Positions 1-64,000 of a DNA stretch of 64,000 bases are shown here, piece after piece (within the stretch, counting starts at the first letter, position 1; every line of letters starts with the position of its first letter). This DNA is from Nocardioides sp. S5 (lineage in GTDB: Bacteria > Actinomycetota > Actinomycetes > Propionibacteriales > Nocardioidaceae). Made by a program: the position numbers and the translations under genes. Location of the stretch: assembly GCF_017310035.1 (NCBI RefSeq), contig NZ_CP022296.1, positions 4,588,001-4,652,000 on the forward strand, given 5' to 3'. The notes under the pieces were generated by a model, which saw nothing but the letters and a program-made list of their open reading frames with translations, was not told the origin of the DNA and did not search any database.

Positions 1-1
1 C

Positions 2-1804
2 GCCTCCGAGATGACCAACCGCCTCCACGCGATGCGCCACCAGCGGGTCACCGGCGCCGTGCACGACGCCGACGGGGCGATCGCGCTGCAGGTGCTGCAC
101 GCCGGCCGCTACGGCTACCACCCGCTCTCGCAGAGCGCCTCGGACAAGAAGTCGCCGATCACGCCCTTCAAGCCGCACGCGATGTCGAGCAGGGAGGTCG
201 ACCACACCGCGACCGCCTTCGCCAAGAGCGTCGCGCTCGCCCGCAAGGCCGGCTACGACGCGGTCGAGATCATGGGCTCCGAGGGCTACCTCATCAACCA
301 GTTCCTCGCCGCGCGCACCAACGACCGCGACGACGAGTGGGGCGGCTCGGCCGCGCGCCGGATGCACTTCCCCGTGGAGGTCGTACGCCGCTCGCGCGAG
401 CTCGTCGGCGACGACTTCCCCATCGCCTACCGGATCTCGCTGCTCGACCTCGTCGAGGGCGGCCAGACCTGGGAGGAGACCGCCGAGCTGGCCCTGCACC
501 TGCAGGCCGCGGGCGTCACCGTCTTCAACACCGGCATCGGCTGGCACGAGGCCCGGGTCCCGACGATCATCACGCAGGTGCCGCGCGGCGCCTGGCGGTC
601 GTACACCGCGCGCCTCAAGCAGGTCGTCGACGTGCCGGTCTGCGCCTCCAACCGGATCAACACCCCCGAGCTCGCCGAGGAGATCCTCGCCGCCGGTGAG
701 GCCGACCTCGTGTCGATGGCGCGCCCGCTGCTCGCCGACCCGGCCTTCGTCGCCAAGGCGATGGACGAGCGCGCCGACGAGATCAACACCTGCATCGCCT
801 GCAACCAGGCCTGCCTCGACCACGTCTTCGCCAACGACCGCGCGTCCTGCCTGGTGAACCCGCGCGCCTGCCACGAGACCGAGCTGCTGCTGACCCCGAC
901 GATGCGCAAGCAGACCGTCGCGGTCGTCGGCGCCGGCCCCGCCGGGCTGGCCGCCGCGACCAGCGCGGCCGAGCGTGGCTTCGCCGTCACGCTCTTCGAG
1001 AAGTCGTCCGAGCTGGGCGGGCAGTTCCGGCTCGCGATGGCGGTGCCGGGCAAGGAGGACTTCGCCGAGACGCTGCGCTACTTCACCCGCCGCCTCGAGG
1101 TCCTCGGCGTCGACGTACGCCTCTCGACCGAGGCTGCGGCCGACGACCTCGCCGGCTTCGACCAGGTCGTCGTCGCGACGGGCGTCGAGCCCCGGATGCC
1201 GGACATCCCCGGCATCGACCACGCATCCGTGGCGTCGTACGCCGAGGTGCTGAGCGGCGCGGTCGTGCCGGGCAAGCGGGTCGCGGTGATCGGCGCCGGC
1301 GGCATCGGCGTCGACGTCAGCGTCTTCCTCACCCACGAGCACGAGGACCTCGACGACTGGATGGCCCACTGGGGCGTCGGCGACCCCGCACTGCACGTCG
1401 GCGGGCTGACCGAGGCCAAGCCGCGTACGCCGACGCGCGAGGTCACCCTCATCCAGCGCAAGGCCACGCCGATCGGCATCGGCCTCGGCAAGACCTCGGG
1501 CTGGGCGCACCGTGCAGTGCTGAAGCAGTCCGGAGTGACGCAGGTCCGCGGCGCGACCTACGACCGCATCGACGACGCGGGGCTGCACATCACGGTCGAC
1601 GGCGCGGCCCACGTCGTGGAGTGCGACACCGTGGTGGTGTGCGCCGGCCAGGACTCGGTGCGCGGGCTCTACGACGCCCTGGACCACGGGGCCCACCTCA
1701 TCGGCGGGGCCACCGTGCACCTGATCGGCGGAGCCGACGTGGCCGCCGAGCTCGACGCCAAGCGCGCGATCAAGCAGGGCACCGAGGTGGTCGCGGCGCT
1801 CTGA
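2..1804 (+). CDS. fadH: 2,4-dienoyl-CoA reductase / NADH:flavin oxidoreductase (5' end outside window)
   Basis: The frame is open to the left edge, so the true start lies upstream; about 600 residues are visible against roughly 670 for FadH, so some 70 N-terminal residues are missing. The first half is an Old Yellow Enzyme FMN barrel ending near residue 250 (counted from the Met at position 11). It is followed by a 4Fe-4S cluster motif with Cys at about 261, 264, 268 and 280, then a two-dinucleotide FAD/NAD(P) reductase half with VGAGPAG and IGAGGIGVD loops. This arrangement is typical of enzymes that reduce 2,4-dienoyl-CoA in unsaturated fatty acid beta-oxidation, or of related enoate reductases; the exact substrate cannot be read from sequence. 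An acyl-CoA ligase lies 2 kb downstream, which fits lipid catabolism. Confidence 0.88.
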   Translation, partial: ASEMTNRLHAMRHQRVTGAVHDADGAIALQVLHAGRYGYHPLSQSASDKKSPITPFKPHAMSSREVDHTATAFAKSVALARKAGYDAVEIMGSEGYLINQFLAARTNDRDDEWGGSAARRMHFPVEVVRRSRELVGDDFPIAYRISLLDLVEGGQTWEETAELALHLQAAGVTVFNTGIGWHEARVPTIITQVPRGAWRSYTARLKQVVDVPVCASNRINTPELAEEILAAGEADLVSMARPLLADPAFVAKAMDERADEINTCIACNQACLDHVFANDRASCLVNPRACHETELLLTPTMRKQTVAVVGAGPAGLAAATSAAERGFAVTLFEKSSELGGQFRLAMAVPGKEDFAETLRYFTRRLEVLGVDVRLSTEAAADDLAGFDQVVVATGVEPRMPDIPGIDHASVASYAEVLSGAVVPGKRVAVIGAGGIGVDVSVFLTHEHEDLDDWMAHWGVGDPALHVGGLTEAKPRTPTREVTLIQRKATPIGIGLGKTSGWAHRAVLKQSGVTQVRGATYDRIDDAGLHITVDGAAHVVECDTVVVCAGQDSVRGLYDALDHGAHLIGGATVHLIGGADVAAELDAKRAIKQGTEVVAAL

Positions 1805-1857
1805 GCCGGACCCTTGTCGACCTGGCCGGTCGCTGCTAGTTTCGGTGTCGCAGCTGT

Positions 1858-1877
1858 GCTCCCGCTCACACGGGAGC
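1858..1877 (+). terminator. Hairpin after fadH-like gene
   Basis: Perfect 7-bp inverted repeat (GCTCCCG / CGGGAGC) with a 6-nt loop, 54 bases after the fadH stop and 50 bases before the ANTAR gene. There is no T-tract. It may be a weak terminator, or an antitermination-type leader hairpin, since the next gene encodes an ANTAR protein. Confidence 0.4.
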
Positions 1878-1927
1878 CCCACCCCAGAACACCGGTGGTA
1901 CGTCATCGAACGTCCCGGAGGGTGGAC

Positions 1928-2350
1928 ATGCTTCGTCCCATCAGTGATCCAGACAGTGCAACCCCGCAGCAGGCGATCGTGGAGCAGGCCAAGGGAGCCC
2001 TGATGCTCCGCTACGGCATCGGCTCGCGCGAGTCGCTGGCCGTCCTCGAACGCTGGGCGCTGGAGGCCGGGATGCCGGCGCACGACATCGCCGACGCCCT
2101 GGTCAACGGCATCTGCCTGGGCAGGGTCACCGCCGAGACCGAGGTGTCCGTGCGCTGGCTCCAGCAGCGCCTTCGCGGCGACATCAGCGACGTACGCGGA
2201 GGAGGACCTGGGGGGGCGGCAGAGGGGCCGGCGCCGGGGGGGAGCACGGCCGTGACGTCCGTACCCGCACCGGCCCCCGCCGTGGCCGAGCGCCGACAGT
2301 GGCGCTACTCCTCGGCCGTGCACGCAGCCCGCGTGCTCAGGAGCCGCTGA
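1928..2350 (+). CDS. ANTAR-domain protein
   Basis: About 140 residues. Residues ~15-65 (EQAKGALMLRYGI ... ALVNGI) match the ANTAR three-helix RNA-binding fold, which in known systems binds paired hexaloop hairpins and prevents transcription termination. No receiver or GAF sensor domain is present, so this is a stand-alone ANTAR protein; the C-terminal ~70 residues are Pro/Gly/Ala-rich and probably disordered. The ATG at 1928 is chosen because GGAGG lies just upstream; an open frame extends further 5' but lacks such a site. The next gene also ends in an ANTAR domain, making a tandem pair. The RNA target is unknown. Confidence 0.8.
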   Translation: MLRPISDPDSATPQQAIVEQAKGALMLRYGIGSRESLAVLERWALEAGMPAHDIADALVNGICLGRVTAETEVSVRWLQQRLRGDISDVRGGGPGGAAEGPAPGGSTAVTSVPAPAPAVAERRQWRYSSAVHAARVLRSR

Positions 2351-2412
2351 CCGGCTCGCAGACGTGCCGTTGGACCCTGCCGTCGTCGCTCGCGGAGCGG
2401 CACGCTGGGACC

Positions 2413-3357
2413 ATGGACGACGACATCACCGCCGCGGAGCAGCTCGCAGCCATCGGGCAGGCCGTGATCACGACCGACCCGGCCGGCGTGATCGTCTACT
2501 GGAACGCCGCAGCCGAGCGCCTGTACGGCTGGACGGCTCACGAGGCCATCGGGCAGGACGTCGCCGAGGTCACCGTGTCGGAGGTGGGCCAGGACGTGGG
2601 CACCGAGATCATGGCGGCCCTGCGCGACGGCGTCGCCTGGTCGGGAGGCTTCCCAGTGCGCCGCAAGGACGGCAGCACCTTCCCCGCGCTCGTCACCGAC
2701 GCCGGCGTCTACCGCGACGGGAGGCTGATGGGCATCGTGGGTGTGTCCACCAACCTCGGCTCAGCGATCCGCCCCCTGCTCGAGCGCTCGACCGACGCGG
2801 CCCTGCTGCTGCGCCACGACGCCGTCGTCACCTATGCCAGCCCGGCCGTCGAGATGCTCTTCGGCTGGGAGCAGGACACCCTCGTCGGCACCTCCGTCGT
2901 CGACCTGCTGCACGACGACGACCGACCCGCCCTCGGACAGCTGCTGGAGGACGTCGTCGCCCACCCGGGATCACACCCGCCGGCCGAGGTCCGCGTGCGT
3001 GCGTTCGACGACTGGAGGTGGGCGGAGGCGTCCTTCACCAACCTGCTCGACGACCCGACGGTGCGTGGGGTGGTGTGCCACCTGCGCCCCAGCCCGACCC
3101 GGGTGGCGATGGAGCTGGCCGAGCTGCGGGTCCGGCAGCTCGAGACGGCCCTCCAGACGCGGCTGGTGATCGAGCTCGCCAAGGGCTTCCTCGTCGGCCG
3201 CGACGGAGTCACGCCGGACGAGGCCTTCTGCTTGCTGCGCGCCTACGCGCGCTCCCACCACCTGTCGGTGCACGACGTGTGCCGAAGGGTCGTCGACGGG
3301 GAGCCCCTGATCGTGCCGCCCGACGCCGCCGCGGCACCCGGGACGGAGGGGTCGTGA
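2413..3357 (+). CDS. PAS-PAS-ANTAR sensor/regulator
   Basis: About 314 residues. Residues ~8-115 form a PAS domain (TDPAGVIVYWNAAAERLYGW is the typical N-terminal strand-helix signature). Residues ~125-235 form a second PAS-like domain (VTYASPAVEMLFGW), and the C-terminal ~60 residues are an ANTAR domain (LVIELAKGFLVGRDGVTPDEAFCLL). PAS domains sense a ligand, redox state or light; the ANTAR domain would act on nascent RNA. The ATG at 2413 precedes the first PAS domain directly; no strong Shine-Dalgarno is visible, so the start is a little uncertain. It follows another ANTAR gene on the same strand and ends at a strong hairpin. The signal and the target transcripts cannot be told from sequence. 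Confidence 0.85.
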   Translation: MDDDITAAEQLAAIGQAVITTDPAGVIVYWNAAAERLYGWTAHEAIGQDVAEVTVSEVGQDVGTEIMAALRDGVAWSGGFPVRRKDGSTFPALVTDAGVYRDGRLMGIVGVSTNLGSAIRPLLERSTDAALLLRHDAVVTYASPAVEMLFGWEQDTLVGTSVVDLLHDDDRPALGQLLEDVVAHPGSHPPAEVRVRAFDDWRWAEASFTNLLDDPTVRGVVCHLRPSPTRVAMELAELRVRQLETALQTRLVIELAKGFLVGRDGVTPDEAFCLLRAYARSHHLSVHDVCRRVVDGEPLIVPPDAAAAPGTEGS

Positions 3358-3363
3358 GATGCG

Positions 3364-3401
3364 GACGGGCAGCTCGGGCCCGAAGGCCCGAGCCGCCCGT
3401 C
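3364..3401. terminator. Bidirectional terminator hairpin
   Basis: Long stem: GACGGGC then GCTCGGGC on the left arm pair with GCCCGAGC and GCCCGTC on the right, around a 6-nt loop and opposed single-base bulges. It sits between the convergent PAS-ANTAR gene and the small secreted-protein gene and can serve both. Confidence 0.75.
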
Positions 3402-3413
3402 ATGTCGTGCCGG

Positions 3414-3629
3414 TTACTCGCAGAGACCGGTCGCGGCGGCGTTCTTGCCCTGGCCACCCGCGGCCTTGACGAGCTGTCCGACGTTGTCGAACCCTTCGAG
3501 GCCGCCACTGTTGACCAGCTTGTGGATCTGGCCGAAGCAGGCGGCGTCGCTCGGCGCGGCCTGGGCGGTGCCGGCGGAGCCGACGAGTGCGAGCGCGGCG
3601 ATGGCGCCCGCGGCGAGAGTGCGCTTCAT
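3414..3629 (-). CDS. Small secreted two-cysteine protein
   Basis: 71 residues. The start is the ATG at 3629, preceded by AAGGGA at good spacing. Residues 1-24 are a clear Sec signal peptide: Lys-Arg, a hydrophobic Ala/Leu core, then AQA before a cleavage site. The mature part is about 47 residues with two cysteines, one near the start and one at the second-last position, so a single disulfide is likely outside the cell. It resembles short exported proteins common in Actinobacteria that have no assigned role. The gene is monocistronic and ends at a strong hairpin. Confidence 0.7.
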   Translation of the reverse strand: MKRTLAAGAIAALALVGSAGTAQAAPSDAACFGQIHKLVNSGGLEGFDNVGQLVKAAGGQGKNAAATGLCE

Positions 3630-3820
3630 TGGGACATCCCTTCGGTAGTGAGTGATGTTCCCCCCATTACCTGTCTCTCGCCCGTCAGTGCCGTGGCGGA
3701 TGCACGTCGTCCGGGAAATCCTCGTGCGCGCGGGTTCGACCGGCATCCGCGCGTCCGGACCCGATACGTTGGGACGCGCTCGCGAGACCTTTCGTCGCGA
3801 CCCTGATCGTGAGGAACACC

Positions 3821-5500
3821 GTGTCGGCTCAACCGCCCCCGTGGGCAGCCTCCTACGCCCCCGGCGTGCCCCTCCACCTCGACTACGGCGACACCACGGT
3901 CCTCGACCTGTGGGAGGGCGCGGCGAGGCACCACGCCGACCGGCCGGCGCTGGACTTCCTGGGCCGGGCCTCGACCTACGCCGACGTCGACGCCGAGGTG
4001 CGGCGCGTGGCGGGCGGCCTGCACGCGCTCGGCGTACGTCCCGGCGACAACGTCGCCCTGGTGATGCCGAACTGCCCCCAGAACCTCATCGCCTTCTTCG
4101 CGGTGCTGCGCCTCGGCGCGACGGTGGTGGAGCACAACCCGCTCTACACCGCGGCCGAGCTGCGCCACCCCTTCGTCGACCACGGCGCCCGGGTGGCGAT
4201 CGTGTGGGACAAGGTCGTGCCCGTCATCGAGGGGCTCGTCGCGGACACGCCGCTGGAGCACGTGGTCGCCGTCGACATGACCACTCGGTTGCCGTGGACC
4301 AAGCGGCTGGCGCTGCGCCTGCCCATCGCGAAGGCGCGTGCGGCGCGGGACCTGCTGACCGCGCCCGCCCCGCAGGTCATGCAGTGGGCCGAGCTGGCCT
4401 CCGCGGCACCGTTGGGCGAGGACCACCCGCGCCCCGACAAGGACGGCGTCGCGCTGCTGCTCTACACCTCCGGCACGACCGGCGTGCCCAAGGGCGTGCC
4501 GCTGCTGCACCGCAACCTCGTCGCCAACGTGGTCCAGGGCCGCGCCTGGGTGCCGGGGCTGAAGGAGGGCGAGGAGACCTTCCTCGTGGCGCTGCCGCTG
4601 TTCCACGCCTACGGCGTGACGGTGAGCGTGCTGCTCGGGGTGGCGCTGGCCGCCAAGCTGGTGCTGCTGCCCAAGCCTGAGATCGGCCTGATCATGGACG
4701 CCGTCGCCCGCGAGGTGCCGAGCTTCGTTCCTGCGGTGCCGCCGCTCTACCAGCGCATCGTCGACGAGGCGGAGCGTCGCAAGGTCTCGATCCGGGGCAT
4801 CCGCTACGCCCTGTCCGGGGCGATGCCGCTGCCCGCTCCGCTCGTCGAGCGATGGGAGTCCGCGACGGGCGGGCTGCTGGTCGAGGGCTACGGCCTGACC
4901 GAGACGTCACCCGTGATCGTCGGCAACCCGATGTCGCGCGAACGCCGTCCCGGCGCCATCGGGGTGCCCTTCCCCGACGTGGAGATCCGCATCGCCGACC
5001 CCGAGGACCTCGACCGCGAGGTCGCGCAGGGCGAGCGCGGCGAGCTGCTGGTGCGCGGCCCGCAGGTCTTCTCCGGCTACCGCGGACTGCCCGAGGAGAC
5101 CGCTGCGGCCTTCCACGACGGCTGGTTCCGCACCGGTGACGTGGTGACGATGTCGCCCGACGGGTTCCTGACGATCGTGGACCGGATCAAGGAGATCATC
5201 ATCACCGGCGGGTTCAACGTCTATCCCTCGGAGGTGGAGGCGGTGATCCGCACCCACGGCGGCGTCGTCGACGTGGCCGTGGTCGGTCTCCCGCACGAGG
5301 ACGGTGGCGAGGAGGTGGTCGCTGCCGTCGTGCTCGTCGAGGGCGTCCCGGTGCACCCCGAGGAGCTGCGGGCACACACGCGCGAGGGCCTCACGCCCTA
5401 CAAGGTGCCGCGCCGCGTGGTCTTCGTCGACGAGCTGCCGACCAACCCGATGGGCAAGGTCCTGCGCCGCGAGGTCGCGAGCCGGATCCGCGAGTCCTGA
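3821..5500 (+). CDS. fadD: Long-chain fatty-acid--CoA ligase (AMP-forming)
   Basis: About 559 residues, ANL adenylating superfamily. Visible signatures: phosphate-binding LLLYTSGTTGVPKGVPL near residue 210, GYGLTETSP near 355, GWFRTGDVV and the hinge region DRIKEIIITGGFNVYPSEVE, and the C-terminal catalytic lysine in NPMGKVLRR. It activates a carboxylic acid with ATP to an acyl-adenylate and transfers it to CoA. Length and motifs fit medium/long-chain acyl-CoA synthetases, but chain length is not readable. The GTG at 3821 is chosen because GTGAGGA lies 6 bases upstream; a GTG at 3809 is also in frame. The nearby FadH-like gene suggests fatty acid catabolism. Confidence 0.9.
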   Translation: MSAQPPPWAASYAPGVPLHLDYGDTTVLDLWEGAARHHADRPALDFLGRASTYADVDAEVRRVAGGLHALGVRPGDNVALVMPNCPQNLIAFFAVLRLGATVVEHNPLYTAAELRHPFVDHGARVAIVWDKVVPVIEGLVADTPLEHVVAVDMTTRLPWTKRLALRLPIAKARAARDLLTAPAPQVMQWAELASAAPLGEDHPRPDKDGVALLLYTSGTTGVPKGVPLLHRNLVANVVQGRAWVPGLKEGEETFLVALPLFHAYGVTVSVLLGVALAAKLVLLPKPEIGLIMDAVAREVPSFVPAVPPLYQRIVDEAERRKVSIRGIRYALSGAMPLPAPLVERWESATGGLLVEGYGLTETSPVIVGNPMSRERRPGAIGVPFPDVEIRIADPEDLDREVAQGERGELLVRGPQVFSGYRGLPEETAAAFHDGWFRTGDVVTMSPDGFLTIVDRIKEIIITGGFNVYPSEVEAVIRTHGGVVDVAVVGLPHEDGGEEVVAAVVLVEGVPVHPEELRAHTREGLTPYKVPRRVVFVDELPTNPMGKVLRREVASRIRES

Positions 5501-5551
5501 TCCCGCCGGCGCCCACGCGTCTCGACCGGCCCGCACGGGGTACTGGCGGCC

Positions 5552-6046
5552 ATGCACCTGCTCACCCGCGCCGCCGACGCCTACGACACCGATGACGAGG
5601 TGAACCTCACCGGCTACGCCGAGAGCCTCGCGGTCTACTCCGCGAGCGTGGCCGGCCTGCTGCTCACGGCACGCGCCCGTGGCCGGTCCCTGCCCGAGCA
5701 CTACTCGGTGCAGGGCCTCGCCATCGGCGGCATGGCCACCCACAAGCTCACCCGGCTGCTCAGCAGGTCGTCGGTGACCAGTCCGCTGCGAGCCCCGTTC
5801 ACCGAGTTCCAGGGTCCGGCCGGATCGGGCGAGCACCTCGAGAAGCCGCGCAGCGGCCACGGGGTCCGCCACACCGTGGGCGAGCTGCTGACCTGCCCCT
5901 TCTGCCTCGGCGTGTGGGTCGGCACGGCGTACGTCACGGGGCTGGCCACCGCGCCGCGACCGACCCGGGCGCTGGCAGCGGTGCTGACGGTCGTGACGCT
6001 CTCGGACACGATGCAGCACGCCTACAGCCGCCTGCGCGGCGACTGA
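5552..6046 (+). CDS. DUF1360 membrane-associated protein
   Basis: 164 residues. It contains the DUF1360 signature: a THKLTRLLSRSSVTSPLRAPF segment near residues 63-83 and GELLTCPFCLGVWVGTAY near 110-127, the latter with a CxxC. Two or three hydrophobic segments suggest an inner-membrane protein. Homologues occur in Gram-positive bacteria, sometimes linked with sporulation or stress, but the function is unknown. It lies 51 bp after the acyl-CoA ligase on the same strand and may be cotranscribed. Confidence 0.8.
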   Translation: MHLLTRAADAYDTDDEVNLTGYAESLAVYSASVAGLLLTARARGRSLPEHYSVQGLAIGGMATHKLTRLLSRSSVTSPLRAPFTEFQGPAGSGEHLEKPRSGHGVRHTVGELLTCPFCLGVWVGTAYVTGLATAPRPTRALAAVLTVVTLSDTMQHAYSRLRGD

Positions 6047-6055
6047 CCGCGACGC

Positions 6056-7042
6056 TCAGCCGACCGGGGCCGGCACCGGCACCCGGCCTCCGGTGCGGGC
6101 CGGGAGCCACCGCACGGCGCCCGCGGTCTCGGCCGACGACCCGTAGACGAGCAGCGCGAGGAAGACGCCGTACACGGGCAGGTGGCCCACCATCTCGGTC
6201 TGGCCGAAGAGCACCAGGGTGGCGTTGAAGGGCACCATCGCGACCAGCACGGCGACCTGCGGGAAGGCCCCGGAGATCACCAGCAGGCCGAAGAGCAGCT
6301 CCGTCGCCCCGGCGATCGCCACGAAGGTCTCCGGCGAGATGCTGAGCCCGACGAGCGAGAAGACGTCGAGGGCGGGATAGGTCTCGAGCGTGTCGATCGC
6401 CATCGCGGGGTTGGTCAGCTTCTCGGAGAAGGCCAGCACGATCAGGGCCGTGCCGACGCCGAGGCGCAACCACAGCAGCGCCCAGCGCAGGTGGGCGCGC
6501 GAGGGGTGGGCCGCGCCGTGGGCGTCGGGCCCGGGAGGCACGACGACCAGGAAGGCGGCGACCGCCGCGAGGTTCGCGCTCTCCCCCAGCGCCGTCCACC
6601 CGGCCACCACCGTGAGGGCCGGGGCCAGGCCCAGCACCAGCGCGGCCGCCGTACGCAGCTGCCAGCCGGTGACCAGCCAGATGCCGAGGCCCGCCTCCAC
6701 CAGCAGCAGCGCGTTGCCGCCGACACCGTCGAGGTGGTCGATCGAGGGGGTGATGAAGGCGCCCGTCGCGGCCAGCGCGAGCAGCGCGACGCCGAGGTGG
6801 ATCCCGAGCAGGCGCGGGATCCACGGCACCAGACCCCCGAGGCGGCCGAGGAACGGCAGCTCGGGACCGTCGAACCGCAGCGCGACCAGGCGCCACAGCA
6901 GCGCGACGGCGACCACGGCGCCGGTCAGGACGAGCGGCAGCGGCGAGAAGAAGAAGGACCAGTCGCCGGCAGCCTGCGACTCCACGAACCAGCGTTCGTG
7001 GGTGGGCAGGGCAGGGGTCATGGCGACGAGCGGGAGGGTCAT
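6056..7042 (-). CDS. DoxX-like multi-pass membrane protein
   Basis: About 328 residues with eight or nine hydrophobic segments. The C-terminal half (ALIVLAFSEKLTNP ... FVAIAGATELLFGLLVISG ... LVAMVPFNATLVLFGQTEMVGHLPVYG) resembles the DoxX/SURF4-type four-helix fold, found in membrane subunits linked to redox or quinone chemistry. The assignment is moderate. The ATG at 7042 has a GGAG close upstream; starts at 7093 (GTG) and 7021 (ATG) are possible. It is divergent from the heliorhodopsin gene with only ~116 bp between starts, so the two may share a control region. It could also be any polytopic transporter-like protein. Confidence 0.6.
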   Translation of the reverse strand: MTLPLVAMTPALPTHERWFVESQAAGDWSFFFSPLPLVLTGAVVAVALLWRLVALRFDGPELPFLGRLGGLVPWIPRLLGIHLGVALLALAATGAFITPSIDHLDGVGGNALLLVEAGLGIWLVTGWQLRTAAALVLGLAPALTVVAGWTALGESANLAAVAAFLVVVPPGPDAHGAAHPSRAHLRWALLWLRLGVGTALIVLAFSEKLTNPAMAIDTLETYPALDVFSLVGLSISPETFVAIAGATELLFGLLVISGAFPQVAVLVAMVPFNATLVLFGQTEMVGHLPVYGVFLALLVYGSSAETAGAVRWLPARTGGRVPVPAPVG

Positions 7043-7158
7043 GGCTCCAGCCTCGGTGCGCAGACCCTCCGCCGTGAGCAGTCGTTGGTCCACTCATCGG
7101 TGGGACAAAGGTCCCGCGTCCGCGAGCCCCCGGACCGCCCAGGCCCCATGATGGAGCC

Positions 7159-7935
7159 ATGACCAGCCACGACGTGACCGCGCCCGGTGTCGACGACCGG
7201 GCGCTCAGCTCGCTCCGCGGGTGGAACCTCGCACTGGCGGTGCTCCACCTCGCGCAGGCGGTCGCCGTGGTGGTGCTGGCGACCGACTTCGCGATCACGA
7301 TCACCCAGTCGCTGCCCACGGGTCCGCCCGGCAGCGCGATCGCGTCGCCCGAGGGCGTCCTCGACCTGCCCGTCGGGATCGCGATCGCGACCTTCCTGGT
7401 GCTCGCCTCCCTCGACCACCTGCTGACCGCGACGGTCATGCGCGGCACCTACGAGCGCGACCTGCGCGGCGGGATCAACAGGTTCCGGTGGGTGGAGTAC
7501 TCGTTCAGCGCGACCATCATGGTCGTCCTCATCGCGCTGTACGCCGGCGTCGTGGACGTCGCGGCCCTGATCGGGATCGTCGGCGCCAACGTGGCGATGA
7601 TCCTCTTCGGCTGGCTCCAGGAGTCGGCCAACCCGCCCGGCAGCCCCACCCGGACGATGAAGCCCTTCTGGTTCGGCTGCATCGCCGGCGCCGCGCCGTG
7701 GGTGGCGATCGGCGTCAACCTCCTCGCCGCCGAGGAGGTCCCCGGCTTCGTCGTCGGGATCTTCGTGTCGCTCTTCGTCTTCTTCAACACCTTCGCGCTG
7801 AACCAGTGGCTGCAGTACCGCGGCGTCGGGCCCTGGCGCAGCTACGCGTTCGGGGAGCGGGCCTACCTCGTGCTGAGCCTCGTCGCGAAGTCGGCGCTGG
7901 CCTGGCAGATCTTCGGTGGCTCACTGGCCTCGTAG
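7159..7935 (+). CDS. Heliorhodopsin (retinal-binding seven-helix protein)
   Basis: 258 residues with seven hydrophobic helices. Helix 7 reads SLVAKSALAWQIF, the heliorhodopsin signature, with the retinal Schiff-base lysine at K244 (codon 7888-7890). The helix-3 counterion is E113 in RWVEYSFSATIMVV. Histidines H30 and H87 fall 57 residues apart, the same spacing as the paired histidines in the reference heliorhodopsin 48C12. Type-1 rhodopsin pump motifs (DTD/DTE-like) are absent. Heliorhodopsins have an inverted topology with a cytoplasmic N-terminus, a slow photocycle and no established ion pumping; a signalling or enzyme-modulating role is suspected. No carotenoid or retinal-forming gene is in the window, so retinal must come from elsewhere in the genome or from outside. 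Neighbours are a divergent DoxX-like gene and a convergent terC. Confidence 0.92.
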   Translation: MTSHDVTAPGVDDRALSSLRGWNLALAVLHLAQAVAVVVLATDFAITITQSLPTGPPGSAIASPEGVLDLPVGIAIATFLVLASLDHLLTATVMRGTYERDLRGGINRFRWVEYSFSATIMVVLIALYAGVVDVAALIGIVGANVAMILFGWLQESANPPGSPTRTMKPFWFGCIAGAAPWVAIGVNLLAAEEVPGFVVGIFVSLFVFFNTFALNQWLQYRGVGPWRSYAFGERAYLVLSLVAKSALAWQIFGGSLAS

Positions 7936-7943
7936 GCGGGACC

Positions 7944-9179
7944 TCACGCCCGCGGCGGGAGCAGCTTGGACGGTCCCGTCGTCCCGGCCTCGCCGCGGTC
8001 GATGGCACTGTCGTGGCTGTCGCGGGCACGCTGGAGCAGCGCCATCAGCTCCTGCTCGTTGCGGGCCTTCTGGCGGTGCTTCGGCCCCAGCACGATGATC
8101 TGGTCCCGCTCGGCGAGCAGCAGCCCGTAGATCCGCTCCCGCTCGGCCGGGTCACTGGTGTACTCGGAGTCGAGGTAGTCCTCAGCGTGGCGGCGCGCGT
8201 TGTTGATCGCGTTGCGCGCCCGGCCTGCCGGGCTCACGATCGAGGCGACGACCGTCACGGCCAGGACGCCGAGGATGACGCTCAGCGACACGGTCGTGCT
8301 GATCTCGGTCACCGGGATCGGCTCGCCGTCGTTGATGAACGGGATGTTGTTCTCGTGCAGCGCATGGAGGATGAGCTTGACCCCGATGAAGGCCAGAATC
8401 GCCGCCAGGCCGTAGGACAGGTAGATCAGCCGGTCGAGCAGGCCCTCGATGAGGAAGAACAGCTGGCGCAGCCCGAGCAGCGAGAACGCGACGGCGGTGA
8501 ACACCAGGTAGGTGTTCTGCGTGAGTCCGAAGATCGCCGGGATCGAGTCGAGCGCGAAGAGGATGTCGGTGCCGCCGATCGCCACCATCACGAGCAGCAT
8601 CGGCGTCATGGCGCGCTTGCCGTCCACCATCGTGAAGAGCCGGTCACCGTCGTAGTGGTCGGTGGTGTGCATGAACCTGCGGGCGAGGCGGACGACGACG
8701 TTGTCCGCGCTCTCGGTGTCGTCGTGGTCGGACGTCAGCATGTTGCCCGCGGTGAGGATCAGGACCAGGCCGAAGAGGTAGAAGACCCATGCGAAGGAGT
8801 TGATCAGCGCGGCGCCGAGGAAGATGAAGCCGGTGCGCGCCACGAGGGCGAAGGCGATCCCGAAGAGCAGCACCTTCTGCTGGTCCTCGCGGGGGACCCG
8901 GAAGCTCGACATGATGATGAGGAAGACGAACAGGTTGTCGACCGAGAGCGCCTTCTCGGTGATGTAGCCCGCGAAGTACTCACCCCCGGGCGTCGTCCCG
9001 TCGAACACCAGGACCCCGAGGCCGAAGAGGATCGCGATCCCGACGTAGAGCGACGACCAGATCGCCGCCTCGCGCAGCGTCGGCACGTGGGCCTTGCGGA
9101 CGTGGAAGTAGAAGTCGAAGAGCAGCAGGCCCACGATGCCCGCGATCGTCAGGCCCCACGTGAGCGGAGAAACCTCCAT
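7944..9179 (-). CDS. TerC-family integral membrane protein
   Basis: About 411 residues. The TerC/Alx signature is clear: EKALSVDNLFVFLIIMSSFRVP near residues 75-97 and IGGTDILFALDSIPAIFGLT near 200-220, with acidic residues in membrane helices. Family members (Alx, MeeF/MeeY-type) are linked to manganese efflux, metal loading of exported proteins and tellurite resistance. The protein has a soluble C-terminal tail of ~80 charged residues beyond the usual core. The ATG at 9179 is taken as start, with GGGG 9-12 bases upstream. The leader carries a GGGGAGTA element. The gene converges on the heliorhodopsin gene with an 8-bp gap. Confidence 0.88.
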   Translation of the reverse strand: MEVSPLTWGLTIAGIVGLLLFDFYFHVRKAHVPTLREAAIWSSLYVGIAILFGLGVLVFDGTTPGGEYFAGYITEKALSVDNLFVFLIIMSSFRVPREDQQKVLLFGIAFALVARTGFIFLGAALINSFAWVFYLFGLVLILTAGNMLTSDHDDTESADNVVVRLARRFMHTTDHYDGDRLFTMVDGKRAMTPMLLVMVAIGGTDILFALDSIPAIFGLTQNTYLVFTAVAFSLLGLRQLFFLIEGLLDRLIYLSYGLAAILAFIGVKLILHALHENNIPFINDGEPIPVTEISTTVSLSVILGVLAVTVVASIVSPAGRARNAINNARRHAEDYLDSEYTSDPAERERIYGLLLAERDQIIVLGPKHRQKARNEQELMALLQRARDSHDSAIDRGEAGTTGPSKLLPPRA

Positions 9180-9220
9180 CACTGCCCCGTCAACGCCGGA
9201 TGGTCGAGGTCGTCGAGGAC

Positions 9221-9233
9221 GGGGTACTCCCCT
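9221..9233 (-). promoter_or_regulatory. GGGGAGTA leader element before terC (possible metal riboswitch core)
   Basis: In the terC direction the leader reads AGGGGAGTACCCC 42-54 bases before the ATG, followed by CCCCGTC, which can pair with GACGGGG next to the start codon. GGGGAGUA is a conserved loop in yybP-ykoY manganese riboswitches, which often precede TerC and manganese exporter genes. The second conserved loop of that class was not recognised, so this may simply be a translation-masking hairpin. Confidence 0.35.
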
Positions 9234-9312
9234 CTGCTCTCCATGATCCGCGCCCGGACGCACCCGGTCAACGGCCCGGACGGCAGGACGTCGTACCCCG
9301 TCCCGGCGCGGC

Positions 9313-10683
9313 CTACCCGGCGCCGACGAGCAGCATCGTGGTGGCGAAGACCAGCCCCGACGCGATGAGGGTGACGAGCGTGTAGCCGAGGATGTCGCGG
9401 ATCTTCAGCCCCGAGATGGCCAGCACCGGCAGCGCCCAGAAGGGCTGGATCATGTTGGTCCACTGGTCGCCGTAGGCGATCGCCATGATCGTCACCGAGG
9501 GGTCGACGCCGAGGCGCGCACCGGCGTCGAGCATCACCGGTCCCTGCACGGCGAACTGTCCGCCGCCCGACGGCACGAAGAAGTTCACCAGCCCGGCGGA
9601 GAGGAAGGCCAGCAGGCCGAAGGTCGAGGGACCGGCGGTGTCGACCAGGAAGTCGGAGAGGACGGTGATCAGGCCCGAGGTGGCCATGATCCCCATGATC
9701 CCGGCGTAGAGCGGGAACTGGAGCAGGATCTCGCCGACGTTGGACGCGGCGTTCTTCACCAGGGCGATCAGCTCCAGCGGGCTGCGCACCAGCAGGAAGA
9801 TCAGAGCCAGGAACGTCCAGTTGACGATGTCGAGTGTGGCCGTGCCGCCCTCGGAGTAGTGGATCACCAGGTAGGCGACCAGGGCCAGGCCGACCAGCGT
9901 CGTGAGCACCCGGCTGGCGTCCACGCGGTCGGCGGGGGTGACGACCTCGTCGATCACCAGGTCGTCGCCGAAGCGGGCGTCCGCGTCGAGCTCGATGACC
10001 GGGTCGCCGCCCCGCGGTGCCACCAGCGCCAGGCCGATGCCCACCGCGATGATGGTGGCGACGATCGCGAGCAGGTTCCACCAGGCGAAGGTGGTCTCGC
10101 TGATCGGGATGGTCTCGCCGAGCTGCTCGGCGATGAAGGATCCCTCGGTGGCCGCGGTCAGGGTGCCGGAGCCGGAGTAGCCCATGTGCCAGATGACGTA
10201 GCCGGAGTAGCCCGCCGCCACGAGCAGCGGGAAGTGCAGGCTCAGCCCCTTCTCGCGGCCCTGCTTGGCGACCTCGACCGCGAGCAGCACGCCGACCACG
10301 AGGCCGAGGCCCCAGGTGATCAGGGAGGCGATGGCGGCGACGAGGAAGACGAACAGGTATCCCTGGAGCGCCGTCCTCGGCAGGCCACCGATCTTCGCGA
10401 GCAGGCGCCGCACCGGTGCGGTGTTGGCCAGCGTGTGGCCCAGCAGCAGGATCAGCGCCATCTGGGTCATGAAGGCCAGCAGCCCGGACAGGCCCTCGCC
10501 CCAGCCGCGGGTGATGTCGACGGGACCGGCGTCCGTCAGGAGCAGCGCCATGATCGCCACGACGAAGGTCAGCACGATGGCGAACACCAGTGCGCTGGGG
10601 ATGAAACGCTCGACGACCGAGTTGACCGGTCGCATCACCCCCGCGAGCCCGGAGGATCGTTGCTTGGTGCTGGCGCTGGACAT
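9313..10683 (-). CDS. Short-chain fatty acid transporter, AtoE family
   Basis: 456 residues, 11-12 hydrophobic segments. Residues such as LGHTLANTAPVRRLL, HMGYSGSGTLTAATEGSF, NFFVPSGGGQFAVQGPVM and YGDQWTNMIQPFWALP match the AtoE family, which takes up short-chain fatty acids such as acetoacetate or butyrate by symport. GGTGAGGAAG lies upstream of the ATG at 10683 at good spacing. The gene is monocistronic, ending 133 bp before the terC start. A FadR-type palindrome lies ~230 bp upstream. Confidence 0.85.
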   Translation of the reverse strand: MSSASTKQRSSGLAGVMRPVNSVVERFIPSALVFAIVLTFVVAIMALLLTDAGPVDITRGWGEGLSGLLAFMTQMALILLLGHTLANTAPVRRLLAKIGGLPRTALQGYLFVFLVAAIASLITWGLGLVVGVLLAVEVAKQGREKGLSLHFPLLVAAGYSGYVIWHMGYSGSGTLTAATEGSFIAEQLGETIPISETTFAWWNLLAIVATIIAVGIGLALVAPRGGDPVIELDADARFGDDLVIDEVVTPADRVDASRVLTTLVGLALVAYLVIHYSEGGTATLDIVNWTFLALIFLLVRSPLELIALVKNAASNVGEILLQFPLYAGIMGIMATSGLITVLSDFLVDTAGPSTFGLLAFLSAGLVNFFVPSGGGQFAVQGPVMLDAGARLGVDPSVTIMAIAYGDQWTNMIQPFWALPVLAISGLKIRDILGYTLVTLIASGLVFATTMLLVGAG

Positions 10684-10911
10684 GACGGGACTTCCTCACC
10701 CTGGGGGGACACGGCTCGAGTCACCATCGGGTGCCCCACGGTGGATGTCAAGGCGGTCCGCACGCCTCGTCCTGCGAGGATCGGCAGATGCTCCGTCGCG
10801 CCCTCGTCGTCGCCCGAGCCCCCGCCTGGCCGAGGGACTGCTGACCCACATCGAGGTCCGGCACCGGCGGGCCGGGTCGTGCGACCCGGCCGCCGGGCAA
10901 CCCCTGCCGAT

Positions 10912-10924
10912 GTGGTCGGACCAC
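10912..10924. promoter_or_regulatory. FadR/GntR-type operator candidate
   Basis: GTGGTCGGACCAC is a perfect inverted repeat with a one-base centre and contains TGGTCnGACCA, the core bound by FadR-like regulators of the GntR family. It is ~230 bp upstream of the AtoE fatty acid transporter start, on whose strand it could act. No GntR gene is in the window. Confidence 0.4.
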
Positions 10925-11000
10925 TGTTCACGGATCCCGGTCGCCGCGCAGGTCGAGCCTGCGGAGCCCGGCCGCCCCAGGGGTGGGGCGAGGCCCGGAG

Positions 11001-11073
11001 GCTAGCCGGGGCTCATGCGCGTCAGCATCCGTGTTTCTCGGTGGCGTCATCGCTACGTCGGCCCGGTGGAGCG
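11001..11073. repeat. Diverged direct repeat, copy A
   Basis: About 73 bp that align, with a few single-base indels, to copy B at 12223-12295 (shared blocks GTCAGCATCCG, GGTGGCGTC, CTACGTC). Copy B covers the stop codon and last codons of the HNH gene, so copy A looks like a remnant of a second such gene end. The two copies bracket the lipoprotein and arr genes. Confidence 0.5.
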
Positions 11074-11092
11074 GCCGCCGCACCGCGTCGAC

Positions 11093-11554
11093 CTAGGTCT
11101 CGGACACCTCTACCGCGAACTCCTCGGCGGCCCCCGGCTCTCCGACCGGGTAGACCTCGACGACGTGCGGTCCCACGTCGCGGGGCATCACGCGACCGTC
11201 TCCACGACCGCCTGCCGGCGCCTCGACCACGAACACGTCGTCGCCCTCCGGGTCGAGGAGCCGGAGCTCGTAGGCGGCGTCGCCCTCGTTCTCGAGGACC
11301 ACCGCAACGACCTCTCCGGCCTCGGCCTCCAGGTCGGGCGAGGCGTCCACCTCCCCGTCCGCCGACACGTGGAACCGCAGCGTCGGGGGGTTGAGGGGGA
11401 CGTCGTTCTCGGCGCGCTCGCCCAACGGCGTCGCGCGACTCTGGCTCTCCTGGCCGCAGGAGGACAGGAGAGCCGCCAGGACCACTCCCAGCGCGATCGT
11501 CGCGATGACGTTCCACTGTCGTGGCGATCCGGGCTTCTCGGTGAGCGTGAACAC
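11093..11554 (-). CDS. Small lipoprotein with predicted beta-sandwich
   Basis: 153 residues from a GTG at 11554, with AAGGAG upstream at good spacing. Residues 1-33 form a lipoprotein signal ending in LLSSC (Cys33), so the protein should be anchored to the outer face of the membrane. The mature part is acidic, with strand-rich segments (VVAVVLENEGDAAYELRLLDPEGDD, HVVEVYPVGEPG) that suggest a cupredoxin-like or Ig-like beta-sandwich. No copper-ligand set (His-Cys-His-Met) is visible, so copper binding is not supported. It lies downstream of arr on the same strand; function unknown. Confidence 0.6.
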   Translation of the reverse strand: MFTLTEKPGSPRQWNVIATIALGVVLAALLSSCGQESQSRATPLGERAENDVPLNPPTLRFHVSADGEVDASPDLEAEAGEVVAVVLENEGDAAYELRLLDPEGDDVFVVEAPAGGRGDGRVMPRDVGPHVVEVYPVGEPGAAEEFAVEVSET

Positions 11555-11697
11555 GGTGTCTCGACTCCTTCGGTCGGCTTCCCATCCACCGTGCGGGACC
11601 GATGGCGACCTCACAACCGCCCTCACGCTGCGGCCGTGACCAAGCGTCACCCGATGGTTATGCGGCCGTGACCTCCGCACCCGCGATCGGGCGCCTG

Positions 11698-12147
11698 TCA
11701 GTCCTCGATGACGTCCAGACCCTGCTCCCGCAGCTTGGCCAGGCTCTCGAGCATCGCCTGCAGCGCCTCGGGCGGGTGCTCCTGCCAGTCGTCGACCTCG
11801 TGCAGGACCCGCAGCGGGTGTCGGGTCCGGTAGGACTCCGTCGGGTTGCCGGGGAAGCGCTTGTCGGTGACGTTCGGGTCGTCCTCGAACGGCCCCGTCG
11901 GCTCGACGACGTAGACGTGGCCCCTTCCCTCCCGACCGGCGAGCGCCGTCGCCAGCTGGGCGCCCCACGCCGCGGTGCTCTCGAGCGTCGTGAAGTAGAG
12001 GTGGTTGGAGACCCGGCCCTCCTGGAAGTTCGAGGAGCAGCCCGCCACCAGCTCGTCGCCGGGGCTGAGCTCGACCCTGGTGCCGTGGAGGTACGGCCCC
12101 GGCACGTGGTCGTGGTGGTCGTACGTCACCGGTGTCCGCGCCCCCAT
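11698..12147 (-). CDS. arr: NAD(+)--rifampin ADP-ribosyltransferase
   Basis: 149 residues, close to the ~140 of known Arr proteins. YLHGT (H21), the NHLYFTTL segment (Y51) and FEDDPNVTDKRFPGNPTESYRT (aspartates 89-90) match the conserved NAD-binding/catalytic histidine-tyrosine-aspartate set of Mycobacterium smegmatis Arr. The C-terminal HPPEALQAMLESLAKLREQGLDVI also matches. The enzyme moves ADP-ribose from NAD to a rifamycin hydroxyl and so inactivates the drug; environmental Arr proteins may have other natural substrates. There is no Shine-Dalgarno, and a TAGCCT box close to the ATG suggests a leaderless transcript. The gene lies between two diverged repeats beside an HNH gene. Confidence 0.9.
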   Translation of the reverse strand: MGARTPVTYDHHDHVPGPYLHGTRVELSPGDELVAGCSSNFQEGRVSNHLYFTTLESTAAWGAQLATALAGREGRGHVYVVEPTGPFEDDPNVTDKRFPGNPTESYRTRHPLRVLHEVDDWQEHPPEALQAMLESLAKLREQGLDVIED

Positions 12148-12222
12148 GCCGTGAGGCTACGGCCCCCACGGCACGCCGGTCGAGGGCGACGCATCGGACC
12201 CGGCACGGCCAGGGCGGGGCGA

Positions 12223-12295
12223 GACCAGCCGGGGCCACGGCGGTCAGCATCCGCGTCTCCCTGGTGGCGTCTCCCTACGTCCGCCTGGTGAAGCG
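12223..12295. repeat. Diverged direct repeat, copy B
   Basis: Partner of copy A at 11001-11073. It spans the last codons and stop of the DUF222/HNH gene plus ~50 bp downstream. Families of this type (13E12 repeats) are often multicopy and recombine, which could explain the remnant at copy A. Confidence 0.5.
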
Positions 12296-13531
12296 CACCT
12301 TGCCGTGCTTGTCGAGATGGTGCTGGAAGGCCGGGTCATGGATGCGGCGGTGGTGCGGAGGACAGAGCAACCGCCCCTTCTCGACGCTCGTCCCCCCGTT
12401 GCGCGACCAGGGCACCTCGTCGTGGTGGGCCTCCGTCATGGCGGGTGGTGCGTCGCAGCCGTCCGCGGTGCAGCCGCCGTCGCGGATCCCCATCGCGATC
12501 CGCTGGGCCTCGGTGTGGAACCGCCGCCTGCGACCGACATCGAGCGGGACGCTCGGCCCGTCCAGCACCACCGGGACGATCCCCGCGCGGCAGGCCAGCC
12601 GGCGCGCCTCACCGGCGCTGATCCGACCACCGGTGTCGAGCGAAGCGGCCTTCAACCCGCCCAACAGCGTCTCGAGCTCCATCGTCACGACGACAGTGGC
12701 CGCGAGACCGCCGGCCTTCGGGACTGACCTGCGTGGACGGGTCTCGATGTAGTCCACGAACGCCCGACCCATCCTGTGTCGGGCGTAGCGGGGTGCCAAC
12801 TGGCCGGGGTCCCCGCCGACAGCCCTCCCGAGCGTCCGGGCGACGCGGGCCTTCAAGTCCTTGGCGAGCATCGCCCCGTGGAGTGAGGAGACGGTGAAGC
12901 GGCCGTGGCACGACCCGTGCCCGTCGTCGACCAGGCTGAAAGACGCAGCAGCCAGGGCATCCGCCTCCTCTGCCTCCAGCTGACGCGCCTCGTCGGCATC
13001 GGCAGCAGCGGGGTCGACCACCTCCAGCACGCGGCGGCCCAGGGCCCGGAGCGCCTTTGCGTCGTGCTCACCTGCCTTGTCCAGCAGGAACCGCGTCGCC
13101 GCCTCCGACACCCCCTCCTCCACCACGTCGGGGAGCGCGTCGACCGCCTCGGTGACGACACGCGCCTGGTCGGTCCGCACGTCGCCGGCGACCAGCGCCC
13201 GGGCGACCTCCTCGTGGTCCTCCAGGGACCTGGCCAGTCGCGCAGTGCGGTGCGCCTCGGCGCGGGTGGTGCGGGTCGCGTGGGACCACCAGTTGGTCGT
13301 CGACGTCGCTCCCGTGTCGAGGCCCGCGCCCACCGCCTCGGCCTGCCGCAGCACCTGCATGAGCAACGCGTCGAGCTGGCCCCGCACCCGCGTCAACGCC
13401 AGCAGCGCGTCCTCCGCGTCACGGGTCGACATCGACCACATCGGTCGGTCCACGAGCTCTGCCAGGTCGGCCTCCAGCCACCGCGCGAAGGCCACCACCT
13501 GGTGGTCGTCGAAGTGCGCGATCGCTGTCAT
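12275..13531 (-). CDS. DUF222 / HNH endonuclease (13E12 repeat family)
   Basis: 418 residues. The N-terminal ~300 residues are the helical DUF222 domain (ARWLEADLAELVDRPMWSM, RLARSLEDHEEVARALVAGDV). The C-terminal ~70 residues carry an HNH nuclease fold: GGCTADGCDAPPAMTEAHHDEVPW, then CPPHHRRIHD, with the catalytic histidines and CxxC-type zinc ligands visible. Such genes occur in many copies in Actinobacteria and are suspected of being mobile or recombinogenic; the target DNA is unknown. The ATG at 13531 begins the usual N-terminus; the frame is open for 2 kb upstream, but that part is antisense to hrpB. The C-terminus overlaps repeat copy B. Confidence 0.88.
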   Translation of the reverse strand: MTAIAHFDDHQVVAFARWLEADLAELVDRPMWSMSTRDAEDALLALTRVRGQLDALLMQVLRQAEAVGAGLDTGATSTTNWWSHATRTTRAEAHRTARLARSLEDHEEVARALVAGDVRTDQARVVTEAVDALPDVVEEGVSEAATRFLLDKAGEHDAKALRALGRRVLEVVDPAAADADEARQLEAEEADALAAASFSLVDDGHGSCHGRFTVSSLHGAMLAKDLKARVARTLGRAVGGDPGQLAPRYARHRMGRAFVDYIETRPRRSVPKAGGLAATVVVTMELETLLGGLKAASLDTGGRISAGEARRLACRAGIVPVVLDGPSVPLDVGRRRRFHTEAQRIAMGIRDGGCTADGCDAPPAMTEAHHDEVPWSRNGGTSVEKGRLLCPPHHRRIHDPAFQHHLDKHGKVRFTRRT

Positions 13532-13648
13532 GTGAGAACTCTTCCAGAGGGCACCGACATCGGGTCCGACCACACGCGGGGTCGGGCCGGCCCGCAACCG
13601 GGTGTCACGAAGGCTCGTCAGAAGACGCGCGTCGGGCACACTGCACGA

Positions 13649-16186
13649 GTGTCCGACCCGCTGCGCACCCTGCTCGCCGCGCCGCCGGACCTCCCGGTCA
13701 CCGCGGGGCTGGCCGCTCTCGTCGAGGCGCTCCGCACGCACGGAGCAGCGGTGGTCCAGGCACCGCCTGGCACCGGCAAGACGACCCTGGCCCCGCCTGC
13801 GGTCGCCGGGGTCGTGCAAGGGAAGGTCGTCGTCACGCAGCCCAGCCGCATCGCCGCCCGCGCTGCCGCCCGTCGACTGGCGCACCTGCTCGGCGAGCCG
13901 GTCGGTGAGACGGTCGGGTACGCGGTGCGCGGCGACCGACGGAGCAGTCGTCGTACGCGGGTCGAGGTCGTCACGACCGGCCTGCTGCTCCGGCGCATCC
14001 AGCACGATCCCGAGCTGGTCGGGGTCGGGGCGGTCGTGCTCGACGAGGTGCACGAGCGCCACCTCGACGCCGACCTGACCCTGGCGCTGCTCGTCGACGT
14101 CCGGGCCAACCTGCGCGGGGACCTGTCCCTGGTGGCGATGTCGGCCACCATCGAGGCCGAGCGGACAGCCGCCCTGCTCGGTGGGGACGGGGGTGGCGCC
14201 CCGGTGATCCGCGTCCCGGGCGCCCTGCACCCGGTGCAGACGGTGTGGTGCCCGCTGCCTGCGGGGGTGCGCCGCACCGACGACCGGGGGATCACCCCGG
14301 CGTTCCACGACCACGTCGCGGCGACCGTGCGTCGTGCGCTGCTCGGGCACGAGGGAGACGTCCTGGTCTTCGTGCCGGGCGTCGCGGAGGTCGAGGCGAC
14401 CGTACGTCGCCTGGCCGGCGTGGACGCGGCCGTGCACGCCCTGCACGGGCGTCTGCCCGGCGCCGAGCAGGACCGTGCGCTCAGCGAGGGCCCGCGTCGG
14501 CGGGTGATCGTCTCGACCGCGGTCGCCGAGTCGTCGCTGACGGTTCCCGGGGTGCGCGTCGTGGTGGATGCCGGGTTCTCCCGCGAGCCCCGCACCGACC
14601 ACCGTCGCGGGCTGGCGTCCCTGGTCACCGTCGCGGTGAGCCGGGCGGCCGCCGAGCAGCGGGCGGGACGGGCCGGCCGGCTCGGGCCGGGCACGGTGCT
14701 GCGGTGCTGGTCCGAGGCGGAGCACGCGCACCTGGCGCCACATCCGGAGCCCGAGATCGCCACCGCCGACCTGACGGCCTTCGCCCTGGAGGTCGCGTGC
14801 TGGGGCAGCCAGGACGTCCGCGACCTGGCGCTGCTCGACCAGCCGCCGGCGCACGCCCTGTCGGCGGCCACGCAGGTGCTGGTGAGCCTCGGGGCGATGA
14901 CCGAGGACGGAAGGGTCACCCCGCGGGGACGGGTGATCTCGGGCGTGCCGGTCGATCCCCGACTGGCGCGGGCCCTGATCGACGGAGCCGGTCCCGTCGG
15001 GTCGAAGCGGGCCGCGGAGGTGGTCGCGATGCTGAGCGAGGACGTACGCGCTCCGGGCGGGGACCTGGTCGCGGCGCTCCGGTCGCTGCGTGCCGACAGA
15101 CGGGCAGGGTCGTGGCGCAGCCAGGTCACCCGGCTGCACGAGATCGCGGCGGAGCAGGGCGGCCGGCCAGACGCGTCGGACCACGCTCGCGCCCTCACCG
15201 ACGACGTGGCGGTGGGTCTGGTGGTCGCCCTCGCGCACCCGGACCGGATCGCCCGCAAGCGCTCCGGCACCTCGGGCTCGGCCTACCTGATGGCGTCCGG
15301 GACCGGCGCGGCGCTCGACCCGCGCGACCCCGGGCCGCTGGCCGGACTGGAGTGGCTCGCGGTCGGTGACGCCCAGCGACGGCCCGGACAGCGCGAGGCG
15401 CAGGTCCGCGCGGCGGCACCCCTCACCGAGGACCTCGCGCTGGAGGCAGCGGGATCGCTCTGGACCGAGGTGGACGAGGTCACCTGGACCGGTGGGCGGG
15501 TGCTGGCCCGCCGACGGACGTTGCTGGGCGCGATCGAGCTGAGCTCGGTCCCGCTCAGCGACCCGCCCGCGCAGGCCGTGAGCGACGCGGTCCGCGGCGC
15601 CATCGCGAGCGAGGGAATCGCTCTCCTCGACTGGTCGGAGGCAGCCACGGCGCTGCGCGCTCGCCTCGACTTCCTGCGCCGCGCACTGGGGGACCCGTGG
15701 CCGGACGTCAGCGACGCAGCGCTGGCGCGGGACCTGGACTCCTGGCTCGGGCCGCAACTGGCGCGGGTCCGCTCAGCCGCGGACCTGCGGCGGATCGACG
15801 TGACGGCTGCCCTGCGGGCGATGGTGCCGTGGCCGGAGGCGGGACGGCTCGACGACCTGGCCCCGGAGCGCATCGCCGTGCCCAGCGGGTCGAGCGTGCG
15901 GGTCGACTACTCACAGGACCAGCCGGTGCTCGCCGTGCGACTGCAGGAGGTCTTCGGCTGGACCGCGGTGCCGGCCCTGGCTGACGGCCGCGTCCCGCTC
16001 CTGCTGCACCTGCTCTCGCCCGCGCGCCGCCCGGCCGCCGTCACGGCCGACCTGGAGTCCTTCTGGGACAACGGCTACCCGGGGGTGCGTGCCGACCTGC
16101 GCGGGCGCTATCCCAAGCACGCCTGGCCCGAGGATCCCCGCAGCGCACCCGCCACCTCGCGGACGAACCGGCCTCGCCGCAGCTGA
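13649..16186 (+). CDS. hrpB: ATP-dependent helicase HrpB
   Basis: 845 residues, the usual HrpB length. Motifs in order: Walker A APPGTGKTT near residue 35, DEVHERHLDADL (motif II), MSATIE (motif III), HALHGRLPGAEQDRAL, and EQRAGRAGRLGPGTVLRCW (motif VI), then the HrpB-specific C-terminal domain (GVRADLRGRYPKHAWPEDP). It is a DEAH-family ATP-dependent RNA/DNA helicase; the physiological role in bacteria is poorly defined. The GTG at 13649 is used because the family starts just before SDPLRTLL; the open frame further 5' is antisense to the HNH gene. Confidence 0.92.
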   Translation: MSDPLRTLLAAPPDLPVTAGLAALVEALRTHGAAVVQAPPGTGKTTLAPPAVAGVVQGKVVVTQPSRIAARAAARRLAHLLGEPVGETVGYAVRGDRRSSRRTRVEVVTTGLLLRRIQHDPELVGVGAVVLDEVHERHLDADLTLALLVDVRANLRGDLSLVAMSATIEAERTAALLGGDGGGAPVIRVPGALHPVQTVWCPLPAGVRRTDDRGITPAFHDHVAATVRRALLGHEGDVLVFVPGVAEVEATVRRLAGVDAAVHALHGRLPGAEQDRALSEGPRRRVIVSTAVAESSLTVPGVRVVVDAGFSREPRTDHRRGLASLVTVAVSRAAAEQRAGRAGRLGPGTVLRCWSEAEHAHLAPHPEPEIATADLTAFALEVACWGSQDVRDLALLDQPPAHALSAATQVLVSLGAMTEDGRVTPRGRVISGVPVDPRLARALIDGAGPVGSKRAAEVVAMLSEDVRAPGGDLVAALRSLRADRRAGSWRSQVTRLHEIAAEQGGRPDASDHARALTDDVAVGLVVALAHPDRIARKRSGTSGSAYLMASGTGAALDPRDPGPLAGLEWLAVGDAQRRPGQREAQVRAAAPLTEDLALEAAGSLWTEVDEVTWTGGRVLARRRTLLGAIELSSVPLSDPPAQAVSDAVRGAIASEGIALLDWSEAATALRARLDFLRRALGDPWPDVSDAALARDLDSWLGPQLARVRSAADLRRIDVTAALRAMVPWPEAGRLDDLAPERIAVPSGSSVRVDYSQDQPVLAVRLQEVFGWTAVPALADGRVPLLLHLLSPARRPAAVTADLESFWDNGYPGVRADLRGRYPKHAWPEDPRSAPATSRTNRPRRS

Positions 16187-16206
16187 CCCCGTCGTACAGT
16201 CGCGGC

Positions 16207-16983
16207 ATGTCCCGCCTGCCCCTCCCCGGTCACCACCTGCTGGCCGCAGCCGGCGTCCGCTCGCGGGCGCGCCACCGTGCGGACCCCGGCGACCTGGGGC
16301 ACCCGAGCGGGCCTCCCTCCACACGCGCCGCGCTGGGCGAGCTCGGGTCCGCGCTCGACGGCGTACGCCTGCTGGGTGCGCTGCCGCGCCTGTCCGCGGC
16401 GCCGCGGGGCGACGGCCACCTCGTCGTCGACATCCCCGGGTGGCGAGCACCCGAGCTGTCCGGGGCTCCGCTGCGCGCCTACCTCCGGAGACTGGGGTAC
16501 GACGCCCGCGGCTGGGGCTTCGGCACCAACACCGGCGACCCCCGGCGCGACGTCGAGCGCCTGTCGCGACGGCTGCTCGAGCTGGTCGCGGCGAAGGGCG
16601 AGCCCGCCTCGCTGGTCGGGTGGAGCCTCGGCGGTGTCATCGCGCGCGAGGTGGCGCGCCGCCACCCCGACGCCGTACGCCGCGTCATCACCTACGGCAC
16701 GCCGGTCACCGGCGGACCGCGGCACACCACGGTCGCGCGGGCCTACCGCCGCGGCCCGGACCCCGACGCGCAGCGGGTCGCCGAGCGCCTCGACCCGACG
16801 GCTCCCATCCCCGTGCCGCTGACGATCCTGTTCTCCAAGCGCGACGGGATCGTGTCGTGGCAGGCCTGCCTCGACCACACCTCGCCCGACGCCGAGCACG
16901 TCGAGGTGTCGTCGACCCACATCGGGATGGGGATCGACCCCGACGTGTGGTCGGTCGTGGCCGACCGGCTCTCGCGCGCCTGA
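16207..16983 (+). CDS. Alpha/beta hydrolase
   Basis: 258 residues. The nucleophile elbow GWSLGG lies at about residue 138, downstream of a beta-strand (VVDIPGWRAPE), and LTILFSKRDGIVSW with a later STHIGMG supply plausible acidic and histidine residues. The layout resembles triacylglycerol lipase/PGAP1-like esterases that recognise a two-part glycan or lipid ester. No signal peptide is visible, so it is probably cytoplasmic. It starts 20 bp after hrpB on the same strand and may be cotranscribed. Substrate unknown. Confidence 0.75.
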   Translation: MSRLPLPGHHLLAAAGVRSRARHRADPGDLGHPSGPPSTRAALGELGSALDGVRLLGALPRLSAAPRGDGHLVVDIPGWRAPELSGAPLRAYLRRLGYDARGWGFGTNTGDPRRDVERLSRRLLELVAAKGEPASLVGWSLGGVIAREVARRHPDAVRRVITYGTPVTGGPRHTTVARAYRRGPDPDAQRVAERLDPTAPIPVPLTILFSKRDGIVSWQACLDHTSPDAEHVEVSSTHIGMGIDPDVWSVVADRLSRA

Positions 16984-16984
16984 G

Positions 16985-17500
16985 TCAGTCGGGTCGCGCG
17001 AGCACCACGTGGCCGGTGGCGAGCCGACCGCTCACCGTCTCGTCCGTCATGCCGGCGCTGCGCAGGAGAGCGATGATGGCCGCGTTGTCCGCCATCATCT
17101 CGGCGCGGAAGCGCCGGACCCCCACCTCGTTCGCGCGTGCGGTCAGCACCCGCAGCAGGGCGGCGCCGAGCCCGCGGCCCTGCCACGAGTCCGCGACCGT
17201 GACGGCCAGCTCGGCGTCGTCGGGCGCGGAGCTGTAGCGGATGAAGCGCGCCACCCCGATGATGTAGGTGTCGTCGTCCGGTGCGTGCGCGACGTAGGCC
17301 TCGTGGTCGACGTGGTCGACGGCGGTGAAGTACGCCGCCTGGCTGTCGGTCAGCCGCGGGGTGCCGGTCATGAAGCGCTGGTACTGCGACGCCTCGCTCA
17401 TCAGCGCGAACGCCCGCTGCAGCTCGACCGCGTCGCTCGCCCGGATCGGCCGGATCAGGACCAGGTCACCACTGCGGAGCCGGACCTCGGCCTCGTCCAT
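16985..17500 (-). CDS. GNAT-family N-acetyltransferase
   Basis: 171 residues. The acetyl-CoA binding motif A is clear near residues 108-120 (SWQGRGLGAALLRVL, Q/RxxGxG/A type), preceded by the strand ELAVTVAD and followed by RFRAEMMADNAAIIALLRSAGM. The start (ATG, 17500) fits the fold. It resembles the GNAT domain attached to some acyl-CoA synthetases but is stand-alone here. The 3' end lies 1 bp from the convergent hydrolase gene. The acetyl acceptor is unknown. Confidence 0.85.
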   Translation of the reverse strand: MDEAEVRLRSGDLVLIRPIRASDAVELQRAFALMSEASQYQRFMTGTPRLTDSQAAYFTAVDHVDHEAYVAHAPDDDTYIIGVARFIRYSSAPDDAELAVTVADSWQGRGLGAALLRVLTARANEVGVRRFRAEMMADNAAIIALLRSAGMTDETVSGRLATGHVVLARPD

Positions 17501-17505
17501 CGCGG

Positions 17506-18507
17506 CTAGCGGGCCAGCGGAGGGAGCGTCACGACCTGACCGGCGTAGGAGAGGCCGGCGCCGAAGGCGATCAGCAGCGCGGTGTCGCCGGCCGACGCCT
17601 CGTCCTGGCGCAGCATGGCCTCCATCGCCAGCGGCACCGACGCGGCCGAGGTGTTGCCGGAGTCGATGACGTCCGTCGCGACCGCCACCGTGTCGGGGAG
17701 CTTGATGTTGCGCGCGAGCGTCTGGGTGATGCGCAGGTTGGCCTGGTGCGGGATGAAGGCGTCGAGCTCGTCGACGGACACCCCGGCCAGGCGCAGCGCC
17801 TCGTGGGCGACCTCGGCCATCGCGAAGGGCGCCCAGCGGAAGACGGCGGTGCCCTCCATCTGCACGACCGGGTGGTCGACCTCGGAGTGGCCGCCGAGGC
17901 AGCTGGGGGTCTGGGTGATCACGTGCGCCTGCGAGCCGTCGGAGCCCCAGGCGGTCGGACCGATCCCGGCGGACCCGGACGGTCCCACCACCACCGCGCC
18001 CGCGCCGTCGGCGAAGATGAAGGCGGTGCCGCGGTCGGTCGGGTCCATGAAGCGGCTGAGCTGCTCGACGCCGATCACCAGCACGTGCTTCTCAGCGCCG
18101 GAGCGCACCATCGACGCCGCGAGGTTGAGGGCGTGGCAGAAGCCCGCGCAGCCGGCGGAGATGTCGAAGGCCGCCGCGGTGATGCCCAGCGCGGTCGCGA
18201 CCTGGGGCGCGGAGGCGGGCGTGTGCTCGGGGTGGGTGGACGTCGCGACGATCACGCACCCGACCTCCTCGGCGCCCACGCCGGCGGCCGCGAGGGCCTT
18301 CTCGGCCGCGGAGATCGACATCCCGATGAGCGTCTCGTCCTCACCGGCGAAGCGCCGCGTGCGGATGCCCGACCGCGTCTGGATCCACTCGTCGGTGGAG
18401 TCGAGGACCTCGCAGATCTCGTCGTTGGTGACGAGGCGCTCCGGCCGGTGGACCCCGAGTCCGAGCATCGCTGCGTGGGTGAGGTCGGTCGGCTGCTGGA
18501 TCGTCAT
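17506..18507 (-). CDS. fabH: Beta-ketoacyl-ACP synthase III
   Basis: 333 residues, full length. The thiolase-fold catalytic triad is present: C120 in SAGCAGF, H254 in FIPHQANLRI and N285 in DSGNTSAAS. The enzyme condenses an acyl-CoA starter with malonyl-ACP to begin fatty acid synthesis. It stands alone without fabD, acpP or fabF next to it, so it could be a secondary copy or serve a special lipid. The ATG at 18507 is selected because the family usually has ~10-15 residues before LGLGVHRPE. The upstream DUF1810 gene is on the same strand, 25 bp away. Confidence 0.92.
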   Translation of the reverse strand: MTIQQPTDLTHAAMLGLGVHRPERLVTNDEICEVLDSTDEWIQTRSGIRTRRFAGEDETLIGMSISAAEKALAAAGVGAEEVGCVIVATSTHPEHTPASAPQVATALGITAAAFDISAGCAGFCHALNLAASMVRSGAEKHVLVIGVEQLSRFMDPTDRGTAFIFADGAGAVVVGPSGSAGIGPTAWGSDGSQAHVITQTPSCLGGHSEVDHPVVQMEGTAVFRWAPFAMAEVAHEALRLAGVSVDELDAFIPHQANLRITQTLARNIKLPDTVAVATDVIDSGNTSAASVPLAMEAMLRQDEASAGDTALLIAFGAGLSYAGQVVTLPPLAR

Positions 18508-18532
18508 GGGGCGAGCATAGGCATGACGGGGC

Positions 18533-18952
18533 TCATCGCAGCAGGGCAGGAGTGCGCTCGTCACGCTCCCCGTCGAAGAACCGCTCGAGCACGCGGTCGA
18601 AGACGAGGTCCTCGGGCGCGGCGAGCGCGAAGAGCGTCATCGAGGACCGCAGCTTCATCGCGTCGGTGCTGCCGAGGACCTGCTCGGCGGACACCCCCTC
18701 GAGCCCCAGCAGGGCGTCGCAGCACTGGTGGAGCCGCGGACCGAGCACGTCGTGGGCGAGGTAGGCGCGCGCCTCGGCGAGGTCGGCGACGGCGTACGCC
18801 TGCGCGGTGGGGCTGTGCCCGAGTCCGGCGACCTGCGGGAAGACGAACCACATCCAGTGGCTCGCCTTCCTCCCCGCGCGCAGCTCGGACAGCGCGCGGT
18901 CGTACGTCCCGCGCTCGTCCTGCGCGCGCACGAAGCGCTCGAGGTCGGTCAC
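18533..18952 (-). CDS. DUF1810 family protein
   Basis: 139 residues covering the whole DUF1810 family: DLERFVRAQDERGTYDRALSEL at the start, then HWMWFVFPQVAGLGHSPTAQAYAV, and a C-terminal MTLFALAAPEDLVFDRVLERFF. Members are small soluble proteins of unknown function (the calpastatin-like E. coli YbeQ neighbourhood is not informative). It starts 5 bp after the stop of a 43-residue acidic gene, so the two are likely cotranscribed, with fabH as a possible third member. Confidence 0.85.
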   Translation of the reverse strand: MTDLERFVRAQDERGTYDRALSELRAGRKASHWMWFVFPQVAGLGHSPTAQAYAVADLAEARAYLAHDVLGPRLHQCCDALLGLEGVSAEQVLGSTDAMKLRSSMTLFALAAPEDLVFDRVLERFFDGERDERTPALLR

Positions 18953-18957
18953 GCTGC

Positions 18958-19089
18958 TCAGACGGGGGCGGGGTCGGTCTCCGGGACGGGTGAGCCCGGC
19001 TCCTGGCCGGGGTCGATCGGGTTCACGTCGGGGTCTCCGGACGGGACAACCTCGGGATCGGTGGACGGCTCCATGGGTGTGGTGGTCAT
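18958..19089 (-). CDS. 43-residue acidic proline-rich protein
   Basis: A short ATG gene at 19089 with GGAGG two bases before the start. The product is 43 residues, nearly all Pro, Asp, Glu, Gly, Thr, Val (DPEVVPSGDPDVNPIDPGQE), with no hydrophobic segment, and is probably disordered. Its stop is 5 bp from the DUF1810 start. Similar Pro/Asp-rich mini-proteins are seen in related actinobacteria. Function unknown. Confidence 0.55.
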   Translation of the reverse strand: MTTTPMEPSTDPEVVPSGDPDVNPIDPGQEPGSPVPETDPAPV

Positions 19090-19171
19090 GGCCTCCGGTC
19101 TACGCCCCGCGTCCGGCGACCGCAATGCCCGGCCCACCCCGAGGGTGGGGACGCGCCAGTAGGTTGGCGAC

Positions 19172-19774
19172 GTGCCCGACGCCCCCTCGCGCGCCGCCCA
19201 GCTCGGCGCGGTCGCCTTCCTGCTGCGACCGACGTACATCGCGACCGAGGTCGTCACCGCAGCCGCCACGACCGGCGGCTACAGCTTCGTGGCCGACTCG
19301 GTGAGCAAGCTCGGCGAGGTGGGCTGCTCGCAGGACTGGTGCTCGCCGCGCCACGAGGTGATGAACGGGTCCTTCATGGGCTACGGCGTGCTGCTCGCCG
19401 GCGGTGCGCTGCTGCTCGCGAAGCCGCTCGGCCCGTGGGTGACCGGGCTGCTCGTCGTCTCGGGGGTGAGCTCGTACGCCACGGGGCTGGCGCCGCTCGA
19501 CCAGGACGCGACGCTCCACGCGATCGCCGCGACGCCGCTGTTCCTCGGCCAGCCGCTGGCGCTGATGGGGCTCGGCCACCGCATCCGGCACGACCAGCCG
19601 CGCCTGGCCAAGGCCCTGCTCGCGACGGGGATCGTCACCGCCGCAGCCGCAGTGGGGTTCATCGTGTCCGGCGACGAGCAGGCAGCCGGTGCGCTGGAGC
19701 GGCTGGCGCTGTGGCCGGTGCTCTTCGGGCTCGGCGCCTTCGCGTGGGGCCACCGGCCCCGTCGCGGCGCCTGA
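19172..19774 (+). CDS. DUF998 membrane protein
   Basis: 200 residues with six hydrophobic helices, the DUF998 layout: RPTYIATEVVTAAATTGGYSFVADSVSKLGEVGC near the N-terminus and repeated Gly/Ala-rich helices. Residues 46-60 include three Cys/Trp-flanked positions (GCSQDWCSPRHEVMN) that recur in this family. Function unknown; other family members sit in bacterial inner membranes. GTG start at 19172, with AGTAGGTTGGC upstream. Confidence 0.8.
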   Translation: MPDAPSRAAQLGAVAFLLRPTYIATEVVTAAATTGGYSFVADSVSKLGEVGCSQDWCSPRHEVMNGSFMGYGVLLAGGALLLAKPLGPWVTGLLVVSGVSSYATGLAPLDQDATLHAIAATPLFLGQPLALMGLGHRIRHDQPRLAKALLATGIVTAAAAVGFIVSGDEQAAGALERLALWPVLFGLGAFAWGHRPRRGA

Positions 19775-19790
19775 CGCCGCGGGGCTCTGG

Positions 19791-19928
19791 TCAGCGAGGG
19801 CGCTTCTGGCGGCGCTCCTGCACCTTGGCCACGGCGCTCTTGATCTTGGCCTGGTTGTGCGGCTTGCGTGCCTCGTCGTAGACCTTCTTGGCGACCGCGA
19901 AGGCGCCGGCCTTCTTCATGATTCCCAT
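19791..19928 (-). CDS. 45-residue basic protein
   Basis: A very short gene, 45 codons. The product starts [20 protein letters not shown] and continues as a highly basic helix ([16 protein letters not shown]), with about 14 Lys/Arg and no hydrophobic stretch. GGAGG lies one base before the first ATG and 11 before a second ATG at 19919, so the second start may be used. The composition suggests nucleic-acid or membrane-surface binding, but no family role is known. It is convergent with the DUF998 gene. Confidence 0.6.
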
Positions 19929-19968
19929 GCCTCCACCGTGCCAGCGAGCGCCAAACGGGCCTCCGGCC

Positions 19969-20394
19969 TCACTCGTGGAGCGTCAGGTGCAACCACGGCC
20001 GGGACAGGCGGAAGGCGCGACCGGTGACCTCGCGTGGGGTGATCTCGACGACGTTGTACTTCAACGTGCCGACCCACGGACGCAGCGGGAGGCTCTCCGC
20101 GCGGTACTCCTCGTGCTCGTCGAGGATCCGGGCCGAGCCGCGTACGACGACGCTGCGGGCGTCGTCCTCGCCGTAGCGGTCGATCTCGAGGGCCACCTCG
20201 GAGCCCATCGCCACCGCGAGCAGCTTGTCGCCGCCGGCGCTGCGGAAGAGCAGGGTGTCGTGGTCGACGGCGTAGTTGATCGGGGCGATGTGGACCTCGT
20301 CGACCATCCGGAAGGCGAGGCGGGCGAACTCCTCCTCGCGGAGCATCGCCCAGCACTCGTCGGGGCTGAGCGGGGTCATGACCTCGTCGTCCAT
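19969..20394 (-). CDS. Pyridoxamine 5'-phosphate oxidase-like flavin-binding protein
   Basis: 141 residues with a split beta-barrel: [50 protein letters not shown] is typical of the FMN/F420-binding PPOX family of Actinobacteria. These proteins reduce or bind quinones, haem or F420-dependent substrates. AAGGAG precedes the ATG at 20394 at good spacing. It is divergent from ugd. The exact cofactor (FMN or F420) is not readable. Confidence 0.85.
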
Positions 20395-20586
20395 GGCGAT
20401 CACTCCTTCACGATGCGGATCTCCTGCCTCGACGCTAGGCCGCGGCCGCGGCTGGGGGCAGGGCTGAAAGTCCTGCGGAAGTCGCACCCATCCGTGACCC
20501 GGGTCACGCCGAACACTCGAGAGTGGTCTTTGCGAGCGTCGCCGCCGCGACGCCGGCCGGCCACCGACGTACGGCAGACTGACCGC

Positions 20587-21759
20587 GTGACCACCAAGAT
20601 CTCCGTCGCCGGGCTCGGCTACGTCGGCCTCTCCATGTCCGTGCTGCTCGCACGGCACAACACCGTCGTCGGCCTCGACCTCGACGCCGAGCGGATCGCG
20701 CGGCTCGAGGCCGGCGAGAGCCCGATCCACGACGACGACATCTCGCGCTTCCTCGCCACCGAGGACCTCGACCTCTCCTTCACCACCGACGCCGAGCTCG
20801 CGCACGCCGGCGCCGACTTCGTGGTGATCGCGACGCCGACCAACTACGACCCGGTCACCAACTACTTCGACACCAGCTCGATCGAGGCGGTGATGCGCGA
20901 CGTCCTGCGGATCAACCCCGCGGCGACGATGGTGGTGAAGTCGACCGTGCCGGTGGGCTACGTCGAGGACGTGCGCGAGCGCCTGGGCACCGACGCGGTG
21001 ATCTTCTCCCCCGAGTTCCTCCGCGAGGGCCGGGCGCTGCACGACAACCTGCACCCCGCACGGATCGTGGTGGGCGAGGACTCAGGCCGGGCCCGCGCCT
21101 TCGCCGAGCTGCTCGTCAAGGGCGCCGACGCCGACGACGTACCGGTGCTCTTCACCGAGCCCACCGAGGCCGAGGCGATCAAGCTCTTCGCCAACACCTA
21201 CCTCGCGATGCGGGTCGCCTACTTCAACGAGCTCGACTCCTTCGCCCTCTCGCGCGGGCTCGACTCGCGGGCGATCATCGACGGCGTCGGCCTCGACCCA
21301 CGGATCGGCACGCACTACAACAACCCGTCCTTCGGCTACGGCGGCTACTGCCTGCCCAAGGACACCAAGCAGCTGCTGGCCAACTACAGCGACGTCCCGC
21401 AGACGCTGATCTCGGCCATCGTCGACGCCAACACCACCCGCAAGGACTTCATCGCCTTCGACATCCTCGACCGCCACCCGCGCGTCGTGGGCATCCACCG
21501 GCTGCTGATGAAGGCCGGCTCGGACAACTTCCGCGAGTCGTCGGTGCAGGGGATCATGAAGCGCCTCAAGGGCAAGGGCGTCGAGGTGATCGTCTACGAG
21601 CCCGAGCTCGGCGAGGACTCGTGGTTCGGCTCGGAGGTCACCGACGACCTGGCGTCCTTCACGGCGCGCGCGGACGTGATCGTGGCGAACCGGATGTCCG
21701 AGGAGCTGCGCGACGTGGTCGACAAGGTCTACACGCGGGACCTCTTCGGCGCCGACTGA
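20587..21759 (+). CDS. ugd: UDP-glucose 6-dehydrogenase
   Basis: 390 residues. N-terminal NAD-binding [14 protein letters not shown], central dehydrogenase domain, and the catalytic cysteine C255 in [11 protein letters not shown]. It oxidises UDP-glucose to UDP-glucuronate with two NAD; other UDP-hexoses are possible substrates. The product is a glycan precursor, which fits the glycosyltransferase/sulfotransferase operon immediately downstream on the opposite strand (1-bp gap between stops). GTG start at 20587, no strong Shine-Dalgarno. Confidence 0.9.
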
Positions 21760-21760
21760 T

Positions 21761-23326
21761 TCACCGGCGCCGGCCGAACAACCCCCGCTTGCCGTCGGGC
21801 TCGGGGTCGGCGTCGGGCGCGCGGACCACCGAAGGGTCGGCGGCTCCTCGGAGCGCCTTGCGCAGCCGGTTCTCCGACTTGTCCGGGTCCATGGCGGGGC
21901 GGGCGCCGAGGGTGAAGCGCTCCACGACCCGCAGGTCGACAGCCACGAAGCCCACGTCGGTCGCCGGGTAGGCCTTCACCCCGAAGGACTCCTCCAGCAG
22001 CGTCTCGCGGTCGTCGCCGTCGTCGGCCAGGCGGGCGACGCGCGCCAGCGCCGACGTGCGCTCGAGGCGCGCTGCCGCGCCCGAGTCGTACGCCAGCACG
22101 CGGGCGCCGTGGTGCGTGCGCTCGAGGTCGTCGAGCAGGGCCGCCAGCGCGGCGGGGAGCGGGGCGAGCGTGACGTCGGGCAGGGTCAGCACGAACTCGG
22201 CGTCCGAGGTCGCGGGTGCGGTCTCGACGAGGCGTACGCGCGGCTCGTGGAGGTAGGAGCGGTGCACCAGCCGGGTCTCCAGCACCGGGTCCTCGACCGG
22301 CTGGACGCGCTCGTCGTGGACCGATCCCCACGGCCCGACGACGGTGACGCGGAGGTCGGGCACGTCGCCGTCGAGCAGCGAGTCGACGACGCGGATGGTC
22401 TCGTCGGCCGGACCGGCGCGCAGCACGACCTCGAGGTAGGGCACCTGGTAGGCGCGGCCCCGGCGGTTGCGCTTGGGGCGCATCGTCGGCACGAGGTCGG
22501 CGAGGTAGGGGTCGTTGAAGCGGTTGACCTGCTCGGCGCGACGCAGCACCTGCGAGCGGCCGAGGTGCCAGCTGCGGGCCTCGCGGTCGACGACGAAGAC
22601 GCCGCCGGCCTGGGCGAGCGAGTGGCCCAGGTGCATGTCCTCGCCGAGGCGGAGCGTGCGGTCGAAGCCGTCCGAGTCGAGGTAGAGCGCCCTGGTCACC
22701 GACCCGGTCATGCCGATGTGGAAGCGCTGGGCGCGCGGGCCCGCGGTGCGCAGGTCGTCGGTCTTGGCCCAGTAGTCCTCGACCCACTGGTGCGGCTCGT
22801 GCTCCTGGCCGGGGAAGAGGTCGCCGGCCTCGCCCGCGGCCACGCGGTCGCGCACGACGGCGGGGTCGGTGGCGAGCAGTCCGGCCGGGTCGACGAAGAG
22901 CTTGTGGCCACCGGGGACGGCGTAGTCGACGAGGTGGTGCCAGCGCGCGTGCGCCTCGACCTCCTCGCGGTAGGCCAGCATGTCGGCGTCGTACCAGTGC
23001 AGGACGTCGCCGTCGGCGGCCATCGCGCCGAGGTGGCAGGCGTTGGCGCGGCCCCAGCCCTCCTCGACCCGGATCAGCCGGGTGTGCTCGGGGCGGACCT
23101 CGGGCAGCTCCTGCGCGGGAGAGCTCTGGTCGTCGACGACGAGCACCTCGAGCAGGTGCGAGGGGTAGGACTGCGCCGCGAGCCCGGCCAGGACGTAGGG
23201 CAGCGTGTGCTGGTAGTTGAAGGTCGGCACCACGACGGTGACCGACAGCGTCGGCTCCCAGTCCCCGAGCGTCGGGGGGGTCAGCGACCCCCAGTCGTTG
23301 TGCCGCACCACCGGCTGCCGCGCCAT
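21761..23326 (-). CDS. Family 2 glycosyltransferase
   Basis: 521 residues. N-terminal GT-A domain: VVVPTFNYQHTLPYVLAGLAAQ near residues 31-52, VVDDQSS at 63-69, and the metal-binding DxD (D113, D115) in HWYDADML; a later LGEDMHLGH is a typical GT2 acceptor-side motif. The C-terminal ~250 residues are a second domain of unknown role. It probably transfers a sugar from a nucleotide donor to a surface glycan. It is the last gene of a four-gene operon; only 3 bases separate it from the stop of the gene before. Confidence 0.85.
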   Translation of the reverse strand: MARQPVVRHNDWGSLTPPTLGDWEPTLSVTVVVPTFNYQHTLPYVLAGLAAQSYPSHLLEVLVVDDQSSPAQELPEVRPEHTRLIRVEEGWGRANACHLGAMAADGDVLHWYDADMLAYREEVEAHARWHHLVDYAVPGGHKLFVDPAGLLATDPAVVRDRVAAGEAGDLFPGQEHEPHQWVEDYWAKTDDLRTAGPRAQRFHIGMTGSVTRALYLDSDGFDRTLRLGEDMHLGHSLAQAGGVFVVDREARSWHLGRSQVLRRAEQVNRFNDPYLADLVPTMRPKRNRRGRAYQVPYLEVVLRAGPADETIRVVDSLLDGDVPDLRVTVVGPWGSVHDERVQPVEDPVLETRLVHRSYLHEPRVRLVETAPATSDAEFVLTLPDVTLAPLPAALAALLDDLERTHHGARVLAYDSGAAARLERTSALARVARLADDGDDRETLLEESFGVKAYPATDVGFVAVDLRVVERFTLGARPAMDPDKSENRLRKALRGAADPSVVRAPDADPEPDGKRGLFGRRR

Positions 23327-23329
23327 GTC

Positions 23330-25120
23330 CTAGCTCCCCCCGTCAGGCCGGTCGAGCGGATCGACCTCCAGCGCCAGGCTGGGCCGGAACCCCTTCCACT
23401 CCGACGCCACGATGTCAGGTCGGCGGAACTCCTCGTCGTCCCGGGCCCAGGTGTGTCCCGCACCGGTGCGCCGCAGGACGTAGCCCAGGCCGTGGGTGCG
23501 GTAGATCCGGCCGCCCGCCGCCTCGACCCCGGCGAGCAGCTGCGCGTCGACGAACTTGCGCACCCGGCGGAAGTCGCCGAGCGAGCGCAGCAGCCCGCGG
23601 TCGAGCAGCAGCGTGCCGCCGGCCACGAAGCGGGCGAAGAGCTCCGAGGGGTGCTTGCGGCGCACGGTGAGGTCGTCGCGCTCCGCGTTGGCGTGGAGGT
23701 AGACGAACTCCGACGGCATCCCCACCACGTCCGCACCGGAGAAGCGTCGCGCCATCAGCAGGTCGTGCACGGCGTCGGGTGAGTACCAGTCGTCGTCGTC
23801 GATCTTCAGCAGCACGTCGCTCGACGCCGCCCGCGACGCAGCGGTCAGCACGTCGCCGAAGAACGCCGACTCGTCGAAGGTCAGCACCTGGTGCGGCCGG
23901 TCGCCCAGCACCCGGCGTACGGCGTCGCGGTCGGGCTCGAAGCCGTGCGCGGCCACCACCAGCTCGACCTCCGCGCCGCGCTGGCGGGCCACCTGCCGCA
24001 GCGCGAACTCCAGCATGTCGGGGCGCTTGGTCGACAGCAGCGCGCTGACCGGCGGCAGCGCGACGTGGCGCACGCCGGCGCGCGAGGCCAGCGCCGAGCG
24101 CCAGGCCAGCGTGGAGTGGTGGTCGAAGGCCGCGCGGCGCACGGCGAGGCTGTGCTCCTCGCGGCGCAGCGGGTCGTCGAGGTCGACCTCGGCGTCGAGC
24201 GCGGCGGCGAGCGCGGGCGCCACGTCGAGCACACCCTCGGTGACGACCGGGACGCCGGAGATCGCGAGTGTCAGCAGGTCGGCGGTCGGGGTGTCGGCGG
24301 TGAGGCGTACGCCCTGGAAGCCGCGCGCGGCCTCCACGACGCCCTCGGTGACCGGCCCGGCGCTGATCCGCGCGAGGTCGACGACCGGGTGGTCCCAGTC
24401 CTTGCGGAACCCGATCGGGTTGAAGACCCGCTCGTCGACCGGCTCGGGACCGGGGTCGGTGACGACGGTCGGCGCGCGGTCGATGACGTGGTGGGGCGCG
24501 ACCTCCCCTCCGCGACGGGCGACCACGACGTCCGGCGGCACGTCGCGCTCGGCGTCACCGGCACCCGCCACGTCGGGGAGCAGCACGCTGCGCGCGTCGA
24601 GGCCGGGCGCGGCGGGGCGGCCGGCGTACGCCACGACGAGCCCGCCGTGGGTGGTGTCCCCCTGGCCGGCGGCCTGGCGGGCCATCTCCATCACGACCAG
24701 CTGGGCGCGCGCGCCGGAGGCGAAGCGGGCGACGGTGAGCACGCCGCGGTCACCGGCCTCGCGCGCGGCGAGGTGCACCAGCGGCGGCCACTCCGGTCGG
24801 GGCACCAGCACCCACGGCGTCGGGGCGTCGGTGAGCCAGCACGCGACCGCCTTGCACTGGCCCAGCAGCGGCACGGCGCTCGCCATCCGTCGCAGCCGCG
24901 CACGGTCGGCGGCCACCACGAGCACCGAGCCCCAGCCCTTGCGCGGGCCGCTGAGGGCCGACAGCGTGACGATCTGCGGCTCGATCCCGGGAACGTCCTC
25001 GATGCCGTGGAGCGCCTCGAGCGCCAGGGCGTCGGCGTCGTCGACGAGCACCAGCGTCGGGCCCGGGAGCCGGAGGTCGCGGAGGGGGTGGTGGGCGGGC
25101 TGCTGGGGGGTGGGGCTCAC
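23330..25120 (-). CDS. Large protein with C-terminal glycosyltransferase-like domain
   Basis: 596 residues. The first ~330 residues contain a nucleotide-fold-like segment ([18 protein letters not shown]) and an ARFASGARAQLVVMEMARQA stretch that match no family known to me. The C-terminal ~230 residues resemble GT-A transferases, with KIDDDDWYSPDAVHDLL (DDDD at 441-444) as the metal site. It overlaps the upstream GT2 gene by 4 bases (ATGA), so translation is coupled. Likely a two-domain enzyme for a surface polysaccharide; donor and acceptor unknown. Confidence 0.65.
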   Translation of the reverse strand: MSPTPQQPAHHPLRDLRLPGPTLVLVDDADALALEALHGIEDVPGIEPQIVTLSALSGPRKGWGSVLVVAADRARLRRMASAVPLLGQCKAVACWLTDAPTPWVLVPRPEWPPLVHLAAREAGDRGVLTVARFASGARAQLVVMEMARQAAGQGDTTHGGLVVAYAGRPAAPGLDARSVLLPDVAGAGDAERDVPPDVVVARRGGEVAPHHVIDRAPTVVTDPGPEPVDERVFNPIGFRKDWDHPVVDLARISAGPVTEGVVEAARGFQGVRLTADTPTADLLTLAISGVPVVTEGVLDVAPALAAALDAEVDLDDPLRREEHSLAVRRAAFDHHSTLAWRSALASRAGVRHVALPPVSALLSTKRPDMLEFALRQVARQRGAEVELVVAAHGFEPDRDAVRRVLGDRPHQVLTFDESAFFGDVLTAASRAASSDVLLKIDDDDWYSPDAVHDLLMARRFSGADVVGMPSEFVYLHANAERDDLTVRRKHPSELFARFVAGGTLLLDRGLLRSLGDFRRVRKFVDAQLLAGVEAAGGRIYRTHGLGYVLRRTGAGHTWARDDEEFRRPDIVASEWKGFRPSLALEVDPLDRPDGGS

Positions 25121-26070
25121 GGTCGCGCGCCCTCCTTCGGCGCTCGGTGCTTCAGGGACGACGGCAGCGAGTGCTGCACCAGGGGACGCGGCTGGCGCCA
25201 GAGCCAGTCGCGGCTGACGTGGTCGATGATGTGCACGCCCTCGGGCGCGGTCACCTTCACCAGCCCGCCGAGCGCCTCGGGGTCGCCGTTGCGGATCGCC
25301 TCGTCGACCTCGAACTCACGCAGCTTGCGGTAGAGGCGGGTGTTGGTGAAGTCGACGCCGTCGCGCCGCCAGTGGGCATACTCGTCGGCGTCGAGCCACT
25401 TGACCTCGAGCACCAGCCCCTGCTGGAGCACGATCCGCTCGACGCCTGCCGGGAACTCGCGCAGCTCCCAGTCGAAGGCCTTCACGAAGGTGAAGTCCGG
25501 GCCCATGGGATAGACCCACGGCTCGAGGAAGCGCAGCGACAGGTCGAGCCAGCCGGTGGAGGGGTCGACGACGGTCAGCGGGTGGCGCGGCATCGCCACG
25601 ATCGCGCGGGTCGGCTGCAGCTGCCACGCGAGGTCGCGGAGGATGCCCGCGCCCTCGGGCGTGAGCACCATGTCGCCGTCCCACTTCATCGAGTAGGTCG
25701 TGCGGACGTGGGAGAAGCACCAGTTGTAGAAGTGGGTCAGCGAGTGGACGCTCGTCGCGGGCGTGGCCAGGTGCTCGCCGCCGGCGCGCGAGACCCGGTG
25801 GGGGTAGTCCAGGACGGTCAGCCGGTCGCCTGCCCCGCACTCGTCGGCGACCCGGCGCGCCACGTCGGCGGTGCCGTCGTCCGAGCCGTTGTCGACGAGC
25901 AGCACGTGGTCGACCGCGGAGAAGACCGGCGGCAGCACCCACGGCAGGTTGCGCGCCTCGTTGCGGACCCGGAAGACACACGTCAGCCCGGGCTCCAGCG
26001 GCTCACCGGAGGTCCAGGGCCAGGTGACGTCGTACGCCGGATCCCCCTCGAGCGACGCGATGTCGGGCAT
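25117..26070 (-). CDS. Family 2 glycosyltransferase
   Basis: 317 residues. GT-A start LTCVFRVRNEARNLPWVLPPVF near residues 29-50, donor-site strand HVLLVDNGSDDGTADVARRV near 55-73, and WDGDMVL as the DxD equivalent. It has no membrane helix. The start overlaps the sulfotransferase stop by one base (TGATG), and its stop overlaps the next gene by four (ATGA), so the operon is tightly coupled. It probably adds one sugar to a glycan that is later sulfated. Confidence 0.85.
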   Translation of the reverse strand: MPDIASLEGDPAYDVTWPWTSGEPLEPGLTCVFRVRNEARNLPWVLPPVFSAVDHVLLVDNGSDDGTADVARRVADECGAGDRLTVLDYPHRVSRAGGEHLATPATSVHSLTHFYNWCFSHVRTTYSMKWDGDMVLTPEGAGILRDLAWQLQPTRAIVAMPRHPLTVVDPSTGWLDLSLRFLEPWVYPMGPDFTFVKAFDWELREFPAGVERIVLQQGLVLEVKWLDADEYAHWRRDGVDFTNTRLYRKLREFEVDEAIRNGDPEALGGLVKVTAPEGVHIIDHVSRDWLWRQPRPLVQHSLPSSLKHRAPKEGARP

Positions 26071-27137
26071 CAGGCCCGATCCTGCTGGGGCGCGCGCTCC
26101 CGGCCGATCGCCTTGCGCAGCCTCTGCCGGGCCGCGGGCGGCACCATCGCGCGCACGGCGTGGGGCACCCGTTCGGCGGCACTGCGGGACGGGGCCTGCT
26201 CGAGCGCGTCACGCCGGGCGTCGGCGGCCGCGCGGCGCCGCTGGGCCACGACGGTCGAGTGGGCGAAGGCCTCGGCCTCGGCGTACTGGCCCGCATAGGC
26301 GGCGCGGAGCTGGTCGCACCACTCCTGGTTCTTCGCCGAGTCGTCGCTCGAGATCGCGTCGAGCGCCTGCCAGGTCTCGTCGGCGAGCTCGCGCAGCCGG
26401 TCCGGCACGCCGATGTCGTCCCACGTCATCGTCACGCGGCGCAGCGAGGGGTCGATGAAGCGGTGCACCTCGGCGATGTCGACCGCCATCGCGGTCTTCA
26501 CGCCCTGGAGGTCGAAGGACTCCCCGAGCGCGAAGACCGGCTGCGTCCAGTCGTCGAGCAGGTCGCCGTAGTGCACGAAGGCGCGCTGCTGGCCGCGGGT
26601 CGCGCGCTCGGTGTGGAGCATCATGTTGACCCAGGCGGCGGTGCGGGTGATCGCGCCCTGGTCGGACCCGGCGCCCATCTGTCCGTAGTAGGTCTGCTTG
26701 GAGCCGACCACCTCCGTGACCGGCCGCAGCATGGTGACGTACGCCGACGTGGCGTCGCAGCGGTCGGCTGCAGCGCGCCAGAGGCCGAGGAACCACGACG
26801 CGCGCGGGTCCTTGACCACGAGCTCGTCGGCGACGGAGAACTGCTCCTCCAGCCACGCAGCGACCCGCTCACGGGTGGCGTGGTCACCGCTGGTGGTGCC
26901 GGTGTCGAGCCAGGCGCGCGGGCGGGCGTCGGAGACCTGCACGTTGCTGCGCTGGAGCAGCTCGTGGTGCAGGTCGACCACCCAGCGCGGCTCCCCGAAG
27001 CCCTTGGGGTTGGTCGCGTCGGCGACCACCTCCGGCTGCGGCACGTGGAGGCCGAGGGTGCGCAGGGTGCCGGCCATGGTGCTCGTGCCGCTGCGGCCCG
27101 ACCCCACGACGAACACCACCCGTCGACTGCTGCTCAT
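26070..27137 (-). CDS. Sulfotransferase family protein
   Basis: 355 residues. The N-terminal VVFVVGSGRSGTSTMAGTL (residues 7-25) is the 5'-phosphosulfate loop of PAPS-dependent sulfotransferases, and VVKDPRASWFLGLWR resembles the 3'-phosphate-binding segment. It would move sulfate from PAPS to a sugar hydroxyl. It is the first gene of the GT operon, which is unusual enough in free-living actinobacteria to suggest sulfated surface glycan or glycolipid. No PAPS synthesis genes are in the window. A GT2-type donor role is not excluded for this P-loop fold. Confidence 0.8.
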   Translation of the reverse strand: MSSSRRVVFVVGSGRSGTSTMAGTLRTLGLHVPQPEVVADATNPKGFGEPRWVVDLHHELLQRSNVQVSDARPRAWLDTGTTSGDHATRERVAAWLEEQFSVADELVVKDPRASWFLGLWRAAADRCDATSAYVTMLRPVTEVVGSKQTYYGQMGAGSDQGAITRTAAWVNMMLHTERATRGQQRAFVHYGDLLDDWTQPVFALGESFDLQGVKTAMAVDIAEVHRFIDPSLRRVTMTWDDIGVPDRLRELADETWQALDAISSDDSAKNQEWCDQLRAAYAGQYAEAEAFAHSTVVAQRRRAAADARRDALEQAPSRSAAERVPHAVRAMVPPAARQRLRKAIGRERAPQQDRA

Positions 27138-27178
27138 GGCGCGAGCCTATCGGTGGATCCCGGTGCGGCCTCGTCGCC

Positions 27179-28528
<1,350 letters not shown>

Positions 28529-28546
28529 ATCCGTGAAGATATCGGC

Positions 28547-29248
28547 ATGACCGTGGCCCTGTACGCCGGATCCGACAGGTCGTCGGAGGCCGTCAAGGGG
28601 CGCTTGACCAGGCATTCCTTCTCCTTCGGGCCGCACTACGACCCGGCCAACATCGGCTTCGGTCCGCTCGTCTGCCACAACGACGACGTCCTCGACCCGA
28701 CCGGCGCGGCGGTCGCCGGCTACGCCGAGCACCCGCACGCCGAGCTCGAGATCGTCACCTGGGTGCTCGAGGGCGCGCTCGTCCACACCGACTCGACGGG
28801 CGAGTCCCACGTGGTGGAGGCGGGACGGGCGCAGGTGCTCTCGGCCGGCTCCGGCATCCGGCACAGCGAGGTCGCCGACCCCGCCTCCGGATCCTGCCGG
28901 TTCGTCCAGGCCTGGCTGGCGCCGTCCGCGTCCGGCACCACTCCGTCGTACGTCATCGGTGAGGCACCGTCAGCACCGGACGGGCTCGTCGACGTCGTCG
29001 GCGGCGACGGGCTGCCGCTCGGCACCGACGGCGCCCGGCTGCTGGTGGCCCGGCTGGGGCGTGGTCAGGCGGTGGCGCTGCCTGACGACCCGGCCCAGCA
29101 CGTCTTCGCCGCGACCGGCGCGGTGGACCTCGACGGGCTCGCGCTGCGCGCCGGCGACGCCGTACGCCTCACCGGCGAGCCCGGGCGCACCGTGCGCGCC
29201 GAGGAGCCGACCGAGCTGCTGGTCTGGTCCTTCGCCCGTCAGCCCTGA
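28547..29248 (+). CDS. Pirin family protein
   Basis: 233 residues in two cupin domains. The N-terminal cupin has the metal-binding HPHAELEIVTWVLEG, then EAGRAQVLSAGSGIRHSE, which supplies the His/His/His/Glu set for iron. Bacterial pirins act as quercetinases, redox sensors or modulators of central metabolism; the role here is not fixed. ATG at 28547, divergent from the GH1 gene. The 3' end overlaps the FAD oxidase gene by 10 bases on the other strand. Confidence 0.85.
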   Translation: MTVALYAGSDRSSEAVKGRLTRHSFSFGPHYDPANIGFGPLVCHNDDVLDPTGAAVAGYAEHPHAELEIVTWVLEGALVHTDSTGESHVVEAGRAQVLSAGSGIRHSEVADPASGSCRFVQAWLAPSASGTTPSYVIGEAPSAPDGLVDVVGGDGLPLGTDGARLLVARLGRGQAVALPDDPAQHVFAATGAVDLDGLALRAGDAVRLTGEPGRTVRAEEPTELLVWSFARQP

Positions 29249-30828
29249 GGGACGAGCACGCCCGGGTTGAGGACGCCGGCCGGGTCGAGCTCGGCCTTCA
29301 CCGCCCGCAGCACGCGTACGCCGACCTCGCCGATCTCGTGCACCAGCCAGGGGCGGTGGTCGGTGCCGACGGCGTGGTGGTGGGTGATCGTCGCCCCAGC
29401 CTCCACCATCGCCTCGCTCGCCGCCCGCTTGGCCTCGGCCCACTGGGCGAGCGGGTCGTCGCCCTGCCGGGCCGCGACGGTGAAGTAGAGCGAGCACCCG
29501 GTCTCGTAGACGTGCGAGACGTGGCAGAGCACCAGCGCGCCGTCGCCGAGCGCGGACTGCAGCGCCGCCCGCACGTCGGCGTACAGCCGGGCCCGGTGGG
29601 ACCAGAAGGTCGCGGTCTCGAGGGTCTCGACGAGCACGCCGTGGTCGAGCAGCGCGTCGCGGAGGTAGGGCGCGGCGAAGCGGCCGTGCACCCACTTCTG
29701 CCCCGGCTCCTCGCCGAGCGCGGTGCCACCGAGGCCGGCGAGCACCGCCGTCACGGAGGCGCGACGGGCCTCGACCTGGTCGGGAGTGCCCTCGTAGCCG
29801 GTGATCATCAGGCAGCCAGGGTCCTCCGCCCCGCCGATCGAGGTCGGGTCGGCGAGGTTGAGCGCGGTCTCGGACTCGTCGGAGAGCCGGATCACCGTGG
29901 GCAGCAGGCCGGCCTGCGCGAGGGTGCGCATCGCGTCGGCGCCGGCGTCGAAGGACGGCCAGCGCCACCCCTCGTACGCCGTCACGTCGGGCGCGCGACG
30001 CACCCGGACCGTCACCGCGGTGATGACGCCGAAGGCGCCCTCGGAGCCCAGCACCAGCTGGCGCAGGTCGGGCCCGGCGGCGTTCGCCGGTGACGAGCCG
30101 AGGTCGAGCGAGCCCGTCGGAGTGGCGACGGTGACGCCGACGACCATCGCGTCGAACCGGCCGTAGCCGGCGCTGGACTGGCCGCTGGAGCGGGTGGCGG
30201 CGAAGCCGCCGATCGAGGCGTGCTCGAAGGACTGGGGGTAGTGCCCCAGTGTCAGCCCGCGCTCCGCGAGCAGCGCCTCGGCCTCGGGACCGCGCAGGCC
30301 GGGCTGGAGGGTCGCGGTCATCGACTCCTCGTCCACGGTCAGCAGCCGCTTCATCCGCACCAGGTCGAGGCTCACCACACCGGCGAAGCCGTCGCGCCGG
30401 GCAGCGAGGCCGCCGGTGACGCAGGTGCCGCCACCGAAGGGCACCACCGCGACGCGGTGCTCGCTCGCCCACGCCAGGACGGCGAGGACCTCGCCGTGGC
30501 CGTCCGGGCGCACCACGGCGTCGGGGGCGTCGGCGAGGTCGCCGGCCCGGGCGCGGAGCAGGTCGGAGGTCGACTTGCCGCGGGTGCGGAGCGTGCGGGT
30601 GGCGTCGTCGACGAGCACGTGCTCGGTCCCCACGAGCGCGCGCAGGCCCTCGAGCAGTTCGTCGTCGAGCGCGGTCGGCGCCGGCCTGGCGTCCGCCGCG
30701 ACCGCGGGCTGCTGGAGGCCGAAGGCCAGCTCGACCAGGCCGAGCGCCGACGGCGGCAGCTCCGAACGAACGGCGGGGTCGCCCCAGCGCTGTGGGTGCA
30801 TCTCGACGGTCGGCGTCCCAGGAGTCAT
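29239..30828 (-). CDS. FAD-linked oxidase, alkyl-DHAP synthase-like
   Basis: 529 residues. FAD-binding type 4 domain (VVRPDGHGEVLAVLAWASEHRVAVVPFGGGTCVTGG near residues 95-130), the following domain with FEHASIGGFAATRSSGQSSAGYGRFDAMVVG, and the HHAVGTDHRPWL C-terminal motif are those of alkyldihydroxyacetonephosphate synthase-type flavoproteins. Ether-lipid synthesis is possible but uncertain, since many bacterial homologues are lactate/glycolate-type oxidases. Divergent from a TetR regulator that may control it. Next to glpD, which also acts on a three-carbon phosphate. Confidence 0.8.
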   Translation of the reverse strand: MTPGTPTVEMHPQRWGDPAVRSELPPSALGLVELAFGLQQPAVAADARPAPTALDDELLEGLRALVGTEHVLVDDATRTLRTRGKSTSDLLRARAGDLADAPDAVVRPDGHGEVLAVLAWASEHRVAVVPFGGGTCVTGGLAARRDGFAGVVSLDLVRMKRLLTVDEESMTATLQPGLRGPEAEALLAERGLTLGHYPQSFEHASIGGFAATRSSGQSSAGYGRFDAMVVGVTVATPTGSLDLGSSPANAAGPDLRQLVLGSEGAFGVITAVTVRVRRAPDVTAYEGWRWPSFDAGADAMRTLAQAGLLPTVIRLSDESETALNLADPTSIGGAEDPGCLMITGYEGTPDQVEARRASVTAVLAGLGGTALGEEPGQKWVHGRFAAPYLRDALLDHGVLVETLETATFWSHRARLYADVRAALQSALGDGALVLCHVSHVYETGCSLYFTVAARQGDDPLAQWAEAKRAASEAMVEAGATITHHHAVGTDHRPWLVHEIGEVGVRVLRAVKAELDPAGVLNPGVLVPQG

Positions 30829-30837
30829 GCGTTACAG

Positions 30838-30846
30838 TGTGACACA
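30838..30846. promoter_or_regulatory. TetR operator candidate
   Basis: TGTGACACA is a perfect inverted repeat around one base, lying 9 bp from the oxidase start and overlapping the TetR gene ATG. The short, strongly symmetric element in the 17-bp divergent spacer is well placed for repression of both genes. Confidence 0.4.
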
Positions 30847-31445
30847 TGTCGTCACTTCGTCACATCGACCGCCCGGCCGGCGACCCCCGGGACGCCTACC
30901 TCGACGCGGCCCGCGACTGCATCCTCGACGTCGGGTGGCGGCGTACGACCCTCACCGAGGTCGCGAAGCGCGCCGGGGTCTCGCGGATGACGATCTACCG
31001 CGCGTGGCCCGACATGGGCTCGCTGCTCGGCGACCTGATGACCCGCGAGTGGGTCGGCATCGCGGCCGCGACGCAGGTCGCCGCGAAGGACACCACCACC
31101 CCTGCCGGCATCGCGGCGGCCGCCCTCGCGACAGTGCGGGCGCTGCGCGACAACGAGCTCTTCGTGCGGATCGTCGAGCTCGACCCCGACCTGATGCTCC
31201 CCTACCTGCTGTCGCGCCGCGGCCGCTCGCAGGAGGCGCTCATCGAGATCCTCGCCGCCCAGGTCGCGGACGGGCAGGCCGCCGGCGCCATCCGCGCCGG
31301 CGACCCGGTCCTGGTGGCGCGCTCGCTGACCCTGGCCGGCCACGGCTTCGTCTTCTCGGCGATGACGATGACCGACGCGGGCATCGGGCTCGCCGACCTC
31401 GACGAGGAGTACGCCCGCCTCATCACCAGGTCCCTGGCACCGTGA
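30846..31445 (+). CDS. TetR-family transcriptional regulator
   Basis: 199 residues. The N-terminal HTH is VGWRRTTLTEVAKRAGVSRMTIYRAWPDMGSLLGDLM (residues ~26-62), followed by an all-helical ligand domain. The ATG at 30846 is 18 bp from the divergent oxidase start, and the gene overlaps glpD by four bases (GTGA), so it is likely coexpressed with glpD and controls the divergent oxidase and its own operon. Ligand unknown; a lipid or glycerol-phosphate derivative is plausible from context. Confidence 0.88.
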   Translation: MSSLRHIDRPAGDPRDAYLDAARDCILDVGWRRTTLTEVAKRAGVSRMTIYRAWPDMGSLLGDLMTREWVGIAAATQVAAKDTTTPAGIAAAALATVRALRDNELFVRIVELDPDLMLPYLLSRRGRSQEALIEILAAQVADGQAAGAIRAGDPVLVARSLTLAGHGFVFSAMTMTDAGIGLADLDEEYARLITRSLAP

Positions 31446-32998
31446 CCGGCACCCGCATCACCCCCGGCCTCGACGGCGTCCCCGCCGAGGTCGACGTGGT
31501 GGTGGTCGGGCTCGGCATCACCGGCGCGGGCGTCGCGCTCGACGCGGTGACGCGCGGCCTCAGCGTGCTCGCGGTCGACGCCCACGACCTCGCCTTCGGC
31601 ACGTCGCGCTGGTCGTCCAAGCTCGTGCACGGCGGCCTGCGCTACCTCGCCCGGGGGCAGATCGCGATCGCCCACGAGAGCGCCGTCGAGCGCGGCATCC
31701 TGATGGACGTCACCGCGCCCCACCTGGTCCGGCCGCTGCCGATGCTGACGCCCGTCGACGCCTCCCTGACCCGTGGTCGCACCGCACTGACCTGGGCCGG
31801 CCTCCGCGCCGGGGACGCGCTGCGCCGCACCGCCCGCACCACGACCGGCACCCTCCCCCGTCCCCGCCGCCTCAACGCCACCGAGGCGCTCGGGCTGGTC
31901 CCGTCGCTGCGCGCCGACACCCTGCGCGGCGGCCTGCTCGCCTGGGACGGGCAGCTCGAGGACGACGCCCGGCTGGTCGTCACCGTCGCCCGCACCGCAG
32001 CGGCGTACGGCGCCGAGGTGCGCACCCGCGCCCGGGTGACGAGCGCCAGCGGCACCCACGTCGAGCTGCGCGACGAGCTCACCGGGCAGGCGTACGCCGT
32101 CCGCGCCCGCGCCGTCGTCAACGCGACCGGCGTCTGGGCCGGCGACCTCGACGACGCGGTCCGGCTGCGGCCCAGCCGCGGCACCCACCTCGTGCTGCGC
32201 GGCGCCACGCTGCCGCACACGCGGGTGGCGGTGATGGTGCCGATCCCGGGCACCACGGCCCGCTTCGCGATGGTGCTGCCGCAGCCCGACGGCACCCTCT
32301 ACGTCGGGCTCACCGACGAGCCGGTCACCGGTCCGGTGCCCGACGTGCCGGTGCCGAGCGAGGCGGAGATCGACTTCCTGCTCGACGTCGTGAGCAGCGC
32401 CTTCGCCACGCCTGCGACCCGCGACGACGTGGTCGGCGCGTTCTCCGGCCTCCGGCCGCTGCTCGAGGTGGTCGGCGCCGACACGACGGCCGACCTGTCG
32501 CGGCGCCACGCGATCCTCACCTCGCGCACCGGGGTGACCACCGTGGTGGGCGGCAAGCTGACGACCTACCGCCGGATGGCCCAGGACACCCTCGACGCGC
32601 TGGCCCTCGACGGCGCACGGCCCTGCCGCACCGCGTCCCTGCCGCTGCTCGGCGCCGCGCCCGCCGAAGTCCTGCGCCGCAGCACCGCTCCCGCCCGGCT
32701 CGTACGCCGCTTCGGCACCGACGCCGCCCTGGTGCTGGCCTCGGCGCGTGAGGTCACCGGGCTCACCGACGACGAGCTCCTCGCGCCCGTCTCCGACGAC
32801 GTGCCGGTGACGCTCGCCGAGCTGGTCTTCGCGATCACCCATGAAGGCGCGCACGACGTCGACGACCTGCTGGAGCGGCGTACGCGGGTGGGGCTGGTGC
32901 CGGCCGACCGCGCGGTCGCCGAGCCGGTCGCGCGCCGTGCACTGGAGGTCGTCGCGGGCCGCTCCACCACTCTGTCCGTCCTCCGGAGCACCACGTGA
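31442..32998 (+). CDS. glpD: Glycerol-3-phosphate dehydrogenase (FAD)
   Basis: 518 residues. FAD loop VVVVGLGITGAGVALDAVTRG near residues 16-36, then GTSRWSSKLVHGGLRYL, RARAVVNATGVWAG and VVGGKLTTYRRMAQD. The enzyme oxidises glycerol-3-phosphate to DHAP at the membrane surface and passes electrons to quinone. A GTG start overlapping the TetR stop indicates translational coupling. No glpK or glpF is adjacent. A terminator follows ~105 bp downstream. Confidence 0.92.
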   Translation: MTGTRITPGLDGVPAEVDVVVVGLGITGAGVALDAVTRGLSVLAVDAHDLAFGTSRWSSKLVHGGLRYLARGQIAIAHESAVERGILMDVTAPHLVRPLPMLTPVDASLTRGRTALTWAGLRAGDALRRTARTTTGTLPRPRRLNATEALGLVPSLRADTLRGGLLAWDGQLEDDARLVVTVARTAAAYGAEVRTRARVTSASGTHVELRDELTGQAYAVRARAVVNATGVWAGDLDDAVRLRPSRGTHLVLRGATLPHTRVAVMVPIPGTTARFAMVLPQPDGTLYVGLTDEPVTGPVPDVPVPSEAEIDFLLDVVSSAFATPATRDDVVGAFSGLRPLLEVVGADTTADLSRRHAILTSRTGVTTVVGGKLTTYRRMAQDTLDALALDGARPCRTASLPLLGAAPAEVLRRSTAPARLVRRFGTDAALVLASAREVTGLTDDELLAPVSDDVPVTLAELVFAITHEGAHDVDDLLERRTRVGLVPADRAVAEPVARRALEVVAGRSTTLSVLRSTT

Positions 32999-33103
32999 CG
33001 GCGCCAGCCGCCACACGTGATCCAGAGGACAGCAAAATGCGGTGGTAGTTCCGACGAACCCCGGACACCGACGCGGGCCGGGTGGGATCGTTCTCCACGG
33101 CGC

Positions 33104-33133
33104 GCCCCTTGCCGACCCCATGCGGCAAGGGGC
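33104..33133. terminator. Terminator between glpD and glmS
   Basis: GCCCCTTGCCG pairs perfectly with CGGCAAGGGGC (11 bp) around an 8-base loop; outer GCG/CGC bases add to the stem. It lies between the stops of two convergent genes, so it can end both transcripts. Confidence 0.8.
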
Positions 33134-33169
33134 GCCCAGTCCATCTCAGGCCCCGTGGTCGAGGTGCGG

Positions 33170-34993
33170 CTACTCCACCGTGACGGACTTGGCCAGGTTG
33201 CGGGGCTTGTCGATGTCGTGGCCCAGGTGCTGCGCTGCGTGGTAGGCCAGCAGCTGCAGCGGGATGGTGAGCAGGATCGGGTCGAGCTCCGGCTCGTTGC
33301 GCGGCACGTCGATGCGGCGGGCACCGACCTCGCCGAGGTCCACGTCGGCGTGGGTGACCACGACCAGCGGGCCCTTGCGGGCGTCGATCTCGTGGAGCGC
33401 ACCGATGTTGCGCTCGGTCAGCTCGTCGCGCGGCACCAGCGCGACGGTCGGCACCTCGGGGTCGATCAGCGCCAGCGGACCGTGCTTGAGCTCGGAGGTC
33501 TGGTAGGCCTCGGCGTGGCGGTAGCTGATCTCCTTGAACTTCTGTGCGCCCTCGCGCGCCACCGGGAACCCGCGCACCCGACCGATGAAGAAGAGGCTGC
33601 GGGCCTCGGCGAGGTCCTTCGCCACCTCGACCAGGTCGGCCTCGCCGGCGAGGATCTCCTCGATCTGGCCGGGCAGCTTCTCCAGCCCGGCGACGAGCCG
33701 CTTGCCGTCGGCGATCGACAGGTCCCGCACCCGACCGAGCTGGAGGGCGAGCAGGGCGAAGCCCAGGAACATGTTGGTGAGCGCCTTGGTGCTCGCGACC
33801 GCCACCTCGGGCCCGGCGTGGAGGTAGATCCCGCCGTCGCACTCGCGCGCGATGGCCGAGCCGACGACGTTGACCAGGCCGACGCAGCGCCCGCCCTTGC
33901 GGCGTACCTCCTGCACGGCGAGCAGGGTGTCGATGGTCTCGCCGGACTGGCTGACCGCGACATAGAGGGTGTCGGGCTCGATCACCGGGTCGCGGTAGCG
34001 GAACTCGCTGGCGGCCTCGGCGTCGGCGGGGATGCGGGCGAGCTCCTCGATGAGGGCGGCACCCATCTGGCCGACGTAGTAGGCCGAGCCGCAGCCCAGG
34101 ATCTTCACGCGGCGCACCGCGCGCAGGTCGCGCGCGTCCATGTGGAGGCCGCCGAGGTGTGCGGTGCCGAAGCGGTCGTCGAGCCGACCCCGGAGGACCG
34201 CCTGCGCGGTGGTGGGCTGCTCGAGCATCTCCTTGTGCATGTAGGACTCGTGATCGCCGGCGTCGTACGCCGACGCGTCGATGTCGACCCGGCTGGCGGT
34301 CTTGCCGGTCGAGGCGAGGTCGCTGTGACGCATCGTGGTGAAGCCGGACTCGGTCACCGTGGCCATCTCGCCGTCGTCGAGCATCGCGACCGTCGTGGTG
34401 TGCCGCACGATCGCGGCGAGGTCGGAGGCGACGTACATCTCCTTGTCGCCCACCCCCACCACCAGCGGGCTGCCGTTGCGCGCCACCACGATGCGGTCGG
34501 GGAAGTCGGCGTGGAGCACCGCGAGGCCGTACGTCCCGACCACCGCACCCAGGGCGTCGCGGACCTTGCCCTCGAGGCTGTCGGCGTCGCTGCGGGCGAC
34601 GAGGTGGGCCAGGACCTCGGTGTCGGTGTCGCTCGCGAGCGTGACGCCGGCGTCGACGAGCTCGGCGCGCAGCGCGGCGGAGTTGTCGATGATGCCGTTG
34701 TGCACGACCGCGACCCGGCCGGACTCGTCGGCGTGCGGGTGGGCGTTGGTGTCGGTGGCCGGGCCGTGGGTGGCCCACCGGGTGTGGCCGATGCCCGTCG
34801 TGCCGGCGAAGCGCTTCGGCAGCACGTCGGTGAGCTCGCGCACCCGGCCGGCCCGCTTGGCCACCCGGATCCCGCGGCCGCTGAGCACGGCGACGCCGGC
34901 GGAGTCGTAGCCGCGGTGCTCGAGCCGGGTCAGTCCTTCGAGGACGACGGGTGCTGCGTCCTGGCGGCCGATGTAGCCGACGATTCCACACAT
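33170..34993 (-). CDS. glmS: Glucosamine--fructose-6-phosphate aminotransferase
   Basis: 607 residues. The N-terminal nucleophile Cys2 begins MCGIVGYIGRQDAAPVVLEGL, followed by the glutaminase domain (RWATHGPATDTNAHPH) and two SIS sugar-isomerase domains (CGSAYYVGQMGAALIEEL, SQSGETIDTLLAVQEVR, KHGPLALIDPE). It makes glucosamine-6-phosphate from fructose-6-phosphate and glutamine, the first step to UDP-GlcNAc for cell wall and surface glycans. Monocistronic; ends near the terminator shared with glpD. Confidence 0.96.
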   Translation of the reverse strand: MCGIVGYIGRQDAAPVVLEGLTRLEHRGYDSAGVAVLSGRGIRVAKRAGRVRELTDVLPKRFAGTTGIGHTRWATHGPATDTNAHPHADESGRVAVVHNGIIDNSAALRAELVDAGVTLASDTDTEVLAHLVARSDADSLEGKVRDALGAVVGTYGLAVLHADFPDRIVVARNGSPLVVGVGDKEMYVASDLAAIVRHTTTVAMLDDGEMATVTESGFTTMRHSDLASTGKTASRVDIDASAYDAGDHESYMHKEMLEQPTTAQAVLRGRLDDRFGTAHLGGLHMDARDLRAVRRVKILGCGSAYYVGQMGAALIEELARIPADAEAASEFRYRDPVIEPDTLYVAVSQSGETIDTLLAVQEVRRKGGRCVGLVNVVGSAIARECDGGIYLHAGPEVAVASTKALTNMFLGFALLALQLGRVRDLSIADGKRLVAGLEKLPGQIEEILAGEADLVEVAKDLAEARSLFFIGRVRGFPVAREGAQKFKEISYRHAEAYQTSELKHGPLALIDPEVPTVALVPRDELTERNIGALHEIDARKGPLVVVTHADVDLGEVGARRIDVPRNEPELDPILLTIPLQLLAYHAAQHLGHDIDKPRNLAKSVTVE

Positions 34994-35008
34994 GTGAGGT
35001 GTCTCTTC

Positions 35009-35338
35009 CTATCCATAGATCATGCGGCGCAGCTGGCGCTCGGAGAGCTGTGGTGCTGCGACGACGCGGTCGGCGAGCTCCACGGCGATGCGCGTGAAGA
35101 TCTCGGGGTTCCTGGCTCCGTACGCCTTGAGGTGGGCGTGCCGCTCCCGGACGTATGCCTCCACCGGCTGGGCGTGGAAGGCGATCACGTCCTCGATCAC
35201 CCGCGCGGCCTCCGACGCCGAGAGCGACGTGGTGGCGACGACGTGGGAGACGAGGGCAGGGTCGGGCACCCCCCGATCGTGGATCCAGGCGATCAGAATG
35301 GCAACTTCCTGCCCGAAATCGGGCAGGAAGTGTGTCAA
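35009..35338 (-). CDS. Conserved hypothetical protein (start uncertain)
   Basis: The frame is open far upstream, but coding character appears only from about residue THFLPDFGQEVAILIAWIHD onward; ~109 residues if TTG 35338 is the start. No clear Shine-Dalgarno is present, so a GTG nearer the middle is an alternative. The product is helical and charged (RVIEDVIAFHAQPVEAYVRERHAHLKAY, then PEIFTRIAVELADRVVAAPQLSERQLRRMIYG), soluble, and of unknown function. Its stop is 15 bp upstream of the glmS start on the same strand, so it may be cotranscribed with glmS. Confidence 0.5.
   Translation of the reverse strand: MTHFLPDFGQEVAILIAWIHDRGVPDPALVSHVVATTSLSASEAARVIEDVIAFHAQPVEAYVRERHAHLKAYGARNPEIFTRIAVELADRVVAAPQLSERQLRRMIYG
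35305..35330. repeat. 26-bp palindrome
   Basis: Perfect inverted repeat with 12-bp arms (CTTCCTGCCCGA / TCGGGCAGGAAG) and a 2-base centre. It lies at the beginning of the hypothetical gene before glmS, so it may be an operator rather than only coding sequence. Confidence 0.6.
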
Positions 35339-35478
35339 CGGGCGTACGGGGTCGTCGTCGGCGCCGCCCCACCCGCCCCAGGTGGGGCCAGATAGTGCGC
35401 CGCGCCGCGTCGAGGCTGCCCTGGTGGGGGCGCGGGGACGATCGTGAGCGAAAAGGTGGTGCGCGAGTGGGGACGTGC

Positions 35479-35484
35479 TATCTT
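35479..35484 (+). promoter_or_regulatory. Putative -10 box (TATCTT)
   Basis: TATCTT 32 bases before the ATG at 35516, in an otherwise GC-rich stretch, is the best -10 candidate for the small gene; no clear -35 was found. Confidence 0.35.
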
Positions 35485-35515
35485 GGGTGAACAGAAAGTG
35501 AACGGGAGGTGTCAC

Positions 35516-35641
35516 ATGAGCAAGCACTCGATGACCGGAGCTCCGGTCTGCACGTGGGTGAGCGTCATCGACGCGTCGGGGCGCACCCACCTGGAGGCCC
35601 GCTGGTCGGTTGCTCCGACGGCCCAGGCCGCCGCTGCCTGA
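35516..35641 (+). CDS. 41-residue protein of unknown function
   Basis: 41 codons from ATG with GGGAGGT six bases upstream, between a promoter-like box and a strong terminator, so it is a well-framed stand-alone gene. The product begins MSKHSMTGAPVCTWVSVIDA and has one Cys, two Trp and an Ala-rich tail. Short proteins of this kind with a similar N-terminus occur in related actinobacteria. No function known. Confidence 0.65.
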   Translation: MSKHSMTGAPVCTWVSVIDASGRTHLEARWSVAPTAQAAAA

Positions 35642-35655
35642 CCCCGCTCCCCGCA

Positions 35656-35687
35656 CGAGCCACGCCCCCTTGCAGGGGCGTGGCTCG
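35656..35687 (+). terminator. Terminator of the 41-residue gene
   Basis: CGAGCCACGCCCC pairs perfectly with GGGGCGTGGCTCG (13 bp) around a 6-base loop, 15 bases after the stop. Confidence 0.8.
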
Positions 35688-35752
35688 ACGCATTTCGGGG
35701 GCGCCGCCGAAATTCCCCGGCCGATCGGGAATGAAGCCCGAAGGCGTCCGGT

Positions 35753-35778
35753 TATGATGGTTGAAAGTTCTACCAACC
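35753..35778 (+). promoter_or_regulatory. -10 box with adjacent inverted-repeat operator
   Basis: TATGAT (35753-35758) is followed directly by GGTTGAAAGTTCTACCAACC (35759-35778), whose ends are inverted. The element is placed just before the YceI gene and could be a MarR-type operator. A similar element precedes the luciferase-like gene at 56413-56436. Confidence 0.45.
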
Positions 35779-35808
35779 ACCTCGCACCACACCCAGGAGC
35801 CCTCTGCC

Positions 35809-36378
35809 ATGACCACCGGATTCGACGCCCCCACCACCGCCATCGACGACATCAGCGGCGACTACACCCTCGACGTGAGCCACAGCCGCCTCGGCTTCGT
35901 CGCCCGCCACGCCATGGTGACCAAGGTCCGCGGCCAGTTCGGCGCCTTCACCGGCACCGCCCACATCGACGAGGCCAACCCCTCGAGCTCCAAGGTCGAC
36001 CTCTCCATCGACGTCACCTCGGTCGAGACCGGCAGCGCGGACCGCGACGGCCACCTCAAGTCCGGCGACTTCTTCGACACCGAGACCTACCCCAACATCA
36101 CCTTCGTCTCCACCGACGTCGCGCGCTCCGGCAACGACTGGACGATCACCGGCGACCTCACGATCAAGGACGTGTCCAAGCCCGTCACGATCGAGTTCGA
36201 GCAGACCGGCTCCGCGCAGGACCCCTTCGGCAACGTCCGCGTCGGCTTCGAGGGCGAGACCACCATCAACCGCAAGGACTGGGGCCTCACCTGGAACGCC
36301 GCGCTCGAGACCGGCGGCGTCCTCGTCTCCGAGAAGATCAAGCTCGAGTTCGACATCTCGGCGATCCGCAACGCCTGA
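35809..36378 (+). CDS. YceI-family lipocalin-like protein
   Basis: 189 residues; the typical YceI order is visible: YTLDVSHSRLGFVARHAMVTKVRGQF near residue 22, then SIDVTSVETGSADRDGHLKSGDFFDTETYPNITFVSTDV, and INRKDWGLTWNAALETGGVLVSEKI. The fold binds polyisoprenoid or other hydrophobic molecules. Unlike many family members it has no signal peptide and so is cytoplasmic. ATG at 35809 with CAGGAG upstream. The 3' end is followed by a nested inverted repeat. Confidence 0.9.
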   Translation: MTTGFDAPTTAIDDISGDYTLDVSHSRLGFVARHAMVTKVRGQFGAFTGTAHIDEANPSSSKVDLSIDVTSVETGSADRDGHLKSGDFFDTETYPNITFVSTDVARSGNDWTITGDLTIKDVSKPVTIEFEQTGSAQDPFGNVRVGFEGETTINRKDWGLTWNAALETGGVLVSEKIKLEFDISAIRNA

Positions 36379-36381
36379 TCC

Positions 36382-36488
36382 ACGCCGACCGGGCACTTCG
36401 TGCCCGTGAAGCACGCCGACCGGGCACTTCGTTCTGAACGAAGTGCCCGGTCAGTGCATTTCAGCGCGAGGAAGTGCCCGGTCGGCGT
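36382..36488. terminator. Nested inverted repeat/terminator with four arms
   Basis: The motif CCGGGCACTTC occurs twice forward (arms at 36382-36399 and 36418-36433) and twice reversed (36437-36452 and 36471-36488). Arms 2 and 3 make a perfect 16-bp stem with a 3-base loop. Arms 1 and 4 match over 18 bp and could close an outer stem. It lies between the convergent YceI and DEAD-box genes. Confidence 0.75.
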
Positions 36489-36512
36489 CCGCCAGCGGCA
36501 GGAACCGCCCGG

Positions 36513-38249
36513 TCAGCGGGGGTTCTTGCCCTTGTAGCCGCCACCGCTGCTGCCGCCGCGGTGACCGCCGCCGGGACGGCCGCGGAACGGACCGTTGTCA
36601 GGCTTGATCTCGATCAGCTTGCCGGAGATCCGGGTGCTCTCGAGACGCTCGAGCGTGCCGGGGGGCAGGTCCGCAGGGAGCTCCACGACGGAGAAGTCCG
36701 GCTTGATCGAGATGTAGCCGAAGTCGCCGCGCGACAGGCCGCCCTCGTTGGCCAGCGCACCGACGATCTGGCGCGGCTCGACCTTGTGCCGCTTGCCGAC
36801 CTCGATGCGGTACGCCGCCATCGGCGCGCCGCTGCGGGACTCGCGCGGCGCCCGGTCGGCCTTGCCGCCATGGGTCGGCCGCTCGTCGAAGCCGCGCGAC
36901 GCACGCTCGGGCTCGGGCTCGAGCAGCAGCGGCTGCTCGCCGTGCATGACCGCGGCGAGCGCGGCAGCGACGTCCACCTCGGACACGTCGTGCTCGCTGA
37001 CGTAGTGGGAGACCACGTCGCGGAAGAAGTCGATGCGCTCGGGCTGCGTCAGCGCCTGGGTGATCTGATCGTCGAAGCGCGAGAGCCGCGTGGCGTTGAC
37101 GTCGTCGACCGTGGGCAGCTGCATCTGGGTGAGCGGCTGGCGGGTGGCCTTCTCGATCGCGCGCAGCAGGTGGCGCTCGCGCGGGGTGACGAAGGCGATC
37201 GAGTCACCGGTGCGCCCGGCACGACCCGTACGCCCGATGCGGTGGACGTAGGACTCGGTGTCGGTGGGGATGTCGTAGTTGACGACGTGGCTGATCCGCT
37301 CGACGTCGAGGCCGCGCGCGGCGACGTCGGTGGCGACGAGGATGTCGAGCTTTCCGGCCTTGAGCTGGTTGATCGTGCGCTCGCGCTGCACCTGGGCGAC
37401 GTCACCGTTGATGGCCATCGCGGAGTAGCCGCGGGCGCGCAGCTTCTCGGCCAGCGTCTCGGTCTCGTTCTTGGTCCGGACGAAGACGATCATGCCCTCG
37501 AAGTTCTCGACCTCGAGGATGCGCGTGAGGGCGTCGACCTTCTGGGGGTAGGACACGATCAGGTAGCGCTGGGTGATCGAGGAGACCGTCGACGTCTTGT
37601 TCTTGACGGTGATCTCGACCGGGTCGGCGAGGTACTTCTTGGAGATGCGGCGGATCTGCGCCGGCATGGTGGCGGAGAACAGGGCCACGTGCTTGTCGGC
37701 GGGGGTGTCGGCGAGGATCGTCTCGACGTCCTCGGCGAAGCCCATCTTGAGCATCTCGTCGGCCTCGTCGAGGACGAGGAAGCGGAGCTCGGAGAGGTCG
37801 AGGGTGCCCTTCTCGAGGTGGTCCATGATGCGGCCGGGCGTGCCGACGACGACGTGCACGCCACGACGCAGCGCGGAGAGCTGGACGCCGTAGCCCTGGC
37901 CGCCGTAGATCGGCAGCACGCGCACGCCCTTCATGTGAGCGGCGTACTTCTCGAAGGCCTCGGACACCTGCAACGCGAGCTCGCGGGTCGGCGCGAGCAC
38001 GAGGGCCTGCGGCGTCTTCTGCGAGAGGTCGAGCTGGGACAGGATCGGCAGCGCGAAGGCGGCCGTCTTGCCGGTGCCGGTCTGGGCGAGGCCGACGACG
38101 TGGCGGCCCTCGAGCAGCGGCGGGATGGTCTGAGCCTGGATCTGCGAGGGGGTCTCGTAGCCGACGTCCGTCAGCGCCTTGAGCACCGCGGGCGCGAGGC
38201 CGAGGTCGGAGAAGGTCTGCTGGGGGGCGTCGGTCTGGTCGTCACTCAC
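36513..38249 (-). CDS. DEAD-box ATP-dependent RNA helicase
   Basis: 578 residues. Q motif (QTFSDLGLAPAVLKALTDVGYETPSQIQ), AQTGTGKT at 55-62, PTRELALQ, DEAD at 161-164, SAT at 192-194 and HRIGRTGRAGRTG. The C-terminal ~80 residues hold a DbpA-type RNA-binding domain (YRIEVGKRHKVEPRQIVGALANEGGLSRGDFGYISIK) and a Gly-rich basic tail ending KGKNPR. This is the CsdA/DeaD arrangement, implicated in ribosome assembly and cold growth. Confidence 0.93.
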   Translation of the reverse strand: MSDDQTDAPQQTFSDLGLAPAVLKALTDVGYETPSQIQAQTIPPLLEGRHVVGLAQTGTGKTAAFALPILSQLDLSQKTPQALVLAPTRELALQVSEAFEKYAAHMKGVRVLPIYGGQGYGVQLSALRRGVHVVVGTPGRIMDHLEKGTLDLSELRFLVLDEADEMLKMGFAEDVETILADTPADKHVALFSATMPAQIRRISKKYLADPVEITVKNKTSTVSSITQRYLIVSYPQKVDALTRILEVENFEGMIVFVRTKNETETLAEKLRARGYSAMAINGDVAQVQRERTINQLKAGKLDILVATDVAARGLDVERISHVVNYDIPTDTESYVHRIGRTGRAGRTGDSIAFVTPRERHLLRAIEKATRQPLTQMQLPTVDDVNATRLSRFDDQITQALTQPERIDFFRDVVSHYVSEHDVSEVDVAAALAAVMHGEQPLLLEPEPERASRGFDERPTHGGKADRAPRESRSGAPMAAYRIEVGKRHKVEPRQIVGALANEGGLSRGDFGYISIKPDFSVVELPADLPPGTLERLESTRISGKLIEIKPDNGPFRGRPGGGHRGGSSGGGYKGKNPR

Positions 38250-38355
38250 CCGAACAAAGGTAGGGCCTCAGGCGTGAATCGGACATTCCCCACCAGGTCC
38301 GGAGGGCGCGGATAAGCGCACGACAGGCCGCCACGTGAGGCAGCACACTTGCTCC

Positions 38356-39321
38356 ATGCCCGAGCAGCCCCGTCCCGACCCGTCGCCGACCACCCTGCCC
38401 GACCTCCCCCAGGGCCTCACCACCCGGCCCCTGCAGAAGACCGACGCCCGTGCCGTCCACCTCCTCATGGCCGCGCAGGAGATGGCCGACATCGGCGAGG
38501 TGGCGATCGAGGAGGCCGACATCGTCAGTGACTGGGCCCGCCCCAGCCACGACCTCGCCGCGCGCTCGGTGGGCGTCCTCGACGGCGAGGAGCTGGTGGC
38601 GTACGCCGAGCTGATGGGCGTCGACCGCGCCGACACCGCGGTCGCCCCGTCCCACCGCGGGCGCGGCATCGGCACCTGGCTGGCCCTCTGGCTCCAGGAC
38701 CTCGGCCGCCGGGTCGGCTCGCCGGTCATCGGGATGCCCGTGCCGCAGGGATCCCCGGGCGACCGCCTCCTGGAGCAGCTCGGCTACCGGGTGCGCTGGA
38801 CCAGCTGGGTGCTCAGGCTCCCCGAGGGCGCGACCATCCCCGAGCGCGAGCTGCCGGCCGACCACGTCGTACGCACGGCACGGCCCGACGAGCTGCGGGC
38901 CGTCCACGACGTGCTCGAGGACGCCTTCCTCGAGTGGTCGGTGCGCGAGCGGGAGGCCTTCGAGGACTTCGAGGCCGCGACCACCGGGCGCCCGGGGTTC
39001 GAGCCGTGGAACCTGCGTGTCGCGGTGGACCCCGCGGGCACCGTGGTCGGCGTCTCGCTCGTGCTGGTGTCCGACAACGGCACGACCGGCTACGTCGACC
39101 GCCTCGCCGTACGCCGTGACCAGCGGGGCCGCGGCCTGGCGCAGGCGCTGCTCGTGGACTCCTTCGCCCAGGCCCGCGCGCACGGCACCACGACGTCCGA
39201 GCTGAGCACCGACTCGCGCACCGGAGCGCTCGGCCTCTACGAAAGGGTGGGCATGGTGACGACCGGCATCTGGGTCAATCGCGCGGTCGACCTCGACCCC
39301 ACCACGGAAATCGCACGCTGA
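38356..39321 (+). CDS. Double GNAT acetyltransferase
   Basis: About 321 residues with two GNAT halves. The first (residues ~15-155) has SHRGRGIGTWLALWLQDLGRR, and the second (~165-320) has DQRGRGLAQALLVDSFAQARAHG, both acetyl-CoA loops. Proteins with this tandem fold are common in actinobacteria and may acetylate antibiotics, peptides or small amines, though the substrate is unknown. The ATG at 38356 is preferred over a GTG seven codons earlier; neither has a strong ribosome site. Confidence 0.85.
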   Translation: MPEQPRPDPSPTTLPDLPQGLTTRPLQKTDARAVHLLMAAQEMADIGEVAIEEADIVSDWARPSHDLAARSVGVLDGEELVAYAELMGVDRADTAVAPSHRGRGIGTWLALWLQDLGRRVGSPVIGMPVPQGSPGDRLLEQLGYRVRWTSWVLRLPEGATIPERELPADHVVRTARPDELRAVHDVLEDAFLEWSVREREAFEDFEAATTGRPGFEPWNLRVAVDPAGTVVGVSLVLVSDNGTTGYVDRLAVRRDQRGRGLAQALLVDSFAQARAHGTTTSELSTDSRTGALGLYERVGMVTTGIWVNRAVDLDPTTEIAR

Positions 39322-39447
39322 GTCAGCGCGGGCAAAAGATTCCGTCAAATGCACTGGTCTAGACACGCGTCCACAGCACAGCAACTATCGCGCCATTGAC
39401 TGTTCGTAGCCCGTACCATCGATCAACGTCGCCGAGGCGACGCCATT

Positions 39448-39468
39448 GCAGGGACGTGGGGTCCCTGC
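39448..39468 (+). promoter_or_regulatory. 5' leader hairpin before response regulator
   Basis: GCAGGGAC and GTCCCTGC form a perfect 8-bp stem with a 5-base loop 27 bases before the GTG. The 173-bp gap upstream is lower in GC and holds a TTGACT box (around 39398), but no clear matching -10. Confidence 0.4.
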
Positions 39469-39494
39469 TGTGAGCTCATGGTGGGGGTTTCAAC

Positions 39495-40328
39495 GTGCAA
39501 GATCTTCATGCATTGGTCGTCGAGGACGATCCAGACATCTCGTCCGCGCTCGTCGAGACGCTCGAGGGAGCCGGCTTCCGGGTCACCTCGGCGCGCGACG
39601 GACGGCAGGCGGTGGAAGTCGCGGCAGGCGATCCACCTGACCTGGTCACGCTCGACCTGACGCTGCCGCACATGGACGGCATCGAGGTCTGCCGCCGCAT
39701 CCGGGAGAGCAGCGACTGCTACATCGTGATCGTGTCCGCGCGGTCCGACGAGGTGGACAGGCTGATCGGCCTGGAGGTCGGCGCCGACGACTTCGTGCTC
39801 AAGCCGTTCTCACCGCGCGAGCTGCGGGCCCGGGTGGCGGCACTGTTCCGCCGTCCCCGATCGGCCGGGACCACCGACGACGCTGCGGCGTCCACGGCCC
39901 TCCACGTGCCGAGCCCCTCGCAGCCCGCCGACGAGCCGAGCACGATCTCGGCCGGAGCCGGCCTGGTCATCAACTCCGCGCGCCGCGAGGTGCAGGTCGA
40001 CGGCGCGATCGTCGACCTGACCCGCATCGAGTACGACGTCCTGGAGTACCTCGCCACGCACCTCTCCCGGGTCTGCACCCGCGAGGAGATGGTCCTGGCG
40101 ATCTGGAGCAGCGCGCTCACCCACGACCACCACCTGGTGGACGTGCACGTGGCCAACCTGCGCGGCAAGCTGCGCCGGCACTCCGACGCCACCTGGATCC
40201 ACACGATCCGTGGCATCGGCTACCGGATGGACCGCGAGGGCAGCCAGGAGGACCGGCGCGCAGGCGGCGGCCCCTACCTGGTGGCCCGCATCGACTCGGA
40301 GGACTGGGCCCGGGGCCTGGACTTCTGA
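39495..40328 (+). CDS. OmpR/PhoB-type response regulator (orphan)
   Basis: 277 residues. Receiver domain with acidic pocket (EDDPD at 10-14), phosphoacceptor D54 in LVTLDLTLP, and conserved lysine in LKPFS near 104. The DNA-binding winged helix is at ~160-250 (VDLTRIEYDVLEYLATHLSRVCTREEMVLAIW, HVANLRGKLRRHSDATWIHTIRGIGYRM). The ~40-residue linker is Thr/Ser/Pro-rich. No histidine kinase is beside it. GTG start after GGTGGGGG. A terminator follows, and a paralogue with the same linker style is next. Confidence 0.88.
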   Translation: MQDLHALVVEDDPDISSALVETLEGAGFRVTSARDGRQAVEVAAGDPPDLVTLDLTLPHMDGIEVCRRIRESSDCYIVIVSARSDEVDRLIGLEVGADDFVLKPFSPRELRARVAALFRRPRSAGTTDDAAASTALHVPSPSQPADEPSTISAGAGLVINSARREVQVDGAIVDLTRIEYDVLEYLATHLSRVCTREEMVLAIWSSALTHDHHLVDVHVANLRGKLRRHSDATWIHTIRGIGYRMDREGSQEDRRAGGGPYLVARIDSEDWARGLDF

Positions 40329-40372
40329 GGGACGCCCCCCCCGGGGCACCGGGATTGCGCGAAGCAGACACC

Positions 40373-40412
40373 CTCCGAGCCGCTGCCGCCTACGATCGGT
40401 AGCGGCTCGGAG
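40373..40412 (+). terminator. Terminator between the two response regulators
   Basis: CTCCGAGCCGCTGCCG pairs with CGGTAGCGGCTCGGAG (16 bp, one G-T) around an 8-base loop. GCAGAC at 40364 and GTCTGC at 40415 can extend the stem. Confidence 0.75.
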
Positions 40413-40494
40413 TCGTCTGCCCGCCCCGGCTCGACGCGTGGGTCTGCCCCGTACGTTTCCGGGTAGATGATTTCTCAACTTGGGAGCAGTGCTG

Positions 40495-41295
40495 ATGATG
40501 AAGGAACGGACCGCCGTGGTCGTCGAGGACGACCGCGACATCGGTGACGTCATCTCCAGCCTCCTGGACCAGGCCGGGTTCGACGTCGCGGTCGCGCGCA
40601 CCGGCGCCGATGCCCTGAACCTGATCCGCGAGCGCAAGCCCGACCTGGTCACCCTCGACCTCTCGCTGCCCGACATCGACGGCGTGGAGGTCTGCCGGCA
40701 GATCCGCGTCGTGAGCGACTGCTACGTCATCGTGATCAGCGCCCGCACCTCCGAGGTCGACCGGCTGATCGGCCTCGAGGTCGGCGCCGACGACTACCTC
40801 GTCAAGCCCTTCTCCATGCGCGAGCTGCAGGCACGCGTCGCCGCGCTCTTCCGGCGACCGCGCACCTCCGACCTCGTCTCGCCGGCGACGGCCGCGGCGA
40901 CGGCCCAGGCGGCGGAGGCCGTGGCGCTCGCCGTCATGGACCCGGCGACCGACCCCGCCACCGGCGAGGCCTACCCGCCCACGCACCCCCTCGGCTGCGA
41001 CGACCTGACGCTCAGGCCGGGCGCCCGCGAGGTCCTCGTCTCCGGCGAGGAGATCGACCTGACCCGCACCGAGTTCGACCTGCTGGCCCACCTGGTGCGC
41101 AACCCCGGAGTAGTCGTGGCGCGCGAGGACCTGATGCGCGCGGTGTGGGCCACCGAGTTCGTCCCGGACAGCACGCACGTCGTCGACGTGCACCTGGCCA
41201 ACCTGCGCCGCAAGCTGCGCAAGGCCGCGTCCGGCAACGAGTGGATCCGCACCATCCGGGGCGTCGGCTTCCGCTACGACCCCTGCTGCCCCTGA
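40495..41295 (+). CDS. OmpR/PhoB-type response regulator (orphan)
   Basis: 266 residues, paralogous to the preceding gene (~shared receiver blocks LVTLDLSLP with D55, VIVISARTSEVDRLIGLEVGADDYLVKPFS). The winged-helix domain (DLTRTEFDLLAHLVRNPGVVVAREDLMRAVW ... HLANLRRKLRK) is intact. The linker here is Ala/Thr/Pro-rich and ~45 residues long. GGGAG eight bases before the first of two ATG codons supports 40495. A separate terminator precedes it, so the pair is not strictly one operon. No kinase nearby. Confidence 0.88.
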   Translation: MMKERTAVVVEDDRDIGDVISSLLDQAGFDVAVARTGADALNLIRERKPDLVTLDLSLPDIDGVEVCRQIRVVSDCYVIVISARTSEVDRLIGLEVGADDYLVKPFSMRELQARVAALFRRPRTSDLVSPATAAATAQAAEAVALAVMDPATDPATGEAYPPTHPLGCDDLTLRPGAREVLVSGEEIDLTRTEFDLLAHLVRNPGVVVAREDLMRAVWATEFVPDSTHVVDVHLANLRRKLRKAASGNEWIRTIRGVGFRYDPCCP

Positions 41296-41368
41296 CGCCA
41301 CCCTGACGCCACCTGACGCCCACCCGATGCGCGCCTGACGCCCACCTGACGCAGGAGCTCGGCGTCAG
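41292..41368. repeat. Short tandem repeat and 3' hairpin
   Basis: CTGACGCC or a close form recurs five times (41292, 41303, 41313, 41335, 41346) just at and after the regulator stop, and the reverse complement GGCGTCAG lies at 41361-41368 by the stop of the permease gene. Any copy can pair with it, so this may be a terminator for the convergent genes. Confidence 0.5.
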
Positions 41369-44300
41369 CGCGCCGACTCGCGCAGCGTCGCGCCGCGCGC
41401 ACCGCGCACCGTCATCGACGCGCTGATGAGCGCGACGGCACCGAAGACCGCCGCCGCGAGGAGCGCGAGCACCACCAGCCGCAGCGGCGAGATGGCCGCG
41501 ACCAGCGCAGGCGTCGTCGGGTCGTCGGCGTAGCCGAGGGTGATCGTGCGCAGCACCACCCACTGCGCCAGCGACCCCGCCAGGATGCCGGCGACCGCCG
41601 CGCTGCCGAGGACCACGGCGAGCTCGCGCACCACCGCGACCATGACCGCACCGCGGGGTACGCCGACCACGCGCAGCGCCGCGGCGTCGCGGCGGCGGGC
41701 CGGGAGCTGCACGGCCGCGCTCACGAAGAGGCCGGCCAGCGCCATTACCAGCACCAGCGCGGCGACCACGCCGTAGAGGCGCAGCGCGAGGGCGTACGCG
41801 CTCTGGTCGAGCACCTGCCGCTCCTGCGCCAGGGTCGTGGCGACGCTGAGCCCCGCCTCGGAGAGCTGCTCGGTCACCGACGCCGGCGTGCCCTCGCGGG
41901 CCAGGACGCGGGTGGTGAAGAGGTTGTCGAAGACCGGGCGGTCGGTGATGAAGGAGGAGTAGTCGACCAGCAGGCCCGACGGTCCCGTGAAGGGCATGCC
42001 CTCCACGGCGCCGATGCCGCCGAGGGTGTCGACCGGGATCAGGCCGTAGCCCTCGTCGAGGCGGTCGAGGGCGCGCTGCTGCACACCGGGGCCGGCCAGC
42101 GCGGGCCGGTCGCGGGACAGGCCGCCGGAGGTGAGGCGGGCCATGCCGACGGACTCGCCGGTGTCGACGGCCATCTCCAGGGTGCCGTCGACCTCCTGCA
42201 GGTCGGTGATGGACGTCTTCACGGCCGCGTCGGGGGTGGCCCGCCAGCCGGCGCCCTCGATGCCGCCCTCGACGGGCGCCCCGTCGACCTCGATGCCGAC
42301 CAGCCGCAGGGTGCCGGACATCCGGGTGTTGGTGCCGGCGCCGCCGCCGAGCGTCATCCCCTCGAGCGGGCAGCCCTCGGCGCACTGCGGGAGTCGCGCC
42401 GAGCGGGTGGTGACGCCCGCGGGGAAGGGACCGAGGTAGACCTTGAGCGGGACCCCGGCGCGGGTGCCGAACCGGACCTCGACCGACAGGTCGTCGTCCA
42501 TGTCGGTCCGGTTGTCGACGGTGAGGCTGAGCCGCCGGCCCTCGACCGTCGGCACCAGGCCGTCGGGGGCGATCTGCTCGGCGACCTGCTCGACGTCGCG
42601 GCCCGGGCTCCAGGTCGGGGGCCAGGTCGCGACCCGCGCGAGCCGGCTGCTGTCGACGACGGAGAAGTTGGCGCCGGGGTTGGTGACGCTCGCCGCCGCC
42701 ATGATCCACTCGCCCTCGGGGTCGATCCGGCGGGTGAGGTCGATCGCCTCCGACATGCTGAGGGTGGTGGACCAGGTGGTCTGGGCCGGCGAGGCGGTCG
42801 CGGCGACACTGGTGCGCCAGGTGGCCGCGGAGTCGTAGACGCCGGCACCGAAGACGGCCACCGCGATCGCGGCGGTGATCGGCAGGATCACCAGCGTGCC
42901 CTCCTGGCGGCGCGAGATCGCGCGCGAGGACACGAAGCCGCTGAGCGAGCGACCACGCGAGCGCCTGGTCCACCAGGTGGCGAGCACGGCGATGAGCTTC
43001 GTCGCGGCCAGGCCCGCGACCACCGCGAGCAGCACCGGCAGGACCAGATCGGTGGCGTCGGGCTCGCCGGGCCCGCTCGCCGACAGCTTGCTGGCCAGCG
43101 TCGCGACGGCGAGGGCGACGAGGGTGAGCTGGGCGATGACCGACCAGCGGCGCGCGGCGACCGGACGGCGTACGCCGCTGAGCTGGGAGGCAAGCGACTC
43201 GCGCACCACCAGGCCCACTGCGACGCACGCGACGGCGAAGGACGCGAGCAGCACCAGGCCGGCCGCGACCCAGCTCGCCGCCGGGAGCGGCAACGGCAGC
43301 CCCGGCACCAGCCAGCTGCGCACGAGCACCACCGACAGCCCGAGGCCGAAGGCGATGCCGAGCGGCGTGGCGAGCAGGAGCAGGGTGAGCGGCTCGGCCA
43401 GGCCCAGGCCCCACAGCTTGCGGGCCGTGACACCGCGCAGGGAGGCGAGCGCGAGCTCGGGGACGCGCAGCTCGCTCGCGGCGTTGAGCAGGCGCATCAG
43501 CAGCGCGAGCGCGACGAGGACCAGGGACAGCACCGCCGGTGCGATCGAGCTGCGGGCGGTGGACTGCTGGAAGCGGACCTCCCCGACGACGTCGGCGAGC
43601 GAGTTGGTGTCGTCGGCGCGCAGCGTGCCGCCCTCGACCTCGACGTCGGTGTCCGGCGGCACGGCACCGGCTGCGGCGGCGGCCTCGTCGAGCTCGGCCG
43701 GTGTCAGGTCGGCCGGCACGTCGAGACGCGTGTCGACGCGGACCGTCCACGCGCCGACCGCGGTGACGGTGTCGTCGGTGGTGATGAGGGGGGCGGGGGC
43801 GTAGGGCTGGTAGCCCCCGCGGATGCTCTCCTGCTCGTTGGTGCTGGTCAGCCGGCCGGGGATCAGCCAGTCGGCACCCGTGCTCGGGGTGTCGTAGGTG
43901 CCGACCACGACGACTTCCTCGAGGCCCGGGCGCGGGAGGTCGAGGGCAGCGACGCCGGGGGTCTCGAAGATGGCGAGCGGGAGCGGGCGACCGATCTCGG
44001 CGCCGGTCTTCTCGACATCGGCGGCGAGCATCAGCACCTCGCCCTGCCGCTCGGGGCAGCGCCCCTCCACCTCGAGGACCTCGCACGCGTCGGCGCGTGA
44101 CCAGAAGGTCACCACGCCGCGCAGCGCGCTGAACCGCTCGGACTGCGCCGTCACCACCGGCTCCTGCCAGGGCCCGGTCGTCAGCGCGTCGGACGCCGCG
44201 ACCGCGTCTCGCTCGGCCTGCTCGATCGCGACCCCGGAGTCGGGGGTGTAGACGCGGCTCAGGCCGGTGAGACCGGGCGGCGACTCCTGGAGGCGGGTGA

Positions 44301-44445
44301 CGACGTAGGAGTTGGTGACGGCCTCGGAGAAGACCGGCCCGAGCACCGCCGAGCCGATCGCGAGGGCCGTCAGCAGCACCGAGCCCGCCGAGAGCAGGGC
44401 CCGCGACCGCAGGCCGCGCACGATGGCGCCGAAGAGCTGGATCAT
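41365..44445 (-). CDS. ABC transporter permease, FtsX/MacB-like (large)
   Basis: 1026 residues. One N-terminal transmembrane helix (ALLSAGSVLLTALAIGSAVLG near residues 15-35), a long extracytoplasmic region, then several transmembrane segments in the middle and at the C-terminus with FtsX-type sequences (LRVVGVPRGAVMVAVVRELAVVLGSAAVAGI). This two-FtsX-domain layout is typical of actinobacterial lipoprotein or antimicrobial export systems. It is the last gene of an operon with two ATPases and another large permease. The ATG at 44445 overlaps the stop of a possible 23-codon ORF by four bases. Confidence 0.85.
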   Translation of the reverse strand: MIQLFGAIVRGLRSRALLSAGSVLLTALAIGSAVLGPVFSEAVTNSYVVTRLQESPPGLTGLSRVYTPDSGVAIEQAERDAVAASDALTTGPWQEPVVTAQSERFSALRGVVTFWSRADACEVLEVEGRCPERQGEVLMLAADVEKTGAEIGRPLPLAIFETPGVAALDLPRPGLEEVVVVGTYDTPSTGADWLIPGRLTSTNEQESIRGGYQPYAPAPLITTDDTVTAVGAWTVRVDTRLDVPADLTPAELDEAAAAAGAVPPDTDVEVEGGTLRADDTNSLADVVGEVRFQQSTARSSIAPAVLSLVLVALALLMRLLNAASELRVPELALASLRGVTARKLWGLGLAEPLTLLLLATPLGIAFGLGLSVVLVRSWLVPGLPLPLPAASWVAAGLVLLASFAVACVAVGLVVRESLASQLSGVRRPVAARRWSVIAQLTLVALAVATLASKLSASGPGEPDATDLVLPVLLAVVAGLAATKLIAVLATWWTRRSRGRSLSGFVSSRAISRRQEGTLVILPITAAIAVAVFGAGVYDSAATWRTSVAATASPAQTTWSTTLSMSEAIDLTRRIDPEGEWIMAAASVTNPGANFSVVDSSRLARVATWPPTWSPGRDVEQVAEQIAPDGLVPTVEGRRLSLTVDNRTDMDDDLSVEVRFGTRAGVPLKVYLGPFPAGVTTRSARLPQCAEGCPLEGMTLGGGAGTNTRMSGTLRLVGIEVDGAPVEGGIEGAGWRATPDAAVKTSITDLQEVDGTLEMAVDTGESVGMARLTSGGLSRDRPALAGPGVQQRALDRLDEGYGLIPVDTLGGIGAVEGMPFTGPSGLLVDYSSFITDRPVFDNLFTTRVLAREGTPASVTEQLSEAGLSVATTLAQERQVLDQSAYALALRLYGVVAALVLVMALAGLFVSAAVQLPARRRDAAALRVVGVPRGAVMVAVVRELAVVLGSAAVAGILAGSLAQWVVLRTITLGYADDPTTPALVAAISPLRLVVLALLAAAVFGAVALISASMTVRGARGATLRESAR

Positions 44446-44513
44446 CTCGGGGTCCCCTCGACGTTGTCCGGGGGAGCGGAGCGGAGGAGGAGAAGGTCGT
44501 GGGGTGCGGTCAT
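44442..44513 (-). CDS. 23-residue coupling ORF (candidate)
   Basis: ATG at 44513 overlaps the stop of the upstream permease (ATGA), and its own TGA overlaps the start of the downstream permease (ATGA). GAGGAGGAGAG lies right before the start, one of the strongest ribosome sites in the window. The product starts MTAPHDLLLLRS and has no known motif. It may be a real small peptide or simply a device that keeps ribosomes moving to the second permease. Confidence 0.5.
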   Translation of the reverse strand: MTAPHDLLLLRSAPPDNVEGTPR

Positions 44514-46867
44514 CTCTCCTCCTCGCGCAGGAGGCTCGGCCGGGTCGTCGAGGCGCGGACCGCGCGGGCGCGGCCGCCGACCAGCACCACGGCGGCGGCT
44601 GCGAGGACCGCGGGGACCACCAGGGGCCACGCCTGCGGTGCGGTGTCGAGCGGGAGGCCGGCGACCGGCACGGCGAGCAGGGGCAGGCCGTCGAGGAGCA
44701 GGGTGACCGCCAGCCACCCACCGGCCACGACCACTGCCAGCACCAGGGCGGTGAGGCTGGCCAGCTCGGCACGGCCGGCGCGGCGGGCGGTGCCGGTGGA
44801 GACGCCGAGCACGCGCAGGGACGCCACGTCGCGGCGGTAGTCGCGCAGGTGCCGGGTCACGCCCGCGCCCAGCGCGAGCAGCGCCACGAGCGCGCACGCG
44901 AGGGCCGTGAGGGCGTACGCCACGGACTGGGCGCCCCCGAAGCGCGCGCCGAGCGAGTCGCGCACGCTCGCCCGCGAGCGCCACGTCGCGCCGGTGGCGT
45001 CGGCCACCTCGTCGAGGACCGCCTGCGGGGTGTCGGAATCGGCCACGACCTGCACCTCCGCCGAGGGCACGGTCGGCCCGGAGCCCGCGGCCGAGGTGCG
45101 GATGTCGGCGAGGACGCCCACAGACCCCAGCAGCGGCAGGGAGTCGGCGACCCCGACGACCTCGGTGGTCCGGTCGTCGCCACCGAGGTCGAGCGCGACC
45201 GGCTCGTCCTGGTCGGCCACCAGGACAGGGACCGTGGCCTCACCGCGGTCCTGCTCGAGCCTCAGCGCGACCGCCGGCAGCAGGGCCACCTGGAGGCCGT
45301 CGGGGCGGTTGACCACGAAGGACGTGGGCGGCTGGTAGTTGCGGAAGAAGTTGCTGTTGAGCGCGGACTCCACCGAGCTCGGGTCGGGCAGCCAGGGCTG
45401 GGCGAGCAGGTCCGCACTGCCGAGCTCGAGCGTCTCGAGGAGCACCTCGAAGTCACTGCCGTCGATCAGGCCCCGGCTGTCGCGCGAGACGTCGAGGCCG
45501 GTGATCGCGCACCCGTCGGCGCACTCCGGCACGCGGACCGAGCGGCGCACCCGGGAGCCGTCGGCCGGGACCTCGAGGCGCAGGACGGTGGCGCCGGACT
45601 GGTTGGCCGAGGTGACGAAGGCCAGGGTCAGCTCGAGACCGCCGCCACCGGCGGTGACGACCTGGCCGGTCGGGCCCCGCTGGGTCCGCAGCGCCGGGAC
45701 CGTGAGCCCCACCGCGGTCACGCTGAGGCGATCGCCCCGCACCTGCACCGGCGCGATGTCGGTGTCGATCGATGGCACGGCGTCCGAGGCGGCGGCCGCG
45801 GGGGTGCCGTCGTAGAAGTCGGCCACCACGGCGTCCCAGCGCCCCGCGTCGACGTACGCCCTGCGCTCGCCCAGACGCGTCTCGTTGCGCACGACCGCGG
45901 TGGCGATCAGGTGCTCGCTCTCGGGGTCGACGCGCTCGGTGAGGTCGACGGCGCCCAGGGCACCGAGCTCGGTGACGTCGATGGTGCGGGCGCCCGGGAC
46001 CTCCACGGCGGCCTGCTCGCCGGTCCAGCCGTCGACGGCCACCGCCCCGCTCAGGGCGAGCGAGCCGACGACCGCTGCCGCGACGACGAGACGGACCGGG
46101 GTGACGAGGTCGTCGGCGCGGGCCAGGCGGCGGGCGGCGAGGAAGGCGCCGAGGCCGCGCTTCTCGGTGGCGGGCGTCAGCGCACGGGCGAGGATCCGGA
46201 CGACCCAGATCGCCACCTGACCCAGCGCCAGACCGACGAGGGCAGGCCCGAGGAGGACGACGAGGTCCGGCTCGCCGGCCGCCTCGCGGCTGCGGTAGGC
46301 CGCGACGCCAGCGCCGACGAGCACCAGCACGCTGAGGAAGATCGCGAGGGTGGTGGCGCGCCGGGGACGGCGACGCGCGGAGACCTGGACCGCCAGCGGC
46401 TCGCGCAGCGCGGCCGCTGCGGAGAAGCCGACGATCAGGAGGCCGGCACCGGCGATGCCGGCGGCGGCGAGCACGGCCGTACGCCCCAGCGCGGGCGCGG
46501 CGTCGTCGAGCCACGTGCGGGTGGCCAGCACCGTGCCGACCGCACCGAGGGCCACGCCGGTCCCGGCGCCGAGGAGGATCGCGAGCAGGGGCTCGACCAG
46601 CAGGAAGCGCCACAGCCGCAGGCCGTGGATCCCGCGCAGGCGGGCCAGCCCGATCTCCTCGCGCCGGGCCACCGCGAGCTCGGCGCCGATGCTCGGCACG
46701 GCCACCGCACCGAGGAGCAGGAGCGGCGCGGTGAGCCACGGCGAGGTGCCGGCGGCCGCGGCGAACTGCAGCACCACCACGGCTCCGCCGACGACGACCA
46801 GCGTCATCAGCACCAGGGTCGTCAGGGCACCCCGACGGCTCCAGGCCCCGCGGAGGACACGGCTCAA
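44510..46867 (-). CDS. ABC transporter permease, FtsX/MacB-like (second)
   Basis: 785 residues, paralogous in layout to the downstream permease. N-terminal helix (LTTLVLMTLVVVGGAVVVLQF near residues 15-35), then an FtsX domain (EEIGLARLRGIHGLRLWRFLLVEPLLAILLGAGTG), a long periplasmic-like segment, and a C-terminal FtsX domain (DVASLRVLGVSTGTARRAGRAELASL). It would form a heterodimer with the larger permease. The start at 46867 overlaps the ATPase stop by four bases (ATGA). Confidence 0.85.
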   Translation of the reverse strand: MSRVLRGAWSRRGALTTLVLMTLVVVGGAVVVLQFAAAAGTSPWLTAPLLLLGAVAVPSIGAELAVARREEIGLARLRGIHGLRLWRFLLVEPLLAILLGAGTGVALGAVGTVLATRTWLDDAAPALGRTAVLAAAGIAGAGLLIVGFSAAAALREPLAVQVSARRRPRRATTLAIFLSVLVLVGAGVAAYRSREAAGEPDLVVLLGPALVGLALGQVAIWVVRILARALTPATEKRGLGAFLAARRLARADDLVTPVRLVVAAAVVGSLALSGAVAVDGWTGEQAAVEVPGARTIDVTELGALGAVDLTERVDPESEHLIATAVVRNETRLGERRAYVDAGRWDAVVADFYDGTPAAAASDAVPSIDTDIAPVQVRGDRLSVTAVGLTVPALRTQRGPTGQVVTAGGGGLELTLAFVTSANQSGATVLRLEVPADGSRVRRSVRVPECADGCAITGLDVSRDSRGLIDGSDFEVLLETLELGSADLLAQPWLPDPSSVESALNSNFFRNYQPPTSFVVNRPDGLQVALLPAVALRLEQDRGEATVPVLVADQDEPVALDLGGDDRTTEVVGVADSLPLLGSVGVLADIRTSAAGSGPTVPSAEVQVVADSDTPQAVLDEVADATGATWRSRASVRDSLGARFGGAQSVAYALTALACALVALLALGAGVTRHLRDYRRDVASLRVLGVSTGTARRAGRAELASLTALVLAVVVAGGWLAVTLLLDGLPLLAVPVAGLPLDTAPQAWPLVVPAVLAAAAVVLVGGRARAVRASTTRPSLLREEER

Positions 46868-47505
46868 CGGACGACCCGGCCCTCGTCGAGCGCGACGTGG
46901 AGGTCGCAGGCCTCGACCACGGCGGGGTCGTGGGTGGCCACCACGACGACGGCGCCGCGGGCGGCCTCCTCGCGCAGCTCGGCGAGCACGACACCCCGGT
47001 TGCCCTCGTCGAGCTCCGAGGTCGGCTCGTCGGCCAGCAGCACCTCGGCGCCGACGACGAACCCGCGGGCGCAGGCGACGCGCTGCATCTGCCCGCCCGA
47101 CAGCTCCTCGACCTGGCGCTCACCGAGGTCGGCGATGCCGAAGCGGGCCAGTGCGGCCTCCGCGGCCTCGTCGGCGTCGGCGGGTGCGGTGCCGCGGGCG
47201 CGCAGCGCGATGGAGACGTTCTCGCGGGCCGAGAGGATGGGCACCAGGCCGTAGACCTGGAGCACGAACGCCACCTCGGGCAGCGGGTCGCCGCTGCCGG
47301 TCCACATCTCCTGCCCGGCGAGCCCGGCGGTTCCGGACGTCGGCTCGAGCAGCCCGCCGGCGATGGAGAGCAGGGTGGTCTTGCCGGAGCCGCTGGGCCC
47401 GGACAGGGCCGTCACCCGGCCGGCGGGGAAGGTGACGCTGACGTCGTCGAGGAGCGTACGGCCGTTGACGTAGGTGATGTGCTCGAGCACGAGGTCGCGC
47501 GTCAT
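46864..47505 (-). CDS. ABC transporter ATP-binding protein
   Basis: 213 residues. Walker A SGPSGSGKTT near residue 38, signature LSGGQMQRVA near 135, Walker B VLLADEPTSELD, H-loop VATHD. The MacB-type ATPase pairs with FtsX permeases. It ends overlapping the permease start (ATGA) and begins by overlapping the upstream ATPase stop, so the complete operon is translationally coupled. The substrate exported is unknown. Confidence 0.92.
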   Translation of the reverse strand: MTRDLVLEHITYVNGRTLLDDVSVTFPAGRVTALSGPSGSGKTTLLSIAGGLLEPTSGTAGLAGQEMWTGSGDPLPEVAFVLQVYGLVPILSARENVSIALRARGTAPADADEAAEAALARFGIADLGERQVEELSGGQMQRVACARGFVVGAEVLLADEPTSELDEGNRGVVLAELREEAARGAVVVVATHDPAVVEACDLHVALDEGRVVR

Positions 47506-48389
47506 GACTGACTGCCTTCGCTGCTGGCGCGGGTCACGACGATCCGGCCCTCCTCGTCGTCCTCGAAGCGCACGAGCGTGCCGGGGGGCCACTCGGCGGC
47601 GATGTGCCCGGGCAGGTGCAGCACGCCGTCCTCGCCCACGACGGCGTACTCCGACCCGCCGTGGCCCTCAGCCCCGACGCGACCACCCTTCATCGTCACG
47701 GTGCGCGGGAAGGTCGCGGCGACCTCGGGCTGGTGGGTGACGACGACGATGGTGGTGCCGAAGTCGTCGCCGAGCGAGTGGATCAGGTGCAGCACGTGGT
47801 CGCGGTCGGCGTGGCTGAGCTGGCTGGTGGGCTCGTCGGCGAGCAGCAGCCGTGGAGCGGTGGAGACCGCGCAGGCCAGGGCCAGGCGCTGGCGCTGGCC
47901 GCCGGACATCGTGGAGACGACCTGGTCGGCCTGGTCGACGAGGCCGACGCGGTCGAGCAGCTCGACGTCGGCCAGCGCCCGGTCCCGGTCGCGACCGGCG
48001 AGGGAGAGCTGGGCGAAGGCGATGTTCTGCCGGGCGGTGGCGTAGGGCAGCAGGTTGCGGGTGGCGCCCTGGAGCATCGTGGAGACCTGGCGCGAGCGGA
48101 TCCGGGCGAGGTAGCGCTCACCCATCCGCGACACCTCTTCCTCCCCGAGGAAGATCCGGCCCGCGCTGGGGCGCTGGATGCCGCCGAGCAGCGCCAGCAG
48201 CGTCGACTTGCCCGAGCCGCTGGGGCCGAGGAAGGCCACGCGCTCGCCGGGGCGGATGGTGAGGTCGACGCCGCGCAGGGCGACGACGTCGTGCCCGCCG
48301 AACGTCTTGTAGAGGTGGACGACGCCCTCGCAGCGGATGCCGAGGCCTCCCGTGCGGGTCTCCTCGACCGTGGCCGCGCTCTCCCGCAC
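47502..48389 (-). CDS. ABC transporter ATP-binding protein
   Basis: 295 residues from a GTG at 48389 (start moderately certain; GGGGAG is very close). Walker A GPSGSGKST near residue 52, signature MSGGQRQRLALA, Walker B RLLLADEPTSQLS and H-loop VVTHQ. The C-terminal ~60 residues beyond the H-loop (GVLHLPGHIAAEWPPGTLVRFEDDEEGRIVV) are an extra domain. With the second ATPase it should drive the two FtsX permeases. It is divergent from a LuxR-type regulator, 61 bp away. Confidence 0.9.
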   Translation of the reverse strand: MRESAATVEETRTGGLGIRCEGVVHLYKTFGGHDVVALRGVDLTIRPGERVAFLGPSGSGKSTLLALLGGIQRPSAGRIFLGEEEVSRMGERYLARIRSRQVSTMLQGATRNLLPYATARQNIAFAQLSLAGRDRDRALADVELLDRVGLVDQADQVVSTMSGGQRQRLALACAVSTAPRLLLADEPTSQLSHADRDHVLHLIHSLGDDFGTTIVVVTHQPEVAATFPRTVTMKGGRVGAEGHGGSEYAVVGEDGVLHLPGHIAAEWPPGTLVRFEDDEEGRIVVTRASSEGSQS

Positions 48390-48450
48390 GTCTCCCCCAT
48401 CTCTGCTGAACAACCGGATCAAGATACACAAACTGCCGTACGTTGAGCGC

Positions 48451-49101
48451 ATGGTGATTCGAGTGGCGCTGGTCAACGACGACGAGGTCGTCGTGCGCGG
48501 CCTCGACGCGATGATGCGCAGCTACGGCCACCGGATCGAGGTCGTCGAGCTGGTCGCCGGCAAGCCCGTGGCGCAGCCCGTCGACGTCGCCCTCTACGAC
48601 ACCTTCGGGATGGGCCAGGGCAACGGCCCGGCCGTGCACCGGCTCGTCGAGAGCCCGCAGGTGCGCCAGGTCGCGGTCTACACCTGGAACTTCCAGCCCT
48701 GGCTGACCCGCGACACCCTCAACCAGGGGGTGCGGGGCTACCTCTCCAAGAGCCTGCCCGCCTCCCGCCTCGTCGACGCGATCTCCGCGATCTCCGCCGG
48801 GCAGGTCGTGGTGTCGCCCTCACGCGGCCGCTCCGCGCTCGTCGGCGGCGACTGGCCCGGTCGCGAGGAGGGGCTCACCGCCCGCGAGGCGGAGGTGCTC
48901 TCGCTCATCACGATGGGCCTGAGCAACCAGGAGATCGCCGAGCGCACGCTGCTCTCCCTGAACTCCATCAAGTCCTACATCCGCTCCGCCTACCGCAAGA
49001 TCGACGTCGACTCGCGCTCCAAGGCCGTGCTCTGGGGTGTGGAGCACGGCATGCGCGCCGACCGGATGCGGATCAGCGGGTCGCCGGCACGCGAGGGCTG
49101 A
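48451..49101 (+). CDS. LuxR-type response regulator, atypical receiver
   Basis: 216 residues. N-terminal receiver-like half with the acidic cluster NDDE at 9-13, D50 in VALYDTFG at the phosphoacceptor place, and a lysine in LSKS. The C-terminal HTH (LTAREAEVLSLITMGLSNQEIAERTLLSLNSIKSYIRSAYRKI near residues 150-195) is the NarL/FixJ type. The gene is paralogous to that at 58732-59349. No kinase lies nearby. ATG at 48451, divergent from the ABC operon, which it may control. Confidence 0.85.
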   Translation: MVIRVALVNDDEVVVRGLDAMMRSYGHRIEVVELVAGKPVAQPVDVALYDTFGMGQGNGPAVHRLVESPQVRQVAVYTWNFQPWLTRDTLNQGVRGYLSKSLPASRLVDAISAISAGQVVVSPSRGRSALVGGDWPGREEGLTAREAEVLSLITMGLSNQEIAERTLLSLNSIKSYIRSAYRKIDVDSRSKAVLWGVEHGMRADRMRISGSPAREG

Positions 49102-49126
49102 GCCCGTCGGCTCTGTCCCCCGTCGC

Positions 49127-49148
49127 TTTCCCCGGGTACCCGGGGAAA
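49127..49148. promoter_or_regulatory. Perfect 22-bp palindrome
   Basis: The two 11-base halves are exact reverse complements centred on GGTACC, with TTT at the left end and AAA at the right. It sits between the LuxR-type gene stop and the SDR gene start, 87 bases from the latter. It fits an operator or a short terminator. Confidence 0.55.
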
Positions 49149-49189
49149 CTGGAGCCTCCCCCCCGAAACTTCGCACCGGAACCTCCAGA

Positions 49190-49209
49190 ATCCCCGGATA
49201 GCCGGGGAT
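49190..49209. promoter_or_regulatory. Second dyad before the SDR gene
   Basis: ATCCCCGG and CCGGGGAT with a 4-base spacer, 26 bases before the SDR GTG. CTGGAG (49149) and CTCCAG (49183) flank the space between the two dyads as a third inverted pair. Confidence 0.45.
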
Positions 49210-49235
49210 CGCCCCGGCGCCCGTACGCTTCCCCG

Positions 49236-50732
49236 GTGGACCAGCAGCACCCCGGCATCGACCCCGACGACCTCGCGACGACCCTCCGGGTGCTGCAGAC
49301 GCTCCACCACCTCCCCGGCGACCACCCCGACCACGTCACGGTCAAGCGCGCGGCGTCGCACATGTACAAGTCGATCAAGTCCGAGCGCAAGCTCGCCAAG
49401 CGCGCCGCAGAGCTCGCCCACGACCGCGAGGTCATCGAGAAGACCGCGACCGGGTCGGCGATGCGCATCGACGACGAGACCGCCGGCATCCCGCTCGTCT
49501 CGACGAGCGTCGGGGCGTTCGCCGGCGAGCTGATCAACCCGCGCGGCTGCTACATCTGCAAGCAGGACTTCACGCTGGTCGACGCGTTCTACCACTGGCT
49601 CTGCCCGACCTGCGCGGCGATGAGCCACGCCAAGCGCGACCAGCGCACCGACCTCACCGGCAGGCGCGCCCTGTTGACCGGCGGCCGCGCGAAGATCGGG
49701 ATGTACATCGCGCTGCGCCTGCTGCGCGACGGCGCCCACACCACCATCACGACCCGCTTCCCCAAGGACGCGGTGCGGCGCTTCTCCGCGCTGCCCGACG
49801 CGGACGAGTGGATCCATCGGCTGAAGGTGGTCGGCATCGACCTGCGCGACCCCACCCAGGTCATCTCGCTGGCCGACGACGTCGCGGCCGCGGGCCCGCT
49901 CGACATCCTCATCAACAACGCCTGCCAGACCGTACGCCGCACGCCGGGCGCCTACGCCCCGCTGGTCCAGGCCGAGCAGCTCCCGCTGCCGGAGGACTCG
50001 GTCCCCGAGCTGGTGACCTTCGACCACATCTCCGAGGCGCACCCCGCCGCGATCGCGGGCGCGCTCACCGACACCGCGATCGCGCACCACGAGGGCGAGT
50101 CGACCGAGCACGCGATCGCTGCGCACAACGCCGCCACCCTCACCGCGCTGGCACTGAAGGCCGGGCACGCCTCGCTCGACGCGCACCTCGCCGGGACCGC
50201 CGTCGACGCGGGCGGCCTGCTTCCCGACGTGCAGGACAACAACTCGTGGACCCAGACGGTCGGTGAGGTCGACCCGCTGGAGCTCCTCGAGGTGCAGCTG
50301 TGCAACTCGATCGCCCCGTTCCTGCTGGTCTCGCGGCTGCGCCCGGCGATGGCGGCCGCCGCGACGACCGCCGCCTCGGGACGGGCGTACGTCGTCAACG
50401 TGTCGGCGATGGAGGGGCAGTTCTCCCGTCGCTACAAGGGCCCCGGCCACCCGCACACCAACATGGCCAAGGCCGCGCTCAACATGATGACGCGGACGAG
50501 CTCGGGCGAGATGTTCGAGACCGACCGGATCCTGATGACCGCGGTCGACACGGGCTGGATCACCGACGAGCGCCCGCACCACGAGAAGCTCCGCATCGCC
50601 GCCGAGGGCTGGCACGCGCCGCTCGACCTGGTCGACGGAGCGGCGCGCGTCTACGACCCGATCGTGCTGGGCGAGGCGGGCGAGGACCTGTACGGGTGCT
50701 TCGTGAAGGACTACAGACCCTCGCCCTGGTGA
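49236..50732 (+). CDS. SDR oxidoreductase with N-terminal zinc-finger-like region
   Basis: 498 residues. The first ~140 residues carry C105-x2-C108 and C123-x2-C126 with a following histidine at 131 (RGCYICKQDF ... HWLCPTCAAMSH), a likely zinc site. Then follows a Rossmann domain with TGGRAKIG (148-155), INNAC (226-230) and VNVS (S390). In the usual YxxxK position four residues before K412 is T408 (HTNMAK), so the normal catalytic tyrosine is absent there; Y400 is 12 before K412. GTG start at 49236. The next gene (HIT-like) begins at this gene's stop and is probably cotranscribed. Function unknown; could be a sugar or steroid-type reductase. Confidence 0.75.
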   Translation: MDQQHPGIDPDDLATTLRVLQTLHHLPGDHPDHVTVKRAASHMYKSIKSERKLAKRAAELAHDREVIEKTATGSAMRIDDETAGIPLVSTSVGAFAGELINPRGCYICKQDFTLVDAFYHWLCPTCAAMSHAKRDQRTDLTGRRALLTGGRAKIGMYIALRLLRDGAHTTITTRFPKDAVRRFSALPDADEWIHRLKVVGIDLRDPTQVISLADDVAAAGPLDILINNACQTVRRTPGAYAPLVQAEQLPLPEDSVPELVTFDHISEAHPAAIAGALTDTAIAHHEGESTEHAIAAHNAATLTALALKAGHASLDAHLAGTAVDAGGLLPDVQDNNSWTQTVGEVDPLELLEVQLCNSIAPFLLVSRLRPAMAAAATTAASGRAYVVNVSAMEGQFSRRYKGPGHPHTNMAKAALNMMTRTSSGEMFETDRILMTAVDTGWITDERPHHEKLRIAAEGWHAPLDLVDGAARVYDPIVLGEAGEDLYGCFVKDYRPSPW

Positions 50733-50749
50733 GTGACAGACTCGCGGCC

Positions 50750-51388
50750 ATGCGCGCACTCGAGACCGCCGAGGACTTCCACGCACGCGTCGCCGCAGCG
50801 ACCGACGCCGAGGGCCGGTTGCCGGTCGCCATCGAGGCGATGCCCGGCTGGGACATCTTCCCCTTCGAGCTCGAGGGGCTGCGCGTCAAGGCGCTCGAGC
50901 CGCTCGCCGACGCCGAGCCGCCGCGGGCGGGTGAGGACCCGGCCGACTGCTTCTGCCAGGAGCCGATGCCCGCCGACCGTGCCGCGCGGGTGGCCTGGCG
51001 CAACGAGCGGTGGCTGCTGGTGCTGCTCGACATGAAGCTGCCGGTCTCGTTCATCCTGCGGCCCGTCGCGCACCACGACATCGCCGACCTGCCCGACGAC
51101 CTGGCCGCCGAGATGGGCGTCCTCACCGTCGCCATCACGCGGGCGGTGGAGGAGCTGCCGAGCGTCGGACGTTGCCACATCGGCCGCTACGGCGACGGCG
51201 GTGCGCACGCGCACCCGTTCTTCTTCGGCCGACCCGCGAGGATGCTGCAGCTGCGCGGCTCGTGCCTGCTGGACTGGGAGGAGAACCTGCCCGAGGTCCC
51301 CGAGGACGTACGCCTCGCCCACGGCGCCCACGTCGGGCGACGTCTTCTCGAACGCTTCGGCGGCACCGGTCCGGCCTGGGAGGCCTGA
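50750..51388 (+). CDS. HIT-like superfamily protein
   Basis: 212 residues from ATG 50750; an in-frame GTG at 50729 overlaps the SDR stop and would couple translation. The segment GRYGDGGAHAHPFFFGRP contains the His-x-His pair of the HIT nucleotide-binding fold, and an early DCFCQEP adds two cysteines. Family members bind or hydrolyse nucleotides, though here the third histidine is not obvious. Cotranscribed with the zinc-finger SDR, so the two may act on a nucleotide-linked substrate. Confidence 0.55.
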   Translation: MRALETAEDFHARVAAATDAEGRLPVAIEAMPGWDIFPFELEGLRVKALEPLADAEPPRAGEDPADCFCQEPMPADRAARVAWRNERWLLVLLDMKLPVSFILRPVAHHDIADLPDDLAAEMGVLTVAITRAVEELPSVGRCHIGRYGDGGAHAHPFFFGRPARMLQLRGSCLLDWEENLPEVPEDVRLAHGAHVGRRLLERFGGTGPAWEA

Positions 51389-51402
51389 GGCGACCGCACG
51401 GC

Positions 51403-52397
51403 TCAGCTCTCGACCGGGGTCGCGTAGTAGTGCGTGGCGGGATCGGCACCCGCCCGGGAGATGCCCAGCTCGACGACGACGCGGCACCCCGCGTCGCCGA
51501 GGGCGATGCGTTCCTCGAGGAGCACGTCGCCCCTTCGTCGCTGTTGCGCGCCGCGATCCCACCGAAGACGCTCGACGTCATCCGGCACAGCGACGGCGCC
51601 TGCCGCACCGCCTCGCCGAAGGGACAGCGGTCGTTGACGAGGACGATCCTCTCCTCAGTGGCTTCGACGACGCGGAAACCGCCGTCGATGGCGTGCTTGA
51701 GGCGCACGTAGCACCGGCAGATCTCCTCGGGCGACATCCGACCCGTCACGGCCTCCGCCAGGCGGAACTCCGCCAGCATCCGGCCCCCCACGTCGGTGCC
51801 GACCTGGGCCACGGCGGCGTCCGCAGCGTCCTGGCCGTGCTGGACCTCGATGGTCTGCGCGAGCTGGACGACGAGCGCCCGCAGGAAGGACTCCTTGCCG
51901 AAACCACCCTGCGGGAGCGACTCCTCCGGCAGCGGCAGCGCACCGGCGCGCCGCCTGGGCGGGTCGTGGCTGACCGACGGCGGTCGGGTGACCGGCAGGG
52001 ACACCGAGACGACCATGCCCTCGCCGGTCCTGGCGCGGCTGGTCAGGGTCGGCGCGAGCGCCCGCATGATCATCAGCCCGCGGCCGGACTCCGCCAGGGA
52101 GTCGAAGGGGTCGGCGTCCGGATCGGGCGACGGCTCCACCGCGCTGCTGAGGCTTGCCGGGTCGAACCCGGGTCCGAGGTCGTGGACCGTCAACAGGGGG
52201 AGCCGGTCACGCCAGTGCAGGGACACCCAGGCCGGGCCGGCGGTGTGGCGCACGGCGTTTCCCACTGCCTCCCCGATCAGGAGCTCTGCAGCGTCGAAGT
52301 CACTGCCGGGATCCCCGTGGCGACGCAGGTAGGTCACCAGCTCGCGACGCAGCGCAGGAAGGGCGTGCGCAGCTCCGGCCTCGACGTAGCAGTCCAC
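51403..52397 (-). pseudogene. GHKL ATPase with C-terminal regulatory domain, frameshifted near 3' end
   Basis: The N-terminal half has GHKL boxes: GEAVGNAVRHT (N box), VHDLGPGFDP (G1) and ESGRGLMIMRALAP (G2), as in RsbW-like anti-sigma kinases. The C-terminal half (KESFLRALVVQLAQTIEVQHG ... VEATEERIVLVNDRCPFGEAVRQA) resembles a MetOD1-type output domain. After FGGIAARNSDEG the reading moves to another frame (GDVLLEERIALGDAGCRVVVELGISRAG, ending at 51403). One extra G in the GGGG run near 51528 would restore it. Either a sequencing error or a true break. The GTG at 52397 with GGAAGG upstream is taken as start. Confidence 0.6.
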
Positions 52398-52478
52398 CCG
52401 GTCAGTGTGCCTTCCGTCCGGTCGTGCGTGGCGCACCCGGACGGAGGTGGACACCCCGGATCGGCACGGAGCAGGAGC

Positions 52479-52904
52479 TCAGGAGCCACCGTCCCCGGCG
52501 ATGTTGACCATCCACGGGATCCCGAACCGGTCGACGAGCATCCCGAACTCGTCACCCCAGGGCGCGGCCTCGAGCGGCTGGCGCACCTCGCCGCCCTCCG
52601 ACAGCGCCGCGAACCACGACCGCAGCTGGTCGCCGTCCTCCGGGCCGCCGGACAGGCTCACCGACATGCTGTCGCCGAAGGTGACCTGCGCCATCTCCGG
52701 CGGCGCGTCGGCCCCCATCAGCACGAGCCCACCGGGCACCTCGAGCTGGCCGTGCATGACCTGACTGGCGAGCGGGCCCTCGGTGCCCATGTCCCCGAAG
52801 GTCATGATGCTCAGCTCGCCGCCCATCACCGACTGGTAGAGCTCCAGCGCCTCGCGCGCTCGCGCGTCGGAGAAGTTGAGGTAGGGGTTGAGGTTGATCG
52901 ACAT
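52479..52904 (-). CDS. VOC family protein (PhnB/glyoxalase-like)
   Basis: 141 residues with the beta-alpha-beta-beta-beta fold of VOC proteins: NPYLNFSDARAREALELYQSVMGGELSIMTF at the start and EEGEVRQPLEAAPWGDEFGMLVDRFGIPWMVNI-like end. It is closest to PhnB/YjdN-type 3-demethylubiquinone methyltransferase-like VOC proteins. Role unknown; a metal-dependent lyase, dioxygenase or drug-binding function is possible. ATG at 52904 with CGGGAG upstream. Confidence 0.85.
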   Translation of the reverse strand: MSINLNPYLNFSDARAREALELYQSVMGGELSIMTFGDMGTEGPLASQVMHGQLEVPGGLVLMGADAPPEMAQVTFGDSMSVSLSGGPEDGDQLRSWFAALSEGGEVRQPLEAAPWGDEFGMLVDRFGIPWMVNIAGDGGS

Positions 52905-53023
52905 GCTCGGCTCCCGTTCGGCGTGGCAGTGGTCCTCCCAACCTAAGGACTCACCCCGTGGCCTCGGAAGAGTCACGCGCTCGTGCATCGCCCCGCCCGC
53001 ATCGGGTACGGCGAGGACGAGCA

Positions 53024-53139
53024 AAGGAGGCGACGAGGCGACCCAGGCCGACGAGCCTGTCGGCGTCGAGATCGGCATGGACGGCGACGACGGGAGCACC
53101 TTCGAGCCGGAAGAGGATCCCGAGGGCAACGCCGGCTGA
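53024..53139 (+). other. Acidic short frame with strong ribosome site but no start codon
   Basis: AAAGGAGG at 53024-53031 is a near-perfect Shine-Dalgarno, and the frame that follows encodes a very acidic peptide (DEPVGVEIGMDGDDGSTF) ending at 53139. No ATG, GTG or TTG falls at the right spacing; the first in-frame ATG is at 53077. Either a non-standard start is used or the frame is broken. Confidence 0.3.
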
Positions 53140-53149
53140 CCCGTCAGCG

Positions 53150-53566
53150 TCAGCGCTCCCCCACGTTGCCGCCGGCGCCCTCGCCGGTCGACCAGGAGCC
53201 ATCGGGCAGGCCCTCCCGGTTCTCGTGCCCGGTGCGCTGCGTGTAGTGCTCGGCGTGCAGCCCGCGCGCCTGGTCGTCCCAGCTGTCGTCGTCGTAGTCC
53301 GGCGCGTCCTTGACCTGGTCCTTGCTCACGTTGACGATCACCCGCCGGCCCTCGTGGTCCATCCCCACGACGGTGCCGGCCGGGATGACCCGCTTCTTGC
53401 CCAGGATCCAGAACCCGGTGTCGACGACCAGCCACGCGCCGTCGGTGTCGGCGGTCGCGCGGTCGACCTTGCCGAGCGAGCCGTCCTCACCCTCGACGTC
53501 GTACCCGACCAGGTCACGGTCCTCGGCCCACTCGCTGTCGCGGTAGCTCCAGATGGTGTCGCTCAT
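53150..53566 (-). CDS. PRC-barrel domain protein
   Basis: 138 residues. DLVGYDVEGEDGSLGKVDRATADTDGAWLVVDTGFWILGKKRVIPAGTVVGMD is a classic PRC-barrel with its IPA/V motif. Such domains occur in photosynthetic reaction centre H and in RNA or ribosome-linked proteins; the short single-domain form is common in actinobacteria and has no fixed role. GAGGAGG five bases before the ATG at 53566 is a strong ribosome site. The C-terminus is polar and probably disordered. Confidence 0.85.
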   Translation of the reverse strand: MSDTIWSYRDSEWAEDRDLVGYDVEGEDGSLGKVDRATADTDGAWLVVDTGFWILGKKRVIPAGTVVGMDHEGRRVIVNVSKDQVKDAPDYDDDSWDDQARGLHAEHYTQRTGHENREGLPDGSWSTGEGAGGNVGER

Positions 53567-53688
53567 GGCTGCCTCCTCCGTCCCGGCCGGGGTGCCGGGA
53601 CTCCGACGCAACCACGGCCGCACAGGCGCTGCCACCTGCGTGGGGGTGGTCCGTCCGGACGGCGTCGGGGATGGGACGGCGTCGGCGA

Positions 53689-54492
53689 TCAGGTCTTCAG
53701 CGACGCCCGCAGCGCGCGGGCCACGTCGCGCAGGTCGTCGGTGATCTCGGCGGCCGTCGCGATCGCACCGGCGCCCATGGCCGCGACGCACGCGCGGTCG
53801 GTGGCGGCCTCGAGCTCGTCACGCGCATCGGTGCCCAGCGGCGTGATCGCACCGTCGTCGTCGAGCCAGCCACGCCCGCGCAGCCGGTCGTGACCCGCGG
53901 CCCACTCGTCGTCGCTCCAGCCGCGGAGCGTCTGCTGCTGGGGGAAGGTGCGACCGGCCGCCACGTTGAGGACGTTGGCATCGACCCCACCGAGCCCCTC
54001 GGTGACGAGCACCGCGACGTGGCAGTCGCCGCGGAACTCGCGCACCACCGCGTCGGCCAGCCAGAACCGTCCGAGGTCGTCCGCGGGCGCCTCGAGCGAG
54101 GCGTGCGCCGCCGCCAGCGGCTTGCCGGCGAGGTCCAGCCCCTCGACGATCTCGGCGAGGGCGTCCGCCAGGGGCGCGACCTGGTCACCGCTGACCGCTC
54201 GGCCAAGGACGTCGGTCGCCAGCTCGAGTCGCGCCCGGTGCACCTCGTCCGGGGTCGCGAAGCCCCAGGCGTCGGGCAGCGCGCGGTGGACGAGGTGTGG
54301 GGCGAAGCCGTGGAACGTCGCCACGACGAGCTCCGGCGAGGCCGCCCCCATCGGCGCCGCCCGCGACGCGAAGTAGCCCATCCACGACCCCTTGAGGCCG
54401 ATCGAGGCGTAGTGCCGGCCCGCTTCGGGGACGAGGTAGACGAAGTTGTTGAGCGTCTCCACCGACCGCCAGAACGGCGCCGGGACGCTCAT
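53689..54492 (-). CDS. SCO6745-family protein
   Basis: 267 residues. FWRSVETLNNFVYLVPEAGRHYASIGLKGSWMGYFASRAAPMGAASPELVVATFHGFAPHLVHRALPD matches the N-terminal half of this actinobacterial family. The C-terminal half is helical with a predicted two-strand wing (LRGRGWLDDDGAITPLGTDARDEL), which resembles a winged-helix. No biochemical role is established. It starts at 54492, overlapping the FMN reductase stop by four bases, so the two form an operon with the monooxygenase gene upstream. Confidence 0.75.
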   Translation of the reverse strand: MSVPAPFWRSVETLNNFVYLVPEAGRHYASIGLKGSWMGYFASRAAPMGAASPELVVATFHGFAPHLVHRALPDAWGFATPDEVHRARLELATDVLGRAVSGDQVAPLADALAEIVEGLDLAGKPLAAAHASLEAPADDLGRFWLADAVVREFRGDCHVAVLVTEGLGGVDANVLNVAAGRTFPQQQTLRGWSDDEWAAGHDRLRGRGWLDDDGAITPLGTDARDELEAATDRACVAAMGAGAIATAAEITDDLRDVARALRASLKT

Positions 54493-55157
54493 CCGCGGTC
54501 CGAGCCGGAGTGTCCGCGCAGCAGGTCGCCGAAGGGCGTCACGTCGGCCTCGACCTGCGTGCCGGACGTACGCCGGGGGCGGGCGGCGAGGTCGGGCGCG
54601 AAGCCGCCGACGGCGTACTCCCCCTGGCTCAGCACCGCGGCGGCGAGCTGGGCCGCGGCGCGGGTGATCCGCTCGGCGAGCCCGTGGCTGCCGAAGTCCT
54701 CGGTGGCCGCGAAGACGCCGGTGGGTACGACGACCGCGCGGAGGTAGGCGAACAGCGGCCGCATCGCGTGGTCGAGGACCAGCGAGTGCCGGGCGGTCCC
54801 GGCGGTGGCGGCGATCAGCACGGGCGTACCGGTCAGCGAGTCGGGGTCGACGGCGTCGAAGAACATCTTGAACAACCCGCTGAAGCTGGCGTTGAAGACC
54901 GGCGTGACGGCGATCAGGCCGTCGGCAGCCGCGACCTGCTCGCGCAGCTCGGTGAGCCGTGGCGTCGGGATGCCGCCGGTGACCATGAACGTGGCCAGCT
55001 CACCGGCGACCTCGCGCAGCTCGACGAAGGACGTCTCCACCGACTCGCCCCGCGCGCTGACCTGCGTCGAGGTGGCCTCGGCGAGCTGGTCGGCGAGGAG
55101 CCGGGTGGACGACGGGACGGTGAGTCCCGCCGTCACCACGACGACCCGAGGACTCAT
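54489..55157 (-). CDS. NAD(P)H-dependent FMN reductase (CE1759-type)
   Basis: 222 residues, flavodoxin-like fold: VVVVTAGLTVPSSTRLLADQLAEA at the start, ADGLIAVTPVFNASFSGLFKMFFDAVDPDSLTGTPVLIAATAGTARHSL in the middle. It should reduce FMN with NAD(P)H and hand it to the luciferase-like monooxygenase encoded just upstream. ATG at 55157. The 76-bp space before it holds short repeats. Confidence 0.85.
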   Translation of the reverse strand: MSPRVVVVTAGLTVPSSTRLLADQLAEATSTQVSARGESVETSFVELREVAGELATFMVTGGIPTPRLTELREQVAAADGLIAVTPVFNASFSGLFKMFFDAVDPDSLTGTPVLIAATAGTARHSLVLDHAMRPLFAYLRAVVVPTGVFAATEDFGSHGLAERITRAAAQLAAAVLSQGEYAVGGFAPDLAARPRRTSGTQVEADVTPFGDLLRGHSGSDRG

Positions 55158-55240
55158 GCGCGTACTCGCTTCGCTCCGTGCGCGCATGAGGCACGAGGGG
55201 CACTGTGTTGGATGATGCGCTCGCTCCGCTCGCTCATGCG
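55158..55240. repeat. Short GCGCGTACTCGCTTCGC-type repeats
   Basis: Two related GC-rich units (55158-55185 and 55211-55240) share a CTCGCT-n-CGCT(C)C core. The first can fold as a hairpin with GCGCGTAC / GTGCGCGC ends. A related unit lies at 59861-59895. They look like dispersed REP-type sequences between genes. Confidence 0.45.
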
Positions 55241-56397
55241 CTGGCCCCGGCGGTCTGGGCCTGCTCGGCCTGCAGCTTCTCGACGTGCCGCCGGGCGGGC
55301 TCGACGAGGTGGTGCGGGGCGTCCGCGCCGGCCGCGACGAGCGAGGCGTGGGTGGGCGGGTCGCTCGGCACGTGCGCCGGGCGACGGCGCTCGAACTCCG
55401 CGCGGAGCACGGGCACGACCTCGGTGCCGAGCATCTCCACCTGCTCCAGCACCAGCGACTCCGGCAGGCCGGCGTGGTCGATGAGGAACATCTGGCGCTG
55501 GTAGTCACCGACGTAGTCGGCGAAGCCGAGGGTGCGCTCGATGACCTGCTCGGTCGTGCCGACGGTCAGCGGCGTCATCTTCGTGAAGTCCTCCAGCGAC
55601 GGGCCGTGGCCGTAGACCGGGGCGTTGTCGAAGTAGGGGCGGAAGACCCGCTTGGCCTCGGCCTCGCTGCCGGCCATGAAGACCTGGCCGCCAAGGCCGA
55701 CGTAGGCCTGGTCGGCAGCGCCGTGGCCGTAGAACTCGAAGCGGCGGCGGTAGAGCTGCACCATCGCCTCGGTGTGCTCCTTGTTCCAGAAGATGTGGTT
55801 GTGGAAGAACCCGTCGCCGTAGTAGGCCGCCTGCTCGGCGATCTCGGTGCTGCGGATCGAGCCGTGCCACACGAAGGGCGGCGTGCCGTCGAGCGGCGCC
55901 GGTGTGGAGGTGTAGCCCTGCAACGGGGTGCGGAACTGGCCCTGCCAGTTGACGACCGGCTCGCGCCACAGCTTGCGCAGCAGGTGGTAGTTCTCGATCG
56001 CGAGCTTGATGCCGTCGCGGATGTCCTTGCCGAACCAGGGGTAGACCGGGCCGGTGTTGCCGCGGCCCATCATCAGGTCGACGCGCCCGCCCGAGAGGTG
56101 CTGGAGGAACGCGTAGTCCTCGGCGATCTTCACCGGGTCGTTCGTGGTGATGAGCGTGGTGCTCGTCGAGAGCAGCAGCTTCTCGGTCTTCGCGGCGATG
56201 TAGCCCAGGTGCGTCGTCGGGGACGACACGACGAACGGCGGGTTGTGGTGCTCGCCGGTCGCGAAGACGTCGAGCCCGACCTCCTCGGCCTTGAGCGCGA
56301 TCTTCGTCATCAGGGCGATGCGCTCGGCCTCGGACGGCGTACGCCCGGTGGTCGGGTCGGTGGTGATGTCGCCGACGCTGAAGATGCCGAACTGCAT
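55234..56397 (-). CDS. Luciferase-like flavin monooxygenase (CE1758-type)
   Basis: 387 residues. QFGIFSVGDITTDPTTGRTPSEAERIALMTKIALKAEEVGLDVFATGEHHNPPFVVSSPTTHLGYIAAKT is the N-terminal barrel of the bacterial luciferase family, with FADYVGDYQRQMFLIDHAGL near the end. It uses reduced FMN and oxygen to oxidise an unknown substrate. The FMN reductase downstream is its likely partner. ATG at 56397 with CGGAGG upstream. Confidence 0.88.
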   Translation of the reverse strand: MQFGIFSVGDITTDPTTGRTPSEAERIALMTKIALKAEEVGLDVFATGEHHNPPFVVSSPTTHLGYIAAKTEKLLLSTSTTLITTNDPVKIAEDYAFLQHLSGGRVDLMMGRGNTGPVYPWFGKDIRDGIKLAIENYHLLRKLWREPVVNWQGQFRTPLQGYTSTPAPLDGTPPFVWHGSIRSTEIAEQAAYYGDGFFHNHIFWNKEHTEAMVQLYRRRFEFYGHGAADQAYVGLGGQVFMAGSEAEAKRVFRPYFDNAPVYGHGPSLEDFTKMTPLTVGTTEQVIERTLGFADYVGDYQRQMFLIDHAGLPESLVLEQVEMLGTEVVPVLRAEFERRRPAHVPSDPPTHASLVAAGADAPHHLVEPARRHVEKLQAEQAQTAGASA

Positions 56398-56412
56398 GGT
56401 GTCCTCCGTTTA

Positions 56413-56436
56413 GTTGAAGTTTCTATGATCTCCAAC
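56413..56436 (-). promoter_or_regulatory. Operator-like element before the monooxygenase gene
   Basis: Starts with GTTGAAGTTTCTATG on the plus strand and ends with CCAAC. It resembles the element before the YceI gene (35759-35778) and sits 16 bases before the monooxygenase ATG, so a MarR-type regulator is possible. Confidence 0.4.
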
Positions 56437-56505
56437 AGGGCTCGCGGCACCAGTATTCCGCCGGTTCGGCTGCACGGGCCACCGCGCCCACCTACTCTCC
56501 GGACC

Positions 56506-57273
56506 ATGCGCCCCGCACTCGCCGCCGTCGCCGCCCTCGCCACCCTGTCCGCGGTCGTCCCGACCGGCCCGACGGCGTACGCCGCCTCGTCCGCCGCCTC
56601 GTCCAGCGACTGGCGCGCCGCGGCCTGCGCGGAGGACAACCGCGACGGCCTCGCCCTCGGTGCCTACACGGTGGCGCAGTCGCAGCAACGGCGCGTCAAG
56701 CAGATCCCCACCCTCACCCTCACCGCGCAGCGGCTCGTCTTCGCGAGCGGGACGCGTTGTGACCTGATCAGCCTCGACGGCTCGGTCCCCTTCGGCCGGG
56801 AGGTGAAGGGCCACGGCTCGTCGATCTCCGTGCTGGGCGAGCTGGTCGTCGGGGGCATGAGCCAGGGCGAGATGGAGGGCTCGGGCTCCCTGACCGGCGT
56901 CGGCGGCACCGAGCCCATCCGCGGCATCCGGGACGTGGTCCTCGGCGCGGAGGTCTTCACCGACGTCGAGACCGGGACGATGCCGGACTCCACCTCCCTG
57001 CCGGAGTCGTGGCGCAACCAGCCCTACACCTTCACCCACACCCGCACCGGCTTCACGGCCTCGGTCGAGGGCCGCACGTCGAAGGAGAGAACCTTTGCCG
57101 TCACCCCGGCGACCCGGGCGGCCGCGAAGCGCCGCCTCGCCTCGGCACTGGCCGACGCCGACTCCGCGGCCGAGCGCCGCGACGCCCGCCGGACCTACCG
57201 GCTCGCCCTGGAGGGCGTCCGGCTGGTGATGAAGCGGTTCCGCCACGAGTGGACCGGCGAGCTCCCGGGCTGA
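56506..57273 (+). CDS. Secreted protein of unknown function
   Basis: 255 residues. Residues 1-26 are a Sec signal peptide (RPALAAVAALATLSAVVPTGPTAYA), and the mature region has a CAEDNRDGLALG segment followed by strand-rich stretches and a Lys/Arg-rich C-terminal helix (ATRAAAKRRLASALADADSAAERRDARR). Two cysteines may form a disulfide. ATG at 56506; it is divergent from the monooxygenase gene. No family recognised. Confidence 0.65.
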   Translation: MRPALAAVAALATLSAVVPTGPTAYAASSAASSSDWRAAACAEDNRDGLALGAYTVAQSQQRRVKQIPTLTLTAQRLVFASGTRCDLISLDGSVPFGREVKGHGSSISVLGELVVGGMSQGEMEGSGSLTGVGGTEPIRGIRDVVLGAEVFTDVETGTMPDSTSLPESWRNQPYTFTHTRTGFTASVEGRTSKERTFAVTPATRAAAKRRLASALADADSAAERRDARRTYRLALEGVRLVMKRFRHEWTGELPG

Positions 57274-57339
57274 CCCTCGCCTCGTCGTCGCGGCGCGCCC
57301 GAGGAATGCCTCCCGCGCCCGGAGCGTTGGGCGAGGCAC

Positions 57340-57375
57340 CATCGAATGACATCGAACGACATCGATGGCATCGAG
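57340..57375. repeat. 10-bp phased repeat CATCGA
   Basis: CATCGA appears at 57340, 57350, 57360 and 57369, ten bases apart (one helical turn), just before the TPR gene start. This could be a binding array or simple slippage product. Confidence 0.4.
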
Positions 57376-57401
57376 CCGGTGCTTGCGCGAGAGGAGCGAC
57401 G

Positions 57402-57803
57402 ATGACCGACTTCACGCCCAACGACTTGACCTCGTTCGAGCAGCTGCTGCGCGGACACGCGGGGCTGCTCGAGGACTCCGTCCACGACCGCTGGGTGCGG
57501 GCCCAGGCCCTGTTCGAGGAGCGCGCCTACCGCGAGGCCGCGGTGCTGCTCACCGAGCTGCTCGACGACCCGGGCGAGGTCGTGCACGAGCTCACCGACG
57601 TACGCCTCCTGCTGGCGCGCTCGCTCTTCCACTCCGCCCAGCTCAACGGCACGATCCGGGTGGCGACCGAGCTGCTGGAGCACGACCCCAACGAGCCGTA
57701 CGCCCACCTGCTCCTGGGCCGTGCCCTGCAGCGCCAGGGACGCAAGGACGAGGCGCAGCCGCACCTGCGGCTGGCCGAGCTGCTGGGCGGCTACCGCAGC
57801 TGA
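57402..57803 (+). CDS. TPR-like protein
   Basis: 133 residues. The segments RAQALFEERAYREAAVLLTELLDDPGE and LLEHDPNEPYAHLLLGRALQRQGRKDEAQPHLRLAELLG are tetratricopeptide-like helices, so a protein-protein adaptor is likely. GAGAGGAG precedes the ATG at 57402 at good spacing. No neighbour indicates a partner. Confidence 0.75.
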   Translation: MTDFTPNDLTSFEQLLRGHAGLLEDSVHDRWVRAQALFEERAYREAAVLLTELLDDPGEVVHELTDVRLLLARSLFHSAQLNGTIRVATELLEHDPNEPYAHLLLGRALQRQGRKDEAQPHLRLAELLGGYRS

Positions 57804-57895
57804 GCGGAGACGCAGCGACGAAGCCTGGGTGAACACTCGCCCGGACGGTCCCGTTCGGGGCGACAGCCCCGGACGGGGCGCCACATGCTGAGGAC

Positions 57896-58723
57896 GTGAC
57901 CAGCTCAGGCGACATCCGTTACGGCGACCACCCCGGTCCGCTCGCCATCGCCCACCGCGGCGGCATGGCGCTCGCCCCCGAGAACACCCTCGCCGCCTTC
58001 GGACGTGCCACGTCCCTGGGCCTGACCCACCTCGAGACCGACGTCCGCACCACCCGCGACGGGCACCTCGTGTGCTTCCACGACGCGAGCCTGCGTCGGG
58101 TCACGGGGCACCCGGGCGACGTCGCCGACCTCGACCTGGCCGACCTGCGCCGGCTCCGCGTCGACGGCACCGACCGGATCCCGACCCTCGTGGAGGCGAT
58201 GGCCGCCTTCCCGCAGGCCAGGTTCGCCATCGACCTGAAGGACGAGCCATCGGTCGGGGCGATGGCGCGCCTGCTCGCCCAGCACCCCGGCTGGGCCGAG
58301 CGGATCCTGGTCGCCGGCGCGTGGAGCCGCTGGCTGCGCCGCCTCCAGGACGAGGCGCCCGGGGTCACGACGGCGCTCGGCTGGCGGTCGCTGACGACGC
58401 TGATCGCCTGCTCGCGCGGCGGCGTACGTCCCGTCGGGGTGCGCCCCGGCGGAGGCGCCTTCGCGCACGTGCCCCTGCGGCTGGGCCGGATGCCGATCCA
58501 CTCCGAGCGCGTCATCGCGCGTGCCCACGAGCTCGGGATCCGGGTGGTCGTGTGGACCGTCGACGACCCGGCCACCATGCGGTCCCTGCTCGACGCCGGC
58601 GTCGACGGGATCATCACCGACCGCCCCGACCTGCTGCGGGAGGTGCTGATCGGTCGCGGCGCCTGGACGCGCCCGGCCGACCTCCCCGAGCGCGACGGCG
58701 TACGTCCTGCTCCGCTCGCCTGA
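57896..58723 (+). CDS. Glycerophosphodiester phosphodiesterase
   Basis: 275 residues. The GDPD TIM-barrel has IAHRGGMALAPENTLAAFGRA (catalytic His-Arg and Glu/Asn), then ETDVRTTRDGHLVCFHDASLRRVTG (metal-binding Glu, Asp and catalytic His), and a C-terminal VWTVDDPATMRSLLDAGVDGIITDRPD. It hydrolyses glycerophosphodiesters to glycerol-3-phosphate and an alcohol. No signal peptide, so cytoplasmic. GTG start at 57896. Confidence 0.92.
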   Translation: MTSSGDIRYGDHPGPLAIAHRGGMALAPENTLAAFGRATSLGLTHLETDVRTTRDGHLVCFHDASLRRVTGHPGDVADLDLADLRRLRVDGTDRIPTLVEAMAAFPQARFAIDLKDEPSVGAMARLLAQHPGWAERILVAGAWSRWLRRLQDEAPGVTTALGWRSLTTLIACSRGGVRPVGVRPGGGAFAHVPLRLGRMPIHSERVIARAHELGIRVVVWTVDDPATMRSLLDAGVDGIITDRPDLLREVLIGRGAWTRPADLPERDGVRPAPLA

Positions 58724-58731
58724 GCGGTGGC

Positions 58732-59349
58732 TCAGACCTTCTCGAGCACGTCCGCGCGCACGCCGTGGTTGACGGCCCACAGGACCGCCTGGCTGCGGCT
58801 CTGCACGCCGGTCTTGCGGTAGGCGCTGCGGATGTAGGACTTCACCGAGTTGAGCGAGATCCGCATCTCCTGGGCGATCTCGTCGTTGCTGCGGCCGGTG
58901 GCGATGAGGGCGAGGGTCTCGCGCTCGCGGGTCGTGAGGATGTCGGCCTCGCTCGGCACGCGGCTCCCTGCCGCCGTGTGACCGGGCAGGGGCGGGGCGA
59001 CGACCGCCTCGCCGAGGTGGATCGCGCGCAGCGCCCGGCCGAGCTGGATCGCGGTGAGGCTCTTGCCGAGGTAGCCCGAGACGCCGTCCGTGAGCACGTC
59101 GTCGACCAGGCCGGGGTGGTGGTTCCAGGTGAAGACCGCGACGCGCTTGATGTAGGGGTCGGCGACGGCCCGGGCGAGGGTGGTGTCGTCGAGCGGGGTG
59201 CCGAAGGTCTCGATCAGCGCGATGTCGATCGGAGCGCGCATCCGGTCCTTGAAGCTGCCGAGCTCGAAGCCGCCGAGCGTGCGGAGCATGCTCTCCAGAC
59301 CTCGCCGGACGAGCTCGTCGCCGCCGAGGAGGCCAACGCGGATGATCAT
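58732..59349 (-). CDS. LuxR-type response regulator with Glu at the phosphosite
   Basis: 205 residues, paralogous to the regulator at 48451-49101: the receiver-like half has GGDE at 9-12, and the phosphoacceptor aspartate is replaced by E47 in IALIETFG. The C-terminal NarL-type HTH (TTRERETLALIATGRSNDEIAQEMRISLNSVKSYIRSAYRKT) is intact. The Glu substitution may lock the domain in an active-like state. ATG at 59349; no kinase beside it. It is not in an obvious operon with its neighbours. Confidence 0.85.
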   Translation of the reverse strand: MIIRVGLLGGDELVRRGLESMLRTLGGFELGSFKDRMRAPIDIALIETFGTPLDDTTLARAVADPYIKRVAVFTWNHHPGLVDDVLTDGVSGYLGKSLTAIQLGRALRAIHLGEAVVAPPLPGHTAAGSRVPSEADILTTRERETLALIATGRSNDEIAQEMRISLNSVKSYIRSAYRKTGVQSRSQAVLWAVNHGVRADVLEKV

Positions 59350-59532
59350 GGACAGTCCTGACAGTGGAAGCGGAGGACCGCACGTCCGTGCGACCTCGAC
59401 GCCCCCCAGACCGTCCCCGCCACTGTAGGTGTGCGGCGCGGGCTCGGATGCCAGCCGAGCGCCCGACCGCGTGACTCGCCGACGAAAATCACCCTGAAGG
59501 GTGGGTTGCGTCACCACAGCCGCTTGCGATTA

Positions 59533-59549
59533 ATACCCCCTAGGGGTAT
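59533..59549. promoter_or_regulatory. CsoR operator
   Basis: ATACCCCCTAGGGGTAT is the typical CsoR pseudo-palindrome, nine bases before the csoR ATG and overlapping the likely promoter. Cu(I) binding to CsoR releases it and switches on the operon. Confidence 0.85.
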
Positions 59550-59558
59550 GTTCGAAGC

Positions 59559-59861
59559 ATGAGCGAGCAGCACGGCCACCTCGAGGACAACGACGCAGCG
59601 GTCCAGGCCCACCTCAAGCGGCTGCGCCGCATCGAGGGACAGGTCCGCGGGATCCAGCGCATGGTGGAGGAGGAGAAGTACTGCATCGACATCCTCACCC
59701 AGGTGTCCGCTGCGACCAAGGCGCTGCAGGCGCTCGCGCTCTCGCTGCTCGACGACCACATGGCGCACTGCCTCGTCGACGCCGCCCGCCAGGGCGGGGC
59801 CGTCCAGGACGAGAAGCTCAAGGAGGCCTCCGAGGCCATCGCGCGCCTCGTGAAGTCCTGA
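59559..59861 (+). CDS. csoR: Copper-sensing transcriptional repressor
   Basis: 100 residues, all-helical CsoR fold. Cu(I) ligands are C42, H67 and C71 (YCIDIL ... DDHMAHC), with the H-x3-C pair as expected. RLRRIEGQVRGIQRMVEE is the conserved first helix. It represses its own operon (operator at 59533-59549). ATG at 59559; no strong ribosome site is seen, so the transcript may be nearly leaderless. Confidence 0.95.
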   Translation: MSEQHGHLEDNDAAVQAHLKRLRRIEGQVRGIQRMVEEEKYCIDILTQVSAATKALQALALSLLDDHMAHCLVDAARQGGAVQDEKLKEASEAIARLVKS

Positions 59862-59895
59862 GGTTTCGAGGCTCGCTGCGCTCGCACCTCAACCA
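59861..59895. repeat. Intergenic GC-rich REP-like hairpin
   Basis: Between csoR and copZ. It begins AGGTTTCGAGGCTCGCTGCG and ends with CTCGCACCTCAACC; GGTT/AACC ends and GAGG/CCTC blocks are inverted. It shares the CTCGCT core with the repeats at 55158-55240 and may occur elsewhere in the genome. Confidence 0.5.
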
Positions 59896-59922
59896 GCGAT
59901 GAACTGATGAAGGGAACCTGAC

Positions 59923-60126
59923 ATGACCACCGAGACCTACACCGTCACCGGCATGACCTGCGGCCACTGCGCCGCCTCGGTCACCGAGGAGATCTCCGAG
60001 CTCGAGGGCGTCGAGAACGTCGACGTCGTCGTCGAGACCGGAGCCGTCACCGTCACCAGCACCGCCCCCCTCGACGCGTCGGCCGTCCGCGCCGCCGTCG
60101 AGGAGGCCGGCTACGCGCTGGCGTGA
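59923..60126 (+). CDS. copZ: Copper chaperone CopZ
   Basis: 67 residues, ferredoxin-like HMA fold. The metal-binding loop is MTCGHC (C13, C16), preceded by TYTVTG and followed by SVTEEISELEGVENVDV. It delivers Cu(I) to the P-type ATPase CopA. ATG at 59923. Gene order csoR-copZ-(His-rich protein)-copA is a common actinobacterial copper operon. Confidence 0.94.
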   Translation: MTTETYTVTGMTCGHCAASVTEEISELEGVENVDVVVETGAVTVTSTAPLDASAVRAAVEEAGYALA

Positions 60127-60160
60127 CGTCGCGCCGCCCGGAGAAGTGCGAGGAGGAGCG

Positions 60161-61103
60161 ATGAGCACCCCGCTGCGCGTGGCCGCCTTCGTCACCGCCC
60201 TGGTCGTCGCCTTCGCGGTGGCCTGGGGCGGGGGCCGGCTGGTCGGGCCGGTCGAGGCCGAACCGATCGCCCACGAGGGCACGGCCGACCACGGCGAGAC
60301 TGCCGCGGCCGATGACGGGGACGACCACGGTGGGCATGACGCCTCCGCGGCGGTCGCCGACGTCGGTGGGCTGACCGCCCGCGCCGACGGCTTCACCCTC
60401 GACCTCGCCGAGCGCACGCTGCCCGCCGGTCGGACCCGGCTGGACTTCCGCGTGCTCACCTCCAGCGGCCGGCCGCTGCTCGACTACACCCGCGAGCACG
60501 AGAAGGACCTCCACCTCATCGTCGTACGCCGTGACCTGACGGGCTTCCAGCACGTGCACCCGCGCCTCGACACCGCCACCGGCACCTGGTCGGTGGACGT
60601 ACGCCTGACGCCGGGCGTGTGGCGCGTCGTCGCCGACTTCACCCCCGAGGGCTGGGACGGTCTCACGCTGGCCGACGACGTCGCCGTGCCGGGTGACTTC
60701 ACGCCCGAGGGCCTCCCCTCCGACACCCGCGTTGCGGAGCTTGAGACCGACGAGGGCACCTACACCGTCGCCCTCGAGGGCGACACCGCTCCGGGCGCCG
60801 ACACCGTGCTCACCACGAGCATCGAGCTCGACGGCGAGCCCGTCACCGACCTCGAGCCCTACCTCGGCGCCTTCGGTCACCTCGTCGCGATCCGCTCCGG
60901 TGACCTCGGCTACCTCCACGTCCACCCGGAGGAGGGCGATGCCGGTCCGGGGATCGACTTCGCGACCGCGTTCCCCACGCCGGGGACGTACCGGCTCTTC
61001 CTCGACTTCCAGCACCGCGGCACCGTCCACACCGCCGCCTTCACCGTCGAGGCGTCCGGCGTGCCCGGCAGCACCACCACCGATCACGGGGAGGAGGGCG
61101 ACC

Positions 61104-61114
<11 letters not shown>
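60161..61114 (+). CDS. Membrane-anchored His-rich metal-binding protein
   Basis: 317 residues. The first ~35 residues form a membrane anchor (LRVAAFVTALVVAFAVAWGGGRL). Then comes a His/Asp-rich segment (AHEGTADHGETAAADDGDDHGGHD), strand-rich domains with FQHVHP and YLHVHP motifs, and a tail ending HGEEGDHDH. These HxH pairs are likely copper sites outside the membrane. AGGAGGAG lies five bases before the ATG at 60161. It overlaps copA by 11 bases, so translation is coupled. Likely an outer-face copper chaperone or scavenger for CopA. Confidence 0.8.
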
Positions 61115-63335
<2,221 letters not shown>

Positions 63336-63389
63336 TCGCAGGCTCCACGGGGTGTGCCCCCGCGCCCGGGCGGTCCCTACGCTCGGCGC

Positions 63390-64000
63390 ATGGGACTCAA
63401 GGACCTCCTCACCCCGGGCAGCGACGAGACGAAGAAGACCCGCGCCGCGCTCGACGCCGCCGACGACCCGCGGCCTGACCCGGGCGCGATCGACCGCCTC
63501 GTCGAGATGCTCATCGACGTCGGGCTCGACGGCCGCGGCCCGATCGACCCGGTCCGCGAGGTGGCCGACCGCGCGCTGACCAAGGCCGGCGGTGACCGCG
63601 AGAAGGCGATCGCCGCCGTGGCCCGCTCGACCACCTTCTTCGGCGCGGTCGGCGGCTTCGCCACCGGCCTGGGCGGCTTCATCACGATGCCGGTCTCGCT
63701 GCCGGTCAACGTCGCCGAGTTCTACCTCCAGGCCGTGCGGATGGTCGGCAGCGTGGCGACGCTGCGGGGGTACGACATCTCCGAGCCGCGCGTGCGCACC
63801 GCGGTGCTGCTCACGCTCGTCGGCTCGGACTCCGACGAGGTGCTCAAGAAGGCCGGGATGCAGGGCGCCGGGAGCCGCGTCACGGCGTACGCCCTCAAGG
63901 GCCTGCCGCCCGCAGCGCTGATGGTCGTCAACAAGGCGGTCGGCTTCCGACTCATGCGCGGGGTGAGCGAGAAGCTCCTCGCCCGCTTCGGCCGCGGCAT
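63390..64000 (+). CDS. EcsC-family protein (3' end outside window)
   Basis: Start at ATG 63390; 203 codons visible and the frame runs past the window end. GLKDLLTPGSDETKKTRAAL begins the protein, and FITMPVSLPVNVAEFYLQAVRMVGSVATLRGYDISEPRVRTAVLLTLVGSDSDEVLKKAG is the EcsC signature. EcsC proteins are linked to transport or membrane organisation in Bacillus, but the role is not established. No ribosome site stands out. Confidence 0.75.
   Translation, partial: MGLKDLLTPGSDETKKTRAALDAADDPRPDPGAIDRLVEMLIDVGLDGRGPIDPVREVADRALTKAGGDREKAIAAVARSTTFFGAVGGFATGLGGFITMPVSLPVNVAEFYLQAVRMVGSVATLRGYDISEPRVRTAVLLTLVGSDSDEVLKKAGMQGAGSRVTAYALKGLPPAALMVVNKAVGFRLMRGVSEKLLARFGRG

What the first reader, a model, noticed from the sequence alone, without database searches (positions are those of the whole stretch)
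7159..7935. Heliorhodopsin with intact retinal site and no retinal genes nearby
Seen directly: seven helices, K244 in SLVAKSALAWQIF, E113 counterion, H30 and H87 spaced as in the reference protein 48C12. Known: heliorhodopsins bind retinal, have a long photocycle and an inverted topology, and their physiological output is unsettled. Inference: since no carotenoid or 15,15'-dioxygenase gene is in the window, retinal must come from another locus or the environment. The neighbours (DoxX-like, TerC) are membrane proteins linked to redox or metal handling, a hint that the light signal may act on such a partner.
Basis: partly seen in the sequence, partly recalled or inferred. Interest (0 to 1): 0.75.

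Follow-up and report, generated by a model that had tools for sequence, protein, structure and literature searches.

The report
Heliorhodopsin gene; retinal-making step not found
This bacterium carries an ordinary, apparently intact gene for a light-sensing protein (a heliorhodopsin), but searches of its genome found no recognised enzyme for making the vitamin-A-like pigment the protein needs, and a second such gene rides on a mobile piece of DNA rich in ion pumps.

Summary
Window 7159-7935 (+) encodes a full-length heliorhodopsin (HeR1) with the 48C12 fold (47-49% identity) and H30, H87, E113 and K244 in place. The host is a Nocardioides relative with a one-contig 4.75-Mb genome.

A carotenoid cluster lies elsewhere in the genome, but no Blh/Brp or RPE65-family enzyme was found. 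Of 37 HeR genomes in the order, Blh occurs in 3, each beside a type-1 rhodopsin; 28 have neither enzyme. Such retinal gaps are in print. The DoxX-like and TerC genes are recent, lineage-specific neighbours of HeR1.

TerC remains the better lead: the genome's second HeR also adjoins a TerC gene, and 7 of 39 HeR loci in the order have TerC within 2 kb (0.12 expected). Against it: 17 of 60 neighbour families, TerC included, need as many changes on the HeR tree, 2 of the 4 HeR2-clade genomes have a broken HeR, and TerC is already a published HeR-neighbour class.

The second HeR is cargo of a 35.2-kb tRNA-Val element with ion pumps; two relatives hold the same backbone without it. HeR1 itself is ordinary.

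The parts
7159..7935 (+). heliorhodopsin HeR1, 258 aa; Schiff-base Lys K244, counterion E113, H30, H87
   Evidence: PF18761 and NF038020; 48C12 alignment; model and fold match
7094..7158 (.). 65-bp divergent intergenic stretch between the DoxX-like gene (-) and HeR1 (+); since the gene just upstream is on the other strand, HeR1 needs its own promoter (inferred)
7944..9263 (-). TerC/Alx family metal-homeostasis membrane protein (TerC1), convergent with HeR1 (8 bp between the genes); the start may be downstream of the listed GTG
   Evidence: PF03741, TIGR03718 365.8 bits
6056..7093 (-). membrane protein, weakly DoxX-like (DoxX at 206-291, E 0.0035, below cut-off); stands between FadD and HeR1 only here and in N. 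lacusdianchii
5552..6046 (+). DUF1360 protein; no homologue at E 1e-8 in the other 118 HeR loci
   Evidence: PF07098
3809..5500 (+). FadD-type long-chain fatty-acid CoA ligase; directly upstream of HeR1 in 4 named Nocardioides loci
   Evidence: PF00501, NF004114 849.3 bits, synteny
9313..10683 (-). short-chain fatty-acid transporter, downstream flank of HeR1 in several relatives
   Evidence: PF02667
2299..3357 (+). PAS-PAS-ANTAR protein, possible sensor/antiterminator; a relative of it is adjacent to HeR in L040 and within 2 kb in L057 and L082

Best explanation
HeR1 is a canonical type-3 (helio-)rhodopsin: seven helices, retinal bound to K244 as a protonated Schiff base with E113 as counterion, absorbing green light at roughly 550 nm, with a slow photocycle, acting as a light-regulated partner of another protein rather than as a pump. 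Shown here: family, fold (model), retinal-site residues and purifying selection. Inferred from studied heliorhodopsins: retinal binding, colour, photocycle, inverted topology, regulatory output. The bacterium most likely loads HeR1 with retinal taken up from its surroundings, since it has carotenoid genes but no recognised cleavage enzyme (absence of two families tested, uptake inferred). The output partner of HeR1 is not fixed by gene order: its neighbours turn over quickly. Among candidates TerC (manganese export or metalation) has the best, still moderate, linkage support across heliorhodopsins of the order.
For: Family and fold. Site residues: E113 and H87 in 110 of 110 aligned HeRs, K244 in 109 of 110 (1 gap), H30 in 107 of 110 (3 gaps). 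dN/dS 0.13-0.27, 5 of 5 pairs. A Nocardioides dokdonensis HeR expressed with retinal absorbs at 555 nm, and the tuning paper swapped two Gln of a 556-nm HeR against Met of a 530-nm one (PMC7807009, passages); HeR1 has Q154 and Q216 at what I take to be those positions. Precursor genes present, cleavage enzymes not found. HeRs reported to bind and regulate partners: glutamine synthetase (PMC9529153, abstract start and passages), photolyase (PMC9769723, abstract start), ABC transporter (PMC11109279, abstract and passages).
Against: No experiment on this protein. A viral HeR transports protons (PMC9448325, abstract start), so 'no pump' is not universal. With no known retinal source in the genome the protein may often be empty. 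Lycopene-cyclase-domain genes are not significantly more common in HeR carriers (19 of 37 against 90 of 256, P 0.07; in the genus 16 of 24 against 36 of 61, P 0.62), which does not support a self-made chromophore. HeR genes look broken in 3 of 37 carriers. No neighbour is conserved enough to name the partner of HeR1.
Confidence: 0.75

Rival explanations
1. The cell makes its own retinal with an unrecognised enzyme that cleaves a carotenoid from the crt cluster, for instance the cytochrome P450 encoded in the cluster or another oxygenase.
For: crtB, crtI and two lycopene-cyclase-domain genes with a P450 directly downstream. 28 of 37 HeR genomes have neither Blh nor an RPE65 homologue, and HeR1 is under purifying selection against five relatives, three of which (G165, G044, G032) are among those 28. 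A sub-threshold match to the Blh model exists at C1:3740926 (17 bits, E 0.009) and in close relatives G165 and G044.
Against: 15 of those 28 genomes also lack the CrtYcd-type cyclase, so no common precursor is evident, though other cyclases were not searched. The weak Blh match covers 54 residues, and 5 of 14 control genomes, E. coli and B. subtilis among them, also give sub-cut-off matches at the E limit of 1 used. Crt clusters of this kind often make other carotenoids (recalled). A published case of missing blh is read as uptake (PMC12422013, passages).
Confidence: 0.12
2. HeR1 works with the adjacent TerC: light changes HeR1, which alters Mn2+ export or metalation by TerC as part of photo-oxidative stress defence.
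For: Both HeRs of this genome adjoin a TerC gene. 7 of 39 HeR loci in the order have TerC within 2 kb against 0.12 expected under uniform placement. On the HeR tree the label needs 4 changes (gains or losses), all forced by well-supported branches. TerC is a low-copy gene (79 copies in 37 genomes). TerC is one of ten published HeR-neighbour groups.
Against: HeR1 and TerC1 are convergent, not an operon, and the pair was seen in only three genomes: own, G165 (N. lacusdianchii) and N. furvisabuli. Orthologues L040 and L055 (88% and 84% identical HeR) have no TerC there. In the named set 4 of 80 loci have TerC within 2 kb, two of them the same genes as in the order set. Of 60 neighbour families counted on the tree, 17 (TerC included) need 4 or more changes and 7 need more than 4, so the tree count alone does not single out TerC. 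Of the four genomes of the TerC2-linked HeR2 clade, two (G140, G053) have a HeR that looks broken. The 2-kb limit was set after I had seen L037 at just under 2 kb; at 1.5 kb the count is 6 of 39.
Confidence: 0.18
3. HeR1 is tied to fatty-acid activation: FadD and HeR1 were one transcription unit in an ancestor, and HeR1 senses light for lipid or membrane adjustment.
For: FadD lies directly upstream on the same strand in L077, L078, L082 and L083, about 35-75 bp apart by alignment ends.
Against: In the window two genes, one on the other strand, separate them; other HeR1 relatives lack FadD nearby. AMP-ligases are common genes and recur near HeRs in several lineages (F0, 6 changes).
Confidence: 0.07
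4. HeR1 is a relic kept by chance and rarely loaded with retinal.
For: No recognised retinal source. HeR genes in G140, G053 and G192 look broken.
Against: HeR1 is intact with dN/dS well below 1 against five relatives, and the retinal lysine and counterion show no substitution in the alignment.
Confidence: 0.06

Closest known systems
Heliorhodopsin 48C12 (PDB 6su3, 6su4, 6uh3)
   Same: fold (TM 0.87-0.89), retinal lysine, Glu counterion, two His, GPPG motif in the A-B loop
   Different: 47-49% identity; host, neighbours and retinal supply differ
Nocardioides dokdonensis HeR (555 nm, PMC7807009, passages)
   Same: same genus, GPPG class (PMC9385722 passage)
   Different: its sequence was not compared directly here
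HeR groups defined by operon neighbours, including TerC (Cho et al. 2024, PMC11109279, passages)
   Same: TerC next to HeR
   Different: there TerC shares the operon with HeR; here TerC1 is convergent with HeR1 and TerC2 divergent from HeR2; their supplementary lists were not read
Rhodopsin bacteria lacking retinal synthesis genes (Luna-1, PMC12422013; Ca. Actinomarinales, PMC7771536; passages)
   Same: rhodopsin genes without blh
   Different: those aquatic groups also carry type-1 rhodopsins; of the 37 HeR carriers of this order 34 have no type-1 rhodopsin above cut-off

Membership tests
Heliorhodopsin (type-3 rhodopsin) | match to the curated family models | tested here: met
   PF18761 333 bits, NF038020 284 bits
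Heliorhodopsin (type-3 rhodopsin) | SxxxK motif in helix 7 (criterion in PMC8612252) | tested here: met
   S240-L-V-A-K244 in helix 229-257
Heliorhodopsin (type-3 rhodopsin) | Glu counterion in helix 3 and conserved His pair | tested here: met
   E113, H30, H87 align to chain positions 107, 23, 80 of 48C12
Heliorhodopsin (type-3 rhodopsin) | seven helices with the HeR fold | tested here: met
   predicted model and Foldseek match
Heliorhodopsin (type-3 rhodopsin) | inverted topology, N-terminus in the cytoplasm | not tested
   assumed from the family
Heliorhodopsin (type-3 rhodopsin) | binds retinal, slow photocycle | not testable with these tools
   needs expression and spectroscopy
Type-1 rhodopsin pump | PF01036 above cut-off | tested here: not met
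   PF01036 not among HeR1's Pfam matches at E 0.001; in the whole genome only a sub-cut-off match at HeR2
Retinal prototrophy | Blh/Brp (PF15461, TIGR03753) or RPE65-family cleavage enzyme | tested here: not met
   none above threshold in own genome; the same searches find them in relatives
Retinal prototrophy | carotenoid precursor genes crtE, crtB, crtI, lycopene cyclase | tested here: met
   crtE is called from position and sub-cut-off models only, and the end product is not known
tRNA-borne integrative element (carrier of HeR2) | tyrosine integrase, att direct repeats, insertion at a tRNA 3' end | tested here: met
   same backbone with other contents at the same tRNA in G165 and G146
tRNA-borne integrative element (carrier of HeR2) | transfer genes | tested here: inconclusive
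   TrwC relaxase present; no coupling or secretion gene among the ORFs scanned, but not every ORF was scanned

The most novel reading that the evidence does not exclude
Heliorhodopsins in this order work repeatedly with TerC-type metal transporters, and one such light-gated pair has been packed with a V-type ATPase, Mrp antiporter, Na/Ca exchanger, Ca-type P-ATPase and a baeRF protein into a transferable tRNA-Val element, so that light control of cation homeostasis can move between bacteria, loaded with scavenged retinal.
Probability: 0.11. Interest if true: 0.75.

Novelty: new member of a known kind. Interest (0 to 1): 0.4.

Why it matters
The output of heliorhodopsins and, in many carriers, the source of their retinal are open questions. 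This genome makes both testable in a Nocardioides relative: it has two different HeRs, each next to a different TerC, a carotenoid cluster, and no enzyme of the two known retinal-forming families searched. If TerC is a real partner, light would control metal homeostasis in these actinobacteria. If retinal is made without Blh or RPE65 homologues, a new enzyme exists. If it is only scavenged, retinal is a shared good beyond the aquatic cases in print. The element that carries HeR2 gives a concrete route for the horizontal spread of HeRs.

Tried and rejected
Retinal genes near HeR1: none found. A gene always next to HeR that could be a hidden retinal enzyme: neighbour clustering gave families that I read by eye as TypA, FadD, ABC, SDR, response-regulator and TerC, none general. 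Co-distribution of HeR with lycopene cyclase or RPE65: not significant. Type-1 rhodopsin in own genome: the only match is HeR2 itself, below cut-off. DoxX as partner: weak name and lineage-specific. TerC1 as operon partner: convergent. HeR2-type loci of G134, G140 and G053: no homologue of the integrase (one 25% hit in G134) or relaxase at E 1e-6 in the fetched 60 kb, so the mobile carrier is shown for the own genome only. A plasmid search with HeR2 found two annotated HeR plasmids.

Limits: gene calls outside the window come from a simple GC3 rule. The window beyond about 20 kb was not annotated. Of 119 HeR loci 118 gave a protein of over 190 residues (the one dropped is inferred to be L072, G192) and 110 stayed after duplicates. 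Neighbour families were counted for the 60 largest of 68 clusters, some of them antisense or syntenic artefacts of my ORF list. The order survey is 293 genomes drawn from a larger group. Colour-tuning positions were assigned by motif, not by aligning the published protein.

Full report
What the feature is. The window lies at G000:C1:4588001-4652000 of a one-contig, 4.75-Mb genome, completeness 99.15%. ORF 7159-7935 (+) is a 258-aa heliorhodopsin by Pfam and NCBIfam with scores far above cut-off. Aligned with 48C12, H30, H87, E113 and K244 fall on chain positions 23, 80, 107 and 241; H23 and H80 are named for 48C12 in PMC7807009 and Glu-107 in PMC9385722 (passages); K241 is recalled. The predicted structure has seven long helices plus short strands in the A-B loop and matches 48C12 structures with TM 0.87-0.89 at 47-49% identity.

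Is it working? Across 110 aligned HeRs, E113, H87, W111 and N144 are present in 110 of 110, K244 and S240 in 109 of 110 with one gap, H30 in 107 of 110 with three gaps. dN/dS against five close relatives is 0.256, 0.209, 0.128, 0.262 and 0.273. HeR1 has Q154 and Q216 at what I take to be the two Gln positions that PMC7807009 exchanged between a 556-nm and a 530-nm HeR (passages; assignment by motif is mine). Absorption near 550 nm is therefore expected, not shown.

Retinal supply. Elsewhere in the genome there is one phytoene synthase (C1:2870208) inside a cluster: a polyprenyl diphosphate synthase (best models include GGPP synthases, none at cut-off), phytoene synthase, a CrtI-family desaturase (TIGR02734, 549 bits, cut-off 238), two lycopene-cyclase-domain proteins (62.7 and 42.7 bits, cut-off 39.4), a P450, a glycosyltransferase with sub-cut-off HpnB and CruG matches and, divergent, a MerR-type regulator whose best, sub-cut-off model is CarH. 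The cleavage step was not found: PF15461 none, RPE65 none, TIGR03753 none above cut-off (best 17 bits over 54 residues at C1:3740926; 5 of 14 control genomes also give sub-cut-off matches at the E limit of 1).

The order as a control. Of 293 genomes of the order, 37 have HeR. PF15461 is found in 3 of these 37 (G041, G138, G184), and exactly these 3 have a type-1 rhodopsin above cut-off, 0.4-0.5 kb from the Blh gene by the listed coordinates. So the search can find Blh in this order, though none of the 14 standard control genomes has it, and Blh goes with type-1 rhodopsin, not with HeR. RPE65 homologues occur in 6 of 37 HeR genomes and 45 of 256 others (P 1.0). 28 of 37 HeR genomes have neither enzyme; 15 of these 28 also lack the CrtYcd-type cyclase, but G184 lacks that model and has Blh, so another cyclase is likely there and absence of this one is weak evidence. 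Cyclase-domain genes are in 19 of 37 HeR genomes and 90 of 256 others (P 0.07), in the genus 16 of 24 and 36 of 61 (P 0.62). Dependence on outside retinal is argued in print for Luna-1 (PMC12422013, passages), and Ca. Actinomarinales were reported without retinal synthesis genes (PMC7771536, passages), so the gap itself is not new; its extent in HeR-only carriers of this order I did not see stated in the passages I read.

Neighbours of HeR1. In the window the order is PAS-ANTAR, FadD, DUF1360, DoxX-like (-), HeR1, TerC1 (-), SCFA transporter (-). Relatives suggest how this arose: N. pinisoli has FadD-HeR-SCFA, N. furvisabuli FadD-HeR-TerC-SCFA, N. lacusdianchii FadD-DoxX-HeR-TerC-SCFA, and the window adds DUF1360. 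FadD is directly upstream and co-directional in 4 of 80 named loci (L077, L078, L082, L083). Many HeR1 relatives have none of these genes nearby, so gene order does not name the partner of HeR1. 'DoxX-like' rests on an E of 0.0035, below Pfam's cut-off.

TerC beyond HeR1. The genome has a second HeR (C1:2905323-2906123, L006:7323-8123, 55% identical). It too sits next to a TerC gene, a different one (TerC2), this time divergent and followed by a baeRF_family3 gene. In the order, 7 of 39 HeR loci have TerC within 2 kb (6 of 39 at 1.5 kb; I set the 2-kb limit after seeing L037 at just under 2 kb). With 79 TerC matches in the 37 genomes, 0.12 would be expected under uniform placement. Four of the seven are one HeR2 clade in four genomes and two arrangements (divergent in own, G134, G053; same strand in G140), two are the HeR1 lineage (window, G165), and one (G146, L058) is a HeR1-type gene just downstream of TerC-baeRF. 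In the named set TerC lies within the fetched flank in 5 of 80 loci and within 2 kb in 4 of 80 (L076, L077, L095, L137; L076 and L095 are the same genes as L056 and L058). On the tree of 110 HeRs the TerC-adjacent label needs 4 changes, gains or losses, all forced by well-supported branches.

Controls and results against TerC. The 60 largest neighbour families were counted on the same tree: 17 of 60, TerC included, need 4 or more changes and 7 need more than 4, up to 7 for a cluster I read as ABC ATPases and 6 for AMP-ligases; several of the others are antisense or syntenic artefacts. The tree count alone therefore does not single out TerC; what does is that TerC is low-copy. Two of the four HeR2-clade genomes (G140, G053) have a HeR that looks broken. 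The TerC2-baeRF pair also exists without HeR nearby in G032 and with HeR about 13 kb away in G271. Cho et al. 2024 already list TerC among ten HeR-neighbour groups (PMC11109279, passages). TerC proteins are described as manganese-related transporters or metalation factors (search listing with abstract starts only).

The second HeR is mobile cargo. Between C1:2886010 and C1:2921259 lie a phage-type integrase, a TrwC relaxase/helicase, an HTH-like ORF (sub-cut-off) and an excisionase-like ORF that was not scanned, bounded by a 22-bp direct repeat that is the 3' end of tRNA-Val(cac). Inside, on the other strand, are V/A-type ATPase subunits (A, B, D, I; E below cut-off), a Ca-type P-ATPase, baeRF, TerC2, a universal stress protein, Mrp/Mnh-type antiporter genes (two confirmed by Pfam, the rest named by eye) and a Na/Ca exchanger; HeR2 is on the + strand. 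In N. lacusdianchii (G165) the same site, with flanks 97.6% and 94.3% identical, holds a 15.1-kb element with the same integrase (85%), relaxase (85-90%) and small ORFs (96-98%) and no match to any other of the 23 own-genome proteins searched except the flanking PGPGW gene. G146 holds a 9.9-kb element at the same tRNA whose only DNA matches to the own element are the two ends; its outer left flank did not match. HeR2 is therefore best read as cargo.

Is that in print? The library search 'heliorhodopsin + integrative + conjugative' returned 0 papers; 'genomic island' 7, 'horizontal gene transfer' 17 and 'plasmid + mobile genetic element' 4. Of these I read passages in three (PMC7771536, PMC10444878, PMC12008989) without seeing a HeR on such an element; the others I saw as listings only. 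It is not the only mobile HeR on record: PLSDB holds an annotated HeR on a 10.5-kb mobilizable Lactococcus petauri plasmid and on a Chloroflexota plasmid record.

How it most likely works. HeR1: light isomerises retinal on K244, the protein changes shape over a slow cycle and alters a bound partner; shown steps are fold, residues and constraint, the rest is inferred from other HeRs. Retinal most likely comes from outside. TerC is the best single partner guess for HeRs of this order, at about 0.18 for HeR1.

Verdict. The feature is real and ordinary in kind: a new member of the heliorhodopsin family. The interest lies in the retinal gap, now tested genome-wide for two enzyme families and across relatives, in the repeated TerC neighbourhood, and in the mobile second copy.

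Noticed in passing
own genome C1:2886010-2921259 (L005, L006, L156; outside the window): 35.2-kb tRNA-Val element with integrase, TrwC relaxase and 22-bp repeats, carrying HeR2, TerC2, baeRF, V-type ATPase, Mrp-type antiporter, Ca-type P-ATPase, Na/Ca exchanger and a universal stress protein; relatives G165 and G146 hold the same backbone at the same tRNA with other contents.
   Followed up: yes
G041, G138, G184 (L073-L075): In 3 of 37 HeR genomes Blh is present and in each lies 0.4-0.5 kb from a type-1 rhodopsin; Blh follows type-1 rhodopsin, not HeR.
   Followed up: yes
L004:6128-16047 (own genome C1:2868128-2878047): Carotenoid cluster with a divergent MerR-type regulator (sub-cut-off CarH match), P450, glycosyltransferase and UbiA-like gene, about 27 kb from HeR2; possible light-regulated carotenoid cluster.
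   Followed up: partly
L037 (G140), L071 (G053), L072 (G192): Three HeR2-type genes look broken: an in-frame stop in G140, a frame change and a stop in G053, a frame change in G192; sequencing error not excluded.
   Followed up: partly
L042 (G134): Three TerC-type genes within 20 kb around a HeR2-type gene, two of them closer to TerC1 than to TerC2.
   Followed up: no
NZ_CP141705.1 (L185): Annotated heliorhodopsin on a 10.5-kb mobilizable Lactococcus petauri plasmid beside an IS6 transposase.
   Followed up: no
own genome C1:3740926-3741084: Sub-threshold match to the Blh model (17 bits, 54 residues) shared with close relatives G165 and G044; probably chance but a cheap candidate to check.
   Followed up: no
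L114: A contig titled Bifidobacterium breve MAG carries a HeR that groups with MAGs labelled Actinomycetota and Acidimicrobiales; the label may be wrong.
   Followed up: no
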